A DNA stretch of 43,321 nucleotides from Oscillospiraceae bacterium (GTDB lineage: Bacteria > Bacillota > Clostridia > Oscillospirales > Acutalibacteraceae), in NCBI GenBank assembly GCA_022508805.1, contig JAFLUM010000016.1, forward strand, positions 1 to 43,321, written 5' to 3'. Position 1 is the first letter of the stretch; each line of letters starts with the position of its first letter. The position numbers and the translations under genes are program-made. The notes under the pieces are model-generated. The model was not told the origin of the DNA. It saw only the letters and a list, made by a program, of their open reading frames with translations, and ran no database searches. Shown here one piece after another: positions 1 to 43,321 of this stretch.

Positions 1-1479
1 AACATTGCTGAATGTTGCAACGCCCTTTGAATTAGTTTTGGCGGTCATATCAACCGCAGTACCGATGTCGGCAGTACCGTACAGTCTGAATGTAAGACCC
101 TCAACGATACCGTCCTCAGATGTTTTTGTAACGGTTGCGTTACCCTTCATACGGTCATTGACAAATTTACCGCTATTAACAGCAGTCGTGCCGCCTTTTG
201 TAACGGTTACGGTGTAAACTGTAGTGTTTAATTTGTGTGTCTTATCAGATGAAGGAATAGAAGTTTCCTTCACATAATAAGTCCCTGCCGAAAGCCAACC
301 CGAAGTAGCTACGCCATTCGAGTTAGTAGTCATTGTAGTAATCTGCTTTGTGCAAGCCTTGTCGGAATAAATTCCGAATACATAGCCCGAACCGAGTTTG
401 GTGTTTGCGTCGTCGTACTTTGTAAGGGTAATTTTACCCTGTCTATTATCGACGATTGAAGTTGATGCGTAAGTCACCTTTTCTTTAACTACTTTTGCAG
501 AAACTATCTGCGTTGAAAGGTCATAACCTGTCGGAGCAGAAGTCTCCTTAAAGTAATAAGTCGTGCCTTCATCAAGAGTATATTCACCGTTTGAATAACC
601 ATAGGTTGCTGTACCGTTAGAGCCTGTAGTAAGGGTTGTTACAAGTTTAGTACAAGAACTGTCACTATAAACGCCTATTTTAGCACCGCTTACAGCATTG
701 CCAGCGTCGTCGACTTTCTTAACTCCGACTGCACCATAATAATCGGGTTCTGTTACATTAGGCGTATAAGCCGCCTCGACAACGAGGTAGCCGTTTTTTT
801 GGAAATTGTCAATAACATTGACTTCGGGACCTCTGCTGTTACCAACTTGGGTCTGATAATATCGACCATTCTTGTAACCTGCATAAAGTCCGATATGTGC
901 ATAACCGTCACTGTCCGTAAAAGTAAGGATAGAGCCGATTGCAACATTTTTTAGCTTACTCAAATTTGAGTTCGTTGATGCATTGGGATTTGTTGAGCCG
1001 TTGATAGTCGTTTTTGTTGCATTGCCCGAAGAAACCCACTTTTCACAAGCAGTATGCCAAGAATCTGGAGAATGTGGATTTGACGGCACTGCTAAATCAG
1101 TCATATTGTAGCCTTTGACATTCGGCAGATAGTTAAAGTATACATAACTTGCATAAGATGCACAGCACATACCCTTACTCTTAAATGCCGCAAGGTCTGG
1201 TTTGCCTGCCGATGTCTTTTCTAATCCCGAAGCCCCGGGACTACTGTAACCAATGCCCGACAAGGCACTGTTTGGAACAGAACTACCGAATGTACCGTTG
1301 TTTATAAAGTATGAAGTGTCATACCCCGTGTATTTCAGAGCATCAAGGAATATATTATCATTCACATTGGTACTCGCCCACGGGTCGTTCATTGTAGCAG
1401 CAAAGAGCTGCATCGGCAATGCAGACATAAGCATTAGAGCGACTAACGCTATTGACATTGCCTTTTTAAGTTTAGTCAT
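1..1479 (-). CDS. Secreted NlpC/P60-like protein with SpaA/Cna-B repeats (partial, C-terminus off the left edge)
   Basis: The reading frame is open from an ATG at 1479 to the window edge (493 codons), so only the N-terminal part is seen. AGGAG lies 8 nt before the ATG. Residues 1-27 form a signal peptide (KLKK, then a hydrophobic run ending LFAA). Residues ~100-235 look like an NlpC/P60-type cysteine peptidase or amidase: a Cys motif GMCCASYASYVY (C105/C106) and the His motif AHIGLYAGYKNG (H195). From ~248 on there are at least three prealbumin-like SpaA/Cna-B repeats (starting VGVKKVDDAG, ITLTKYDD and ATVTKTSEDG), with KETSAP and KETSIP motifs typical of isopeptide-forming domains. It is probably a cell-wall or exported adhesin/hydrolase. 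Whether it ends in a sortase signal cannot be seen. As cargo of a mobile element it may act on the host envelope or in cell contact; that is inference. Confidence 0.85.
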   Translation of the reverse strand, partial: MTKLKKAMSIALVALMLMSALPMQLFAATMNDPWASTNVNDNIFLDALKYTGYDTSYFINNGTFGSSVPNSALSGIGYSSPGASGLEKTSAGKPDLAAFKSKGMCCASYASYVYFNYLPNVKGYNMTDLAVPSNPHSPDSWHTACEKWVSSGNATKTTINGSTNPNASTNSNLSKLKNVAIGSILTFTDSDGYAHIGLYAGYKNGRYYQTQVGNSRGPEVNVIDNFQKNGYLVVEAAYTPNVTEPDYYGAVGVKKVDDAGNAVSGAKIGVYSDSSCTKLVTTLTTGSNGTATYGYSNGEYTLDEGTTYYFKETSAPTGYDLSTQIVSAKVVKEKVTYASTSIVDNRQGKITLTKYDDANTKLGSGYVFGIYSDKACTKQITTMTTNSNGVATSGWLSAGTYYVKETSIPSSDKTHKLNTTVYTVTVTKGGTTAVNSGKFVNDRMKGNATVTKTSEDGIVEGLTFRLYGTADIGTAVDMTAKTNSKGVATFSNV

Positions 1480-1506
1480 ATAAAAGACTCCTTTTGTTTT
1501 TTTAGC

Positions 1507-1535
1507 TAAAAAAAAGACCTACATTAAATAGGTCT
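1507..1535 (-). terminator. Intrinsic terminator in the leader of the NlpC/SpaA gene
   Basis: On the minus strand AGACCT and AGGTCT form a 6-bp stem with a 9-nt loop, followed by eight T residues, directly before the AGGAG of the gene starting at 1479. It does not follow a coding region: the upstream gene already has its own terminator at 1668-1699. It therefore sits where an attenuator would. Confidence 0.6.
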
Positions 1536-1571
1536 GAGTGAATAAAAAATATTAAATTGTCGTTTGCCCTT

Positions 1572-1635
1572 TAACCGTGAGCCTCGGTCAAAATTAAAGT
1601 GAACTACAAAATGCAGCTCACTGTTGGTAAAACAT
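1572..1635 (-). promoter_or_regulatory. Structured leader with a 5-codon mini-ORF and alternative hairpins
   Basis: Read on the minus strand, a mini-ORF (ATG at 1635, MFYQQ, TGA ending at 1618) follows AAAGGA. Its stop lies in a 9-bp hairpin at 1599-1621 (GTGAGCTGC with GTAGTTCAC, one or more G-U pairs). A second hairpin at 1572-1590 has TGACCG with CGGTTA. The GTGAGC of the first hairpin is exactly complementary to GCTCAC in the loop of the second, so the two can exchange partners. With the terminator at 1507-1535 this resembles a translation-coupled attenuator. No convincing promoter was seen in the leader. Confidence 0.35.
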
Positions 1636-1667
1636 CGGAATCAGTCCTTTCATTGATTTTTTATGTA

Positions 1668-1699
1668 TAAAAAAAGAGCCTCACTTATTGTAAGACTCT
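1668..1699 (-). terminator. Terminator of the CAP-domain lipoprotein gene
   Basis: A 10-bp stem (AGAGTCTTAC with GTGAGGCTCT, G-U pairs allowed) with loop AATAA and a run of seven T on the minus strand, 25 nt after the stop of the upstream gene. Confidence 0.8.
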
Positions 1700-1723
1700 A
1701 TATTTGATATTCAATTTTTAAAG

Positions 1724-2689
1724 TCATTCAACTATTGCAACGCCAATCATTGCCCAATATCCATCACACCTCGCAACGACAATATACGATATTCCGTCGC
1801 TTAAAATATTTGCTCTGTGTCCTGCGGAATTCATCCAAGAGTCAAACGCTTGCTTAGGTGTTTTTGTGGCACTACCAACAATATTTTCATTGCAAGCAGC
1901 AAGGTTTGTAATGTTAGCTTTAGTTATACACTCACCTACTGCCGATATACCTCTTTTACCGTTTGGTCTTGTGTGGGAAAAGTTTTCAGTAATTTCTACT
2001 GCTCTTATATTTGCACCATCTTGTGCGACATCAAGATATTTTACCTCATTAAGACCCTCTGCTCGTCTTGCTTCGTTTACAAGGAAAAGGAACTCAAGGT
2101 ACTCAGACTTATTCCCCATAAACTTATCAGCATTATCGGCATCTCTGCTTTCTTCCCAACCACATTTTGAGCAAACTCGTTCTTGAACCTTTAATCTTAC
2201 ATCAGCCCAACTGCCGAATGAGTGGTTGCAGTCTCTCCAGTTCTCAGTCTTACCACACTTTGAACAGGTACGGTACTTATCAGCATAAGTCGCTTCGGTA
2301 GTACCCCACTTGTACTCGCTCCAAGAATGAGAGCAAGAAGTAGCGGAAGTACCCTTGTTAGAAGAACCACTGGAACTGCCCGTTGGAGTAGTTGCCTTTT
2401 TCGTAGTGGTTTCCGTATTACCTGTAGAAACAGCCTTTTTCGTGGTCTGTTCAGTCTGAGTAGGCTCAGTCACATTGTCCGTAATTTCATTAGTTGGTTC
2501 TTCAGACTGACTTTCATCTTCCACTGTATCCTCGTTGGGAACTTCAGCCGAAAGCGTTACCGTTTCAGACTGACTTACAGTTTCGCCCGTTTCAGTATTA
2601 ACAGTCTCTTTTTTCGTACAGCTTGTAAATATTGTTGCAAGCATTACAAGAGCGAGAGCAAGAGCAACTATTCTTTTTGTGTTTGTCAT
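1724..2689 (-). CDS. CAP (SCP/PR-1)-domain lipoprotein
   Basis: A 321-aa protein. Residues 1-24 are a lipoprotein signal with lipobox ATIFTSC (C24). Residues 25-115 are a low-complexity Thr/Glu/Ser linker. Residues ~118-185 carry two Cys/His-rich segments (CSHSW...CSKCG, then CNHSF...CSKCGW), resembling paired zinc ribbons. The C-terminal ~125 residues are a CAP domain: NEARRAEGL, NFSHTRPNGKRG, CNENIVG, SWMNSAGHRANIL and a final WAMIGVA. The His and Glu of the CAP cavity (SHTRP, NENI, GHR) are present. It is predicted to be anchored outside the membrane; the biochemical role of bacterial CAP proteins is mostly unknown. AGGGGG lies 7 nt before the ATG. It is monocistronic, with a promoter at 2731-2759 and a terminator at 1668-1699. 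It is probably element cargo. Confidence 0.88.
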   Translation of the reverse strand: MTNTKRIVALALALVMLATIFTSCTKKETVNTETGETVSQSETVTLSAEVPNEDTVEDESQSEEPTNEITDNVTEPTQTEQTTKKAVSTGNTETTTKKATTPTGSSSGSSNKGTSATSCSHSWSEYKWGTTEATYADKYRTCSKCGKTENWRDCNHSFGSWADVRLKVQERVCSKCGWEESRDADNADKFMGNKSEYLEFLFLVNEARRAEGLNEVKYLDVAQDGANIRAVEITENFSHTRPNGKRGISAVGECITKANITNLAACNENIVGSATKTPKQAFDSWMNSAGHRANILSDGISYIVVARCDGYWAMIGVAIVE

Positions 2690-2698
2690 ATCAATGCC

Positions 2699-2817
2699 CC
2701 CTATATATTGTGGTTTTTGTCCTACATTAACTTATACAGAAATCACATTAAAATGTCAACGGAGTTTTTCAGTCTGATGAACCGCAAAATCGGTCTGAGC
2801 CGTTGAAATATATAGGG
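2699..2817. repeat. Nested inverted repeats around the CAP-gene promoter
   Basis: CCCTATATATT at 2699-2709 is repeated inverted as AATATATAGGG at 2807-2817. Nested inside, CAACGG (2758-2763) pairs with CCGTTG (2799-2804). The outer left arm overlaps the ribosome binding site of the CAP gene and the inner left arm overlaps its -35 box. It could be an operator or cruciform-type element; no IS-like ORF lies between the arms. Confidence 0.4.
2731..2759 (-). promoter_or_regulatory. Sigma-A promoter of the CAP lipoprotein gene
   Basis: Minus strand: TTGACA (2754-2759), 17-nt spacer, TATAAG (2731-2736), about 40 nt before the start codon. Confidence 0.75.
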
Positions 2818-2904
2818 TTTCGCCATTTTAAAATTTTTTTATTTTTTTGCGGCGAACCGCTTTAGTAGCCCATTGGACTCATCCTTTCGTTGAAAATTTG
2901 CAAA

Positions 2905-2931
2905 TAAAAAAAGACCCACCAAAGTGAGTCT
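2905..2931 (-). terminator. Minus-strand intrinsic terminator, likely end of the toxin-type mRNA
   Basis: An 8-bp stem (AGACTCAC with GTGGGTCT) with loop TTTG, then seven T on the minus strand. The only minus-strand transcript entering from the right is the one from the promoter at 3232-3260. If that mRNA runs to here, it overlaps the whole convergent small RNA. Confidence 0.65.
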
Positions 2932-2942
2932 GATGAAACATA

Positions 2943-2971
2943 TTGACTTTTCACATTATGTAGCATATAAT
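2943..2971 (+). promoter_or_regulatory. Near-consensus promoter of the convergent small RNA
   Basis: TTGACT (2943-2948), exactly 17 nt, TATAAT (2966-2971). No ORF with a ribosome binding site follows for ~380 nt, so the transcript should be non-coding. Confidence 0.75.
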
Positions 2972-2976
2972 ATAGA

Positions 2977-3080
2977 CGAAACAAGGCAAACCGATAGACG
3001 GTTAGCCCTAAAGAGAACAGTAATAACCGCTATCTTTGAAGGGGACGGCGGTTATTACTATATACATCTACTTTTTTGTC
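2977..3080 (+). ncRNA. Candidate antisense (antitoxin-like) small RNA
   Basis: Starts ~6 nt after the -10 box at 2966-2971 and should end at the 11-bp hairpin 3020-3058 and the T-run at 3071-3077, giving ~100 nt. Its 5' part forms a small stem (AACCG with CGGTT, 2990-3004). It is transcribed toward and into the 3' end of the 21-aa peptide gene at 3068-3133, so it is antisense to the 3' region of that mRNA. It is named from layout and promoter only; no known RNA family was recognised. Confidence 0.5.
3020..3058. terminator. Large hairpin shared by two convergent transcripts
   Basis: A perfect 11-bp stem: GTAATAACCGC (3020-3030) with GCGGTTATTAC (3048-3058), 17-nt loop. It lies 9 nt past the stop of the peptide gene on one strand and near the 3' end of the small RNA on the other. 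The T-run is ~12 nt away on the plus strand and poor on the minus strand, so it may act partly as a stabilising 3' structure. Confidence 0.6.
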
Positions 3081-3133
3081 ATAAAGTAAACTATAAGTAA
3101 AACTAAGGTAAGATATAAAATAATCTGTTCCAT
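3068..3133 (-). CDS. 21-aa hydrophobic peptide, candidate type I toxin
   Basis: A 22-codon ORF beginning MEQIILYLTL and ending VYFMTKK. It is one predicted membrane-spanning helix (residues ~4-18) with a Lys-Lys C-terminus, the usual build of type I toxins and small holin-like toxins. The Fst/Ldr signature residues are absent, so no named family is claimed. AGGGGG-type SD (3141-3146) lies 7 nt before the ATG. Its own promoter is at 3232-3260, with a ~90-nt structured leader. A convergent small RNA (2977-3080) overlaps its 3' end. It could instead be a regulatory membrane microprotein. It lies between element cargo and the element's early operon, where an addiction module would help maintain the element. 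Confidence 0.55.
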   Translation of the reverse strand: MEQIILYLTLVLLIVYFMTKK

Positions 3134-3140
3134 AGCACTA

Positions 3141-3190
3141 CCCCCTTTTGATACAATCTCAAGAGGGCAATCCCTCTTGGATAAAGAGGG
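3141..3190 (-). promoter_or_regulatory. Leader with three alternative hairpins controlling the SD
   Basis: On the minus strand three segments appear in order: CCCTCTT (3184-3190), CAAGAGGG (3172-3179) and CCCTCTTG (3160-3167), followed by the SD tract AAAAGGGGG (3141-3149). Segment 1 pairs with 2 (7 bp). Segment 2 pairs with 3 (8 bp, loop ATTG). Segment 3 can pair with the SD tract (7 pairs, one G-U). The structures exclude each other, so folding order decides whether the SD is free. Confidence 0.5.
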
Positions 3191-3231
3191 CTGACCGCCT
3201 ACCGTTTAAGGCTCACCTTGTCTCAAAAAAT

Positions 3232-3260
3232 ATTATACTATATTTCGTGGTTACCGTCAA
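3232..3260 (-). promoter_or_regulatory. Promoter of the 21-aa peptide gene
   Basis: Minus strand: TTGACG (3255-3260), 17-nt spacer, TATAAT (3232-3237). The predicted start is near 3225, giving a ~90-nt 5' UTR. Confidence 0.75.
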
Positions 3261-3372
3261 CGAATTATAAACAAAAAGGGACTTTTACAGTCCTTTTTTT
3301 GTTTTTGCACAAAAATAAGCTCCCACAAAATTGAGAGTTGAATTAGTGAATTTCAACTTTGCCACAAATAGC

Positions 3373-3401
3373 AACCCCCCTCGCCGCAAAGCAAGGGGGT
3401 T
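3373..3401 (+). promoter_or_regulatory. Hairpin enclosing a GGGGG ribosome binding site
   Basis: AACCCCC (3373-3379) pairs with GGGGGTT (3395-3401); an ATG follows at 3406. The SD-like GGGGG is thus inside the stem. The hairpin has no T-run on either strand, so a terminator is unlikely. Confidence 0.4.
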
Positions 3402-3405
3402 CACT

Positions 3406-3624
3406 ATGAACAAATTCAAAAAAATTTTTGCAATGTTTCTGACAATTCTTATTATTGTCGTCACAGCAAATACAGCAAGAAAATCAAGTGGTTTATCGCC
3501 TACTCAATTTTCCAAGTATAGAATATCACAAACGGCATTTTGCCGCAATAGTGTCAAGCAAAAAAAGGTCGCCTTTTGGCGACACTTTGTTGCAATCGTT
3601 GATATAGAGCCATTTTGCTTTTAG
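3406..3624 (+). CDS. Possible small secreted or membrane protein (72 aa, doubtful)
   Basis: The ATG at 3406 follows a GGGGG SD. The N-terminus MNKFKKIFAMFLTILIIVV is a classic signal or membrane anchor. The rest is low in recognisable features, and a minus-strand terminator-like hairpin (3560-3583) lies inside the ORF, which argues against the C-terminal half being coding. An upstream in-frame TTG (3331) is not needed. No family recognised. Confidence 0.25.
   Translation: MNKFKKIFAMFLTILIIVVTANTARKSSGLSPTQFSKYRISQTAFCRNSVKQKKVAFWRHFVAIVDIEPFCF
3560..3583 (-). terminator. Terminator-like hairpin, minus strand
   Basis: GTCGCC (3568-3573), TTTT, GGCGAC (3578-3583); on the minus strand the stem is followed by C and seven T. 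It may be a second terminator for the operon ending at 3968. Confidence 0.5.
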
Positions 3625-3780
3625 AAAGAGTTAATTTAGGGGGCTTGACAAACTCAAATTACAGGGCTGATGCCTCTAAAAAGTACTAAAAAAATTTTAA
3701 AATTCACGATTTTTGGGTCTTTTTTGCTCGTTAGATTGAAATTGATTACATTGATAGTAAAAAATATTCTTTAAAATGCC

Positions 3781-3827
3781 CCTATAAAAACCAAAACCCA
3801 CAGTATGCCGTTCTGCGGGTTTTGGTT
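3781..3827 (-). terminator. Terminator of the rusA-like early operon
   Basis: An 11-bp stem AACCAAAACCC (3789-3799) with GGGTTTTGGTT (3817-3827) plus an inner 3 bp; on the minus strand the stem runs into TTTTTAT. It lies ~140 nt after the stop at 3968. Confidence 0.65.
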
Positions 3828-3856
3828 CTCGATGTAAAAATTTGGAAAGGAGTCGT

Positions 3857-3940
3857 ATGGAATGTCCACCGACAAATATATATTACCACAATAAGATATG
3901 CTCGTCAATACCTTTTGTAGTTTTTTTTACAATTTTTTAG
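3857..3940 (+). CDS. Possible 27-aa peptide ORF
   Basis: GGAAAGGAG lies 5 nt before the ATG at 3857, an excellent site. The product starts MECPPTNIYY and ends with a hydrophobic FVVFFTIF. A weak promoter (TTGATT, 17 nt, TATTCT near 3750) may exist. Nothing else supports translation; the SD may be fortuitous. Confidence 0.2.
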   Translation: MECPPTNIYYHNKICSSIPFVVFFTIF

Positions 3941-3967
3941 ATTTTTTGAGTATTGAACGACATTCCA

Positions 3968-4345
3968 TCAATGCAGGAATTCACTCTCGTCCAACTCTTC
4001 AATGACGATTTCAGTATGAGGGTGTTTTGTGTCAATACCGCCCAACTCCAAATTCAGTCTGATGTGGTAGAAAGAGTCGTCCTCAATAATCCCCATCTTT
4101 GTCAGACCATCAAGAATAAACTTTCCCGAATAGTTATCGGGGTCACGCCTCATACGATTTGGGAAATAATAGCGAAGAGTGACTTTTGCATACGGGATAG
4201 GTTTTTTGGGGCGTGGGCGGCATAACCAACCGATTATGTCCGCCCATTCCTTTTTCTTTTTCTGATACGCAATGTGATTGTCCCTGCCGATAAATTCATT
4301 GTTTGACGGTGGAACATAGTCGATGGTGTATGTATAAGTTGCCAT
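3968..4345 (-). CDS. rusA: RusA-family Holliday junction resolvase
   Basis: A 125-aa protein of the RusA crossover junction endonuclease family, which cuts four-way junctions arising in phage or element replication and recombination. Family motifs seen: VPPSNNEF near the N-terminus, RRDPDNYSGKFILDGL (metal-binding Asp residues) and IIEDDSFY. The length is normal (~120). The start is the ATG at 4345 because AGGAG lies 8 nt upstream; the in-frame GTG at 4354 is too close to it. It is the last gene of the leftward early operon, 11 nt after its neighbour. Confidence 0.85.
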   Translation of the reverse strand: MATYTYTIDYVPPSNNEFIGRDNHIAYQKKKKEWADIIGWLCRPRPKKPIPYAKVTLRYYFPNRMRRDPDNYSGKFILDGLTKMGIIEDDSFYHIRLNLELGGIDTKHPHTEIVIEELDESEFLH

Positions 4346-4356
4346 ACCATTCACTC

Positions 4357-4989
4357 CTAACCGTTAAGAAGTGTAATGCAGTCTATCCACAGGTCAACCT
4401 CACGGTCAGGAGCAAGCCAAAGGATTGAACCCAAGAGCTTAATCGCTTCATCACGCTTGCGGTAATATCCCCTTAATGAAATATTTAATCTCTTTACAAT
4501 TTCATCATATTTAACTTTTTTGGGACTAATATAAGTCCAGTAGAGAATTTTGTAGTATAGTTTCCCGTCCTCATTAGAGTTTTTTACAGCGGTAAGTGAC
4601 CTGTGAACCACATCAATAAGCTGTTTTGTTCGCTGAATATTGCGGAGCTTATCGTCAATGTTTGAGTCGTCGTATGCACTTGCAATATCGCATTTTTCCA
4701 CAAGGTCGTCAATGCTCTTAAACGGAACATTTAACTCCGACGCTATCTGGTGAGGTAGGTATTTGACAGCCAAAGCAATTGTTCGATAACTTTCCAAAAG
4801 TAATTTTGTGTTTCTGTATTCACGCTGCACTTTCATTTGCTTCACCTTCTGTAATTTATCGTCAGTAATCATTTCATCGGGTATCAGCCCTCGTTTTTGA
4901 AGAACTGAAATCAAATCATTGGTCTTAAATAATTCTTCAGAAGACCCAAAAGCCTCAATAGTCGGATTGTTAACGGAAACATTACTCAT
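4357..4989 (-). CDS. ArpU/sigma-region-4-like phage-type transcriptional regulator
   Basis: A 210-aa protein. The C-terminal part (KYDEIVKRLNISLRGYYRKRDEAIKLLGSIL) has the layout of the C-terminal helix-turn-helix of ArpU-like late regulators and sigma-70 region 4: a helix, the turn 'LNIS', a recognition helix with Y/R, then a tail. The N-terminal ~110 residues are helical and charged, without a recognised domain. Its ATG overlaps the stop of the upstream gene (ATGA), so translation is coupled. It probably activates late or transfer genes of the element; this is from family resemblance, not residue-level proof. Confidence 0.55.
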   Translation of the reverse strand: MSNVSVNNPTIEAFGSSEELFKTNDLISVLQKRGLIPDEMITDDKLQKVKQMKVQREYRNTKLLLESYRTIALAVKYLPHQIASELNVPFKSIDDLVEKCDIASAYDDSNIDDKLRNIQRTKQLIDVVHRSLTAVKNSNEDGKLYYKILYWTYISPKKVKYDEIVKRLNISLRGYYRKRDEAIKLLGSILWLAPDREVDLWIDCITLLNG

Positions 4990-6566
4990 AATTTAACTCC
5001 TTTGGTAAGATAATTTATTTTGAATTTGAATTTCATTAACGCTTTATGCAAGAGATTTTTCAACGCTTTCGTTGGAGAATTCTTAACCGTAGAAGAACTC
5101 TTTTCCTGCGGGGGTGAAGCGGTTGACGCTTCACCCGTAAATGGATAATTTGCCTTACTATCATCAAAAGGAAGAAAATCGTTAAGGCTTTGAGTTACCA
5201 TTACTGTAATTGGTGAACGAATACGATAATAAGATACTCTCGCACATTGAAAGCCCGTCCTTAACATAGGACAAATAGATTTTTTACAGTTTAAGGTAAA
5301 ATTATCTCTTAGACTATACTTACTTCTTAGAGTATTACTATTACTCTCTAAGTAAGTAAGGTATATATTCCTCGCAGATATATAAAATAAAAAGTGATTA
5401 TATATATCAACAAGAGTATTATTATAGGGCGAAAACTGCAACACGCACTTTTTACGGTCAAAAAAACAATTACCGATAGACGGTGTTGAGCTTTCATTTT
5501 CCGAATTTGAATTTTCATTTTTTGAGTCTGACGCATCGGCTTCGTCAGTTTGGCTCACACTATATTTTGCCAAATCTTGCTTTGCTTTCCACGCATCTGC
5601 TTCGGGGTCAAGAAACATAAAGCCGTTAATTATGCAGTTGATATAATCGTTCTCTGAATAGTTTTCTTCAGCGTAGTACATCAGTTCTTCATACGCACCA
5701 AAGCATTTACCACGGGCTTTCATTTTATTGACTATGGTAAAGCAGTCTTCTTGTGTCGGAACAGAGAACTCAAAGTCAGTCTGAAAGACTTTGTTGAATA
5801 TAACGCAGCCGTATGAAGATTGTAATTTCACCAGACTGAAATAATCGTTGAATTTCTTAAAGAAACGAGAAACCTTGCTTTTGTTCCAACCCCAACGAGT
5901 GCAGAGATAGTCAAATGTGAACACGGAAGTTCCTTTCTCATACATTACCGTCGGGCAAAGTTCAGAGAACGGATTCTTTTCGTGTCTGTCTACCGTGTGC
6001 AGATAAAGGTCATAGAACGCATCAGCATCATCAAATACATAGTGCTTTTCGACAAGACGCTCTGTAAGATTTCTCGGTATGCAGATATATCCGCTACCGT
6101 CACTGACATAGCATTTTTCTTGAAAGTCGATAACACGCCTATTGAGATAGTCAATATCATACGCATCAAGTTCATTGCGATGCTCTGCTATGTATTTTTC
6201 TATTTCTCCCATTTTCTGTTTCCTTATAGAACAGGTCTGAGGCAGAATAATATCGGGAACGGTTATAGTCATTTTTCCAGTATTCTCAACAAACATTGCC
6301 ACATATCCTAAATCTTCAAGCAAGAAAATTGTGTTTATAGCCGCATTTCTGTTTCTGCGTTCAAGTAATCTTTTAAGACCTGCAAGACCGCCTATCCATT
6401 GTTTAGCCTCGACTTCATTCTCATATCCACAGTAGTGCATAATTCCGTCCTTGTAGGCAGATGCAAAAGCAATCTTAAAATAGTCTTTCATTATACCTTT
6501 GCAGTTTGTCGGTATTAAATTGCGTGGGACTCTTACCCATTTGTAGTCCACAGGACACTTCGGCAT
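4986..6566 (-). CDS. Unknown element protein with winged-helix motif, possible replisome organiser
   Basis: 526 aa from the ATG at 6566, chosen because GGAAAGG precedes it; the longer start at 6629 lies inside the upstream gene and lacks an SD. I do not recognise the family with certainty. The segment FTFDYLCTRWGWNKSKVSRFFKKF (residues ~210-240) resembles the winged helix of phage replisome-organiser/DnaD-like proteins (WGWxKxKVxxF). After an acidic Ser/Asn/Glu linker (~350-380) comes a ~100-residue region with Cys residues, then a basic Lys-rich tail. Its place between an Xis-like gene and ArpU/RusA-like genes fits element replication. It could also be a regulator. Confidence 0.6.
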   Translation of the reverse strand: MPKCPVDYKWVRVPRNLIPTNCKGIMKDYFKIAFASAYKDGIMHYCGYENEVEAKQWIGGLAGLKRLLERRNRNAAINTIFLLEDLGYVAMFVENTGKMTITVPDIILPQTCSIRKQKMGEIEKYIAEHRNELDAYDIDYLNRRVIDFQEKCYVSDGSGYICIPRNLTERLVEKHYVFDDADAFYDLYLHTVDRHEKNPFSELCPTVMYEKGTSVFTFDYLCTRWGWNKSKVSRFFKKFNDYFSLVKLQSSYGCVIFNKVFQTDFEFSVPTQEDCFTIVNKMKARGKCFGAYEELMYYAEENYSENDYINCIINGFMFLDPEADAWKAKQDLAKYSVSQTDEADASDSKNENSNSENESSTPSIGNCFFDRKKCVLQFSPYNNTLVDIYNHFLFYISARNIYLTYLESNSNTLRSKYSLRDNFTLNCKKSICPMLRTGFQCARVSYYRIRSPITVMVTQSLNDFLPFDDSKANYPFTGEASTASPPQEKSSSTVKNSPTKALKNLLHKALMKFKFKINYLTKGVKL

Positions 6567-6597
6567 AATACTTTTCCTTTCCAATAATAAGTTTGTG

Positions 6598-6819
6598 TTA
6601 TTCCCTGCGTTGCATTGCCCATTTTTCAAAAGCGGGCTTGAACACCTTATAGTTTTTCCCGACTTTGATAAGCGGGAAGTCAGCTCGTCTCATTATTTCC
6701 CTCGCTGCTGCTTCCGAACACCCAAGCATTTCTGCCACATCAGAAGTCGAATAGAATATAGAGCGGTCATTAACATTAGTACCGCCTGTAAGGTCAATAA
6801 TTTTTTCTTCGTTTAACAT
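6598..6819 (-). CDS. Excisionase-like small HTH (MerR-type) DNA-binding protein
   Basis: A 73-aa protein with the HTH_17/Xis fold signature: YSTSDVAEMLGCSEAAAREIMRRADFPLIKVGKNYKVFKPAFEKWAM. The pattern 'ADFPLIKVGK.YKV...FEKW' is typical of excisionase-type proteins of integrative elements. GGAG lies 8 nt before the ATG. It is the first gene of the leftward early operon, and a perfect operator palindrome (6839-6854) sits 19 nt upstream, so it should be under the switch repressors. It is likely the recombination directionality factor or an early regulator. Confidence 0.7.
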   Translation of the reverse strand: MLNEEKIIDLTGGTNVNDRSIFYSTSDVAEMLGCSEAAAREIMRRADFPLIKVGKNYKVFKPAFEKWAMQRRE

Positions 6820-6838
6820 AATTAAATCTCCGTGATTA

Positions 6839-6854
6839 GTTCGATATATCGAAC
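6839..6854. promoter_or_regulatory. Repressor operator, perfect 16-bp palindrome
   Basis: GTTCGATATATCGAAC is a perfect palindrome, and the same motif recurs in the switch region at 7147-7262. It lies between the Cro-like gene and the Xis-like operon. Confidence 0.75.
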
Positions 6855-6882
6855 TTGACAGATAAAAAAATATATGAAATCT

Positions 6883-7125
6883 TTAATCAACAACCGACTG
6901 CTCAACAAGAACGCAAAAGTATTTTGGAATATCATCAACTGGAAAATCTAATACAACAGCAGCAGCTTCCATATATTCCTGTTTCCAAGTTCTTCTGTTT
7001 GTCAGCAGCAATGAAACAGTGCGGTCAGATAAATCCATACGATTAGCGAATTCTAACTGTGTACCACATATTTCTTTAATTCTGCCTTTAAGTTTTGAGT
7101 AATCGTGAATAGGTCTTTTTATCAT
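6883..7125 (-). CDS. Cro-like HTH regulator of the element switch
   Basis: An 80-aa XRE-type helix-turn-helix protein (DUF739/Cro-like): DYSKLKGRIKEICGTQLEFANRMDLSDRTVSLLLTNRRTWKQEYMEAAAVVL. The HTH is at residues ~22-42. AAAGGAG lies 8 nt before the ATG. It is divergent from the repressor gene at 7347, with its own consensus promoter (7168-7196) next to operators. It acts as the lytic/excision-side regulator by analogy with phage Cro. Confidence 0.8.
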   Translation of the reverse strand: MIKRPIHDYSKLKGRIKEICGTQLEFANRMDLSDRTVSLLLTNRRTWKQEYMEAAAVVLDFPVDDIPKYFCVLVEQSVVD

Positions 7126-7146
7126 ATTCTTAACTCCTTTATAAAA

Positions 7147-7163
7147 GTTCGATTAAATCGTAC
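7147..7163. promoter_or_regulatory. Operator-like site (17 bp)
   Basis: GTTCGATTAAATCGTAC, an imperfect palindrome with one extra central base relative to the 16-bp operator. It sits at the predicted start of the Cro-like gene's transcript. Confidence 0.55.
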
Positions 7164-7167
7164 CGTT

Positions 7168-7196
7168 ATTGTATCATCATCATTTTTGCTTGTCAA
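7168..7196 (-). promoter_or_regulatory. Promoter of the Cro-like gene
   Basis: Minus strand: TTGACA (7191-7196), 17 nt, TACAAT (7168-7173). Confidence 0.8.
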
Positions 7197-7204
7197 CCCT
7201 TTTC

Positions 7205-7220
7205 GTTCGATATTTAGAAC
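7205..7220. promoter_or_regulatory. Operator between the divergent promoters
   Basis: GTTCGATATTTAGAAC, matching the 6839-6854 palindrome at 13 of 16 positions, placed between the two divergent -35 boxes. Confidence 0.65.
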
Positions 7221-7236
7221 TTTTTGTTTGAAACTA

Positions 7237-7265
7237 TTGAATTTTTGTTCGGTATGTAGTACAAT
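7237..7265 (+). promoter_or_regulatory. Repressor promoter overlapped by an operator
   Basis: TTGAAT (7237-7242), 17 nt, TACAAT (7260-7265). An operator-like GTTCGGTATGTAGTAC (7247-7262) covers the spacer and -10 box, so the repressor should control its own gene. Confidence 0.7.
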
Positions 7266-7346
7266 ATATATATGATAGGAACAGTCTTTATTCGACAAGA
7301 AACGCATTGTTCCTTGAAAATCCGATGAAAATAGGTGGTGAAAATA

Positions 7347-7733
7347 ATGAAAGTTACTACTTCCGACAGACTAAAATATTTAATGGAAACCAAAGACTTA
7401 TCACAGACTGATATTTTGAAGTTGTGCAAACCAATATGCAAAAAATACGGTATTTCTATAGGAAAAAGTGCATTAAGTGAATATGTTAGAGGAATACATT
7501 TACCAAATCAAGACAAATTATTGGTTTTAGGTGAAGCTCTTAATGTTAACGAGGCTTGGCTTATGGGATACGATGTCCCTATGGGACGAGAGTCAAAGAA
7601 AGGAGCACCAACTTCTGAGTCGGTGCTCTCGGAATACGAACAGGAAATACTCAAACTAATAAAAGCCATTCCCGAAGAAAAGAGAAAGGATTTTATCACT
7701 TACTTGAATACTGCTGTAAAAATGATGAAATGA
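7347..7733 (+). CDS. HTH repressor (cI-like, without peptidase domain)
   Basis: 128 aa from the ATG at 7347, chosen because AGGTGG lies 8 nt upstream; the GTG at 7335 is inside that site. The N-terminal ~75 residues form an XRE-type HTH with the Firmicutes repressor hallmarks SALSEYVRGIHLPNQDKLLVLGEALNVNEAWLMGYDVPM. The C-terminal ~45 residues are a short helical tail (EYEQEILKLIKAIPEEKRKDFITYL), not a LexA-type autoprotease, so induction would not work by self-cleavage. It is probably the maintenance repressor. The last 38 nt overlap a small gene on the other strand (7696-7824). Confidence 0.82.
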   Translation: MKVTTSDRLKYLMETKDLSQTDILKLCKPICKKYGISIGKSALSEYVRGIHLPNQDKLLVLGEALNVNEAWLMGYDVPMGRESKKGAPTSESVLSEYEQEILKLIKAIPEEKRKDFITYLNTAVKMMK

Positions 7734-7824
7734 TTTCTTCAAATTGGGTGACGGTAATTTTGGGGGCATCATTATCGTCATAAAGAACCTTCATAACTTC
7801 TTCAAAAAATTCAATATCAGACAT
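7696..7824 (-). CDS. 42-aa acidic protein, antiparallel to the repressor 3' end
   Basis: Runs from ATG 7824 to TGA 7696; the product begins MSDIEFFEEVMKVLYDD and ends LQQYSSK. AAAGGAG lies 5 nt before the ATG, and a promoter (7868-7897) drives it. The protein is acidic and likely helical. No family recognised. Its position, convergent with the repressor gene, suggests an antirepressor or modulator of the switch; that is inference. Transcription would also run antisense through the repressor mRNA. Confidence 0.55.
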   Translation of the reverse strand: MSDIEFFEEVMKVLYDDNDAPKITVTQFEEIISSFLQQYSSK

Positions 7825-7867
7825 TGGTACTCCTTTCTATACAGAACAAATGTTCGGTAACAAAGCT

Positions 7868-7897
7868 ATTATATAATGCACATTCGTCATTTGTCAA
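7868..7897 (-). promoter_or_regulatory. Promoter of the 42-aa protein gene
   Basis: Minus strand: TTGACA (7892-7897), 18 nt, TATAAT (7868-7873). Downstream a short palindrome GAACAAATGTTC (7844-7855), sharing the GTTCGG half-site of the switch operators, could bind the repressor. Confidence 0.65.
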
Positions 7898-7964
7898 GAC
7901 GAAAATTTTGCAGTCCCAAATTTCGGACAGAAAGGTACAATTTTTTTAAGAAAGGAAACAATCA

Positions 7965-9131
7965 ATGTCAAAAAAAATCAAAAAAGATTTGAGAAAGCAA
8001 AATGGCGAAGGAACTATCTATTTTTCTGAAAGTAAAAATAGATGGGTTGGTCAAGCAACTTTAGGCTTTCAAGAAGACGGTAAACCTTTTCGGGTTACTC
8101 GTTATGGTAAATCTCAAAAAGAAGTCAGAGATAAGTTAAAGCAAGCAGAGTATAAATATCAGACTGGAACTCTATTGGAAAAGAGTAAAATATCCATTTA
8201 TGATATTATTAAAGTTATGCTTGACGAGAAACTTGCTTTGAATGAAATTAAAGAGTCAACCTATTATCGGCACATTGAAACGCTTAAAAGTCTTGAAAGC
8301 ATTTCCCACATTCCCCTGCAACAGCTTAATGCTTTTCAGATAACTGCTTTTTTATCCACACGGACAGTCTATTCACAGTCGGTTATAAACAAGCAGTATG
8401 TAATGTTAAACAATGCGTTTGAGATTGCGACCAAGAAGAAAATTATATCAGAGAACTTTTTTCTCGATATAAAAAAGCCAAAGTCAGCAAAACAAACAAA
8501 AAAAGTCCGTGCTTTAACTTCGGACGAACAAGCAAAACTTTGTGATATTTTAAACAGAGAGAATATTACATATAAGCATCAAATGCTCCTATCAATGCTC
8601 ACTGGAATGAGAATGGGCGAAATCAATGCTCTGCGTATTGAGGATATAAACTTCACCTTTAAAAAAATAACCGTAAACAAAACAATTACACGGGGGCAGA
8701 AAGGAGAAGCTATATTAGACGAGCGTCCAAAGACCGATGCAGGAGAAAGAACTATCTCATTTACTGATAATGTTGAAAAGATACTCATACAATGCGTTGG
8801 CGACAGAACTGAGGGAATTCTTTTCCTGCGAAACGGGAAAATGATAACAACAAATCAAGTCAATTCCAAGTTTGATAGGATATTAGAGAAATACGATATT
8901 ATAGACACTTCAGTAAAAGGCAGTGTAAATCTCCATTCTTTAAGGCACACTTACGCTACAAGATGTATTGAGGCAGGTATGCCGCCGAAAGTCTTGCAGA
9001 AAATTCTCGGTCATACTGATATAAAAATCACGCTTAACACCTACTGCGATGTCTTCAACGCCTTTGAAAGTGAATATATCACAATGACCGATAACTATTT
9101 GTCAAAAATGGGCATAATTAAGCAGGCATAA
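7965..9131 (+). CDS. int: Tyrosine integrase of the element
   Basis: A 388-aa Tn916/phage-type tyrosine recombinase that inserts and, with an excisionase, removes the element. The N-terminal ~70 residues are an AP2-like arm-binding domain (NGEGTIYFSESKNRWVGQATLG). Next comes a SAM-like core-binding domain (~75-165). The catalytic domain carries R216 (TGMRMGE), K256 (RPKTDAG), H324 and R327 (LHSLRHTYATR), H350 (ILGHTDI) and Y360 (LNTYCDV), so all active-site residues are present. GAAAGGA precedes the ATG. It points at the tRNA-Leu gene 390 nt downstream, the usual position of an integrase beside its att site. Confidence 0.95.
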   Translation: MSKKIKKDLRKQNGEGTIYFSESKNRWVGQATLGFQEDGKPFRVTRYGKSQKEVRDKLKQAEYKYQTGTLLEKSKISIYDIIKVMLDEKLALNEIKESTYYRHIETLKSLESISHIPLQQLNAFQITAFLSTRTVYSQSVINKQYVMLNNAFEIATKKKIISENFFLDIKKPKSAKQTKKVRALTSDEQAKLCDILNRENITYKHQMLLSMLTGMRMGEINALRIEDINFTFKKITVNKTITRGQKGEAILDERPKTDAGERTISFTDNVEKILIQCVGDRTEGILFLRNGKMITTNQVNSKFDRILEKYDIIDTSVKGSVNLHSLRHTYATRCIEAGMPPKVLQKILGHTDIKITLNTYCDVFNAFESEYITMTDNYLSKMGIIKQA

Positions 9132-9179
9132 AAGGACAAAAAGTGTAAAAAAATAGAATAACGAGTTTGACAAAACAAC

Positions 9180-9230
9180 AGGACTTCCACAACGGCTATT
9201 ATGCCGAAATGAAAGTCCTATTTTTCTTTT
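9180..9230 (+). terminator. Terminator of the integrase gene
   Basis: AGGACTT (9180-9186) pairs with AAGTCCT (9213-9219), with an inner CGGC/GCCG stem, followed by ATTTTTCTTTT. Confidence 0.7.
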
Positions 9231-9303
9231 GATTTTTTTCAATTTACTTTAGCTATATAAAGTGCCCGTCAGCCCTTGATACAACTGGGGTTATAAAGGT
9301 TAA

Positions 9304-9385
9304 TTGCAGTACTATTGCAGTACTTTTTATTTTTCGCTTATGCTTTTTGGGAACATCGAAAAAAGTACTGCAATTTTACTGCAAC
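9304..9385. repeat. Two 11-bp tandem repeats facing an inverted pair (att/origin-like)
   Basis: ATTGCAGTACT is repeated head-to-tail at 9304-9314 and 9315-9325. The inverted copies are AGTACTGCAAT (9364-9374, exact) and TTTACTGCAAC (9375-9385, degenerate). Fit for integrase arm-type sites or iterons. No ORF lies here. Confidence 0.75.
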
Positions 9386-9400
9386 GCAACCTACTTTAAG

Positions 9401-9480
9401 TTACGCTAACTTACGCTAACTTACGCTTGCTGTTTTTAAGAAATGGCTATATAGAGCTATTTAGCGTTACTTAGCGTAAG
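9401..9480. repeat. Tandem 10-bp repeats with an inverted pair (att/origin-like)
   Basis: TTACGCTAAC at 9401-9410 and 9411-9420, with the variant TTACGCTTGC at 9421-9430. The inverted copies are TTAGCGTTAC (9461-9470) and TTAGCGTAAG (9471-9480). The intervening 30 bp are AT-rich. This second, different repeat family lies between the integrase and the tRNA att site. Confidence 0.75.
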
Positions 9481-9494
9481 TTAAAATAAATTAA

Positions 9495-9514
9495 GGACAC
9501 TTAAAAAAGTGTCC
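9495..9514 (-). terminator. Palindromic terminator after tRNA-Leu
   Basis: GGACACTT and AAGTGTCC form an 8-bp stem with a TTTT loop, 4 nt after the CCA end of the tRNA on the minus strand. If crossover is inside the tRNA, this terminator is supplied by the element. Confidence 0.6.
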
Positions 9515-9518
9515 TTGT

Positions 9519-9607
9519 TGGTGCCGGTGACCGGGGTCGAACCGGTACGGTATCGCTACCACTGGATTTTGAGTCCAGCACGTCTGCCAATTCCATCACA
9601 CCGGCAC
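9519..9607 (-). tRNA. tRNA-Leu (anticodon CAA), element attachment site
   Basis: An 89-nt gene with encoded CCA. The acceptor stem is GTGCCGG/CCGGCAC. The anticodon stem CTGGA/TCCAG encloses the loop CTCAAAA (anticodon CAA), and a long variable arm (GTGGTAGCGATACCGTAC) marks class II. The T-loop is GGTTCGACCCC. The 3' end faces the integrase and repeats, so the gene is the likely attB; the duplicated 3' segment at the element's other end would lie left of the window. Confidence 0.95.
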
Positions 9608-9618
9608 ATTACCTAATT

Positions 9619-9647
9619 ATTATATGAAAAAAGCACCTAAAAGTCAA
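9619..9647 (-). promoter_or_regulatory. Promoter of tRNA-Leu
   Basis: Minus strand: TTGACT (9642-9647), 17 nt, TATAAT (9619-9624), ending ~12 nt before the tRNA. It lies on the chromosomal side of the insertion. Confidence 0.85.
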
Positions 9648-9668
9648 TAGTGGAAAATACTATTTTCT

Positions 9669-10445
9669 TTATCGCCTGAAAAAATTACGGAATTTCGAGT
9701 TTGCGCAAAAAGAAAAATAATCGTCACCGTTACCTATAATAATATGATCACTTACCGTTATTCCGATTGCCTTCATTGCTTCAACTATTCCGATCGTTGT
9801 ATCAATATCTTTTCTGGACGGAGCAGTTATTCCCGACGGATGGTTATGTATCAAGATGACACTTGCGGCGTTACTTTTGTATGCAAGCTCAACTATTTTG
9901 CGGTTGCTGACAGGCGCAAAATTCACGGTTCCCTTCCCTATCATATCACATCTGAGCAACCGACAGTTTGAATCAAGGCATATCAGATACATATGTTCCT
10001 CATTTACGCCTTTAAAATACTTCGAAGCATATCGGGCAACAAGCTCAGCGTTGTTTAAGGTAATACTTTCTTTATTTTGCTTGTCTATTTCATATCGTCT
10101 GAACAAATCACGAACGAGTGTTATGAGTGTAGCGGAGACATCTCCGACTCCACTCACGCTGCACAGCTCATCAAAATCCGCATCGAAAACATCCGAAAGG
10201 GAGCCAAATCGATTCATAAGCGCGTGAGCGACTTCGTTTGTGTCCTTTCTTGCGTGGCCGTAAAAGAGAAGAAGCTCCAGAACTTTATGATCATTAAATG
10301 AATCCAATCCATCTCTATTGTAATCTTCCCGTAATCTTTTGCGATGACCTGCATGCGGATTTTTCTTTTTCTCACTGCTCTTTTTAGCATCTGTGGGAGA
10401 ATCTTGTTCTATTGTTTCAGCCTCATAACCCTTTTTCTGCGCCAT
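9669..10445 (-). CDS. radC: RadC-family JAMM protein
   Basis: A 258-aa protein. A charged N-terminal tail (~1-30) precedes the RadC helix-hairpin-helix region (HAGHRKRLRE...LELLLFYGHARKD, VSGVG at ~98-102) and a C-terminal JAB/MPN (JAMM) domain with HNHPSGITAPSRKDI (His200, His202, Asp213). These are the metal-ligand positions of the deubiquitinase-like fold. The family is often called a DNA repair protein, but the function is not proven. It is the last gene of a minus-strand group; chromosome begins here relative to the mobile element. Confidence 0.92.
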   Translation of the reverse strand: MAQKKGYEAETIEQDSPTDAKKSSEKKKNPHAGHRKRLREDYNRDGLDSFNDHKVLELLLFYGHARKDTNEVAHALMNRFGSLSDVFDADFDELCSVSGVGDVSATLITLVRDLFRRYEIDKQNKESITLNNAELVARYASKYFKGVNEEHMYLICLDSNCRLLRCDMIGKGTVNFAPVSNRKIVELAYKSNAASVILIHNHPSGITAPSRKDIDTTIGIVEAMKAIGITVSDHIIIGNGDDYFSFCANSKFRNFFRR

Positions 10446-10453
10446 AAAGTCCC

Positions 10454-10990
10454 CTACTTAAACAGCTTTTTTATATGCTTTTGCCATCTGAATAAATACG
10501 CCGTAACCAGCCTTGTCAAGGCAACATCATATAAAGCAAAAACCACATTCCCTGCGGCAAGAAGCACAGGCATAGCAAATTTACCAAAAGAATCCATATC
10601 GGAAAAGGTAATGCCGAAAACACGGGACACGATAAAATATGATACTATCATTGTGAAGTTAAACACAATATATTTCATTATCCAACAAGGTAAATTTTTG
10701 AGATGTTTTTCAAAAAAGCCTTTCAGAACAGGATAATAACCAAAAAAGGCAGTGTACATAACTGCTGCCTCTTTATCGGCGACCACCAGCATAGACAAAA
10801 TCGCAACTGCCGCGTAAACAGACAGCGCAAATTTTGAACCGAGCTCAATAACAAGCATCATAAGCAGAGCTCCGCAAATCGCAGGTACGGCATAAGTCAA
10901 CACCGGAATGATCCCCGTCAAAAGCATAAGCACGATTGACAGAGATGCTATAATCCCGCCGAGAGCCACCTTAAATGAACGATACTTCAT
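10454..10990 (-). CDS. Multi-pass membrane protein of unknown function
   Basis: About 178 aa. Four to five hydrophobic segments (residues ~8-30, 33-50, 55-75, 105-130, 140-160) separated by short charged loops, with a basic C-terminus (RWQKHIKKLFK). Gene size and helix pattern resemble small substrate-binding-type membrane components, but no signature was recognised. The ATG at 10990 is preferred (GGTG 6 nt upstream); in-frame starts exist at 10996 and 11002. It is 8 nt upstream of radC and 15 nt after the J-domain-like gene, so probably co-transcribed. Confidence 0.7.
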   Translation of the reverse strand: MKYRSFKVALGGIIASLSIVLMLLTGIIPVLTYAVPAICGALLMMLVIELGSKFALSVYAAVAILSMLVVADKEAAVMYTAFFGYYPVLKGFFEKHLKNLPCWIMKYIVFNFTMIVSYFIVSRVFGITFSDMDSFGKFAMPVLLAAGNVVFALYDVALTRLVTAYLFRWQKHIKKLFK

Positions 10991-11005
10991 ATTCATCACC
11001 AAGAA

Positions 11006-11590
11006 TCAGCAGCAGGGAATCAAATCTCCACCCATACATTCACAACAGCAATCCGCACATATAAGTCCTGTGCAGATGTCGCACATTCTGTCACGATTAG
11101 GAGTAGTTTTGTAGCCTCCGCCCACATTTCCGTTCATAGCGTTGAACGCGGCGGCGTACTCAGCATTGGACGGATCGATCGAACACGCTGTCTGATAACA
11201 GCGATATGCTTCATTAAGCCAGCCTCTGCGTTGGTGAATAACGCCTTTAAGAAAATGCCACTCGGCTGTACGCATTGATGTCGGGATACCGTTAAGTATA
11301 GTTTCGGCTTCGTCGATTCGTCCGTCATTTATATTCTGACGTACATCAGAAAATTGAGAGTCAGAGTAATAATTATTTTGTGAATTCGATGTGTTTTGAT
11401 AGGCAGAAGTTCCGCGCATTTCATTTACTACGGTATCATAGGCGTTGTTGAGCTCGTTCATGCGGGCAGTCTTTTCACTGTCAGATATATCAGAACTTTG
11501 AATTTCGCCCGCAATTCTTCTGTAGGCGTCCATAACCTGCTGTTCCGTAGCATTCCTGCCAATTCCCAAATAGTCATATGGATTGTTCAA
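11006..11590 (-). CDS. Degenerate J-domain/TPR-like protein with Cys-rich tail
   Basis: 194 aa. The N-terminal ~55 residues match a J-domain (NPYDYLGIGRNATEQQVMDAYRRI...MNELNNAYDTV) but the catalytic HPD tripeptide is missing, so it should not stimulate a DnaK ATPase in the normal way. Residues ~90-150 contain a TPR-like repeat (AEWHFLKGVIHQRRGWLNEAYRCYQTACSIDPSNAEY). The C-terminus has nine Cys in ~25 residues (CDICTGLICADCCCECMGGDLIPCC), a possible metal site. The TTG at 11590 is preferred because AGGAG lies 8 nt upstream; a GTG at 11599 abuts the SD. It overlaps the end of the DUF5685-like gene. Confidence 0.75.
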   Translation of the reverse strand: MNNPYDYLGIGRNATEQQVMDAYRRIAGEIQSSDISDSEKTARMNELNNAYDTVVNEMRGTSAYQNTSNSQNNYYSDSQFSDVRQNINDGRIDEAETILNGIPTSMRTAEWHFLKGVIHQRRGWLNEAYRCYQTACSIDPSNAEYAAAFNAMNGNVGGGYKTTPNRDRMCDICTGLICADCCCECMGGDLIPCC

Positions 11591-12428
11591 TATTATCACT
11601 CCTGTATTTTTGCACTATTTTTTCAAGCTGAAAATCAAGTCCGTCACGTATAATATTATCCACTATGGAAGAAAAGTTATTAAATGATTTTTCCCCCAGT
11701 TTATTGGTAAGCTCCCCTATTGAAAGCCTTACGGAAACAGTTGCGTCATCAACAAAATTTTTACTGTTTTTGAAAGGGTTAAAAGAGTTTGATTTTATAT
11801 CCTTTTCATAGTCGTCAAAGGCATCAAGAAAATATACCGCTCTGCCGAGCTGATAACCGAAATCCCGTGAAAAATCGGTGTTTTCCCCTGTTTCACCGTA
11901 GGACAGCAGAAATGAAAGCATATTTGCCGACGCATCCGCCGCCTTATCAGGTAAAACATTATCTATCATTTCGTTATCAAGCTGGGCACGCATTAATTTG
12001 TTGATCTCTGCAAAAATATCCGGATATTTTTTCTTGGCACGTCGTTTTATAAAAGAAAAATACGGGCGAATAAGCGTAAGAAGAATTTTCAAAATTATTC
12101 CGCCGTCATGGATATTGTCAATAAGCTTAAAATATGACAAGATGACCGTTATCGCGGCGGCAAGACTGTAAGTATCTCCCGAGCAGCCGATTTTGCAGCA
12201 TTTTTTACAAGGATTAAAAGTACACCTTGATTTTTCAGCCGTGACTTTTTCATTATTCAAACCCAGCTTATATATCACAAAAAACGCACCGTCGTAACTT
12301 AAAAGCAACCGTGAAAGAACGCCGTACTCTTTACCCAATTTTTTGCAAAGTGTGCAGTACACGCCCTTATATGCTTCAAATTCTTTGATTTTAAGCTCCG
12401 GCTTAAAAACGGTAACGTATCCAAACAT
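11574..12428 (-). CDS. DUF5685-like protein with paired Asp-rich motifs
   Basis: 284 aa, resembling the DUF5685 family, whose function is unknown to me. It has an early CTLC (C25, C28) and a second Cys cluster CTFNPCKKCCKIGC (~69-82), which could bind a metal. The rest is helical. Two Asp-rich motifs, DNIHD (104-108) and DAFDDYEKD (202-210) followed by NPF, are spaced like the two DxxxD motifs of squalene/phytoene-synthase-type isoprenoid synthases; this is a hypothesis, not an assignment. It overlaps the J-domain-like gene by ~17-26 nt and follows metF by 5 nt, so the proteins are probably made together. Confidence 0.75.
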   Translation of the reverse strand: MFGYVTVFKPELKIKEFEAYKGVYCTLCKKLGKEYGVLSRLLLSYDGAFFVIYKLGLNNEKVTAEKSRCTFNPCKKCCKIGCSGDTYSLAAAITVILSYFKLIDNIHDGGIILKILLTLIRPYFSFIKRRAKKKYPDIFAEINKLMRAQLDNEMIDNVLPDKAADASANMLSFLLSYGETGENTDFSRDFGYQLGRAVYFLDAFDDYEKDIKSNSFNPFKNSKNFVDDATVSVRLSIGELTNKLGEKSFNNFSSIVDNIIRDGLDFQLEKIVQKYRSDNIEQSI

Positions 12429-12433
12429 AAATT

Positions 12434-13291
12434 TTACCTTGAAATACCCTTTAATACCGCTTTGGCAACAAACGGCTTATTCATAGTGTATATATGGACC
12501 CCCCGAACGCCGTTTTTCAGCAGATCGTTTATCTGATTTATGCCATAATCAACGGTCGCTTTTTGAAGGCTATCAGGATCGTTTTCATATTTTTTTAAAA
12601 TTGTCTCAAGCTCATTGGGTATCTTTGCACCCGAAAGACGGATTATTCTGTCGACTTGATTAATACCGGTAATCGGCATTATTCCTGCAAAAATCGGCAC
12701 ATTTATCTGCTTTTGGCAGGCTCTGTCAAGGAAATCGTAAAACAGTCCGTTATCAAAAAACATTTGTGTCGTGAGAAAATCAACACCGCAGTCGGTTTTA
12801 TATTTTAAATGCTCTAAATCTTCTTCAGGCGAACTGCTTTCAGGATGTCCCTCAGGATAGCAGGCCGCGCCTATATCAAAGCAATCGTGTGATTTTATAA
12901 CCTTTACAAGTTCTGAGGCGTACTCATAATAATCGCCCACACGCTCGTTAAAATTTTCTGGAATGTCTCCTCTTAATGCAAGAACGTTTTCAATATTATT
13001 TTCCTTAAATCTGCAGAGCATTTCGGAAATTTTTTCCTTAGTGGTCGAAGCGCAGGTAAGATGTGCGATCGATGTGGTGTTAAGCTTATTTTTAATCATT
13101 GAAGCAATTTTAACGGTATATTCCGACGTTCCGCCGCCCGCTCCGTAGGTAACGCTCATAAAATCAGGCGAAAAGGCTGCCAATTCGCGTACTGATTTTT
13201 CTATGCTTTCAAAAGCAATGTCTGTTTTAGGCGGGAAAACCTCAAAGGATATTAACTGCTTAGATAATTTAAGCTTTTCAGTAATTCGCAT
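12434..13291 (-). CDS. metF: Methylenetetrahydrofolate reductase
   Basis: About 285 aa. The TIM-barrel flavoprotein reduces 5,10-methylene-THF to 5-methyl-THF for methionine synthesis or one-carbon flow. Family motifs: SFEVFPPK, FMSVTYGAGG, HLTC, NVLALRGD, YPEGHPES, FLTTQMFFD, PIFAGIMPI. The length is normal for the catalytic domain alone. The ATG at 13291 has AGGTG 6 nt upstream; a GTG at 13300 is in-frame. It is the first gene of the leftward group that ends with radC. No SAM or T-box riboswitch was seen in the ~220 nt upstream. Confidence 0.95.
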   Translation of the reverse strand: MRITEKLKLSKQLISFEVFPPKTDIAFESIEKSVRELAAFSPDFMSVTYGAGGGTSEYTVKIASMIKNKLNTTSIAHLTCASTTKEKISEMLCRFKENNIENVLALRGDIPENFNERVGDYYEYASELVKVIKSHDCFDIGAACYPEGHPESSSPEEDLEHLKYKTDCGVDFLTTQMFFDNGLFYDFLDRACQKQINVPIFAGIMPITGINQVDRIIRLSGAKIPNELETILKKYENDPDSLQKATVDYGINQINDLLKNGVRGVHIYTMNKPFVAKAVLKGISR

Positions 13292-13449
13292 TATTGTCAC
13301 CTGTAAAATAATAGCATAAACGAGCGTTTTATATCAAGAATATCACGGAAATTTAACATTTAATTTACAAATACTCCCCTCCTCAGCTTAAAGACAGGAA
13401 CATTTAAAAATTCAATTATCAGAAAAATGAAAAAAAGAGCAGAAAAATA

Positions 13450-13478
13450 TCGACTTTAACCGTAAATAAGTGTATAAT
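13450..13478 (+). promoter_or_regulatory. Promoter of the PHP-domain gene
   Basis: TCGACT (13450-13455), 17 nt, TATAAT (13473-13478), ~30 nt before the start codon. Confidence 0.6.
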
Positions 13479-13513
13479 ATATAAAACTTGATTATGCAAA
13501 GCGAGGAATAGGC

Positions 13514-14191
13514 TTGGGCAAATTTTTATATGAAATGCACACTCATACAAGCGAGACCAGCAGATGTGCGCACGTGAGCGCCCACGGTGTGGTTGATGAG
13601 TATATACACGCGGGATACAGCGGTATAGTTATTACCGATCATATGAGCACCTCAACCTTTGAAAAATTCGATCACATCAATATGACGTGGAAGGAAAAGG
13701 TGGATTACTTTTTGGGAGGATACCGTGAGGCGCTGAAGGCTGCTGACGGCAGAATAAACGTACTGCTCGGTATGGAGCTGAGGTTTGATATACCGAATGT
13801 TATGAACGACTATCTGGTTTACGGAGTAACCGAGAAGTTTTTATACTCCACTCCCGAACTTTTGAATATGAATCTGCATGATTTTTCAAAGCTCGCCCAC
13901 CGCAATAAAATGGTGATTTTTCAGGCACATCCGTTTAGAGTGGGTATGAAAATATCAAAGCCAAAATACCTGAACGGCATTGAAGTCTTTAACGGCAATC
14001 CAAGGCACGATTCAAGCAATTATCTTGCTTCAATTTGGGCAAAAAAGCACGACCTGCTTGCGGTATCGGGCTCTGATTTTCATGAATATGAGGACCTCGC
14101 ACGCGGAGGAATATATTTTGAAAAAGAAATTGAAACTAACGATGAGCTTGTGAAAGAGCTGCTGTTCGGACAATACGAACTGAAAAAATAG
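13514..14191 (+). CDS. PHP-domain metal-dependent phosphoesterase
   Basis: A 225-aa PHP-fold hydrolase. Metal-ligand motifs: MHTHTSE at the N-terminus, ITDHM (~40), GMELRF (Glu, ~95), FQAHPF (~140) and SGSDFHEYEDLARGG (~190). These match the stand-alone PHP families related to histidinol phosphatase and the PHP domain of DNA polymerases. The substrate is unknown. The start is TTG at 13514 with GCGAGGA ~8 nt upstream; an ATG at 13535 would remove part of the first strand. It is a lone plus-strand gene between two leftward groups. Confidence 0.85.
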   Translation: MGKFLYEMHTHTSETSRCAHVSAHGVVDEYIHAGYSGIVITDHMSTSTFEKFDHINMTWKEKVDYFLGGYREALKAADGRINVLLGMELRFDIPNVMNDYLVYGVTEKFLYSTPELLNMNLHDFSKLAHRNKMVIFQAHPFRVGMKISKPKYLNGIEVFNGNPRHDSSNYLASIWAKKHDLLAVSGSDFHEYEDLARGGIYFEKEIETNDELVKELLFGQYELKK

Positions 14192-14200
14192 ATAAAATAC

Positions 14201-14234
14201 GGGCGGAAGGAACAACTCCTACCGCCCACATTTT
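14201..14234. terminator. Bidirectional terminator between PHP gene and transketolase
   Basis: GGGCGG (14201-14206) pairs with CCGCCC (14222-14227), with an inner AGGA/TCCT; ATTTTAT follows on both sides. It serves the two convergent genes. Confidence 0.65.
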
Positions 14235-14249
14235 ATCTGTATATCTAAA

Positions 14250-15197
14250 TTATTTTTTTAACGCAACCGCCTTTTTGCATTTAGCAACGATGTTATCGGC
14301 ATCCAACCCGAAAATGTGAAGCAATTCAAGGGCGGGACCGGATTTTCCAAAGGTATCCTCAACACCGACACGAAGAACAGGTACGGGAACAGTCTCACAA
14401 ACGACCTCGGAAACTGCAGAACCGAGTCCGCCAATGATATTATGCTCCTCTGCGGTCACCAAAGCTCCCGTTTTTTTTGCAGAGTCGATTATAATATCGC
14501 GGTCAATAGGCTTGATCGTCGCCATATTGACAACTCTTACAGAAACGCCATCATCAGAAAGCTTTTGAGCCGCCACCAGAGCCTCATTGACCATAAGACC
14601 CGTAGCGATTACGGTCACATCTGTACCCTCTTTTAAAATATTGCCCTTACCGATTTGGAAATCATAGTTTTCATCAAAAACTCTCGGTACTGCAAGACGT
14701 CCGAAACGCATATAAACAGGGCCGTTATGCTTAGCAGCGGCAAGCACGCAAAGACGAGCCTCAACATCGTCGGCAGGATTTAAAATAACCATATCCGGGA
14801 TAGTGCGCATAAGTCCGATATCTTCGCAGCACTGATGGCTTGCGCCGTCTTCACCGACAGATATGCCCGCGTGAGTTGCGCCGATCTTAACGTTGAGATG
14901 CGGATAACCTATGGAGTTACGAACCTGCTCAAATGCTCTGCCCGCCGCAAACATTGCAAAGGAAGAGGCAAAAACCGTATAGCCTGCCGATGCAAGTCCT
15001 GCGGCAACGCCCATCATATTACCCTCTGCGATTCCGCAATCAATAAACTTTTCGGGATGAGCTTTTTTGAACATTCCCGTTTTTGTCGCTGCGGCAAGAT
15101 CTGCATCAAGCACTACTATTTTTGCATCGGTATTGCCCAGCTCGACAAGTGCCTTGCCATATGCGTCACGGGTAGCGGTTTTGATTATTTCACTCAT
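14250..15197 (-). CDS. Transketolase, C-terminal subunit
   Basis: 315 aa, covering the pyrimidine-binding and C-terminal domains of a split transketolase. Motifs: DADLAAATKTGMF, CGIAEGNMMGVAAGLA (catalytic Glu of the TPP Pyr domain), FASSFAMFAAGRAFEQVRNSIGYP, THAGISVGEDGASHQ and PADDVEARL. With the partner subunit it forms the TPP enzyme that moves two-carbon units in the pentose phosphate pathway. Its start overlaps the stop of the N-terminal subunit by 4 nt, so the two are translationally coupled. It is the last gene of the long leftward run. Confidence 0.93.
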   Translation of the reverse strand: MSEIIKTATRDAYGKALVELGNTDAKIVVLDADLAAATKTGMFKKAHPEKFIDCGIAEGNMMGVAAGLASAGYTVFASSFAMFAAGRAFEQVRNSIGYPHLNVKIGATHAGISVGEDGASHQCCEDIGLMRTIPDMVILNPADDVEARLCVLAAAKHNGPVYMRFGRLAVPRVFDENYDFQIGKGNILKEGTDVTVIATGLMVNEALVAAQKLSDDGVSVRVVNMATIKPIDRDIIIDSAKKTGALVTAEEHNIIGGLGSAVSEVVCETVPVPVLRVGVEDTFGKSGPALELLHIFGLDADNIVAKCKKAVALKK

Positions 15198-16042
15198 TTT
15201 TCACCCTCCAATGCGTTAAGCTGCGCAGTAAGCTCTTCGACTGCCACGTTGTAAAGCTCCTCATTGGGTGCAACGCCGTGCCAGTTGACCTGATTTTCCA
15301 TATACGAAACGCCTTTGCCTTTTACGGTCTTTGCAATTATCGCAGTAGGTCTGCCTTTTACCGTTTTAGCCTTTTCAAGTGCTGACTCGATCTCGTCAAG
15401 GTTATTGCCATCGATCTCAATCGTATTGAAGCCAAATGACATAAATTTTTCGGGAATGGGATATGGCGAATTGACCTCTTCCACTGTGCCGTCTATCTGC
15501 AAATTATTGTTATCTACTATAACAACAAGGTTATCAAGTTTTTTTGCCGACGCGAACATTGACGCCTCCCAAACCTGACCTTCTTCAATTTCACCGTCTC
15601 CAAGGATCGTATATACTCTGTAATCCTTATTATCAAGCTTCGCGGCAAGAGCCATACCCACCGCTGCCGATACACCCTGTCCCAGTGAGCCGGTGCTCAT
15701 ATCAACGCCGGGTACACTTTTCATACTGGGGTGACCTTGCAAATAAGAATTTGCTTTGCGAAGAGTTTTTATATCTTCAACAGGGAAAAATCCTTTCAAT
15801 GCAAGAGCCGCATACAGAGCAGGTGCTGCATGACCCTTTGAGAGCACGAAACGGTCTCTGTTTTCATCGTGGGGATCATTCGGGTCAACACGCAACTCAA
15901 CATTATAAAGATAAGATAACAGCTCGGCTATTGAAAGAGAGCCGCCCGGGTGACCTGCCTTGGCGTTATAAACGCCTTCAAGCATCAAAAGCCTTGATTT
16001 TACAGCGAATATTTCAAGTTCATTTTTTAATGATGCATTCAT
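15194..16042 (-). CDS. Transketolase, N-terminal subunit
   Basis: 282 aa, the TPP-binding (PP) domain of the split enzyme. Motifs: AGHPGGSLS, SKGHAAPALYAAL, SLGQGVSAAVGMALA, and the TPP motif GDGEIEEGQVWEASMFA ... VDNNN. The ATG at 16042 is chosen because GGAGG lies 6 nt upstream; an ATG at 16057 is upstream of that SD. It overlaps the end of the HAD gene by 23 nt. Confidence 0.93.
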   Translation of the reverse strand: MNASLKNELEIFAVKSRLLMLEGVYNAKAGHPGGSLSIAELLSYLYNVELRVDPNDPHDENRDRFVLSKGHAAPALYAALALKGFFPVEDIKTLRKANSYLQGHPSMKSVPGVDMSTGSLGQGVSAAVGMALAAKLDNKDYRVYTILGDGEIEEGQVWEASMFASAKKLDNLVVIVDNNNLQIDGTVEEVNSPYPIPEKFMSFGFNTIEIDGNNLDEIESALEKAKTVKGRPTAIIAKTVKGKGVSYMENQVNWHGVAPNEELYNVAVEELTAQLNALEGEK

Positions 16043-16877
16043 CAGAATCCTCCTCATATTTATCCATTAAATATTCAAGCAAATCGCCGACAGCGCCGCG
16101 ATTGCAATGGCAAGCGTGATATTTCGTGATAGCTTTGAGTGCTTTCGGAGCTTGTCCGCAGCTTGCTGAAAGATTAACTGTTTTAAGCATATCATAGTCG
16201 TTAAAATAGTCGCCGATAGCAGCCGTGTGCTTTTGCTCTATATTATACATCTCGGCAATTTTGAGAAGTGCAGATCCCTTGTGAACACCCTGTTCCAACA
16301 TTTCAAAAGAGGACACAGAGCTGGACATAAAATTCGCTCCGGTATCGCTTAAAGTGCCCACATATTTTCGAATCTGACTGATAATGGGTGGAAGTCCCAA
16401 GAAAATGACCTTTCCCCAATTCTCACGCGGGATATCCTCAAATTTCTTATAGCTGTTATGCGTGAGCTTATCCGCAGTAGACATCGCTACAGAAAAGATC
16501 CCCGGATTGAGCGTATAAATCGTCTTATCGGTTACGATTTCGATTTCAACAAGCGGAAAACGCTTGTATATATCACCGACTATATCCACAGCGTGTTGGT
16601 TTATCGGCGTATAATGAAGCATTTTTTCCTGAGAGTAATCGTAAATTCCTGCGCCGTTCAGGATGATTGCCGGTGTACCCGCAATCGGAAGTTTTTCATA
16701 ATGCTTGCGAAGCGACTCCACGTTGCGTCCCGAGGCCAGCGTAAAATGTCCGTTGCACCGTAGCACAAAGCGGTTTATCGCCTCAAAATTGCGCTTGGGA
16801 AGTTGTCTGAATTTATTGTTAAGAGTTCCGTCAATATCTGACACAACAAGCCAGTTTGACATATCTTTATTTGGCAT
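16020..16877 (-). CDS. Cof-type HAD-IIB phosphatase
   Basis: 285 aa of the HAD superfamily, Cof/YidA-like branch (sugar phosphate or nucleotide phosphatases). Motif I VSDIDGTL (nucleophile and acid Asp), motif II TLASGR, a C2B cap in the middle, HKGSALLKIAEMYNIE (motif III Lys) and motif IV GDYFNDYDML. The substrate cannot be told from sequence. AAAGGAG lies 6 nt before the ATG, which overlaps the end of the pseudouridine synthase gene by 11 nt. Confidence 0.9.
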   Translation of the reverse strand: MPNKDMSNWLVVSDIDGTLNNKFRQLPKRNFEAINRFVLRCNGHFTLASGRNVESLRKHYEKLPIAGTPAIILNGAGIYDYSQEKMLHYTPINQHAVDIVGDIYKRFPLVEIEIVTDKTIYTLNPGIFSVAMSTADKLTHNSYKKFEDIPRENWGKVIFLGLPPIISQIRKYVGTLSDTGANFMSSSVSSFEMLEQGVHKGSALLKIAEMYNIEQKHTAAIGDYFNDYDMLKTVNLSASCGQAPKALKAITKYHACHCNRGAVGDLLEYLMDKYEEDSDECIIKK

Positions 16878-17799
16878 TCTTTTCTCCTTTAGAAATCTTG
16901 TTTATAAAATTTTTAAAATAATCGGGTAAATCGGTGGTAAATTCAAGATATTCACCGCTGACAGGATGAACAAACCCAATTTTTATTGCGTGAAGGCATT
17001 GTCCGTGGAGTTCAGCGCTTTTTTTATCGTTCCCATATACGGGATCCCCCGCGACAGGATGTCCGATATAGGCCATATGCACACGGATTTGATGTGTTCT
17101 ACCCGTTTCCAGCCTCAGCGCCAGATGCGAATACCCGTTATATTCATTTATTACGCTGTAATGCGTGACAGCACTTTTGGAATTGTGCTCAGTCACGCAC
17201 ATTTTTTTGCGGTCCTTGGGGTTTCTGCCGATAGGAGCATTTACGGTACCGATTTCATTTTTCATTTTGCCGCATACTACTGCGTTATATTCGCGTGTGA
17301 AGCTGTGTTCTTTTATCTGCTCGGCAAGTCCCATATGGGCAATATCGTTTTTAGCAACAATTAAAAGTCCGCTTGTGTCCTTATCGATTCTGTGTACGAT
17401 ACCCGGCCTTAAAACGCCGTTGATTCCGGAAAGCGAGTCTTTACAGTGATATAACAGCGCATTCACAAGCGTTCCGCTGTAATTACCCGGCGCGGGATGG
17501 ACTACCATCCCCCTGGGTTTATTTACAACGAGCAAATCGTTATCCTCATAAATTATGTCAATGGGGATGTTCTCAGGCTCGGTGTCTGGAGGCCTTAATT
17601 CGCCGATTCGCATTAAAACCTCATCATCAACACTTACCCGATAGTTTTTGCTTACGGATTTTTCGTTGACCGTTACCGACCCATTTTCAATAAGGCGCTG
17701 TATGGCGCTGCGTGAGGTCTCCTTAAGAAGTAAAGAGAGAAATTTATCAAGTCTTTCGCCCTCATATTCCTGCTCGACCGATACTTTCAGCTCATTCAT
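16867..17799 (-). CDS. rluD: RluD-family 23S rRNA pseudouridine synthase
   Basis: 310 aa. N-terminal S4 RNA-binding domain (GERLDKFLSLLL...RSAIQRLIENGSVTVN), then the RsuA/RluA catalytic domain with PRGMVVHPAPGNYSGTLVNALLYH and the active-site motif IVHRIDKDTSGLLIVAK. It isomerises uridines in 23S rRNA. The ATG at 17799 overlaps lspA's stop by 8 nt and has GGAG upstream; the longer start at 17841 lies inside lspA. Gene order lspA-rluD is common in Firmicutes. Which uridine is modified is not deduced. Confidence 0.92.
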   Translation of the reverse strand: MNELKVSVEQEYEGERLDKFLSLLLKETSRSAIQRLIENGSVTVNEKSVSKNYRVSVDDEVLMRIGELRPPDTEPENIPIDIIYEDNDLLVVNKPRGMVVHPAPGNYSGTLVNALLYHCKDSLSGINGVLRPGIVHRIDKDTSGLLIVAKNDIAHMGLAEQIKEHSFTREYNAVVCGKMKNEIGTVNAPIGRNPKDRKKMCVTEHNSKSAVTHYSVINEYNGYSHLALRLETGRTHQIRVHMAYIGHPVAGDPVYGNDKKSAELHGQCLHAIKIGFVHPVSGEYLEFTTDLPDYFKNFINKISKGEKNAK

Positions 17800-18277
17800 T
17801 TTTTTCTTGCTCCAGCTTTTTTCTGCCTCTGAACGTATCAAACAGTATCCAAAAAATCAAGACCGCCGCACCGCAGGTAACAAGAATGTCGGCAAAATTA
17901 AATATAGCAAAATCAATGAAAAGAGGCTCAATATAATCAATGACAAAGCCTCTGAATACACGGTCGATAAGGTTTCCTGTGCCGCCTGCAATTATGGCAA
18001 CTGCACAGACATATTCCACGCCGAATTTTATTTTTTTTGATAAAAGTAAAAATATACCTACAGCTATAACACAGAAAGTAATGACCGACAAAATCACTGT
18101 AAACCCACTGAAAAAGCCGAAAGCAGCTCCCGTATTCTCGGCGTAATTGAGCTGAATAAATCCGCCGATCAACGGGAAACTGCCGACAGGTGCAAGATAT
18201 TTTAAAACAAGTAATTTAATCAGTTGATCAAGCACAATAAGCAGTGCTATTGAACAAATTGTAATTACTTGAAGCAT
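17792..18277 (-). CDS. lspA: Lipoprotein signal peptidase (signal peptidase II)
   Basis: A 161-aa integral membrane aspartyl peptidase with four transmembrane helices. Conserved sites: DQLIKLLV near the N-terminus, NTGAAFGF, GGTGNLIDRV (catalytic Asp) and FNFADI (second catalytic Asp). It cleaves the signal of prolipoproteins, such as those at 1724-2689 and 37142-38173. It follows divIVA by 12 nt. Confidence 0.95.
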   Translation of the reverse strand: MLQVITICSIALLIVLDQLIKLLVLKYLAPVGSFPLIGGFIQLNYAENTGAAFGFFSGFTVILSVITFCVIAVGIFLLLSKKIKFGVEYVCAVAIIAGGTGNLIDRVFRGFVIDYIEPLFIDFAIFNFADILVTCGAAVLIFWILFDTFRGRKKLEQEKNE

Positions 18278-18289
18278 TCTATTACCTCT

Positions 18290-19294
18290 TTACTGCTTTT
18301 TCTTGAAAAAACTTTTAAAAGACATATGTTGTTCATCGTCAGCATCGCTTTCATTCGATTCGAGAGATACTGCGACCTCGGCAGCGGGTGCGGGGGCGGC
18401 ATCGTCAGCGTCAGATGCGAAGTCTATTTTACTTAAATCAAGCTTAAAGGGCTTTTTGATTTCCTGCGGGTCAGAAGTCTTTTCTTCAGGCTCTTCTTCC
18501 GCTGTAGGCTCATCGATGTCAACTTCCTCAATTTCCTCGATTTCCTCAACATCCTCGACTTCCTCTATCTCTGCAATAGGTTCTGTGGTCTCGGACTCTT
18601 CTTGGGCAACGGCTACTTCAGGAACAATAGCTTCCTCTATAACAACGGGTTCGCTTTCTTCGTTCACTTCCTCTTTAACCTCTTGGGATTCTTCGGAATC
18701 AATTTTTTCATCGACGAGCTCAGGAAGCTTATTTATAAGGTTGACGTGCTCCTTATACATTGCAACGAGCTTGCCCTTAAATTCGGAAGCCTCTTTTTGA
18801 ATCATCTCATATACGAGGCTTTCATGCGTGACCTTGCGGTTGATATTGCCTAAAATTTCGTTAGACTGACGGTTTGCATCGGCAACGATTTTTTCAGCCT
18901 CGGCTTTGGCGCTTGCAATCACAGCATCGGCCTCTTTTTTTGCCTTTGAGGTTAAATCATCGGCGGCAGCAGCAGCGTCGGAACGAACCTTTTCGGATTC
19001 GGCATTAACGGCATCAGTCTGTGCTTTTGCGTTCTCTTTAGCCTCGGCAACGATGCTGTCTGCAAGCTTTTGAGCATTTAAAAGCGCCATTTTCAGGCTG
19101 TTTTCTTCTGCGCGGTACTCCTCGACCTTCTTTGCGAGAATGCTTATCTTTTTAATAAGGTCGCTGTTTTCCTTGAACATACGCTCATAGGAAGCTGAAA
19201 CCTCCGTCAGAAAGCTGTCAACATCTTCGGAGCGATATGAGCCGCGTCCCGTAGTCTGAAACGTTTTTTCTTTGATTTTATCAGGTGTTAGCAT
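18290..19294 (-). CDS. divIVA: DivIVA-family cell division protein with long acidic tail
   Basis: 334 aa. The N-terminal DivIVA domain (MLTPDKIKEKTFQTTGRGSYRSEDVDSFLTEV) targets curved or septal membranes. A long coiled coil with Ala/Lys/Glu heptads spans ~30-190. The C-terminal third is an unusually acidic, low-complexity tail (repeats of VEE, IEE and EEVDIDEP), longer than the ~160-aa B. subtilis protein. It presumably acts as a scaffold for division or polar growth. In Firmicutes divIVA usually follows sepF and ylmGH; here it directly follows sepF. Confidence 0.93.
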   Translation of the reverse strand: MLTPDKIKEKTFQTTGRGSYRSEDVDSFLTEVSASYERMFKENSDLIKKISILAKKVEEYRAEENSLKMALLNAQKLADSIVAEAKENAKAQTDAVNAESEKVRSDAAAAADDLTSKAKKEADAVIASAKAEAEKIVADANRQSNEILGNINRKVTHESLVYEMIQKEASEFKGKLVAMYKEHVNLINKLPELVDEKIDSEESQEVKEEVNEESEPVVIEEAIVPEVAVAQEESETTEPIAEIEEVEDVEEIEEIEEVDIDEPTAEEEPEEKTSDPQEIKKPFKLDLSKIDFASDADDAAPAPAAEVAVSLESNESDADDEQHMSFKSFFKKKQ

Positions 19295-19361
19295 TTAATA
19301 TCCTTCCCGTTCTGCCATTAGGCAAGTATAAGACTCAGAATGATAAATAATATTCCTTTGT

Positions 19362-19829
19362 TTAAAAGAACATTCCGTTGTTTTCAAGTTCGTCAAGCAG
19401 ATCCCCCATCACATCCACGTTATAAGGGGTGATTATAAATGTGCTGTTGGCAACGCGCTTGATCTGACCGTTGTTGGCATACGCCACGCCGGATAAGAAA
19501 TCGATAAGACGTCTTGCAACATCCTTGCTGACGGATTCAAGATTTAATACGACCGTTCTCTTTTCATTGAGATTGTCAGCTATTCCAACTGCCTCGTCAA
19601 ATTTTTCAGGCTTTGAAAGAACGACCTGAAGCTGAGCGGTAGTATGAATGTTCACTACCTTATCCTGCTCTGAGCTGCGCTGAGCTCTGTGTACAGGTCT
19701 GGGCTGTCTTACCTCGGGTTCCTCATAACGGTCCGAGCCCATAAAATCTCCGGTATCTACGTCATCATCGGGATAATAACCGTCTTCGTCAACATTAACA
19801 ATGTTTTTAATTTTGTCTAAAAAGCTCAT
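19362..19829 (-). CDS. sepF: Cell division protein SepF
   Basis: 155 aa. The N-terminal amphipathic helix MSFLDKIKNIV binds membrane, an acidic and basic linker follows (~12-60), and the C-terminal SepF core (~65-150: VLSKPEKFDEAVGIADNLNEKRTVVLNLE..DVARRLIDFLSGVAYANNGQIKRVANSTFIITP) bundles FtsZ filaments. It lies between yggS and divIVA. Confidence 0.95.
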   Translation of the reverse strand: MSFLDKIKNIVNVDEDGYYPDDDVDTGDFMGSDRYEEPEVRQPRPVHRAQRSSEQDKVVNIHTTAQLQVVLSKPEKFDEAVGIADNLNEKRTVVLNLESVSKDVARRLIDFLSGVAYANNGQIKRVANSTFIITPYNVDVMGDLLDELENNGMFF

Positions 19830-19851
19830 TTTTTGACCTCCTGATATTTAC

Positions 19852-20577
19852 TCAATATATTCTCGGACCGAAAATCGAAGAGCCTATTCTTACAAGATTC
19901 GACCCGCACAGTATTGCTTGCTCATAGTCGCCGGACATCCCCATTGACAGAACATTCATATCTATATTATCTATCTTTTTGGTTCCGATGTCAACATATA
20001 TATCGTATATATTTTCAAAGAATTTACAAAGTGTTGTATTATTTTCACAAATCGGCGGTACGGTCATAAGACCTTTTACTCGGATTTCGGGTATCTGCGA
20101 TATTTCATAAACGTGCTCATAAAACTCCGATACCGAAAAACCGGATTTGCTTTCTTCTTCACCGACATTTATCTCAAGCAGCACATCGGTGACCACGCCT
20201 TTTTTTGCAGATTGCTTTGCTATTTCGCGGGCAATTTTCACGGAATCCACGGACTGTATCATATCGACCGCGCCGACGATTTGTCCCGCCTTGTTTGTTT
20301 GAAGATGACCGATAAGATGCTTTTCAACGCCGTCAAGATGCAGCTCAGGCTTTTTTCTGAGCATTTCCTGCACTCGGTTTTCGCCTATCAGATCGACTCC
20401 GTAATCAAGAGCAAAATTTATGAAAATTGGATCAACCGTTTTAGTGACCGCCATAAGACGTATTTCGTCACGGGTTCTGCCGCTTTTGACAGCCGCTTCG
20501 CCTATTTTTTCATTGATAACATCAAGATTATACCGAATATCAGCCTTGCGTTTTTCAAGAAACGACTTTTCCGTCAT
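19852..20577 (-). CDS. yggS: YggS/PLPBP-family pyridoxal phosphate homeostasis protein
   Basis: 241 aa, an alanine racemase-like TIM barrel that binds PLP but is not an enzyme in the usual sense. PLP lysine in LMAVTKT (~43), IGENRVQEM, LIGHLQTNKA, IQSVDS, NVGEEESKSGF, GLMTVPP, LSMGMSGDYEQAI and VRIGSSIFG. AAGGAG lies 9 nt before the ATG. The ylmE-sepF order is the standard Firmicutes division cluster. The start overlaps the end of the HlyD-like gene. Confidence 0.94.
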   Translation of the reverse strand: MTEKSFLEKRKADIRYNLDVINEKIGEAAVKSGRTRDEIRLMAVTKTVDPIFINFALDYGVDLIGENRVQEMLRKKPELHLDGVEKHLIGHLQTNKAGQIVGAVDMIQSVDSVKIAREIAKQSAKKGVVTDVLLEINVGEEESKSGFSVSEFYEHVYEISQIPEIRVKGLMTVPPICENNTTLCKFFENIYDIYVDIGTKKIDNIDMNVLSMGMSGDYEQAILCGSNLVRIGSSIFGPRIY

Positions 20578-21781
20578 ACAAATTCACTCCTTCGGTAATT
20601 ACGGTGTCATACTGTTTTACATATGAAGAATCGTTGTCAATTTTTTCGATAACGGAATATTCCTCAGTCGAATAAAGAATATTTATTTTTTTGAACCTTA
20701 TAATATTTCCGTTTCTTACATATACGCCCTTTTCGCCGTCCTGCTCGCGTATCGCTTTATTGTTTATTCTTATTCCCGTGTATTCCTCAGTAACTATCTC
20801 AATTTTTTCGATTCGCAAATTAGTCACATTACGGTTCATTGCATTACATTTCAGCACAAGAGCAACCTGTTCACCCTCCTTGTCACCTTTATAGGCGACT
20901 GTGCACTGTATCGTGCCGACGGCTGCGTTGACGACATCCACCTTTACTGTTTCGCCGACTTCCAGTGCACCGGAGGAATTATACGGGATATTGCAAAGCA
21001 GATACCAGTCGAAAGCATCCACGAGCTTTCCCATAACGTTCTGCGATACACTTTGTTTTTGCGCCGATAATAATGATGAAATTTTTTCGCAATTTACGTC
21101 CAAAACGCTGCTGTAATTGACAGTGTTTTCATAACCGTCCACCGAACCGATATAATAACCAGGGTTAGGCGATGCTACTGTAGTGTAACCCACCGCCTTT
21201 GACTGAAGCTCCAACAGCTCCGCCTCCAACTCCGTGAGCTTTGCATCAACTGACAGTTCCTCACCAACTGCAAGCTGTTTAGTTGTTATAGCATCGCGGA
21301 AATCGGTTAATGCATCGCTGAAGCTGCTCCCGAATTCTCCGCGTGATGCCTCAATCAGATCAATGCAAGCGTTGTTGATCATATCGTTATATGATGAAGG
21401 AGCGTTCGTTCCCACACCCACGCGGTTTTTGAGCTGTTTATAATATTCTATTTCTTTTTCAATTTCATTTGTTCTGGAATATGCCGCCGCGCTTTGGGAG
21501 TTAGGGAATACCACTGCCACTGTGTCTCCGCTTGCAACACGTTTGCCGTCCTCGGCAATGGAAACGAAAGTACCGTTTGTATTCTCAGCAGTTATATACG
21601 ACTCATCGCGGACAACGAACGCATCGGCAGAAACCGTGCTTTTGATCTCCCTTTCCAGCGCGATCTCGGTTTTATAAGGCGAGGAATTCATTTGAACTAC
21701 CTGATAGACAAAATAGAGTATTATGAGAATTCCTAAAAAAGAGCAAACGATATATTTAACGGTATTTTTATTCATTTTCAC
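20555..21781 (-). CDS. HlyD-like membrane fusion/adaptor protein
   Basis: About 408 aa. One N-terminal transmembrane helix (IVCSFLGILIILYFVYQVV), then an exported region. A lipoyl/barrel-sandwich half lies at ~45-95 (SADAFVVRDESYI...EDGKRVASGDTVAVVFP), a helical hairpin at ~110-200, and a second barrel at ~240-400. It resembles HlyD/membrane-fusion-type proteins of Clostridia; no transporter gene is adjacent, so its partner is unknown. The GTG at 21781 is preferred (AGGAGG 8 nt upstream); the ATG at 21787 overlaps the miaA stop, with a 2-nt SD gap. A later ATG is at 21775. Confidence 0.75.
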   Translation of the reverse strand: MKMNKNTVKYIVCSFLGILIILYFVYQVVQMNSSPYKTEIALEREIKSTVSADAFVVRDESYITAENTNGTFVSIAEDGKRVASGDTVAVVFPNSQSAAAYSRTNEIEKEIEYYKQLKNRVGVGTNAPSSYNDMINNACIDLIEASRGEFGSSFSDALTDFRDAITTKQLAVGEELSVDAKLTELEAELLELQSKAVGYTTVASPNPGYYIGSVDGYENTVNYSSVLDVNCEKISSLLSAQKQSVSQNVMGKLVDAFDWYLLCNIPYNSSGALEVGETVKVDVVNAAVGTIQCTVAYKGDKEGEQVALVLKCNAMNRNVTNLRIEKIEIVTEEYTGIRINNKAIREQDGEKGVYVRNGNIIRFKKINILYSTEEYSVIEKIDNDSSYVKQYDTVITEGVNLYDGKVVS

Positions 21782-21783
21782 TC

Positions 21784-22728
21784 TCATAACCTCCTTAAAA
21801 AATCTTCAGTCAATAAAAAAGCCTGTTCATATAATTCATTTATTTCGGTGTAATCATCGGGATAAAGCCAGTTTATCCGCCCGTTTTTGCGAAACCACGT
21901 AAGCTGCCGTTTTGCATAATGGCGTGTTTCCGCCTTTAAGGATTCCACACATTCATCGAGGTTTTTTTCGCCGCTGAAATATGGTGCAAGTTCTTTATAC
22001 CCGATTGCCTGACAGGCGGTAGTATCACTGTTCATATTGCAAAACATTTCGGCTTCTTTTAAAAGTCCTGCATCGAGCATTTTATCGACACGGCCGTTTA
22101 TGCGGTCATATAAGACTGAACGGTTGCGGTAATTTATACCGATATATAAAGTGTTATACGGCGTTTCTTCCGCCCGAGAGCATACTTTTTGCTCCGACAT
22201 AGTTTTGCCTGTGAGCTTATATATCTCCATTGCACGAATTATTCTTGATTTGTCCTTTGGATGAAGTTTTTCGGCTGTTTCGGGGTCGACTTTTTTTAAC
22301 TCCGACAGCATATGCTCAGCCCCCTTTTGCAGGAACAAATCGGTAAGCTCTTTTCTTATTTCCGTATTGCTTTCTTCCTCGGAAAACTTGATATTATCGA
22401 GAAAAGAGTCAATATAAAGCCCTGTTCCGCCTGCAATGATCGGCAATTCCCCCGCGTTACTGACGGTTTTAACGGCTTTCGTGGCAAGACGAACATAATC
22501 TGCAACGCTGAATTTTTCACTTATGGGCTGAAATCCGATAAGATGATGGGGTACTCCCTGCATTTCCTCGGCAGTGGGTTTTGCAGTGGCAATATTCATC
22601 TGCTCATATATCTGCATAGAGTCCGCTGAGATGACCTCGCCGCCGAATTTTTTTGCAATTTCAACCGCCAAAGCGGTTTTTCCTGAGGCTGTCGGTCCGA
22701 CTACGGCTATAACGGGAATTTTTTTCAT
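21784..22728 (-). CDS. miaA: tRNA dimethylallyltransferase
   Basis: 314 aa. It transfers dimethylallyl to N6 of A37 in tRNAs reading U-starting codons. P-loop VVGPTASGKTALAVEIAKKFGGEVISADSMQIY, TAKPTAEEMQGVPHHLI, IAGGTGLYIDSFL, RAMEIYKLTGKT and HYAKRQLTWFRK are all present. miaB, which acts on its product, is six genes upstream in the same run. It follows mutL by 3 nt. Confidence 0.96.
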   Translation of the reverse strand: MKKIPVIAVVGPTASGKTALAVEIAKKFGGEVISADSMQIYEQMNIATAKPTAEEMQGVPHHLIGFQPISEKFSVADYVRLATKAVKTVSNAGELPIIAGGTGLYIDSFLDNIKFSEEESNTEIRKELTDLFLQKGAEHMLSELKKVDPETAEKLHPKDKSRIIRAMEIYKLTGKTMSEQKVCSRAEETPYNTLYIGINYRNRSVLYDRINGRVDKMLDAGLLKEAEMFCNMNSDTTACQAIGYKELAPYFSGEKNLDECVESLKAETRHYAKRQLTWFRKNGRINWLYPDDYTEINELYEQAFLLTEDFLRRL

Positions 22729-22731
22729 ATC

Positions 22732-24570
22732 CTACACCCTGCCGAACTGCTTTTCAAGTTCACGCTTTGAAATCTCTATCATAACGGGTCTTCCGTGGGG
22801 ACAAAAACGCACATCATTATCAAATAATACCTGCTTTGCAAGCTCATAAAGCTCCTCGGGAGCATTCTTATCGCCTGCTTTTATTGCGCTGCGGCAAGCG
22901 ACGTTATGATAAATCCAGTCAAGCTGCTCAGTTGTGATATCTCGGCGATTTTTAATGAGATATCCGGCTATTTCACCGATAAGTGAAGGAATATCACAGC
23001 TGTCAAGATCAATGGGACAACTGCGGACTATCACAGAGCCGCCGCCGAAATCTTCAACGTCAAAGCCTGACTCGGCTATTGTATCAAGATTCTCGGTCAC
23101 GGCTGTATACTCGTTTTTATCGAGAGTAACAGTAACAGGAGAAAGCAGCATCTGTTTACCGCTTGTTTTGCTTTCTTTTTTGAGTTTATTGAAAATTATG
23201 CGTTCGTGTGCAGCGTGCTTGTCGATAACGCACAGCGTGCCGTCATATTCGATCAGTATATAAGTTTTATACACCTCGCCGATAAGGCGAAAGTCAGCAG
23301 AAACGGGCGCTGCAGGCTTTGCTTCTTCTATCTGCGGTTCTTTGCTCTGAACGGTAGGTGTAGATTTAACGGGAAATTCAATTTTTATAATATCATCGTC
23401 GGCATCTGCCGAATACTCGTTTGACACATCACTTACCGATAAATCTATATTATGTAAAGGCTTTAATACCTTTTCGGTAAAAGCGATATTTTCTTCTACC
23501 GTTGTCTGACGATATTCAGGAGTGGGCTTGGCGAATTCTATAGCCGTCCTTTTTTCCGGCAATACGGCGTGTTTTATACTTGTATTCTCGGACAAAGCAG
23601 ATTTTACAGAATGATATACTGCATCAAACACAGCACGTTCATCAGAAAATCTGACCTCGATTTTTGACGGGTGAACGTTTACATCCACAAGCTGAGGCGG
23701 TAGATTGATAAAAAGTACTCCGCCCGGGAATTTTCCCACCATTACGCTGTTTTTATAAGCATTTTCAAAAGCGGCTGTCACAGTGGCGTTTTTGACACTT
23801 CTGCCGTTGACGAAAAAGTACTGCATTCCGCGTGAGCCGCGGCATTTAAACGGCGGAGTTACAACGCCGCTGACACTTACTGCTCCGACTTTACCGTTAA
23901 CAGAAAGAAGTCCATCGGAAAAATTCTTGCCAAATGCGCCAAAGCATACATTGCGAAGCTCGCCGTCGCCGTTAGTAGTGAACACCTGCTTGCCGTCGCG
24001 GATAAAGCGAAAACTTATTTCAGGATGTGAAAGCGCAAGTTTTTCCACAGCTCCCGCAACAAAATTCCCCTCGCTGACATCCTTTTTTAAGAACTTCATA
24101 CGAGCGGGTGTATTATAAAACAGATTGCGAACGATTATCGTTGTACCGCGTGCGCAGCCAGCATCGGATATATCCGTCACCTGACCGCCCTCGATACTTA
24201 TACTTGTTCCCATCTGTTCATTTTCGGTTTTTGTTATCATATTAACTTTTGAAACGGCGGCAATAGAGGGCAACGCCTCACCGCGAAATCCGAGAGTCAT
24301 TATTGAATTTAAATCCTCCGCTGAGGAAATTTTACTTGTAGCGTGGCTTAAAAAGGCGGTTTTGACGTCGCCACGCTCTATTCCGCATCCGTCGTCGGTA
24401 ACACGGATATACGAAATGCCACCGTTATTTATTTCTACAGTCACCGAGGACGCGCCTGCGTCAACGGCATTTTCCAAAATCTCTTTTACAACGGACGCGG
24501 GACGCTCGACGACCTCGCCTGCCGCTATGAGATCCGCCATATGTTTTGGCAGCTTATTTATTTTCGCCAT
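22732..24570 (-). CDS. mutL: DNA mismatch repair protein MutL
   Basis: About 612 aa. N-terminal GHKL ATPase motifs: IAAGEVVERPASVVKEILENAVDAGA, DDGCGI, TLGFRGEALPSIAAVS and GTTIIVRNLFYNTPARMKFLK. An unstructured linker is at ~330-430. The C-terminal domain has VIDKHAAHERIIFNKL in place of the endonuclease motif DQHAxxERxxxE, with Asn at the last Glu position, and CPHGRPVMI near the end. The ATG at 24570 has GGGGGAGG upstream. It is coupled to mutS and miaA, a common Firmicutes order. Confidence 0.95.
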   Translation of the reverse strand: MAKINKLPKHMADLIAAGEVVERPASVVKEILENAVDAGASSVTVEINNGGISYIRVTDDGCGIERGDVKTAFLSHATSKISSAEDLNSIMTLGFRGEALPSIAAVSKVNMITKTENEQMGTSISIEGGQVTDISDAGCARGTTIIVRNLFYNTPARMKFLKKDVSEGNFVAGAVEKLALSHPEISFRFIRDGKQVFTTNGDGELRNVCFGAFGKNFSDGLLSVNGKVGAVSVSGVVTPPFKCRGSRGMQYFFVNGRSVKNATVTAAFENAYKNSVMVGKFPGGVLFINLPPQLVDVNVHPSKIEVRFSDERAVFDAVYHSVKSALSENTSIKHAVLPEKRTAIEFAKPTPEYRQTTVEENIAFTEKVLKPLHNIDLSVSDVSNEYSADADDDIIKIEFPVKSTPTVQSKEPQIEEAKPAAPVSADFRLIGEVYKTYILIEYDGTLCVIDKHAAHERIIFNKLKKESKTSGKQMLLSPVTVTLDKNEYTAVTENLDTIAESGFDVEDFGGGSVIVRSCPIDLDSCDIPSLIGEIAGYLIKNRRDITTEQLDWIYHNVACRSAIKAGDKNAPEELYELAKQVLFDNDVRFCPHGRPVMIEISKRELEKQFGRV

Positions 24571-24602
24571 CGGCGTCACCTCCCCCACAGAAGATAATAT
24601 AA

Positions 24603-27212
24603 TCAGTTCTTTGCCTTATCGGCAAGCTCATAAAGAATACCCATAGCCTCAATAGGCGTTAAAGTATTTATATCAATATTTTTAAGTTTGTCTATAATTT
24701 CATCGCGAATATTACCGGAAAATGATATTTGTATATCCTCGAATTCCGGCTCGGGTACGACCGTTTCGGTTTTCGGCTTCATTAGGTCGTTATCCTCAAG
24801 AGTCTTTAATATGGTTTTTGCCCTTTTGATAACGTTATCGGGCAAGCCTGCAAGCTTTGCGACCTCGATGCCGTAGCTGCCGTCAGCGCCGCCGCGTACG
24901 ATACGGCGTAAAAAGGTAATATCATCACCGTGTTTTTTGACGGCAATGTTATAGTTTTTAACGCCGTCAACGGTCTTTTCAAGCTCGGAAAGCTCGTGAT
25001 AATGGGTAGCAAACAGTGTTTTAGCGCCGATTTTTTTCTTGTCGGAAATATACTCGACGACTGCGCGGGCAATACTCATTCCGTCAAAGGTCGATGTTCC
25101 CCTGCCGATCTCATCAAGTATTATTAAGCTGTCTGCTGTGGCATATTTAAGAATTTCTGCAACCTCGTTCATCTCTACCATAAAGGTTGACTGTCCTGAC
25201 GACAAGTCATCCGAGGCACCGACACGGGTAAAGATACTGTCAACTATGCCGATATCCGCTGACCTTGCGGGCACAAAGCAACCCATTTGAGCCATAAGAA
25301 CTATTATGGCGATTTGACGCATAAAGGTGGATTTACCTGCCATATTAGGTCCTGTTATTATCGCAGTGCGGTTTTCACCGCGGTCAAGCAGAGCGTCGTT
25401 CGGAACGAACAGAGTGTTTTTCAAAAGTTCCTCAATAACGGGGTGTCTGCCCTCGGAAATACGGATAACTCCCTTGTCGTTTATATCGGGTCGTGTATAG
25501 TTGTTACGAACGGATACTGCCGCAAAGGAACAGAGAACATCAAGGAGTGCCAGTGCATGGGCAGTGTGCTGAGTACGCAAATATTCGCCTGCTATCTTTT
25601 TGCGTATGGAGTTGAATATTTCATATTCCAGACCGACTATACGCTCCTGAGCGCCGAGAACCTTTGTTTCAAGCTCTTTTAATTCCTCGGTAATATATCT
25701 TTCACAGTTTGTAAGCGTTTGTTTTCTTATGTAATGATCGGGAACGAGCTCTTTATATGAATTGAGCACCTCAAAATAATATCCGAAAACCTTGTTGTAG
25801 CCTATACGCAGCTTTTTGATGCCCGTTCTCTCCTGCTCGTCCGCTTCAAGCTTTGCAATTACGGTTCTACCGCCGTTCACGATTTCTCTAAGCTCGTCCA
25901 ACTCACGGTTAAAACCGTCCTTGATCATTCCGCCCTCACGCACGGAGAACGGTGCCTCCTCGTTTATTGAGGCTTCGATAAGTGAGCAAACGTCGTCAAG
26001 AGTGTCCGTTTCACCGTATACAGACTTTAAAAGTCCGCATTTGCAGTCCTTTAAGCCGTCTTTTATTGCAGGTAATTTTTCAAGTGTTGATTTAAGCGAC
26101 AAAAGCTCCTTAGCGTTGGCGGTATTATAGACCACACGGGTCATAAGGCGCTCCATATCGTAAACGCCTGTGAGTATTTCCATTTCACCCTCACGCAGAG
26201 GAGTGTTTGAATACAGCTCGTCCACAGCGTTAAGACGCTTTGAGATCTCTGCGCAGTCATATAAGGGACGCTCTATAAAGGAACGCAGCATTCTTTTGCC
26301 CATTGCTGTTTTAGTTTTGTCCAGCACCCACAAAAGCGAACCTTTCTTTTCTCGGTCACGCATAGTTTCTAAAAGCTCAAGATTGCGGATAGCCGAAATG
26401 CCAAGGTTCATAAATTTGGCATCTGTATAAAATGAGACGTTTTTAATATTGTCAAGACCGTGCCGCTGAGCAGACATCAAATAAGACAGAGCCGCACCAA
26501 GCGCACATACAGCACAGTTACGCTGATTTAACGAAAGAGCTGTTAAATCGTTTATACCGAAATGCTCTTTGCAGACCTTTTCGGCGTTATCAAGCTCGAA
26601 TTCTGCAGTCAATAGCTCTACGGAGGCGTCCAGCTTTTTTGAGATAAAGTCGGCAAGGGATTTAAAGGATACCATTCCGGGGTTTATAAGAATCTCCGAC
26701 GGAAGATATCGACCCATTTCGTTGATAACGCGCTGTTCAATATTTTCGTCAAATTCGGTAAGATTGACCTCACCTGTTGAAATATCAATAAAGCACATAC
26801 CGACCTTGCCGTCGGCAATGCAGACTGAGGCGAGATAGTTATTTTTTGACTCGTCGAGCATAGAGCTCTCTATGACCGTTCCGGGAGTAATAACTCTTAT
26901 TACATCGCGTTTTACGATTCCCTTTGCTGTGGAGGGATCCTCCATCTGCTCACAGACGGCGACCTTATAGCCTCGCGAAACAAGCTTTGCTATGTAGGAG
27001 TCTGCGCTGTGGAACGGCACACCGCACATAGGAGCGCGCTCCTGTTGACCGCAGTCCCGTCCTGTAAGAACAAGCTCAAGCTCCCTTGACGCTGTTTTTG
27101 CATCATCATAAAACATCTCGTAAAAATCGCCGAGACGGAACAGCAATATGGTGTCCTCATAATCTTTTTTTATTTCGAAATACTGCTTCATCATTGGTGA
27201 AAGCTCTGCCAT
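24603..27212 (-). CDS. mutS: DNA mismatch repair protein MutS
   Basis: 869 aa, full length. The N-terminal mismatch-binding domain begins LSPMMKQYFEIKKDY...LLFRLGDFYEMFYDDA (the F-x-E motif is present as FYEMF). Then connector, lever and clamp domains, and a C-terminal ABC-type ATPase with Walker A TGPNMAGKSTF, the signature region ASDDLSSGQSTF, Walker B LIILDEIGRGTST and ATHYHEL. It recognises mismatches and recruits MutL, encoded next. Confidence 0.97.
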   Translation of the reverse strand: MAELSPMMKQYFEIKKDYEDTILLFRLGDFYEMFYDDAKTASRELELVLTGRDCGQQERAPMCGVPFHSADSYIAKLVSRGYKVAVCEQMEDPSTAKGIVKRDVIRVITPGTVIESSMLDESKNNYLASVCIADGKVGMCFIDISTGEVNLTEFDENIEQRVINEMGRYLPSEILINPGMVSFKSLADFISKKLDASVELLTAEFELDNAEKVCKEHFGINDLTALSLNQRNCAVCALGAALSYLMSAQRHGLDNIKNVSFYTDAKFMNLGISAIRNLELLETMRDREKKGSLLWVLDKTKTAMGKRMLRSFIERPLYDCAEISKRLNAVDELYSNTPLREGEMEILTGVYDMERLMTRVVYNTANAKELLSLKSTLEKLPAIKDGLKDCKCGLLKSVYGETDTLDDVCSLIEASINEEAPFSVREGGMIKDGFNRELDELREIVNGGRTVIAKLEADEQERTGIKKLRIGYNKVFGYYFEVLNSYKELVPDHYIRKQTLTNCERYITEELKELETKVLGAQERIVGLEYEIFNSIRKKIAGEYLRTQHTAHALALLDVLCSFAAVSVRNNYTRPDINDKGVIRISEGRHPVIEELLKNTLFVPNDALLDRGENRTAIITGPNMAGKSTFMRQIAIIVLMAQMGCFVPARSADIGIVDSIFTRVGASDDLSSGQSTFMVEMNEVAEILKYATADSLIILDEIGRGTSTFDGMSIARAVVEYISDKKKIGAKTLFATHYHELSELEKTVDGVKNYNIAVKKHGDDITFLRRIVRGGADGSYGIEVAKLAGLPDNVIKRAKTILKTLEDNDLMKPKTETVVPEPEFEDIQISFSGNIRDEIIDKLKNIDINTLTPIEAMGILYELADKAKN

Positions 27213-27252
27213 ATTACCGTCTCCCCTCCCGACAAATAACTTTTGATACTAA

Positions 27253-27672
27253 TTAGTGATCGTGACCGCAGCCTCCGCCGCACTCGGAGCACTCACCGCC
27301 GCAGGAATGCGCAGTGGGGTCACAGGTATCGGGATCTTCGCCGTTTACACAAAGTGCAAGGATGCCCGTAAGATAGTTCATCATATCGTCAATGTCTTTT
27401 CTCGCGGCTTCATAATTCTGCATATTCTTATTCTGCATAATTTCTGTGTAAACTCCGCGGAATTCCTCGTCATATGCCTTCATTTTGCCCTCGTTGGGCT
27501 CGTCCTTTGAAGCCTCGTGCTGATATGACATCTGGATAAGCTGAATTCTGCTCATAAGCTCATTAAGAGCCGTATCCTGCTCATTTGCTATTCTTGCCTG
27601 TTCAAAGCGCAGATATCTTTCGTCCTGCTGTATAGCTTTGCCCAGCTCTCTCGTAAGTTTTTCAAGATCCAT
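27253..27672 (-). CDS. YlbF/YmcA-family protein with Cys-rich tail
   Basis: 139 aa. The helical Com_YlbF domain (~5-110) contains ARIANEQDTALNELMSRIQLIQMSYQ and YTEIMQNKNMQNYEAA. The last 30 residues are rich in Cys and His (CVNGEDPDTCDPTAHSCGGECSECGGGCGHDH), a likely metal or Fe-S site. In B. subtilis YlbF and YmcA form the Y-complex that affects RNase Y activity, competence and sporulation. Whether this protein does the same is inference. It lies 29 nt after miaB. Confidence 0.82.
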   Translation of the reverse strand: MDLEKLTRELGKAIQQDERYLRFEQARIANEQDTALNELMSRIQLIQMSYQHEASKDEPNEGKMKAYDEEFRGVYTEIMQNKNMQNYEAARKDIDDMMNYLTGILALCVNGEDPDTCDPTAHSCGGECSECGGGCGHDH

Positions 27673-27701
27673 TTTTTATAACTCCTTATACTAAATTATT
27701 A

Positions 27702-29111
27702 TTATTCAATGTATTCGCCGCGCACGATCCAGTTAAGTGACTCGGTCACGCGAACACGGCAGAATTTGCCGATAAGCGATTTGTCCGCAGGAAATTCTAT
27801 TATAACATTTCCGTCTGTTCTGCCCGCCAAATAGCCCGAAAGATTTTTACTTTCGCCCTCGCAAAGCACACGGTAGGTTTTGCCCACCATTTTAGCGCTG
27901 TGAGAGGCGGCAATACTCTCCTGCAAGTCACAAAGCTCTTTAAACCAACGGTTTTTCTCTTCACGCGGGACAGGGTCGTCCATTAAAGCGGCCTTTGTGC
28001 CCTTGCGGCTTGAAAAAATAAATGTGAAAAGAGAGGTGAAACCGACCTCTTTTACAAGTGACAGGGTATCTTTAAACTCCTCGTACGTTTCTCCGGGGAA
28101 ACCTACTATTACGTCGCTTGTGAGCGATAGACCGTCAATTTTTTCTTTGGCGTAGTTTATAAGCTCTAAATACTGCTCGCGTGTATAGCGCCTGTTCATC
28201 TCGTGAAGAATTCGGTTATTCCCCGACTGGAACGGCAAATGGATATGTTTGGAGACTTTTTCACATTCCGCGACAGTGTCGATAAGCTCACGAGTGCAGT
28301 CCTTTGGATGCGAGGTCATAAAACGCAGGATAAAATCACCGTCTAACGCGTTTATGCGGCGGATAAGCTCAGAAAAATTGATATTCTCATCGAGTCCTTT
28401 GCCGTATGAATTCACGTTTTGACCGAGCAGAGTAATGTCCTTATAGCCCTGTGATATTATCGCTTTAGCCTCAGTGATTACATCCTCGCTTTTTCGGCTT
28501 CGCTCTCTGCCTCTTACATAAGGGACAACGCAATAGCTGCAAAAGTTGTCGCAGCCGTACATTATGGGCAGCCACGCCTTTGCGGTTCTGTCGCGGATCA
28601 CAGGTATTCCCTCGGCGATCTCGCCGTCGGTGTCAGAGGTGTCCACCACCCTTTTGCCGCGTGTGAGATACTCCTTCAGTATAGACGGCAGTCTGTAATG
28701 ACCGTGTGTTCCGAAAACGATGTCGACAAACGGATAACTGTTGTATATCTTTTCGCGGATATGCTCCTGCTGCATCATACAACCGCAGAGAGCAATTATG
28801 AGCAACGGATTTTCCTGCTTTAATTTTTTTATGGCTCCCACATTGCCGAAAACTCTGTCCTCAGCGTGTTCACGTACGGCGCAGGTATTATAGAGAATGA
28901 GGTCTGCATCGTCTTTTTTCTCGGTCATTACATATCCCATACTGACGAGCATACCTTTTATACGCTCGCTGTCAGCAACATTGCCCTGACAGCCGTAAGT
29001 ATGTATAAAAGCCTTCGGCTGCTTTCCGTATCTCAGCAGCAAAAGCTCGCCGACTTCATCGGCAATGCTTTTTTGAAGCTCTATTTCCTCGTTTTTGACA
29101 AAATCTGTCAA
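27702..29111 (-). CDS. miaB: tRNA methylthiotransferase MiaB
   Basis: 469 aa. The N-terminal MTTase domain has FIHTYGCQGNVADSE, YNTCAVREHAE and LCGCM (auxiliary [4Fe-4S] Cys residues). The radical-SAM motif is YGCDNFCSYCVVPYVRGRERSR. The C-terminal TRAM domain starts near YRVLCEGESKNLSG. It adds 2-methylthio to i6A37 made by MiaA. Its start overlaps the end of the hydrolase gene by 4 nt. Confidence 0.95.
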   Translation of the reverse strand: MTDFVKNEEIELQKSIADEVGELLLLRYGKQPKAFIHTYGCQGNVADSERIKGMLVSMGYVMTEKKDDADLILYNTCAVREHAEDRVFGNVGAIKKLKQENPLLIIALCGCMMQQEHIREKIYNSYPFVDIVFGTHGHYRLPSILKEYLTRGKRVVDTSDTDGEIAEGIPVIRDRTAKAWLPIMYGCDNFCSYCVVPYVRGRERSRKSEDVITEAKAIISQGYKDITLLGQNVNSYGKGLDENINFSELIRRINALDGDFILRFMTSHPKDCTRELIDTVAECEKVSKHIHLPFQSGNNRILHEMNRRYTREQYLELINYAKEKIDGLSLTSDVIVGFPGETYEEFKDTLSLVKEVGFTSLFTFIFSSRKGTKAALMDDPVPREEKNRWFKELCDLQESIAASHSAKMVGKTYRVLCEGESKNLSGYLAGRTDGNVIIEFPADKSLIGKFCRVRVTESLNWIVRGEYIE

Positions 29112-30055
29112 TCCGCCACATCCTTAGTATAAATTGATTGAAGGAACGAGAGAACGTCGTTATATACGACCTCGTGCTCTGTTTCGTTAAGTATTTCGTG
29201 GCGCATTCCCGGATAGAGAATGACTGTGGGCTCGTATCCGGCAGTTACAAGATTGTCGGCAACCGCCAAAACTCCCTTACCGTTCATACCGACGGGGTCA
29301 TTAGCGCCTGAAATTATCATTATGGGAAGATCCTTCGGCAACCTGAACGCCCAACGGTCGTCACACGCCTCGGACATAAGATTAAAGATATCGCGGTAAC
29401 CTGCAAGCGTATAGGTAAATGTGCAGAGATCATCGTTGGAATAAGCAATCCTGTTTTCTTTATTTACCGAAAGCCACGCAAGAGGATTGTCCTTTTCATC
29501 GGTCATAGCGGAAAAGCCTTTGTTCATTATCTGCCCGATAGCATCAACGCGTTTCATAAGTCCAAATCTGTCGACAAGCTTGTCAAGCGCAGGAGACAGC
29601 ACCGACATTACTGACGGCGTATTACCTGTTCCGCAAATAATAAGGCCGTCCAGCTCATCGCCGAAATGAGCCGCATAAATGCGTGCACAGAAGGAACCCA
29701 TTGAATGTCCGAAAAGGAAATAAGGAAGACCGGGATTTCTCTTTTTCATAATTTTTGTAAGAATGTGCATATCATCCACAAGGCGTTTGTCACCGTTAAC
29801 TGCGCCCATAAAGCCTATCTGAGAGCGTTCATCTATGCTTTTGCCGTGACCGAGATGGTCGTTGCCGCATACGATAAAGCCGTTACCCGCGAGAAAACGG
29901 GCAAAATCGTCGTATCTCGTAATATGCTCGCACATACCGTGGGTAAGCTGAACGATACCTATGGGGGTGAGCTCTTCATCCTGCCAGATAAGAGTTCTTA
30001 TCTTGTTTTTACCGTTAGACGAATTGAAATACGCCTCTTTTCTAACCAATGCCAT
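29108..30055 (-). CDS. Monoacylglycerol lipase/lysophospholipase-like alpha/beta hydrolase
   Basis: 315 aa from the ATG at 30055, chosen because GGAGGAG lies 5 nt upstream (the listed longer frame to 30085 has none). Family motifs: QLTHGMCEHITRYDDFARFLAGNGF, NDHLGHGKS, nucleophile elbow LFGHSMGSF (Ser), ISGANDPVGMNGKG (Asp) and PGMRHEILNE (His). The catalytic triad is complete. The substrate is not deduced. It is the first gene of the long leftward run; its promoter was not pinned down in the AT-rich 30056-30290 interval. Confidence 0.88.
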   Translation of the reverse strand: MALVRKEAYFNSSNGKNKIRTLIWQDEELTPIGIVQLTHGMCEHITRYDDFARFLAGNGFIVCGNDHLGHGKSIDERSQIGFMGAVNGDKRLVDDMHILTKIMKKRNPGLPYFLFGHSMGSFCARIYAAHFGDELDGLIICGTGNTPSVMSVLSPALDKLVDRFGLMKRVDAIGQIMNKGFSAMTDEKDNPLAWLSVNKENRIAYSNDDLCTFTYTLAGYRDIFNLMSEACDDRWAFRLPKDLPIMIISGANDPVGMNGKGVLAVADNLVTAGYEPTVILYPGMRHEILNETEHEVVYNDVLSFLQSIYTKDVAD

Positions 30056-30351
30056 AAAATCTCCTCCGAAAGCATAATAATACATTATAAGTATAAATAG
30101 TATACTATATTTTTAGGCCTTTGTCATTAAAAAAATGTAAATTTTATAAAATAAATTTTTCGTATGATTTACTATTACTGCAACACATATTTCGTGATAT
30201 TTTATATATTTTTATCGTAAAAAACAGTAAATATGCCGAATTTTTCGCTGTTTTGATATTATTTAAAGGTCAAAAATGAATATAATCGGAGTTGCAAATA
30301 AAAAATATATGTGATAAAATCGGTAAAAATTTTGCAAAGGAAGTAAAAACA

Positions 30352-30675
30352 ATGACATACGAACAAATTGTCGCAAAAGTAAAGAACAAGTTTGCTGACG
30401 CAGATGCATCTGCCGTCGACGGTGTTGTCGCTATTCAGATAAATCTGGAAGGCAAAAACGTAAACGGAATTTTTTATATTGAGGTCAAGGATCACCGTGT
30501 AAACGTTGAGCCGTATGATTATTATGACAGAAATGCGGCTGTAACCGTTAACCCCACTAATCTTATGAAGCTGCTTGACGGCAAAATGAATCCCGTTGAG
30601 GCATACACCGCCGGTAAGGTTCTTGTTGACGGAGATGCGGGTGCAGTTCTCACCGTTATCAGTCTGGCACAGTAA
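30352..30675 (+). CDS. SCP2 sterol-binding-fold protein
   Basis: 107 aa from the ATG at 30352 (AAAGGAAG ~9 nt upstream; the in-frame ATG at 30292 has no SD). It matches the SCP2 fold: AIQINLEGKNVNGIFYIEVKDHRVNVEPYDYYDRNAAVTVNPTNLMKLLDGKMNPVEAYTAGKVLVDGD. Small soluble proteins of this fold bind lipids or other hydrophobic ligands. The ligand is unknown. A TATAAT-like -10 box is at ~30283-30288. It is monocistronic, with a terminator at 30685-30712. Confidence 0.85.
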   Translation: MTYEQIVAKVKNKFADADASAVDGVVAIQINLEGKNVNGIFYIEVKDHRVNVEPYDYYDRNAAVTVNPTNLMKLLDGKMNPVEAYTAGKVLVDGDAGAVLTVISLAQ

Positions 30676-30684
30676 ATTAGAGTT

Positions 30685-30712
30685 AAGAGCGGAGAAAAAT
30701 CTTCGCTCTTTT
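30685..30712 (+). terminator. Terminator of the SCP2 gene
   Basis: AGAGCG (30686-30691) pairs with CGCTCT (30704-30709), plus an inner AGA/TCT and a short T-run. Confidence 0.65.
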
Positions 30713-30741
30713 ATAATTTTCCTCTTTTCAAGAGAAAATAT

Positions 30742-30770
30742 TTGCTGTATTATAGTAAACACCCTATATT
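30742..30770 (+). promoter_or_regulatory. Promoter of the oxidoreductase-glycosylase pair
   Basis: TTGCTG (30742-30747), 17 nt, TATATT (30765-30770), immediately before the first gene. Confidence 0.55.
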
Positions 30771-30785
30771 TGTGAGATGATTTTA

Positions 30786-32084
30786 ATGTCAAAACCCGTT
30801 ACCGCCGTCATAGTCGGCGCAGGACACAGAGCGATGATATATGCAGATTTGTCGCTTACAAATCCCGAGCTTTTAAAAATAGTCGGCGTTGCCGACCCTA
30901 ACCCCGTTAGACGGCAAGCGGCGATGGAGAGATACGGCTTCTCCGCTGAAAACTGCTTTGAAAGCGCAGACGAATTAGCAAAAAAGGGCAAAATTGCCGA
31001 CACAATAATAAACGGAACTATGGATCACCAGCATATTCCGACGTCTATACCGCTTTTAAAATTGGGCTACGATATGCTTCTTGAAAAGCCCTTTGCGGTC
31101 GACGAGAGTGAAATGCGTGAGCTTGTGGAATGTGCAAGGGAAAATAACAGCAAGGTAATGATTTGCCACGTGCTCCGCTACACGCCGTTTTATTATTCCA
31201 TAAAAGAGCGTATTGTAAACGGCGAAATCGGCGATATTATAAATATTCAAACCCTTGAGCACGTTAGCTATCACCACCTTTCCACCTCATACATTCGCGG
31301 AAAATGGGCGAACAGCAAGGAATGCCACACGTCAATGCTTTTGGCGAAGTGCTGTCACGACATTGATATTATGATGTGGATGATGAGTGAGACAAAGCCT
31401 GTTGCCATTTCCAGCTTCGGCGGTAAATATCAGTTCAAGCCCGAAAATGCTCCTGAGGGCGCAGGTGAACGCTGCCTTGTGGATTGTCCCCTTGTGGACA
31501 CCTGCCGCTATTCGGCAAAGCGCCTTTATATTGATCAGCCGGAGCGCTGGGCGTTCTATATCTGGGATAAGCTGGAGCACATTAAAAATCCGACTATTGA
31601 GGACAAAATTGATCTTTTGAAGGGTAACAGTCCTTACGGAAAATGTATTTATAAGTGCGATAACGACGTGGTAGATCATCAGTCGGTGCTTGTCAATTTT
31701 GCAAGCGGAGCGACGGGCACGCACAACATGGTGGGCGGCTCATCAACTCCCCTGCGCAGAATACATATTGTCGGCACTAAAGGTGAAATTTACGGTAATT
31801 TTGAGGAATCAAAGTTCTTTGTTTCAAAAATTCATCCCACAAAAACCGACGAAAGAACGCTTGAAGAGGTCAATTTAAACGTTCACGGCGATATGGTCGG
31901 TGCTTACGGCGGACACGGCGGTGGTGACGAGCGATTGGCGGCTGATTTTGTATCATTCATTCGCGGAGAAAAGCCGAGCCTTGCCTGCACATCGATTTTT
32001 GATTCCGTTGCAGGTCACTTTTGTGTATATCTTGCCGACAAATCCCGTGAGGAAAACGGCGCACCGCAAAGGGTTGAGTTTTAA
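30786..32084 (+). CDS. Gfo/Idh/MocA-family NAD(P)-dependent oxidoreductase
   Basis: About 432 aa from the ATG at 30786 (the in-frame ATG at 30777 is upstream of the best SD). Rossmann domain: VTAVIVGAGHRAMIYADLSL...VGVADPNPVRRQAAMERYG, then the family motif LLEKPFA (EKP), and the C-terminal alpha/beta domain with CCHDIDIMMW. A Cys-rich insertion (GERCLVDCPLVDTCRYSA, then KCIYKC) is seen in a subgroup of sugar or cyclitol dehydrogenases. The substrate is unknown. A glycosylase gene follows after 2 nt. Confidence 0.88.
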   Translation: MSKPVTAVIVGAGHRAMIYADLSLTNPELLKIVGVADPNPVRRQAAMERYGFSAENCFESADELAKKGKIADTIINGTMDHQHIPTSIPLLKLGYDMLLEKPFAVDESEMRELVECARENNSKVMICHVLRYTPFYYSIKERIVNGEIGDIINIQTLEHVSYHHLSTSYIRGKWANSKECHTSMLLAKCCHDIDIMMWMMSETKPVAISSFGGKYQFKPENAPEGAGERCLVDCPLVDTCRYSAKRLYIDQPERWAFYIWDKLEHIKNPTIEDKIDLLKGNSPYGKCIYKCDNDVVDHQSVLVNFASGATGTHNMVGGSSTPLRRIHIVGTKGEIYGNFEESKFFVSKIHPTKTDERTLEEVNLNVHGDMVGAYGGHGGGDERLAADFVSFIRGEKPSLACTSIFDSVAGHFCVYLADKSREENGAPQRVEF

Positions 32085-32086
32085 AA

Positions 32087-32563
32087 ATGACGGTCCACCC
32101 TATTGCACCCGTATTTGACAGTCAATCAAAAATACTTATATTGGGCAGCTTTCCGTCGGTAAAGTCAAGAGAATACGGATTTTTCTACGGGCATCCGCAA
32201 AACCGCTTTTGGCGTGTCACGGCGGAGATTTTTGGCTGTAAAGTACCCGAAAGCATTGAGGAAAAACGAGCGTTTTTACTTGAAAATCATATTGCTCTAT
32301 GGGACGTGATAGCGTCTTGTGAGATCGTCGGTTCTTCCGACAGCAGTATAAAGGACGTCACACCCAACAATATAAGCAGGATTTTAGCCGTATCGCCCAT
32401 TGAGCGTATCTTTACAAACGGTAAAAAGGCATTTGAGCTTTATAATAAATATATCCTGCCCGAAATCGGGGTAGAGGCGCAGTGTCTGCCATCCACAAGT
32501 CCTGCCAACGCGGCTTGGAGCTTTGAAAAACTCGTTATAGAGTGGGGAAAAATTAAATTATAA
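32087..32563 (+). CDS. DNA-deoxyinosine/hypoxanthine glycosylase (UDG superfamily)
   Basis: 158 aa. Motifs of the DNA-deoxyinosine glycosylase branch: ILILGSFPSVKSREYGFFYGHPQNRFWRV, FLLENHIALWDVIASCE, FTNGKKAFELY and CLPSTSPANAAWSFEKL. It removes deaminated adenine (hypoxanthine) from DNA. Co-transcription with the oxidoreductase is likely; the biological link is unclear. Confidence 0.88.
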   Translation: MTVHPIAPVFDSQSKILILGSFPSVKSREYGFFYGHPQNRFWRVTAEIFGCKVPESIEEKRAFLLENHIALWDVIASCEIVGSSDSSIKDVTPNNISRILAVSPIERIFTNGKKAFELYNKYILPEIGVEAQCLPSTSPANAAWSFEKLVIEWGKIKL

Positions 32564-32567
32564 AACA

Positions 32568-32602
32568 CAAAAAACGGCGGGAATCGAAATGACTCCCGCC
32601 GT
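32568..32602 (-). terminator. Terminator of upp (partly bidirectional)
   Basis: ACGGCGGGA (32574-32582) pairs with TCCCGCCGT (32594-32602); six T follow on the minus strand. On the plus strand the T-run is weak. Confidence 0.8.
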
Positions 32603-32616
32603 AAAATTTAATATGA

Positions 32617-33246
32617 TTATTTTGTTCCGAAAATTCTGTCTCCTGCATCGCCGAGACCCGGAACGATGTACTTGTGCTCGTTGAGTTTTTCATCAAGAGC
32701 GGCACAGTAAACATCGACATCGGGATGAGCATCGGTAAGAGCTTTCATTCCCTCGGGAGCTGCGATAATGCCCATAAACTTGATTGATTTGGGATTGAAT
32801 TTTTTGATCTGATTGATAGCATCAACGGCTGAGCCGCCTGTTGCGAGCATCGGGTCAAGGACGATTACCTCACGCTGTGAGATGTCCGAAGGAAGCTTAC
32901 AGTAATAAGGAACGGGAAGAGCCGTTTCGGGATCACGGTACATACCGATGTGACCGACCTTTGCGGACGGAACAAGTGAAAGAACGCCGTCAAGCATTCC
33001 CGTGCCTGCTCTGAGTATCGGAACAAACGCAAGTGTTTTACCTGAAATAACCTTTGTTTTGGCAATTGCTACGGGAGTTTCGACCTCGACCTCGGCTAAA
33101 GGAAGATCGCGAGTTGCCTCATAGCACATAAGAGCAGCGATTTCCGAAACGAGAGCACGGAACTCTTTTGAACCGGTGTTTTTATCTCTCAATAATGTGA
33201 GCTTATGCTGAATAAGCGGATGATTGGTAATTGTTACGTTTGCCAT
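32617..33246 (-). CDS. upp: Uracil phosphoribosyltransferase
   Basis: 209 aa from the ATG at 33246 (GGAGG 8 nt upstream; the ORF opens further at 33291 without SD). Salvage of uracil to UMP with PRPP. Motifs: [43 protein letters not shown], the PRPP loop [12 protein letters not shown] and GIIAAPEG. A short 5' region carries no visible attenuator. Confidence 0.96.
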
Positions 33247-33317
33247 TTTTACTTCCTCCAAACAAATCGTTTTTATTGAAATATTATACACTAATCGTAC
33301 TTAATTGACAAGATTTT

Positions 33318-33755
33318 TTATGAATTTTCTATATCGGCTATTTGGTCGATTCTGCGCTGATGTCTGCCGCCCTCGAATTCGGTATCGAGGAAAACGTCCA
33401 CGAGCTCTAAAGCGAGCCCCACGCCCACTACCCTGCCGCCCATACAAAGAGCGTTTGCATCGTTGTGCATTCTTGTAAGCTTTGCGCTGAAATAATCGGA
33501 ACAGCAAGCAGCGCGGATGCCTTTGACCTTATTGGCCGCCATAGAGATTCCTATGCCTGTTCCGCAGCAAAGTATCGCTTTTTCACACTCGCCGCTGACT
33601 ACCTTTTCGCAGGTCTTTTTTGCGATGGGCGCATAGTCGATTGACTCCGACGAATACGTTCCGCAGTCGATGTATTCAATATTTCTCTCGCCAAGATGCT
33701 TTTTAATTGCCTCTTTAAGTTCAAATCCGCCGTGATCGGCTCCCAGTGCTATCAT
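33318..33755 (-). CDS. rpiB: Ribose-5-phosphate isomerase B
   Basis: 145 aa. Motifs: IALGADHGGFELKEAIKKHL, YIDCGTYSSESIDYAPIA, AILCCGTGIGISMAANKVKGIRAA (catalytic Cys in this family), RMHNDANALCMGGRVVG. It interconverts ribose-5-P and ribulose-5-P, upstream of the transketolase encoded at 14250-16042 in metabolism. It overlaps tsaB by 4 nt. Confidence 0.95.
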   Translation of the reverse strand: MIALGADHGGFELKEAIKKHLGERNIEYIDCGTYSSESIDYAPIAKKTCEKVVSGECEKAILCCGTGIGISMAANKVKGIRAACCSDYFSAKLTRMHNDANALCMGGRVVGVGLALELVDVFLDTEFEGGRHQRRIDQIADIENS

Positions 33756-34456
33756 TTTTCTTCCCCTTTTAATTTTTTATTCTTAAGCTCTCTTTCCGCC
33801 TGCGGCATCCGCAGATAGAAAGGCGTAAGCTCATTTGATTTTACGGTATTCTCTCCATTATTTATTTTTCGCTCTGCTATAAAGCCAATGCTTGAAGCGT
33901 GAACAAAACGGGTGTTTTCGTCGGCAACAGATAAATCAGGAACGGTGTCCTTTAATTTCTCATAGCAAAGTGCTGCTCCGTCACCTGTTAAGATGATTTT
34001 GCTGCCCGCCTGTTTAAGTTCCTCGCCGAGCTGTTCAATATATATGGCTCTGTCATCGCAAAGTCGGCGTCCTTCATAAAATGATGCCGTATAAACCTGT
34101 GAGCATCGAGCATCCATAGCCGCACAGACATAAGCACCGCTGTCACGGAATGGCTCTGCCGCCGCTTCGAGAGAAGATACGGGAACACAAGGCACGCTGA
34201 GAGCATCCGCCATTCCCTTGACCGACGATATACCTATACGTACACCCGTAAATGACCCGGGTCCGTGCGTGACCGCGAACAGGTCAATATCTTTAATTGA
34301 AATGCCGCTTTTCTCTAAGGTTTCCTGCACCAAGGGCATAAGTGTCTGACTGTGAGTGAGTCCGTTATTTACAAAGCCTTCGGCAAGAATTTTTCTGTTT
34401 TCCGTTACCGATACCGAAGCCGTTACTGATGAGGAATCAAGTGATAAAATTTTCAA
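33752..34456 (-). CDS. tsaB: tRNA t6A biosynthesis protein TsaB
   Basis: 234 aa, ASKHA-fold partner of TsaD. Motifs: ILSLDSSSVTASVSV, NNGLTHSQTLMPLV, VTHGPGSFTGVRIGISSVKGMA. With TsaE (next gene upstream) and TsaD it makes t6A37 in tRNA. tsaD is not in the window. It overlaps tsaE by 4 nt. Confidence 0.94.
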   Translation of the reverse strand: MKILSLDSSSVTASVSVTENRKILAEGFVNNGLTHSQTLMPLVQETLEKSGISIKDIDLFAVTHGPGSFTGVRIGISSVKGMADALSVPCVPVSSLEAAAEPFRDSGAYVCAAMDARCSQVYTASFYEGRRLCDDRAIYIEQLGEELKQAGSKIILTGDGAALCYEKLKDTVPDLSVADENTRFVHASSIGFIAERKINNGENTVKSNELTPFYLRMPQAERELKNKKLKGEEK

Positions 34457-34881
34457 ATATTCACGCCTCCGTCAACGGTTATTATGCGCTGATTTTCATT
34501 TTCTCCGCGTTCAAATATAACACGGACAGTATTCTCGGGTAAAGCGTTTTCAATGTTTTCGCTCCACTCGACGGCAAGTATTCCGCCGCTTTCATAATAA
34601 TCAAAAAAACCGCTTGAATAAAGGTCGTCCCAGCTCTCAACGCGATACATATCAAAGTGATATAGAGGCGGATTGCCGCCGTATGCATTGACAATGGCAA
34701 AGGTGGGACTGCTGACCTCTTCCACGGTATTTAAAGCCTTTGCCATACCGCGGGTAAAGGCAGTCTTGCCCATACCAAGTCCGCCGAAAAACGCAACCAC
34801 TGTTCCGCCCGTAAGCCTTGAAGCCAGTCTTTTGCCTAATTCGATCGTTTCTTCAACACTGTCGGTTACAAATCTCTGCAT
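34453..34881 (-). CDS. tsaE: tRNA t6A biosynthesis ATPase TsaE
   Basis: 142 aa, a small P-loop ATPase. Motifs: TVVAFFGGLGMGKTAFTRGMA (Walker A), VSSPTFAIVNAYGG, LYHFDMYRVES, and VEWSEN near the end. It stimulates the TsaBD complex. No clear terminator separates it from the kinase-like gene upstream. Confidence 0.95.
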   Translation of the reverse strand: MQRFVTDSVEETIELGKRLASRLTGGTVVAFFGGLGMGKTAFTRGMAKALNTVEEVSSPTFAIVNAYGGNPPLYHFDMYRVESWDDLYSSGFFDYYESGGILAVEWSENIENALPENTVRVIFERGENENQRIITVDGGVNI

Positions 34882-34932
34882 AAAACACCTTAAAACTTAT
34901 TATCTAAACTGATTTTATCACAAATATGACGA

Positions 34933-35469
34933 TTAGTAAACCGCCGATTGAATTAGTTTTAAAAATTCTTCGGACTGTTTTCGGCTTGTGAAAATAATAT
35001 GGTCCGCGTTAGGATATTTTCTTATTTTTTCATCATTTTGGGGAATATCTTTTTTATTGAAATTCCAGATAAATTTCAAAAAATCAAAATCAATTTTTTC
35101 GTTGCATCCCTTTGCCATGTCGAGTCTGCTTGTATTTCTGTATTTAAAATATCTTTTTATAACTCCCGATAAGCACTGATAACGCGGAATACGAAAATCA
35201 ATCACCGTATCGGCGTGTTTTAGACGCATTTCAAGCGTTCTATTGTAATTGCCGTCAATTATCCACCTATCCTTTTGCACCTCTGACTCCAGCCAAATGT
35301 CGAATTCCTCACGGGACAGGTGCGTCCAGTTCTCCTGCCAAAAAGCGGCATCAAGGTGTATAAGCGGCAAATCGGTAATTTCTGCAAGCTTTCTTGAAAA
35401 AGTTGATTTTCCGCTGCCGGAACAGCCTATTACAATTATTCTTTTATACTCTTTTCCACTGTAGATCAC
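34933..35469 (-). CDS. P-loop kinase-like protein (FlaR/topology-modulation family)
   Basis: 178 aa. Walker A IVIGCSGSGKSTFSRKLAE, then LPLIHLDAAFW, WIIDGNY (lid-type), and a basic region ADTVIDFRIPRYQCLSGVIKR. This matches adenylate-kinase-like small ATPases annotated as topology modulation or FlaR-like proteins; their substrates are mostly unknown. It is monocistronic or at the head of the tsaE group, with 52 nt before tsaE. Confidence 0.78.
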   Translation of the reverse strand: MIYSGKEYKRIIVIGCSGSGKSTFSRKLAEITDLPLIHLDAAFWQENWTHLSREEFDIWLESEVQKDRWIIDGNYNRTLEMRLKHADTVIDFRIPRYQCLSGVIKRYFKYRNTSRLDMAKGCNEKIDFDFLKFIWNFNKKDIPQNDEKIRKYPNADHIIFTSRKQSEEFLKLIQSAVY

Positions 35470-35649
35470 AATAAAGCCTCCTAAATATTATTTTTTAGCT
35501 ATTCAAACATAATATAGAAGGCTCATCAACTCCGTTCGTGAAAATTACCAATAAATTCTATCAAAGAAAAAGTGACCTGTCAATTATCACAATAAATTGA
35601 CTTTTAATTTAGTTAAATATACAAAAGTGAATTCTCATTCACTTTTCTG

Positions 35650-35678
35650 TTGAAAAAGCTACTGCGTGGTGTTATCAT
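35650..35678 (+). promoter_or_regulatory. Promoter of gdhA
   Basis: TTGAAA (35650-35655), 17 nt, TATCAT (35673-35678), followed by AAAGGGGG nine nt before the ATG. The upstream 35470-35650 is AT-rich; nothing else recognised. Confidence 0.55.
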
Positions 35679-35701
35679 AGGAACAAAGGGGGTTCAGAAA
35701 A

Positions 35702-37051
35702 ATGAACGAATATATTGAAAGTGTTATAGAAACAGTAAAAAGACGTGACAATGCAAAGCCTGAGTACATTCAATGCGTTAAAGAGGTGTTCCGCTCTCTT
35801 GAAAAGGTTATTGAGCAACATCCCGAATATGTGGAGGATGACCTGCTTACCCGTATGGCTGAGCCTGATAGGCTTATCACCTTCCGAATTGCTTGGGTCG
35901 ATGATGACGGCAAAACACGTATAAACCGCGGATACCGCGTACAGTTCAACTCTGCTATCGGTCCGTATAAGGGCGGTCTGCGCTTCCACCCGAGCGTAAA
36001 TTCAAGTATAATGTATTTCCTCGGTTTTGAGCAGACATTTAAAAACTCCTTAACAGGTCTTCCTATGGGCGGCGCTAAGGGCGGTTCCGATTTTGACCCG
36101 ACAGGAAAAAGCAAGGGCGAGATCATGCGTTTCTGCCAGGCCTTTATGACCGAGCTTTATCGCCATATCGGTCCGAACGTTGACGTTCCCGCAGGCGATA
36201 TCGGTGTAGGCTCACGCGAAATAGGATTTTTATTCGGTCAATATAAGAGAATATCCGATGCGTTTGAAAATGGCGTTATTACGGGAAAAGGACTTTCCTA
36301 CGGCGGTTCGCTCGTTCGTCCCGAGGCAACGGGATACGGAGCGATTTATTACACGAACGAAGTATTTAAGCACATGGGCGATTCTATTGAGGGTAAAACC
36401 TTTATCGTTTCCGGCTTCGGTAACGTTGCTTGGGGTGCTATTAAAAAGCTTACAGAGCTTGGCGGCAAGGCGCTGACCATAAGCGGTCCTGACGGATATG
36501 TTTATGATAAGGACGGAATTGCAACCGACGAAAAAATCGCATATCTTTTGGAAATGCGTGCTTCGGGTATGGACAAAGTTCAAATGTATGCGGACAAGTT
36601 CGGTGCTGAATTCCATCCCGGAGAAAAACCGTGGGGAGTTAAAGGCGATGTTATTCTCCCCTGTGCTACTCAGAACGAGGTCAATCTTGACGATGCTAAG
36701 CTGATTGCCAATAACGGTGTTAAGTATTACATTGAGGTTTCAAATATGCCCACCACCGAGGATGCTCTCAATTACCTTTTAGCTCAAAAGGATATAATCG
36801 TTGCCCCCTCAAAGGCTGTTAACGCAGGCGGTGTTTGTGTATCCGGTCTTGAAATGAGCCAAAACAGCCAGCGCCTTAGCTGGACTGCAGAAGAAGTTGA
36901 CTCTAAACTTCAAAACGCGATGAAAAATATTTACAAAAACTCTGTCGATGCTGCCGAAAGATACGGCCTCGGCTACAATCTTGTGGCAGGCGCTAACATC
37001 GCAGGCTTTGAAAAAGTTGCTCAGGCAATGATGGAACAGGGAATTTACTAA
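35702..37051 (+). CDS. gdhA: NADP-type glutamate dehydrogenase
   Basis: 449 aa, the usual size of hexameric class I enzymes. Motifs: VQFNSAIGPYKGGLRFHPSVN, the catalytic region LPMGGAKGGSDFDP, VPAGDIGVGSREIGFLFGQYK, the Rossmann nucleotide loop SGFGNVAWGA, and NAGGVCVSGLEMSQNSQRL. It joins ammonium and 2-oxoglutarate to make glutamate; the cofactor preference is assumed from family. It is monocistronic with its own terminator. Confidence 0.96.
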   Translation: MNEYIESVIETVKRRDNAKPEYIQCVKEVFRSLEKVIEQHPEYVEDDLLTRMAEPDRLITFRIAWVDDDGKTRINRGYRVQFNSAIGPYKGGLRFHPSVNSSIMYFLGFEQTFKNSLTGLPMGGAKGGSDFDPTGKSKGEIMRFCQAFMTELYRHIGPNVDVPAGDIGVGSREIGFLFGQYKRISDAFENGVITGKGLSYGGSLVRPEATGYGAIYYTNEVFKHMGDSIEGKTFIVSGFGNVAWGAIKKLTELGGKALTISGPDGYVYDKDGIATDEKIAYLLEMRASGMDKVQMYADKFGAEFHPGEKPWGVKGDVILPCATQNEVNLDDAKLIANNGVKYYIEVSNMPTTEDALNYLLAQKDIIVAPSKAVNAGGVCVSGLEMSQNSQRLSWTAEEVDSKLQNAMKNIYKNSVDAAERYGLGYNLVAGANIAGFEKVAQAMMEQGIY

Positions 37052-37070
37052 TATAAAAACAATTCAAAAA

Positions 37071-37103
37071 ATGCTGTCTCACTATTTTGAGGCAGCATTT
37101 TTT
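37071..37103 (+). terminator. Terminator of gdhA
   Basis: ATGCTGTCTCA (37071-37081) pairs with TGAGGCAGCAT (37088-37098, one G-U), then six T. Confidence 0.85.
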
Positions 37104-37141
37104 GTTTATAATCCATATTTTAGGAATGTCAACCATATTAA

Positions 37142-38173
37142 CTACTCAAAAACTATTTCGCTAAAATCGTACATATCCCTTGTTGAGGATGCGGATGTGT
37201 GTATAGTGATCTCTACTCCGCCGGGCTTCTTGGATTTGCTGTATCCGGCTGGACGCACCGCGTGATAGTATGTGCCGTTCATAAAACTGCAATAATTTGT
37301 TTTAGGGTGAACGTGACCTATAGACACAAGTCCCACGCAACCTGAACCTGTCATTATTCCGTCAATAGCAGTGTTTCCCGCAATACCGTCATAAAAATCA
37401 TTTGGTATCGGTGCATAATCAGCGCTATAAGGCTCGCCGGTTTTACCGGAATTTGCAAAGTTTGGGGTATTCATATGAAAAAAGAAACTGACCTTCATGT
37501 CAGGATTTTCACTCTTTTTTTCTTCTAAAATATTTTTTGCCCAATCGACCTGATCATCCTTCATATAATCATAATTATTATTATCATCACGTGCAAGAGA
37601 ATCCATAAATATAAGGCTGTGAACCGTGCGGTCCGAAGAGTCGAGCAGATCAACGGTATAATGTGTGGCACCCGTAACATTTTCGACATTTGATAATATG
37701 CAATGATCATACTGAGCAAGATACGCCGCGACATCATCGGTTGAACCGTTCATCTCCCCGTCGTTATTGCCGGGCACATATGCCCAATACTGATCAAAAT
37801 TTTCAAACATTTCTGCGATAGTTTGAAGGGCAGTTTCCTTATTATATTTGATTTTGATGTTGTTACCTTCAATCATATCGCCGGATATTACGACCAAGTC
37901 GGGATTTATACTTTCAATCTGACTTTTTATTGACTCAAGAGTTTTGGTATCCTTTGATGTGGAACCGCTTATCAAATGAGTGTCGCTGAACTGAAGCACG
38001 GTAAAATCACCGTTTTCGTCAACGGTAAATAACGGTACTTCCCTACCGATAATCGAATTTTCTGCGGCAAAACCCGTGATATCCCCTTTAGTCGATCTGC
38101 CGCAAGAAGCAAAGCATATTATCACTGCCATAATAATTGCCAATGCAATACAAATCTTTTTCATACTTTTCAT
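37142..38173 (-). CDS. Calcineurin-like metallophosphoesterase lipoprotein
   Basis: 343 aa. Residues 1-24 are a lipoprotein signal ending ICFASC (lipobox Cys). The rest is a calcineurin-like phosphoesterase: FTVLQFSDTHLI (Asp, His), LVVISGDMIEGN (Asp), YVPGNNDGE (Asn, Asp), FFFHMNTPNF (His) and SIGHVHPKTNY (His-x-His). All metal ligands are present. The substrate is unknown. AGTGAGG lies 7 nt before the ATG and overlaps the region of the broken GNAT gene just upstream. Confidence 0.9.
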   Translation of the reverse strand: MKSMKKICIALAIIMAVIICFASCGRSTKGDITGFAAENSIIGREVPLFTVDENGDFTVLQFSDTHLISGSTSKDTKTLESIKSQIESINPDLVVISGDMIEGNNIKIKYNKETALQTIAEMFENFDQYWAYVPGNNDGEMNGSTDDVAAYLAQYDHCILSNVENVTGATHYTVDLLDSSDRTVHSLIFMDSLARDDNNNYDYMKDDQVDWAKNILEEKKSENPDMKVSFFFHMNTPNFANSGKTGEPYSADYAPIPNDFYDGIAGNTAIDGIMTGSGCVGLVSIGHVHPKTNYCSFMNGTYYHAVRPAGYSKSKKPGGVEITIHTSASSTRDMYDFSEIVFE

Positions 38174-38177
38174 TTTT

Positions 38178-38621
38178 CTACCTCACTATATCCTTTTTAA
38201 AATTTTTTTGCAATTTTTTCTCGCAGTAACCTAACGCATTGTAAAATATGTGCATCTGTGCGCTCAATACCTGATTCCAAGCGAACTCCGACCGCACCGT
38301 TTTCCTCTGCCAATTTTTCGGCGGCGCTCAATAGGGCCGTGCCTATCCCCTGTCTTTTATAATCGTTATTTACCGCAAAACCGAGAATATTTTTATAATT
38401 GACGGCGTAAATCACATCATAATTTGCAATATGTATGTAGCCTACAACCTTTTCACCGATATCCGCCACAAAAACAGCCTGTGAGTTATCGAAGATAATT
38501 TTTGCAAGCTTCGTTTCGGTCTTTGCAAGAGCATAATCATACCCGAGAGAGGTAGTGCTCAAAAAGCATATATCCTGCGCGTCGGAAATGCTTGCTTTTC
38601 TAATAAAAATTTATTATTCAT
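38178..38621 (-). pseudogene. GNAT acetyltransferase with two frame breaks
   Basis: The central ORF (38197-38562, 121 aa) carries the GNAT core VADIGEKVVGYIHIA and the acetyl-CoA loop NNDYKRQGIGTALL, but lacks both ends. Upstream, an in-frame reading IFIRKASISDAQDICFL joins the core and would connect to the ATG at 38621 if one A were added near 38610 (MNNKIFIRKASISDAQ). Downstream, the frame should change near 38245-38253 to give IFYNALGYCEKKLQKNFKK, the canonical GNAT end (FYNALGY), ending at TAG 38178. Two separate breaks in one gene point to real decay, unless the assembly is poor. The ATG overlaps the stop of the TIR gene (TGATG). Confidence 0.8.
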
Positions 38622-41398
38622 CACTGTTTTTCACCTTCATCAACTACGACATGTAAGTAATCGCCCCAATTACCGAGGGCATGAGGGTCAAATGCTGCAT
38701 CGACGATCTGTATATCCTCATCATCTAACTGATAGCAAGACATGTTCTGCAGCGTATTTTTAGCTTCGCTATCCCAACCTGGGGCATCCAACAGCCATGT
38801 AAAGACCTCATCCCCAAGCGTATAAATAATGTACGTACACGGCTCATAACTATACATATAAGAATATTGATAAGTGAGGTCCCAGTTGGAAAAGAATTTA
38901 AGATCGGTTATTTCTTCAGTAGACTCACTTTCCACCGTGGTCAGAATACCTTGGTAACTGCTGGAATAAAGCTCTATAGAATATGTATATTCTAATTGGT
39001 TTTCTTCGGTAAATCGCTGGTTACGGATAACAAAGCATATACGTCCATGATATGAGGCGACACTTTGTATCATACCGGCTGTTTCACGCTGCAGTATTCG
39101 CACGGGTTCTGTTTGTTTTTTAGTGAAATACAAGAAAATGTCTCCTGTTTCCATCTCTGCTAACAAACCGCCGGTATCTGTAGAAAATAACGCTATAGGT
39201 CTTTTTCCAAGTGTATCCACATTAAAAACTGAGGATATTTCACCGTTTTCATCCACTGTAACTTCTATCAGATCATGTCCTAATGAATTCCATAAGTAAA
39301 CAACGTCCCGATCTTTGTCCACGAACATACGGTCTATACATCCGATTTCAAAAATATATCTGATTTTCAAAGAATCCTTATTTTCCTTGCCGTCCGTAAC
39401 GCTTATACAATATCCATCATTCTTAACACGATACCCCGTGCTAAGCTCGACTTCTGTTTGCTTATAGTCCTGCCTTTCGCATTGCTTGCCGTCAAACTCC
39501 CGACTCTCTATAGGAACATCATCCGCCTTAAATCGAACTATGGTATAATAGCGGATATTGCCGTATCCGTCGCTGACCGCCAGCCTGCCTTCTTCAAGCC
39601 ACTTCACATACTCAAGATTTGCTATCTGTATCGGCGCAGCTGCTTCTTTACCTGTAGTCCAGTCCCATATCTGCAGTTTTCCGTTCCCCCATGCTGCAAT
39701 TCTGCTGCCGTTCGGTTCAAAAGCAGCATACCAAAGAGGTGTGTTACCGTCAAAATCCGTTTTCATACAAATATTGCCGTATTTATCGTAGACTTCAATA
39801 CCACCGCCCGGATTATAGTCTGTCCCCACAGCATTGCCGTACACAAATGCATAGTGCTGCCCGTCATTGCTGAATGCAACATTCTGCAAAGCACGCAAAT
39901 GTGAATCATAAAAGCTATTCATATGTGAAAATTCAGAGCTTCCGATACTGAATACAGCTGCGCTTGTTCCATCAGACACAACGCAAAGTTCTCCTCCGTC
40001 ATCCACCCACATAGATAATTCGGCACTCATAAGCTCGGCAGTAGTATTAAATACCTGTGAAAGGTCGAAGGTCTCACGAAGCGTACCTTGGACATCAGAT
40101 TCACTAAGATCGTAAACATAAAGATATCCTCCGTAGCATACCGCCGCCCGTGTTCGGTTAAGTGCCATGGCATTCCAAACACCGTCATCGTCAATTAGTA
40201 AATTCTCCACCTGTGCCGAATCACAGTATGGATTGATCGCATTGGGCTTTGGAACCTGAGATATAGATGAATCTGCCGTAAAATAGAATGTTATCGTATC
40301 GTCAGTGGCAAAGGTCCAGCAGCTTCTGTCCTGAGAAGCTGAAATATGTGTACCAAAATAACTTAGATCCTCCAGTACGTTTCCGTTTCCGTCTATCACA
40401 AACATACCGTTGTTCTCGTACAGTAGCTTTTCCCCTGTAGAATCCGTAACATGGATAATACCCTCATAATAGTCGTGCAGCATTTCACTGTCAAACAGTA
40501 TATCGCCGTCGATCCATCCGTTGCCGTCATCCACGTGATTGAGCCATCCGTGCTGTTGAAGAAGCAGTAACATACCATCTGCGTTTCTCGACTCCGAGTA
40601 ATACATCAAGGCCTTTTCATAATCGCCGTCTATCACCTCTGTAGCCCCCTGCTTGACCAACCAGACACCACGCTCATTAGATAGAATATGATTGTCAATT
40701 AGGCTGTGGTCATATCTCAGTTGCAACAAATAGTAAAAAAACATAAAGAAAAAAACAACTAAAAGTACGGTTAAGAAAAGCGCGATACTCACTGAAACAA
40801 TTGTGGTGGTAATCCGTTTGCGTCTTCTGGCATGTCGCTGATACAGGTCGTCAAAACTGACGCCGAGCATAGCCGCACACAGGCGAAGGTATTCTTTTTT
40901 TAGTTTCTTCAAAGAGCCTTTTAAAGACTTGGCACGCACGTCACAGCACAGAGGTTCTACCTCAACCTCCTGAAGCTCTACCGTTCCGTCTTCTTTCACT
41001 ATTTCTCTCGTCTCATGGCGAAGAATATCCGGAATAGACTCAGAAGGTTCGCCATCGACCAATATAGGCAGAATATTATTGATGCTGCCTCCGTGTGCTT
41101 CCTTGAAGTTCCTGATTTCCTCCATACACCACTTTGAATCCTTTGTTTCTTTGCTAAGTATGACAATCAGAAACTCAGATGATTCAAGAGCACTTTGAAG
41201 CGCAACATCAAGATCGGCACTGGTAGGCAGCTCCGACGTATCGCGAAAAACACGACCGATTCGGCGTTCTTTCAATCCATTTACATTACGCGGTGCCTTG
41301 TATCTCTCTAAAAGATTTTGTGTGCGTTCAGCTATGGCGCGGTCCACAGGCAAATGACGGTAGGATATAAAAGCAGCATATTGGTTTGTGCCATCCAT
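38621..41398 (-). CDS. TIR-transmembrane-beta-propeller protein
   Basis: 925 aa. Residues ~6-130 form a TIR domain: YAAFISYRHLPVDRAIAERT, RRIGRVFRDTSELPTSADL, SSEFLIVILSKETKDSKW and WCMEEIRNF, with E93 at the position of the catalytic Glu of NAD-cleaving TIRs. A basic segment (RHARRRKRI) precedes one strong transmembrane helix (~198-225). The remaining ~690 residues consist of beta-rich WD40/YVTN-like repeats (for example AFVYGNAVGT, AAFEPNGSRIAAWGNGKLQIWDWTTGKEA), a likely propeller. It may be a membrane-bound sensor-effector. No known defence gene is adjacent; a role in phage defence or signalling is inference. Promoter at 41449-41477. Confidence 0.88.
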   Translation of the reverse strand: MDGTNQYAAFISYRHLPVDRAIAERTQNLLERYKAPRNVNGLKERRIGRVFRDTSELPTSADLDVALQSALESSEFLIVILSKETKDSKWCMEEIRNFKEAHGGSINNILPILVDGEPSESIPDILRHETREIVKEDGTVELQEVEVEPLCCDVRAKSLKGSLKKLKKEYLRLCAAMLGVSFDDLYQRHARRRKRITTTIVSVSIALFLTVLLVVFFFMFFYYLLQLRYDHSLIDNHILSNERGVWLVKQGATEVIDGDYEKALMYYSESRNADGMLLLLQQHGWLNHVDDGNGWIDGDILFDSEMLHDYYEGIIHVTDSTGEKLLYENNGMFVIDGNGNVLEDLSYFGTHISASQDRSCWTFATDDTITFYFTADSSISQVPKPNAINPYCDSAQVENLLIDDDGVWNAMALNRTRAAVCYGGYLYVYDLSESDVQGTLRETFDLSQVFNTTAELMSAELSMWVDDGGELCVVSDGTSAAVFSIGSSEFSHMNSFYDSHLRALQNVAFSNDGQHYAFVYGNAVGTDYNPGGGIEVYDKYGNICMKTDFDGNTPLWYAAFEPNGSRIAAWGNGKLQIWDWTTGKEAAAPIQIANLEYVKWLEEGRLAVSDGYGNIRYYTIVRFKADDVPIESREFDGKQCERQDYKQTEVELSTGYRVKNDGYCISVTDGKENKDSLKIRYIFEIGCIDRMFVDKDRDVVYLWNSLGHDLIEVTVDENGEISSVFNVDTLGKRPIALFSTDTGGLLAEMETGDIFLYFTKKQTEPVRILQRETAGMIQSVASYHGRICFVIRNQRFTEENQLEYTYSIELYSSSYQGILTTVESESTEEITDLKFFSNWDLTYQYSYMYSYEPCTYIIYTLGDEVFTWLLDAPGWDSEAKNTLQNMSCYQLDDEDIQIVDAAFDPHALGNWGDYLHVVVDEGEKQ

Positions 41399-41423
41399 AA
41401 TGAATTCTTCCTTTACATCTTTT

Positions 41424-41441
41424 TACCAAATAATCGGTAAT
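41424..41441. promoter_or_regulatory. Inverted repeat in the TIR gene 5' UTR
   Basis: TTACC (41424-41428) and GGTAA (41437-41441) flank an 8-nt AT-rich centre between the promoter and the SD of the TIR gene. It could be an operator or hairpin. Confidence 0.3.
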
Positions 41442-41448
41442 CAAATAC

Positions 41449-41477
41449 AGTATAGCATAAACGGCGAAAATCGACAA
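41449..41477 (-). promoter_or_regulatory. Promoter of the TIR gene
   Basis: Minus strand: TTGTCG (41472-41477), 17 nt, TATACT (41449-41454), ~50 nt before the ATG. Confidence 0.6.
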
Positions 41478-41588
41478 GAAAAAGACAAGAATCTTCTGCC
41501 TTAAATGCAAAGACCGAACAATTACTATTAACAAATTCATCTTCAGCGACAAGCTTGGTAATTTTTTTCAGTAAATAGCGCAATGGAT

Positions 41589-41816
41589 TTATTTTGTGCG
41601 GATGAAATATAAGAGAAAATCCGTAATGTCAATATTGGGAGAAATTGGCAAAAAGCAGATAACTTTTTTGCATTTTGACTTGAGAAGTGCCAGGTCCTCG
41701 ACCGATAAATCGGAAGAATACACGAGAAAAACAACATTTGAAATTTCTGATATGCTCATAATGTCAAATTTACTTCCAATGTGCCGTAAATCAAGCAAAA
41801 ACCAATATTGATAATT
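41589..41816 (-). CDS. Hypothetical 75-aa protein
   Basis: Starts at ATG 41816 with GGAG nine nt upstream (the ORF opens to 41834). Sequence starts MNYQYWFLLDLRHIGSKFDI and ends LLYFIRTK. It has the alternating hydrophobic/charged pattern of a small alpha/beta domain (VVFLVYSSDLSVEDLALLKSKCKKVICFLPISP). No family recognised. It precedes the TIR gene by ~190 nt on the same strand and could be functionally linked or a fragment of a larger gene. Confidence 0.45.
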   Translation of the reverse strand, partial: NYQYWFLLDLRHIGSKFDIMSISEISNVVFLVYSSDLSVEDLALLKSKCKKVICFLPISPNIDITDFLLYFIRTK

Positions 41817-41897
41817 CATAATGATCGTCTCCATATTTAATAGTCATATATAAAGACGGTTTACTGCTAAAAATTGTCTGAAATATCAAAATAATTG

Positions 41898-41926
41898 TTG
41901 ACAAGGAATTTTTGAGGTGATATACT
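41898..41926 (+). promoter_or_regulatory. Strong promoter of the GNAT leader
   Basis: TTGACA (41898-41903), 17 nt, TATACT (41921-41926); the transcript should start near 41933. Confidence 0.85.
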
Positions 41927-41956
41927 TAGAAAAAATTTTTCAGGAGGATGGACACA

Positions 41957-42049
41957 ATGCTGACATATCTTTATATGATGAATACTATGCCTGCAGCCGA
42001 GCACGATTGCCCGGTTTATTCGCTTTGTGTTCATCGTATGGGTATTTGA
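41957..42049 (+). CDS. 30-aa leader peptide ORF
   Basis: AGGAGG lies ~9 nt before ATG 41957; the ORF ends at TGA 42049. It starts MLTYLYMMNTMPAAEHD and ends SLCVHRMGI. It sits between a strong promoter and an intrinsic terminator, ahead of the tandem GNAT gene, with no coding role of its own suggested by the sequence. A ribosome-stalling leader peptide is the best reading. Confidence 0.6.
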   Translation: MLTYLYMMNTMPAAEHDCPVYSLCVHRMGI

Positions 42050-42070
42050 TTAGTTAAACAGTCAAAAATG

Positions 42071-42102
42071 CCGTCGGTGCACACAGCATCGACGGTTTTT
42101 TT
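42071..42102 (+). terminator. Leader terminator (candidate attenuator) before the GNAT gene
   Basis: CCGTCGGTGC (42071-42080) pairs with GCATCGACGG (42086-42095), 10 bp with one G-U, loop ACACA, then seven T. It lies 22 nt after the leader ORF stop and 25 nt before the GNAT start codon. No strong anti-terminator pairing was found by eye. Confidence 0.8.
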
Positions 42103-42126
42103 ATATTTATCAAAGGAGTAAAAAAA

Positions 42127-43221
42127 ATGAAAACACCAATTTTGGAAACAGAACGGCTGATTCTCCGTCCGCTTAGGATTGAGGATGCACCGGATGTGTT
42201 TGAATGGGCAAGCGATGACAGGGTAACAAAATATATGATCTACCCTACTCACAAATCTATTGAAACAACTCTCGAGTGGCTGAAAAGCATTAATCATGAG
42301 TCAGAAACAGATTATGATTTCGGCCTTGTGGAAAAAGAAAGCGGCAAGCTGATCGGCTCAGGAGGGCTATATTGGGAAGCAGAAAACTCACAATGGCGAA
42401 TCGGTTATAATCTGCGTTTTGACCGCTGGAATAAAGGGTATGCCACGGAGGCAGCTCTTGCTATGGTAAAATTTGCGCGTGAAAAATTAAACGCTGAGCG
42501 AATCGGATCAATGCACGCTGTGGATAACCCAAACAGCGGACGTGTAATGAAAAACTGCGGACTTGTATTCGTAAAATACGGCACATACGCCAAATATGAC
42601 AATAGCGTTACATTCCGTTGCAAAGAATATCTTTGGACAAAAAGCGGAGAGGAACTCACCCACCACAAAGGCACGGTTACACTTCGCACAGAAAGATTAA
42701 TTTTACGTCCTTTTAAAGAATCTGATTATTTAGATATTTATACTTGGGCAAGCAACCCCAAGGTTACAAGATATTTAAGCTACCCAACTCACCAAAGCAT
42801 TGAGGTATCAAAAGATATTGCAAAAAAGTGGGAAAAAGCATCGGAAAGTAAAACAAATTATAACTGGGCGATCGAATACAAGGGTAAAGTGATCGGCAAT
42901 ATTTCAGTAGTCAACCACGACGACCTTTGGGAAGCAGGTATGGGGTGGCAAATTGACGTTCCTTACTGGAATCAGGGAATTATGACCGAGGCAGCTCACG
43001 CTGTATTTGAATTCCTTTTTGAAGAAGTAGGATTTCATAGAATTTATTCAGGACACGATACCCGAAATCCGGGTTCAGGACGGGTAATGCAAAAATTAGG
43101 AATGAAAAAAGAAGGAATATTTCCGCAAATGTATTATAAAATCGGTTTCGGAACTGGCGATTCCCAGAAATATGCCATTTTAAAGGAGGAATGGATAGAA
43201 CGGAAGATAATATGTAAATAA
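42127..43221 (+). CDS. Tandem GNAT N-acetyltransferase (RimJ/RimL-type duplication)
   Basis: 364 aa made of two homologous acetyltransferase domains. Domain 1 (~1-175) begins LETERLILRPLRIEDAPDVFEWASDDRVTKYM; domain 2 (~185-360) begins LRTERLILRPFKESDYLDIYTWASNPKVTRYL. Each contains a GY/GW...W.KGYATEA or W.QGIMTEA motif A and a VDNPNSGRVMKNCGL or TRNPGSGRVMQKLGM motif B. Each half is the size of a complete RimJ/RimL-like enzyme. AAAGGAG precedes the ATG. The substrate is unknown; a drug, a protein N-terminus or another amine is possible. The leader suggests regulated expression. Confidence 0.9.
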   Translation: MKTPILETERLILRPLRIEDAPDVFEWASDDRVTKYMIYPTHKSIETTLEWLKSINHESETDYDFGLVEKESGKLIGSGGLYWEAENSQWRIGYNLRFDRWNKGYATEAALAMVKFAREKLNAERIGSMHAVDNPNSGRVMKNCGLVFVKYGTYAKYDNSVTFRCKEYLWTKSGEELTHHKGTVTLRTERLILRPFKESDYLDIYTWASNPKVTRYLSYPTHQSIEVSKDIAKKWEKASESKTNYNWAIEYKGKVIGNISVVNHDDLWEAGMGWQIDVPYWNQGIMTEAAHAVFEFLFEEVGFHRIYSGHDTRNPGSGRVMQKLGMKKEGIFPQMYYKIGFGTGDSQKYAILKEEWIERKIICK

Positions 43222-43239
43222 AGTTCACAAGCAAGAAAA

Positions 43240-43267
43240 AAGACCTGCTACAAAGCAGGTCTTTTCG
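43240..43267 (+). terminator. Terminator of the tandem GNAT gene
   Basis: AAGACCTGC (43240-43248) pairs with GCAGGTCTT (43255-43263), loop TACAAA, short T-run. Confidence 0.8.
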
Positions 43268-43321
43268 GTGCATATAACACCCTGAAAACTGAACAAAGAA
43301 GAGAAGGGATAAGGTGGGAAA
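43264..43321. other. Right-edge sequence resembling rRNA-operon flanks
   Basis: GTGCATATAACAC, then CTGAAAACTGAACAAAG. The 'TGAAAACTGAACA' string is common just upstream of Firmicutes 23S or 16S rRNA genes or in their spacers. No rRNA itself is visible. Confidence 0.3.

Follow-up and report, generated by a model that had tools for sequence, protein, structure and literature searches.

Between positions 2943 and 3260 of the window, by which we mean the whole 43,321-nucleotide stretch analysed here (Oscillospiraceae bacterium, contig JAFLUM010000016.1), two sigma-70-type promoters face each other, and they are the top two among the 12 promoter-like sites in 2000-4500 (shuffled sequences: mean 6.0, sd 2.5). 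Both had been pointed out in an earlier note on this DNA, as had a minus-strand ORF for a membrane peptide of 21 amino acids; the promoters are present, and so is the ORF, behind a Shine-Dalgarno sequence. The features of the locus, with functions and transcription starts as predicted, are as follows:

2943..2971, plus strand: promoter of the putative antitoxin RNA, TTGACT-17-TATAAT, 11/12 consensus, kept in relatives
2978..3008, plus strand: 5' leader of the antitoxin RNA, from a presumed transcription start
2985-3007, plus strand: hairpin GGCAAACCG-ATAGA-CGGTTAGCC, part of that leader
3019..3059, both strands: central hairpin, the family's shared terminator, its U-runs missing in the window copy
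3260..3232, minus strand: promoter of the putative toxin gene, TTGACG-17-TATAAT, 11/12 consensus
3189..3225, minus strand: 5' leader of the toxin mRNA (ACAAGGTGAGCC...ACGGTAGGCGGTCAGCC), from a presumed transcription start, a near-copy of the antitoxin leader
3158..3167, minus strand: upstream anti-Shine-Dalgarno candidate CCCTCTTGAG
3149..3141, minus strand: Shine-Dalgarno sequence AAAAGGGGG of the toxin ORF, predicted to be mostly paired with upstream sequence
3133..3068, minus strand: predicted ORF of 21 codons for a hydrophobic, toxin-like peptide, MEQIILYLTLVLLIVYFMTKK
2978..3008, minus strand: presumed 3' tail of a long form of the toxin RNA, able to pair with the 5' leader of that RNA (-47.8 kcal/mol)
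2931..2905, minus strand: outer terminator of the toxin strand, stem 2931-2912 followed by TTTTTTATTT
3273..3304, plus strand: outer terminator of the antitoxin strand

The stem of the central hairpin, previously given as 11 bp, is 12 bp long (3019-3030/3048-3059) and closes a loop of 17 nt. In the window copy the U-run is lost on either side (TTACTATAT and TCTTTAGGG), so that either transcript may continue to the outer terminators on the minus (2931-2905) and plus (3273-3299) strands, the first of which had also been reported correctly. With no U-runs at the central hairpin and an outer terminator beyond it, the long form of the toxin transcript would be the expected product here; it is predicted to close end to end at -101.8 kcal/mol in total, with -47.8 kcal/mol for the leader-tail part. 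The plus-strand RNA had been put at about 100 nt: its hairpin is indeed the family's terminator, but with the U-runs gone its length is unsecured in the window copy.

The element that carries the window copy is prophage-like: it encodes an integrase, a RusA-like resolvase, and helix-turn-helix proteins, repressor-type ones among them, and a tRNA gene lies nearby. At 7965-9605 the integrase gene stands near the tRNA gene (9522-9605, minus strand), a possible attachment site; the element's other end lies beyond the contig. Directly beyond the module the element carries a gene for a CAP-domain protein (1724-2689, minus strand). Searches of phage and plasmid records with the window DNA gave no match. 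The mobile-element residence that had been proposed holds for this copy, but the relatives sampled do not establish it as a general rule: at 10 randomly drawn loci, the 20 nearest ORFs included a single match to a phage family and six ORFs without a Pfam match.

Related loci were collected in several ways. A DNA search of related genomes matched 8 of 59, the window's own genome counted, and when the matches were read out the module was present in several, with nothing in L005, L007, and L008. A 16-base leader pattern, allowing at most one mismatch, occurred at 27 places in 21 of 394 genomes of the order, against 16 matches for the reversed pattern that served as control; 22 of the 27 places show the full layout, one (L024) is cut by a contig end, and four (L021, L029, L035, L037) are chance matches. 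A covariance model of the antitoxin RNA (R1), built from 24 sequences, matched 44 of 398 genomes of the window's phylum at E <= 0.001, about one in nine of the sampled species genomes, with up to at least nine matches per genome (to judge from named relatives, the phylum is the Bacillota); on the window, itself among the input sequences of the model, R1 scores 81.3 bits over 2958-3060. A gapped pattern found at least 117 stretches in the species-genome collection, 116 of those listed being confirmed by the covariance model, and 20 stretches in viral contigs, all 20 of them confirmed. One Olsenella contig (L115) that matched the pattern but not the model was left out of the counts. Record titles among the matches listed include Lachnospiraceae, Oscillospiraceae, Phascolarctobacterium, Anaerovibrio, Selenomonadaceae, and others, as well as the common gut commensals Coprococcus comes (L062) and [Ruminococcus] faecis. 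A Phoenicibacter contig (L119), confirmed by the covariance model, comes from a genus that we take to lie outside the Bacillota.

The collected set comprised 214 matches, or 204 after removal of duplicates. Seventy-two of these gave no leader pair (some being further duplicates and some lacking a toxin), and 130 of the remaining 132 leader pairs have full flanks. On peptide score, 131 modules were reduced to 129 (L148 and L156 removed), in 122 of which the central hairpin could be placed. In all, 129 antitoxin-toxin pairings were assembled from 123 loci, two antitoxin genes being allowed to share one toxin (L164, L079). The layout, the leader motifs, and the peptide recur across this family, so the arrangement in the window is more than chance, and with that many pairings we regard a fortuitous meeting of unrelated promoters, hairpin, and ORF as a negligible prospect. 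Some genomes hold several copies of the module, some of them in tandem; in L164, L079, L142, L178, and L031 the copies stand side by side. At L164:10964-11205 and L079:3898-4225, two antitoxin genes seemingly precede one toxin gene. Five further places (L118, L043, L066, L081, L187) hold genes for antitoxin-like RNAs that face neither a toxin leader nor a peptide that could be recognised; these are possibly orphan antitoxins or decayed modules, and possibly act in anti-addiction.

The antitoxin RNA has a common order in the family: promoter, a leader of about 30 nt (consensus CGATAGACGGTTNGCC) that folds as a hairpin, a variable linker, and the terminator hairpin AATAACCGC...GCGGTTATT. In the terminator helix 98.1% of cells are paired, and four of the nine pairs have changes on both sides. 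The whole RNA structure contains 13 double-change cells against 3.2 in shuffled alignments, 11 of the 13 falling within the terminator helix, and a structure slid by three columns still contains 10, the maximum among the slid versions. The same hairpin serves the two directions unequally: at least six T among the nine bases that follow it are found in 91% of 122 loci in the antitoxin direction and in 43% in the toxin direction, with means of 6.8 and 5.0, respectively. To judge from these runs, it is the weaker terminator in the toxin direction. Outer terminators on the toxin strand are enriched yet a minority, being found at 24 of 117 loci, compared with 10 on the opposite strand and with 1 and 6 in distant controls.

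No Rfam family reached its cut-off over the module in the window and 12 relatives. A permissive scan of the window module returned weak matches, for example to ohsC, an antitoxin RNA of other bacteria, at 25.5 bits (cut-off, 50), and in 10 relatives likewise weak matches only, BsrG appearing once, below threshold, with an E of 0.5 (L028). The window peptide also reaches no family cut-off, so the earlier statement that neither peptide nor RNA belongs to a nameable family stands. We found no description of the family in the open-access PMC papers covered by the search, which is weak evidence of absence.

The toxin mRNA follows a fixed order as well: promoter, leader with ACGGTAGGCGGTTNGCC, Shine-Dalgarno sequence, peptide, and then the central hairpin from its other side. 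The peptides are 17-52 amino acids long (median, 28) and by a rough rule fall into a short class of at most 26 amino acids (40 of 129), a GYxxG class (47), and others including Hol_Tox-like peptides (42); K or R occurs within the last four positions in 123 of the 129. The earlier note had named loss of the peptide frame in homologous loci as an outcome that would speak against it, and proposed a search for conserved promoters and hairpins. The frame is kept, under purifying selection (pN/pS 0.22 over 32 disjoint ORF pairs), and convergent promoters, the overlap hairpin, and the hidden Shine-Dalgarno sequence recur. Among peptides of equal length, that of L073 is nearest to the window's (16 of 21 residues identical), and the two ORFs differ by seven synonymous and seven nonsynonymous changes over 13 and 47 sites.

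The upstream sequence is predicted to hide the Shine-Dalgarno sequence of the toxin mRNA. In 103 of 129 modules it is more paired than with shuffled upstream sequence (mean unpaired, 0.26 versus 0.36), and the presumed partner tracks the type of Shine-Dalgarno sequence: CCTCC occurs upstream in 27 of 57 GGAGG loci but in 2 of 54 GGGG loci, and CCCC in 25 of 54 GGGG loci but in 6 of 57 GGAGG loci. A primary transcript that cannot be translated is named as a hallmark of type I loci in the account of PMC6733600.

Could the peptide be a regulator instead of a toxin, a small ComI-like membrane protein under antisense RNA control? The NCBIfam model of the competence inhibitor ComI matched the peptides of 3 of 10 relatives (PepG1 matched 1 of 10), all of these matches lying below cut-off, and of those nearest ORFs at the 10 sampled loci that Pfam recognises, the majority are genes of ordinary cellular function. 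The copy numbers and tandem arrangements described above speak against such a regulator, as do the predicted hiding of the ribosome-binding site and the presence of Hol_Tox (PF16935) among relatives: Hol_Tox scored above cut-off in 2 of the 10 peptides scanned first, and in a second set of 10 it matched L167 (E 3.4e-9) and one more peptide at the cut-off, with no match among the GYxxG-class peptides of that scan. We consider a regulator of this kind unlikely. The Hol_Tox matches belong to modules on the same RNA scaffold, whereas the window peptide matches none of Hol_Tox, PepG1, and ComI; a PADLOC search with three peptides gave no match.

We read the window locus as a type I toxin-antitoxin module that works in the manner of par/Fst and TxpA/RatA without being a member of par, and put the probability of this reading, made from sequence alone, at roughly 0.8. 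In TxpA/RatA, as described in PMC3531473, the antisense RNA overlaps the 3' end of the toxin mRNA, and PMC6563280 presents TxpA/RatA and BsrG/SR4 of Bacillus subtilis as prophage-borne examples of such modules. The layout of the window has the putative antitoxin overlapping the 3' end of the toxin mRNA in the same way, but the window peptide is shorter, there is no Rfam match to RatA or BsrG above cut-off, and the toxin leader copies the antitoxin leader. The par/Fst locus of pAD1 is described in PMC7472228 and PMC4147584 as having convergent promoters, a shared bidirectional hairpin terminator, a small membrane peptide, and a Shine-Dalgarno sequence in a stem, with a stabilising 5' helix in RNA I. 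Convergent promoters, the membrane peptide, and, by prediction, the sequestered Shine-Dalgarno sequence are all found in the window. The central hairpin is kept there without its U-runs, and in relatives it reads as bidirectional, with T-runs more often in the antitoxin than in the toxin direction.

A strict par/Fst-type system, in which the RNAs pair at the shared terminator and through 5' direct repeats covering the ribosome-binding site, would account for these likenesses; we nevertheless hold it to be very unlikely. The par repeats (DRa/DRb) pair RNA II with RNA I at the translation start, whereas the leader repeats of the present family are inverted and identical in the sense direction. 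Direct leader-leader complementarity shows no locus specificity (own -20.2 versus cross -20.1 kcal/mol, z 0.02), nor do the non-overlapping parts of antitoxin and toxin RNA (z -0.15; own pairing stronger in 69 and weaker in 53 of 122 loci), and this lack of locus-specific direct pairing speaks against par-type direct repeats. Furthermore, the window peptide gave no Fst match at E up to 10, what it did match being a chance hit below cut-off, and the PXXXG motif is absent. The 29-amino-acid Lpt of Lactobacillus rhamnosus plasmids, described in PMC5608710 with convergent RNAs and direct repeats of the par kind, is similar in its small peptide and convergent RNAs and different in those repeats. 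The suggestion that the locus has the layout of par/Fst, BsrG, or TxpA is thus borne out as far as a type I layout is concerned, which recurs in the family, but membership in par/Fst and direct-repeat complementarity are absent.

What sets the type I module proposed here apart is the relation between its two RNAs. Within a locus the leaders are alike in the sense direction, forming inverted repeats in the DNA. The toxin leader is consequently the complement of what the toxin strand carries past the central hairpin, namely the antisense of the antitoxin leader. The antitoxin arm and its own toxin leader share 8.24 of 10 positions, whereas permuted partners share 6.27 (at most 6.58 in 2,000 permutations); the difference is smaller when the partners come from loci whose arm is most similar, at 8.24 versus 7.74 of 10, the own partner being higher in 86 cases and lower in 34. 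The bulge base after ACGGTT is identical between leaders at 117 of the 130 loci, where 5,000 permutations reached 90 at most, and in 57 of 63 representatives of less than 75% identity (best permutation, 46). For a first set of loci, defined by a leader at most two mismatches from CGGTAGGCGGTT, the leader pairs with its own tail at -43.3 kcal/mol and with those of other loci at -34.6 (mean z -2.01). Leader and tail therefore co-vary within loci. In L061 the conserved halves of the toxin leader are separated by an insertion with the potential for additional hairpins, and each half continues to match the antitoxin leader.

Such complementarity would allow a toxin transcript to fold back, its 5' leader pairing with its own 3' tail as a 5'-3' lock; from sequence data we hold this tentatively, at a little under even odds. 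Such a lock presupposes toxin transcripts that extend beyond the central hairpin. If each of these read-through transcripts is closed by the antisense tail it carries, the toxin leader, as a mimic, and the antitoxin leader would have to evolve in step. Type I control without fold-back would explain the leaders differently, their identity arising from concerted evolution, a shared 5' stabilising hairpin, or a protein site, with the mRNA ending at the central hairpin. We take this to be a serious possibility with the odds against it: the antitoxin leader is a conserved hairpin, the T-runs would let toxin transcripts end at the central hairpin in the 43% of loci noted above, and outer terminators are few, whereas leader-tail pairing beats the mirror pairing in 123 of 130 loci and falls behind it in 6, and the leader differences are biased in direction. 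Those compatible with G-U pairs outnumber the reverse by 115 to 32 within loci and 12,891 to 8,284 across loci; the asymmetry is weaker in the 63 representatives (40 versus 11, P 0.004, over the shortest segment compared; P 0.02 and 0.01 over longer segments) and may be partly due to the antitoxin's own hairpin. The mirror pairing is likewise locus-specific (z -1.54), so the direction of fold-back rests on the G-U pairs. A hairpin of the toxin leader itself finds no support as the source of leader similarity, since a leader's own arm brings it no gain (48 stronger, 55 weaker).

The same relation also appears with other leader sequences, which again argues against control without fold-back. Of 29 further loci, 5 share a leader with the first set and 5 carry the toxin-leader motif, and 22 do neither. 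In these 22 the own leader-tail pairing averages -37.0 kcal/mol, against -27.9 with other loci, the own partner being the best of all in 9, compared with 3 for direct antitoxin-toxin pairing; own pairing is worse than that with others in 5 of the 22 (L102, L139, L193, L143, L207), or in 6 of the 29 when L094 is included. Among 12 divergent loci the relation is found in seven (L189, L190, L192, L201, L205, L206, L209) and absent in five (L198, L203, L204, L207, L208), some of which lack a toxin gene. How strongly leader and tail pair shows no correlation with how weak the central terminator is (rho -0.09, P 0.31), and predicted access to the Shine-Dalgarno sequence is not lower in the long toxin form, which leaves it more open in 26 and more closed in 8 of 122 modules. 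An anti-Shine-Dalgarno element in the tail gave no signal (64 stronger versus 58 weaker). Pairing of the leader with an arm of the central hairpin (GGCGGUUA with UAACCGCC) was also considered and set aside; both sequences are conserved, and by eye the hairpin ignores changes in the leader.

Under the type I reading, then, the minus-strand transcript would encode a single-helix membrane peptide behind the hidden Shine-Dalgarno sequence, and the plus-strand RNA would be its antitoxin. The central hairpin, common to both RNAs, would probably make the first contact, and by analogy with TxpA/RatA and par the resulting hybrid would block or destroy the mRNA. A read-through toxin transcript would close on itself, leader to tail, and the fold-back would keep the full-length message locked or stable for as long as its 3' end stays untrimmed. 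In the cell, as we infer, the pairing would either act as this lock or simply stabilise the RNA, much as the 5' helix of par RNA I does. The hok mRNA of hok/sok is likewise held by a 5'-3' interaction. In aapA1/IsoA1 of Helicobacter, according to PMC6733600, the AapA1 mRNA is inactive through a long-distance 5'-3' interaction that is removed by 3' trimming. The present family resembles both in its toxin-strand 5'-3' complementarity, which co-varies within loci. In AapA1 and hok, however, the interaction occludes the ribosome-binding site, whereas here it would join an upstream leader to the antisense counterpart of the antitoxin leader, and the predictions give no support for occlusion by the tail.

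The kind of system is thus ordinary, type I, and what is unusual is the relation of the two RNAs in a widespread family outside Rfam. That the 5' end of the toxin mRNA mimics that of its own antitoxin, on one scaffold that carries at least three peptide classes in Clostridia and probably other Bacillota, is a proposal that we would back at nearly even odds. If real, the family is a large type I group that Rfam does not hold; it brings Hol_Tox peptides together with two unnamed classes of peptide on a single RNA scaffold, and offers many natural variants for testing how a toxin message stays silent during its synthesis. The fold-back, if true, would be a new regulatory logic for type I modules.

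Two individual copies deserve description. On the large plasmid of Lachnospira eligens ATCC 27750 (NC_012780.1; L218:2888-3660), a complete module, with a MATE transporter gene on either side, lies where the PLSDB gene table, which is incomplete, has no entry; this was the one complete replicon checked. In the window's own genome, contig C25 (L009:1490-1790) carries a second toxin gene with promoter, leader, and Shine-Dalgarno sequence, opposite which there is no full antitoxin (a weak model match only). The usual end of its ORF is missing, and the frame continues for 54 codons through a terminator hairpin identical to the outer one of the window (2931-2912).
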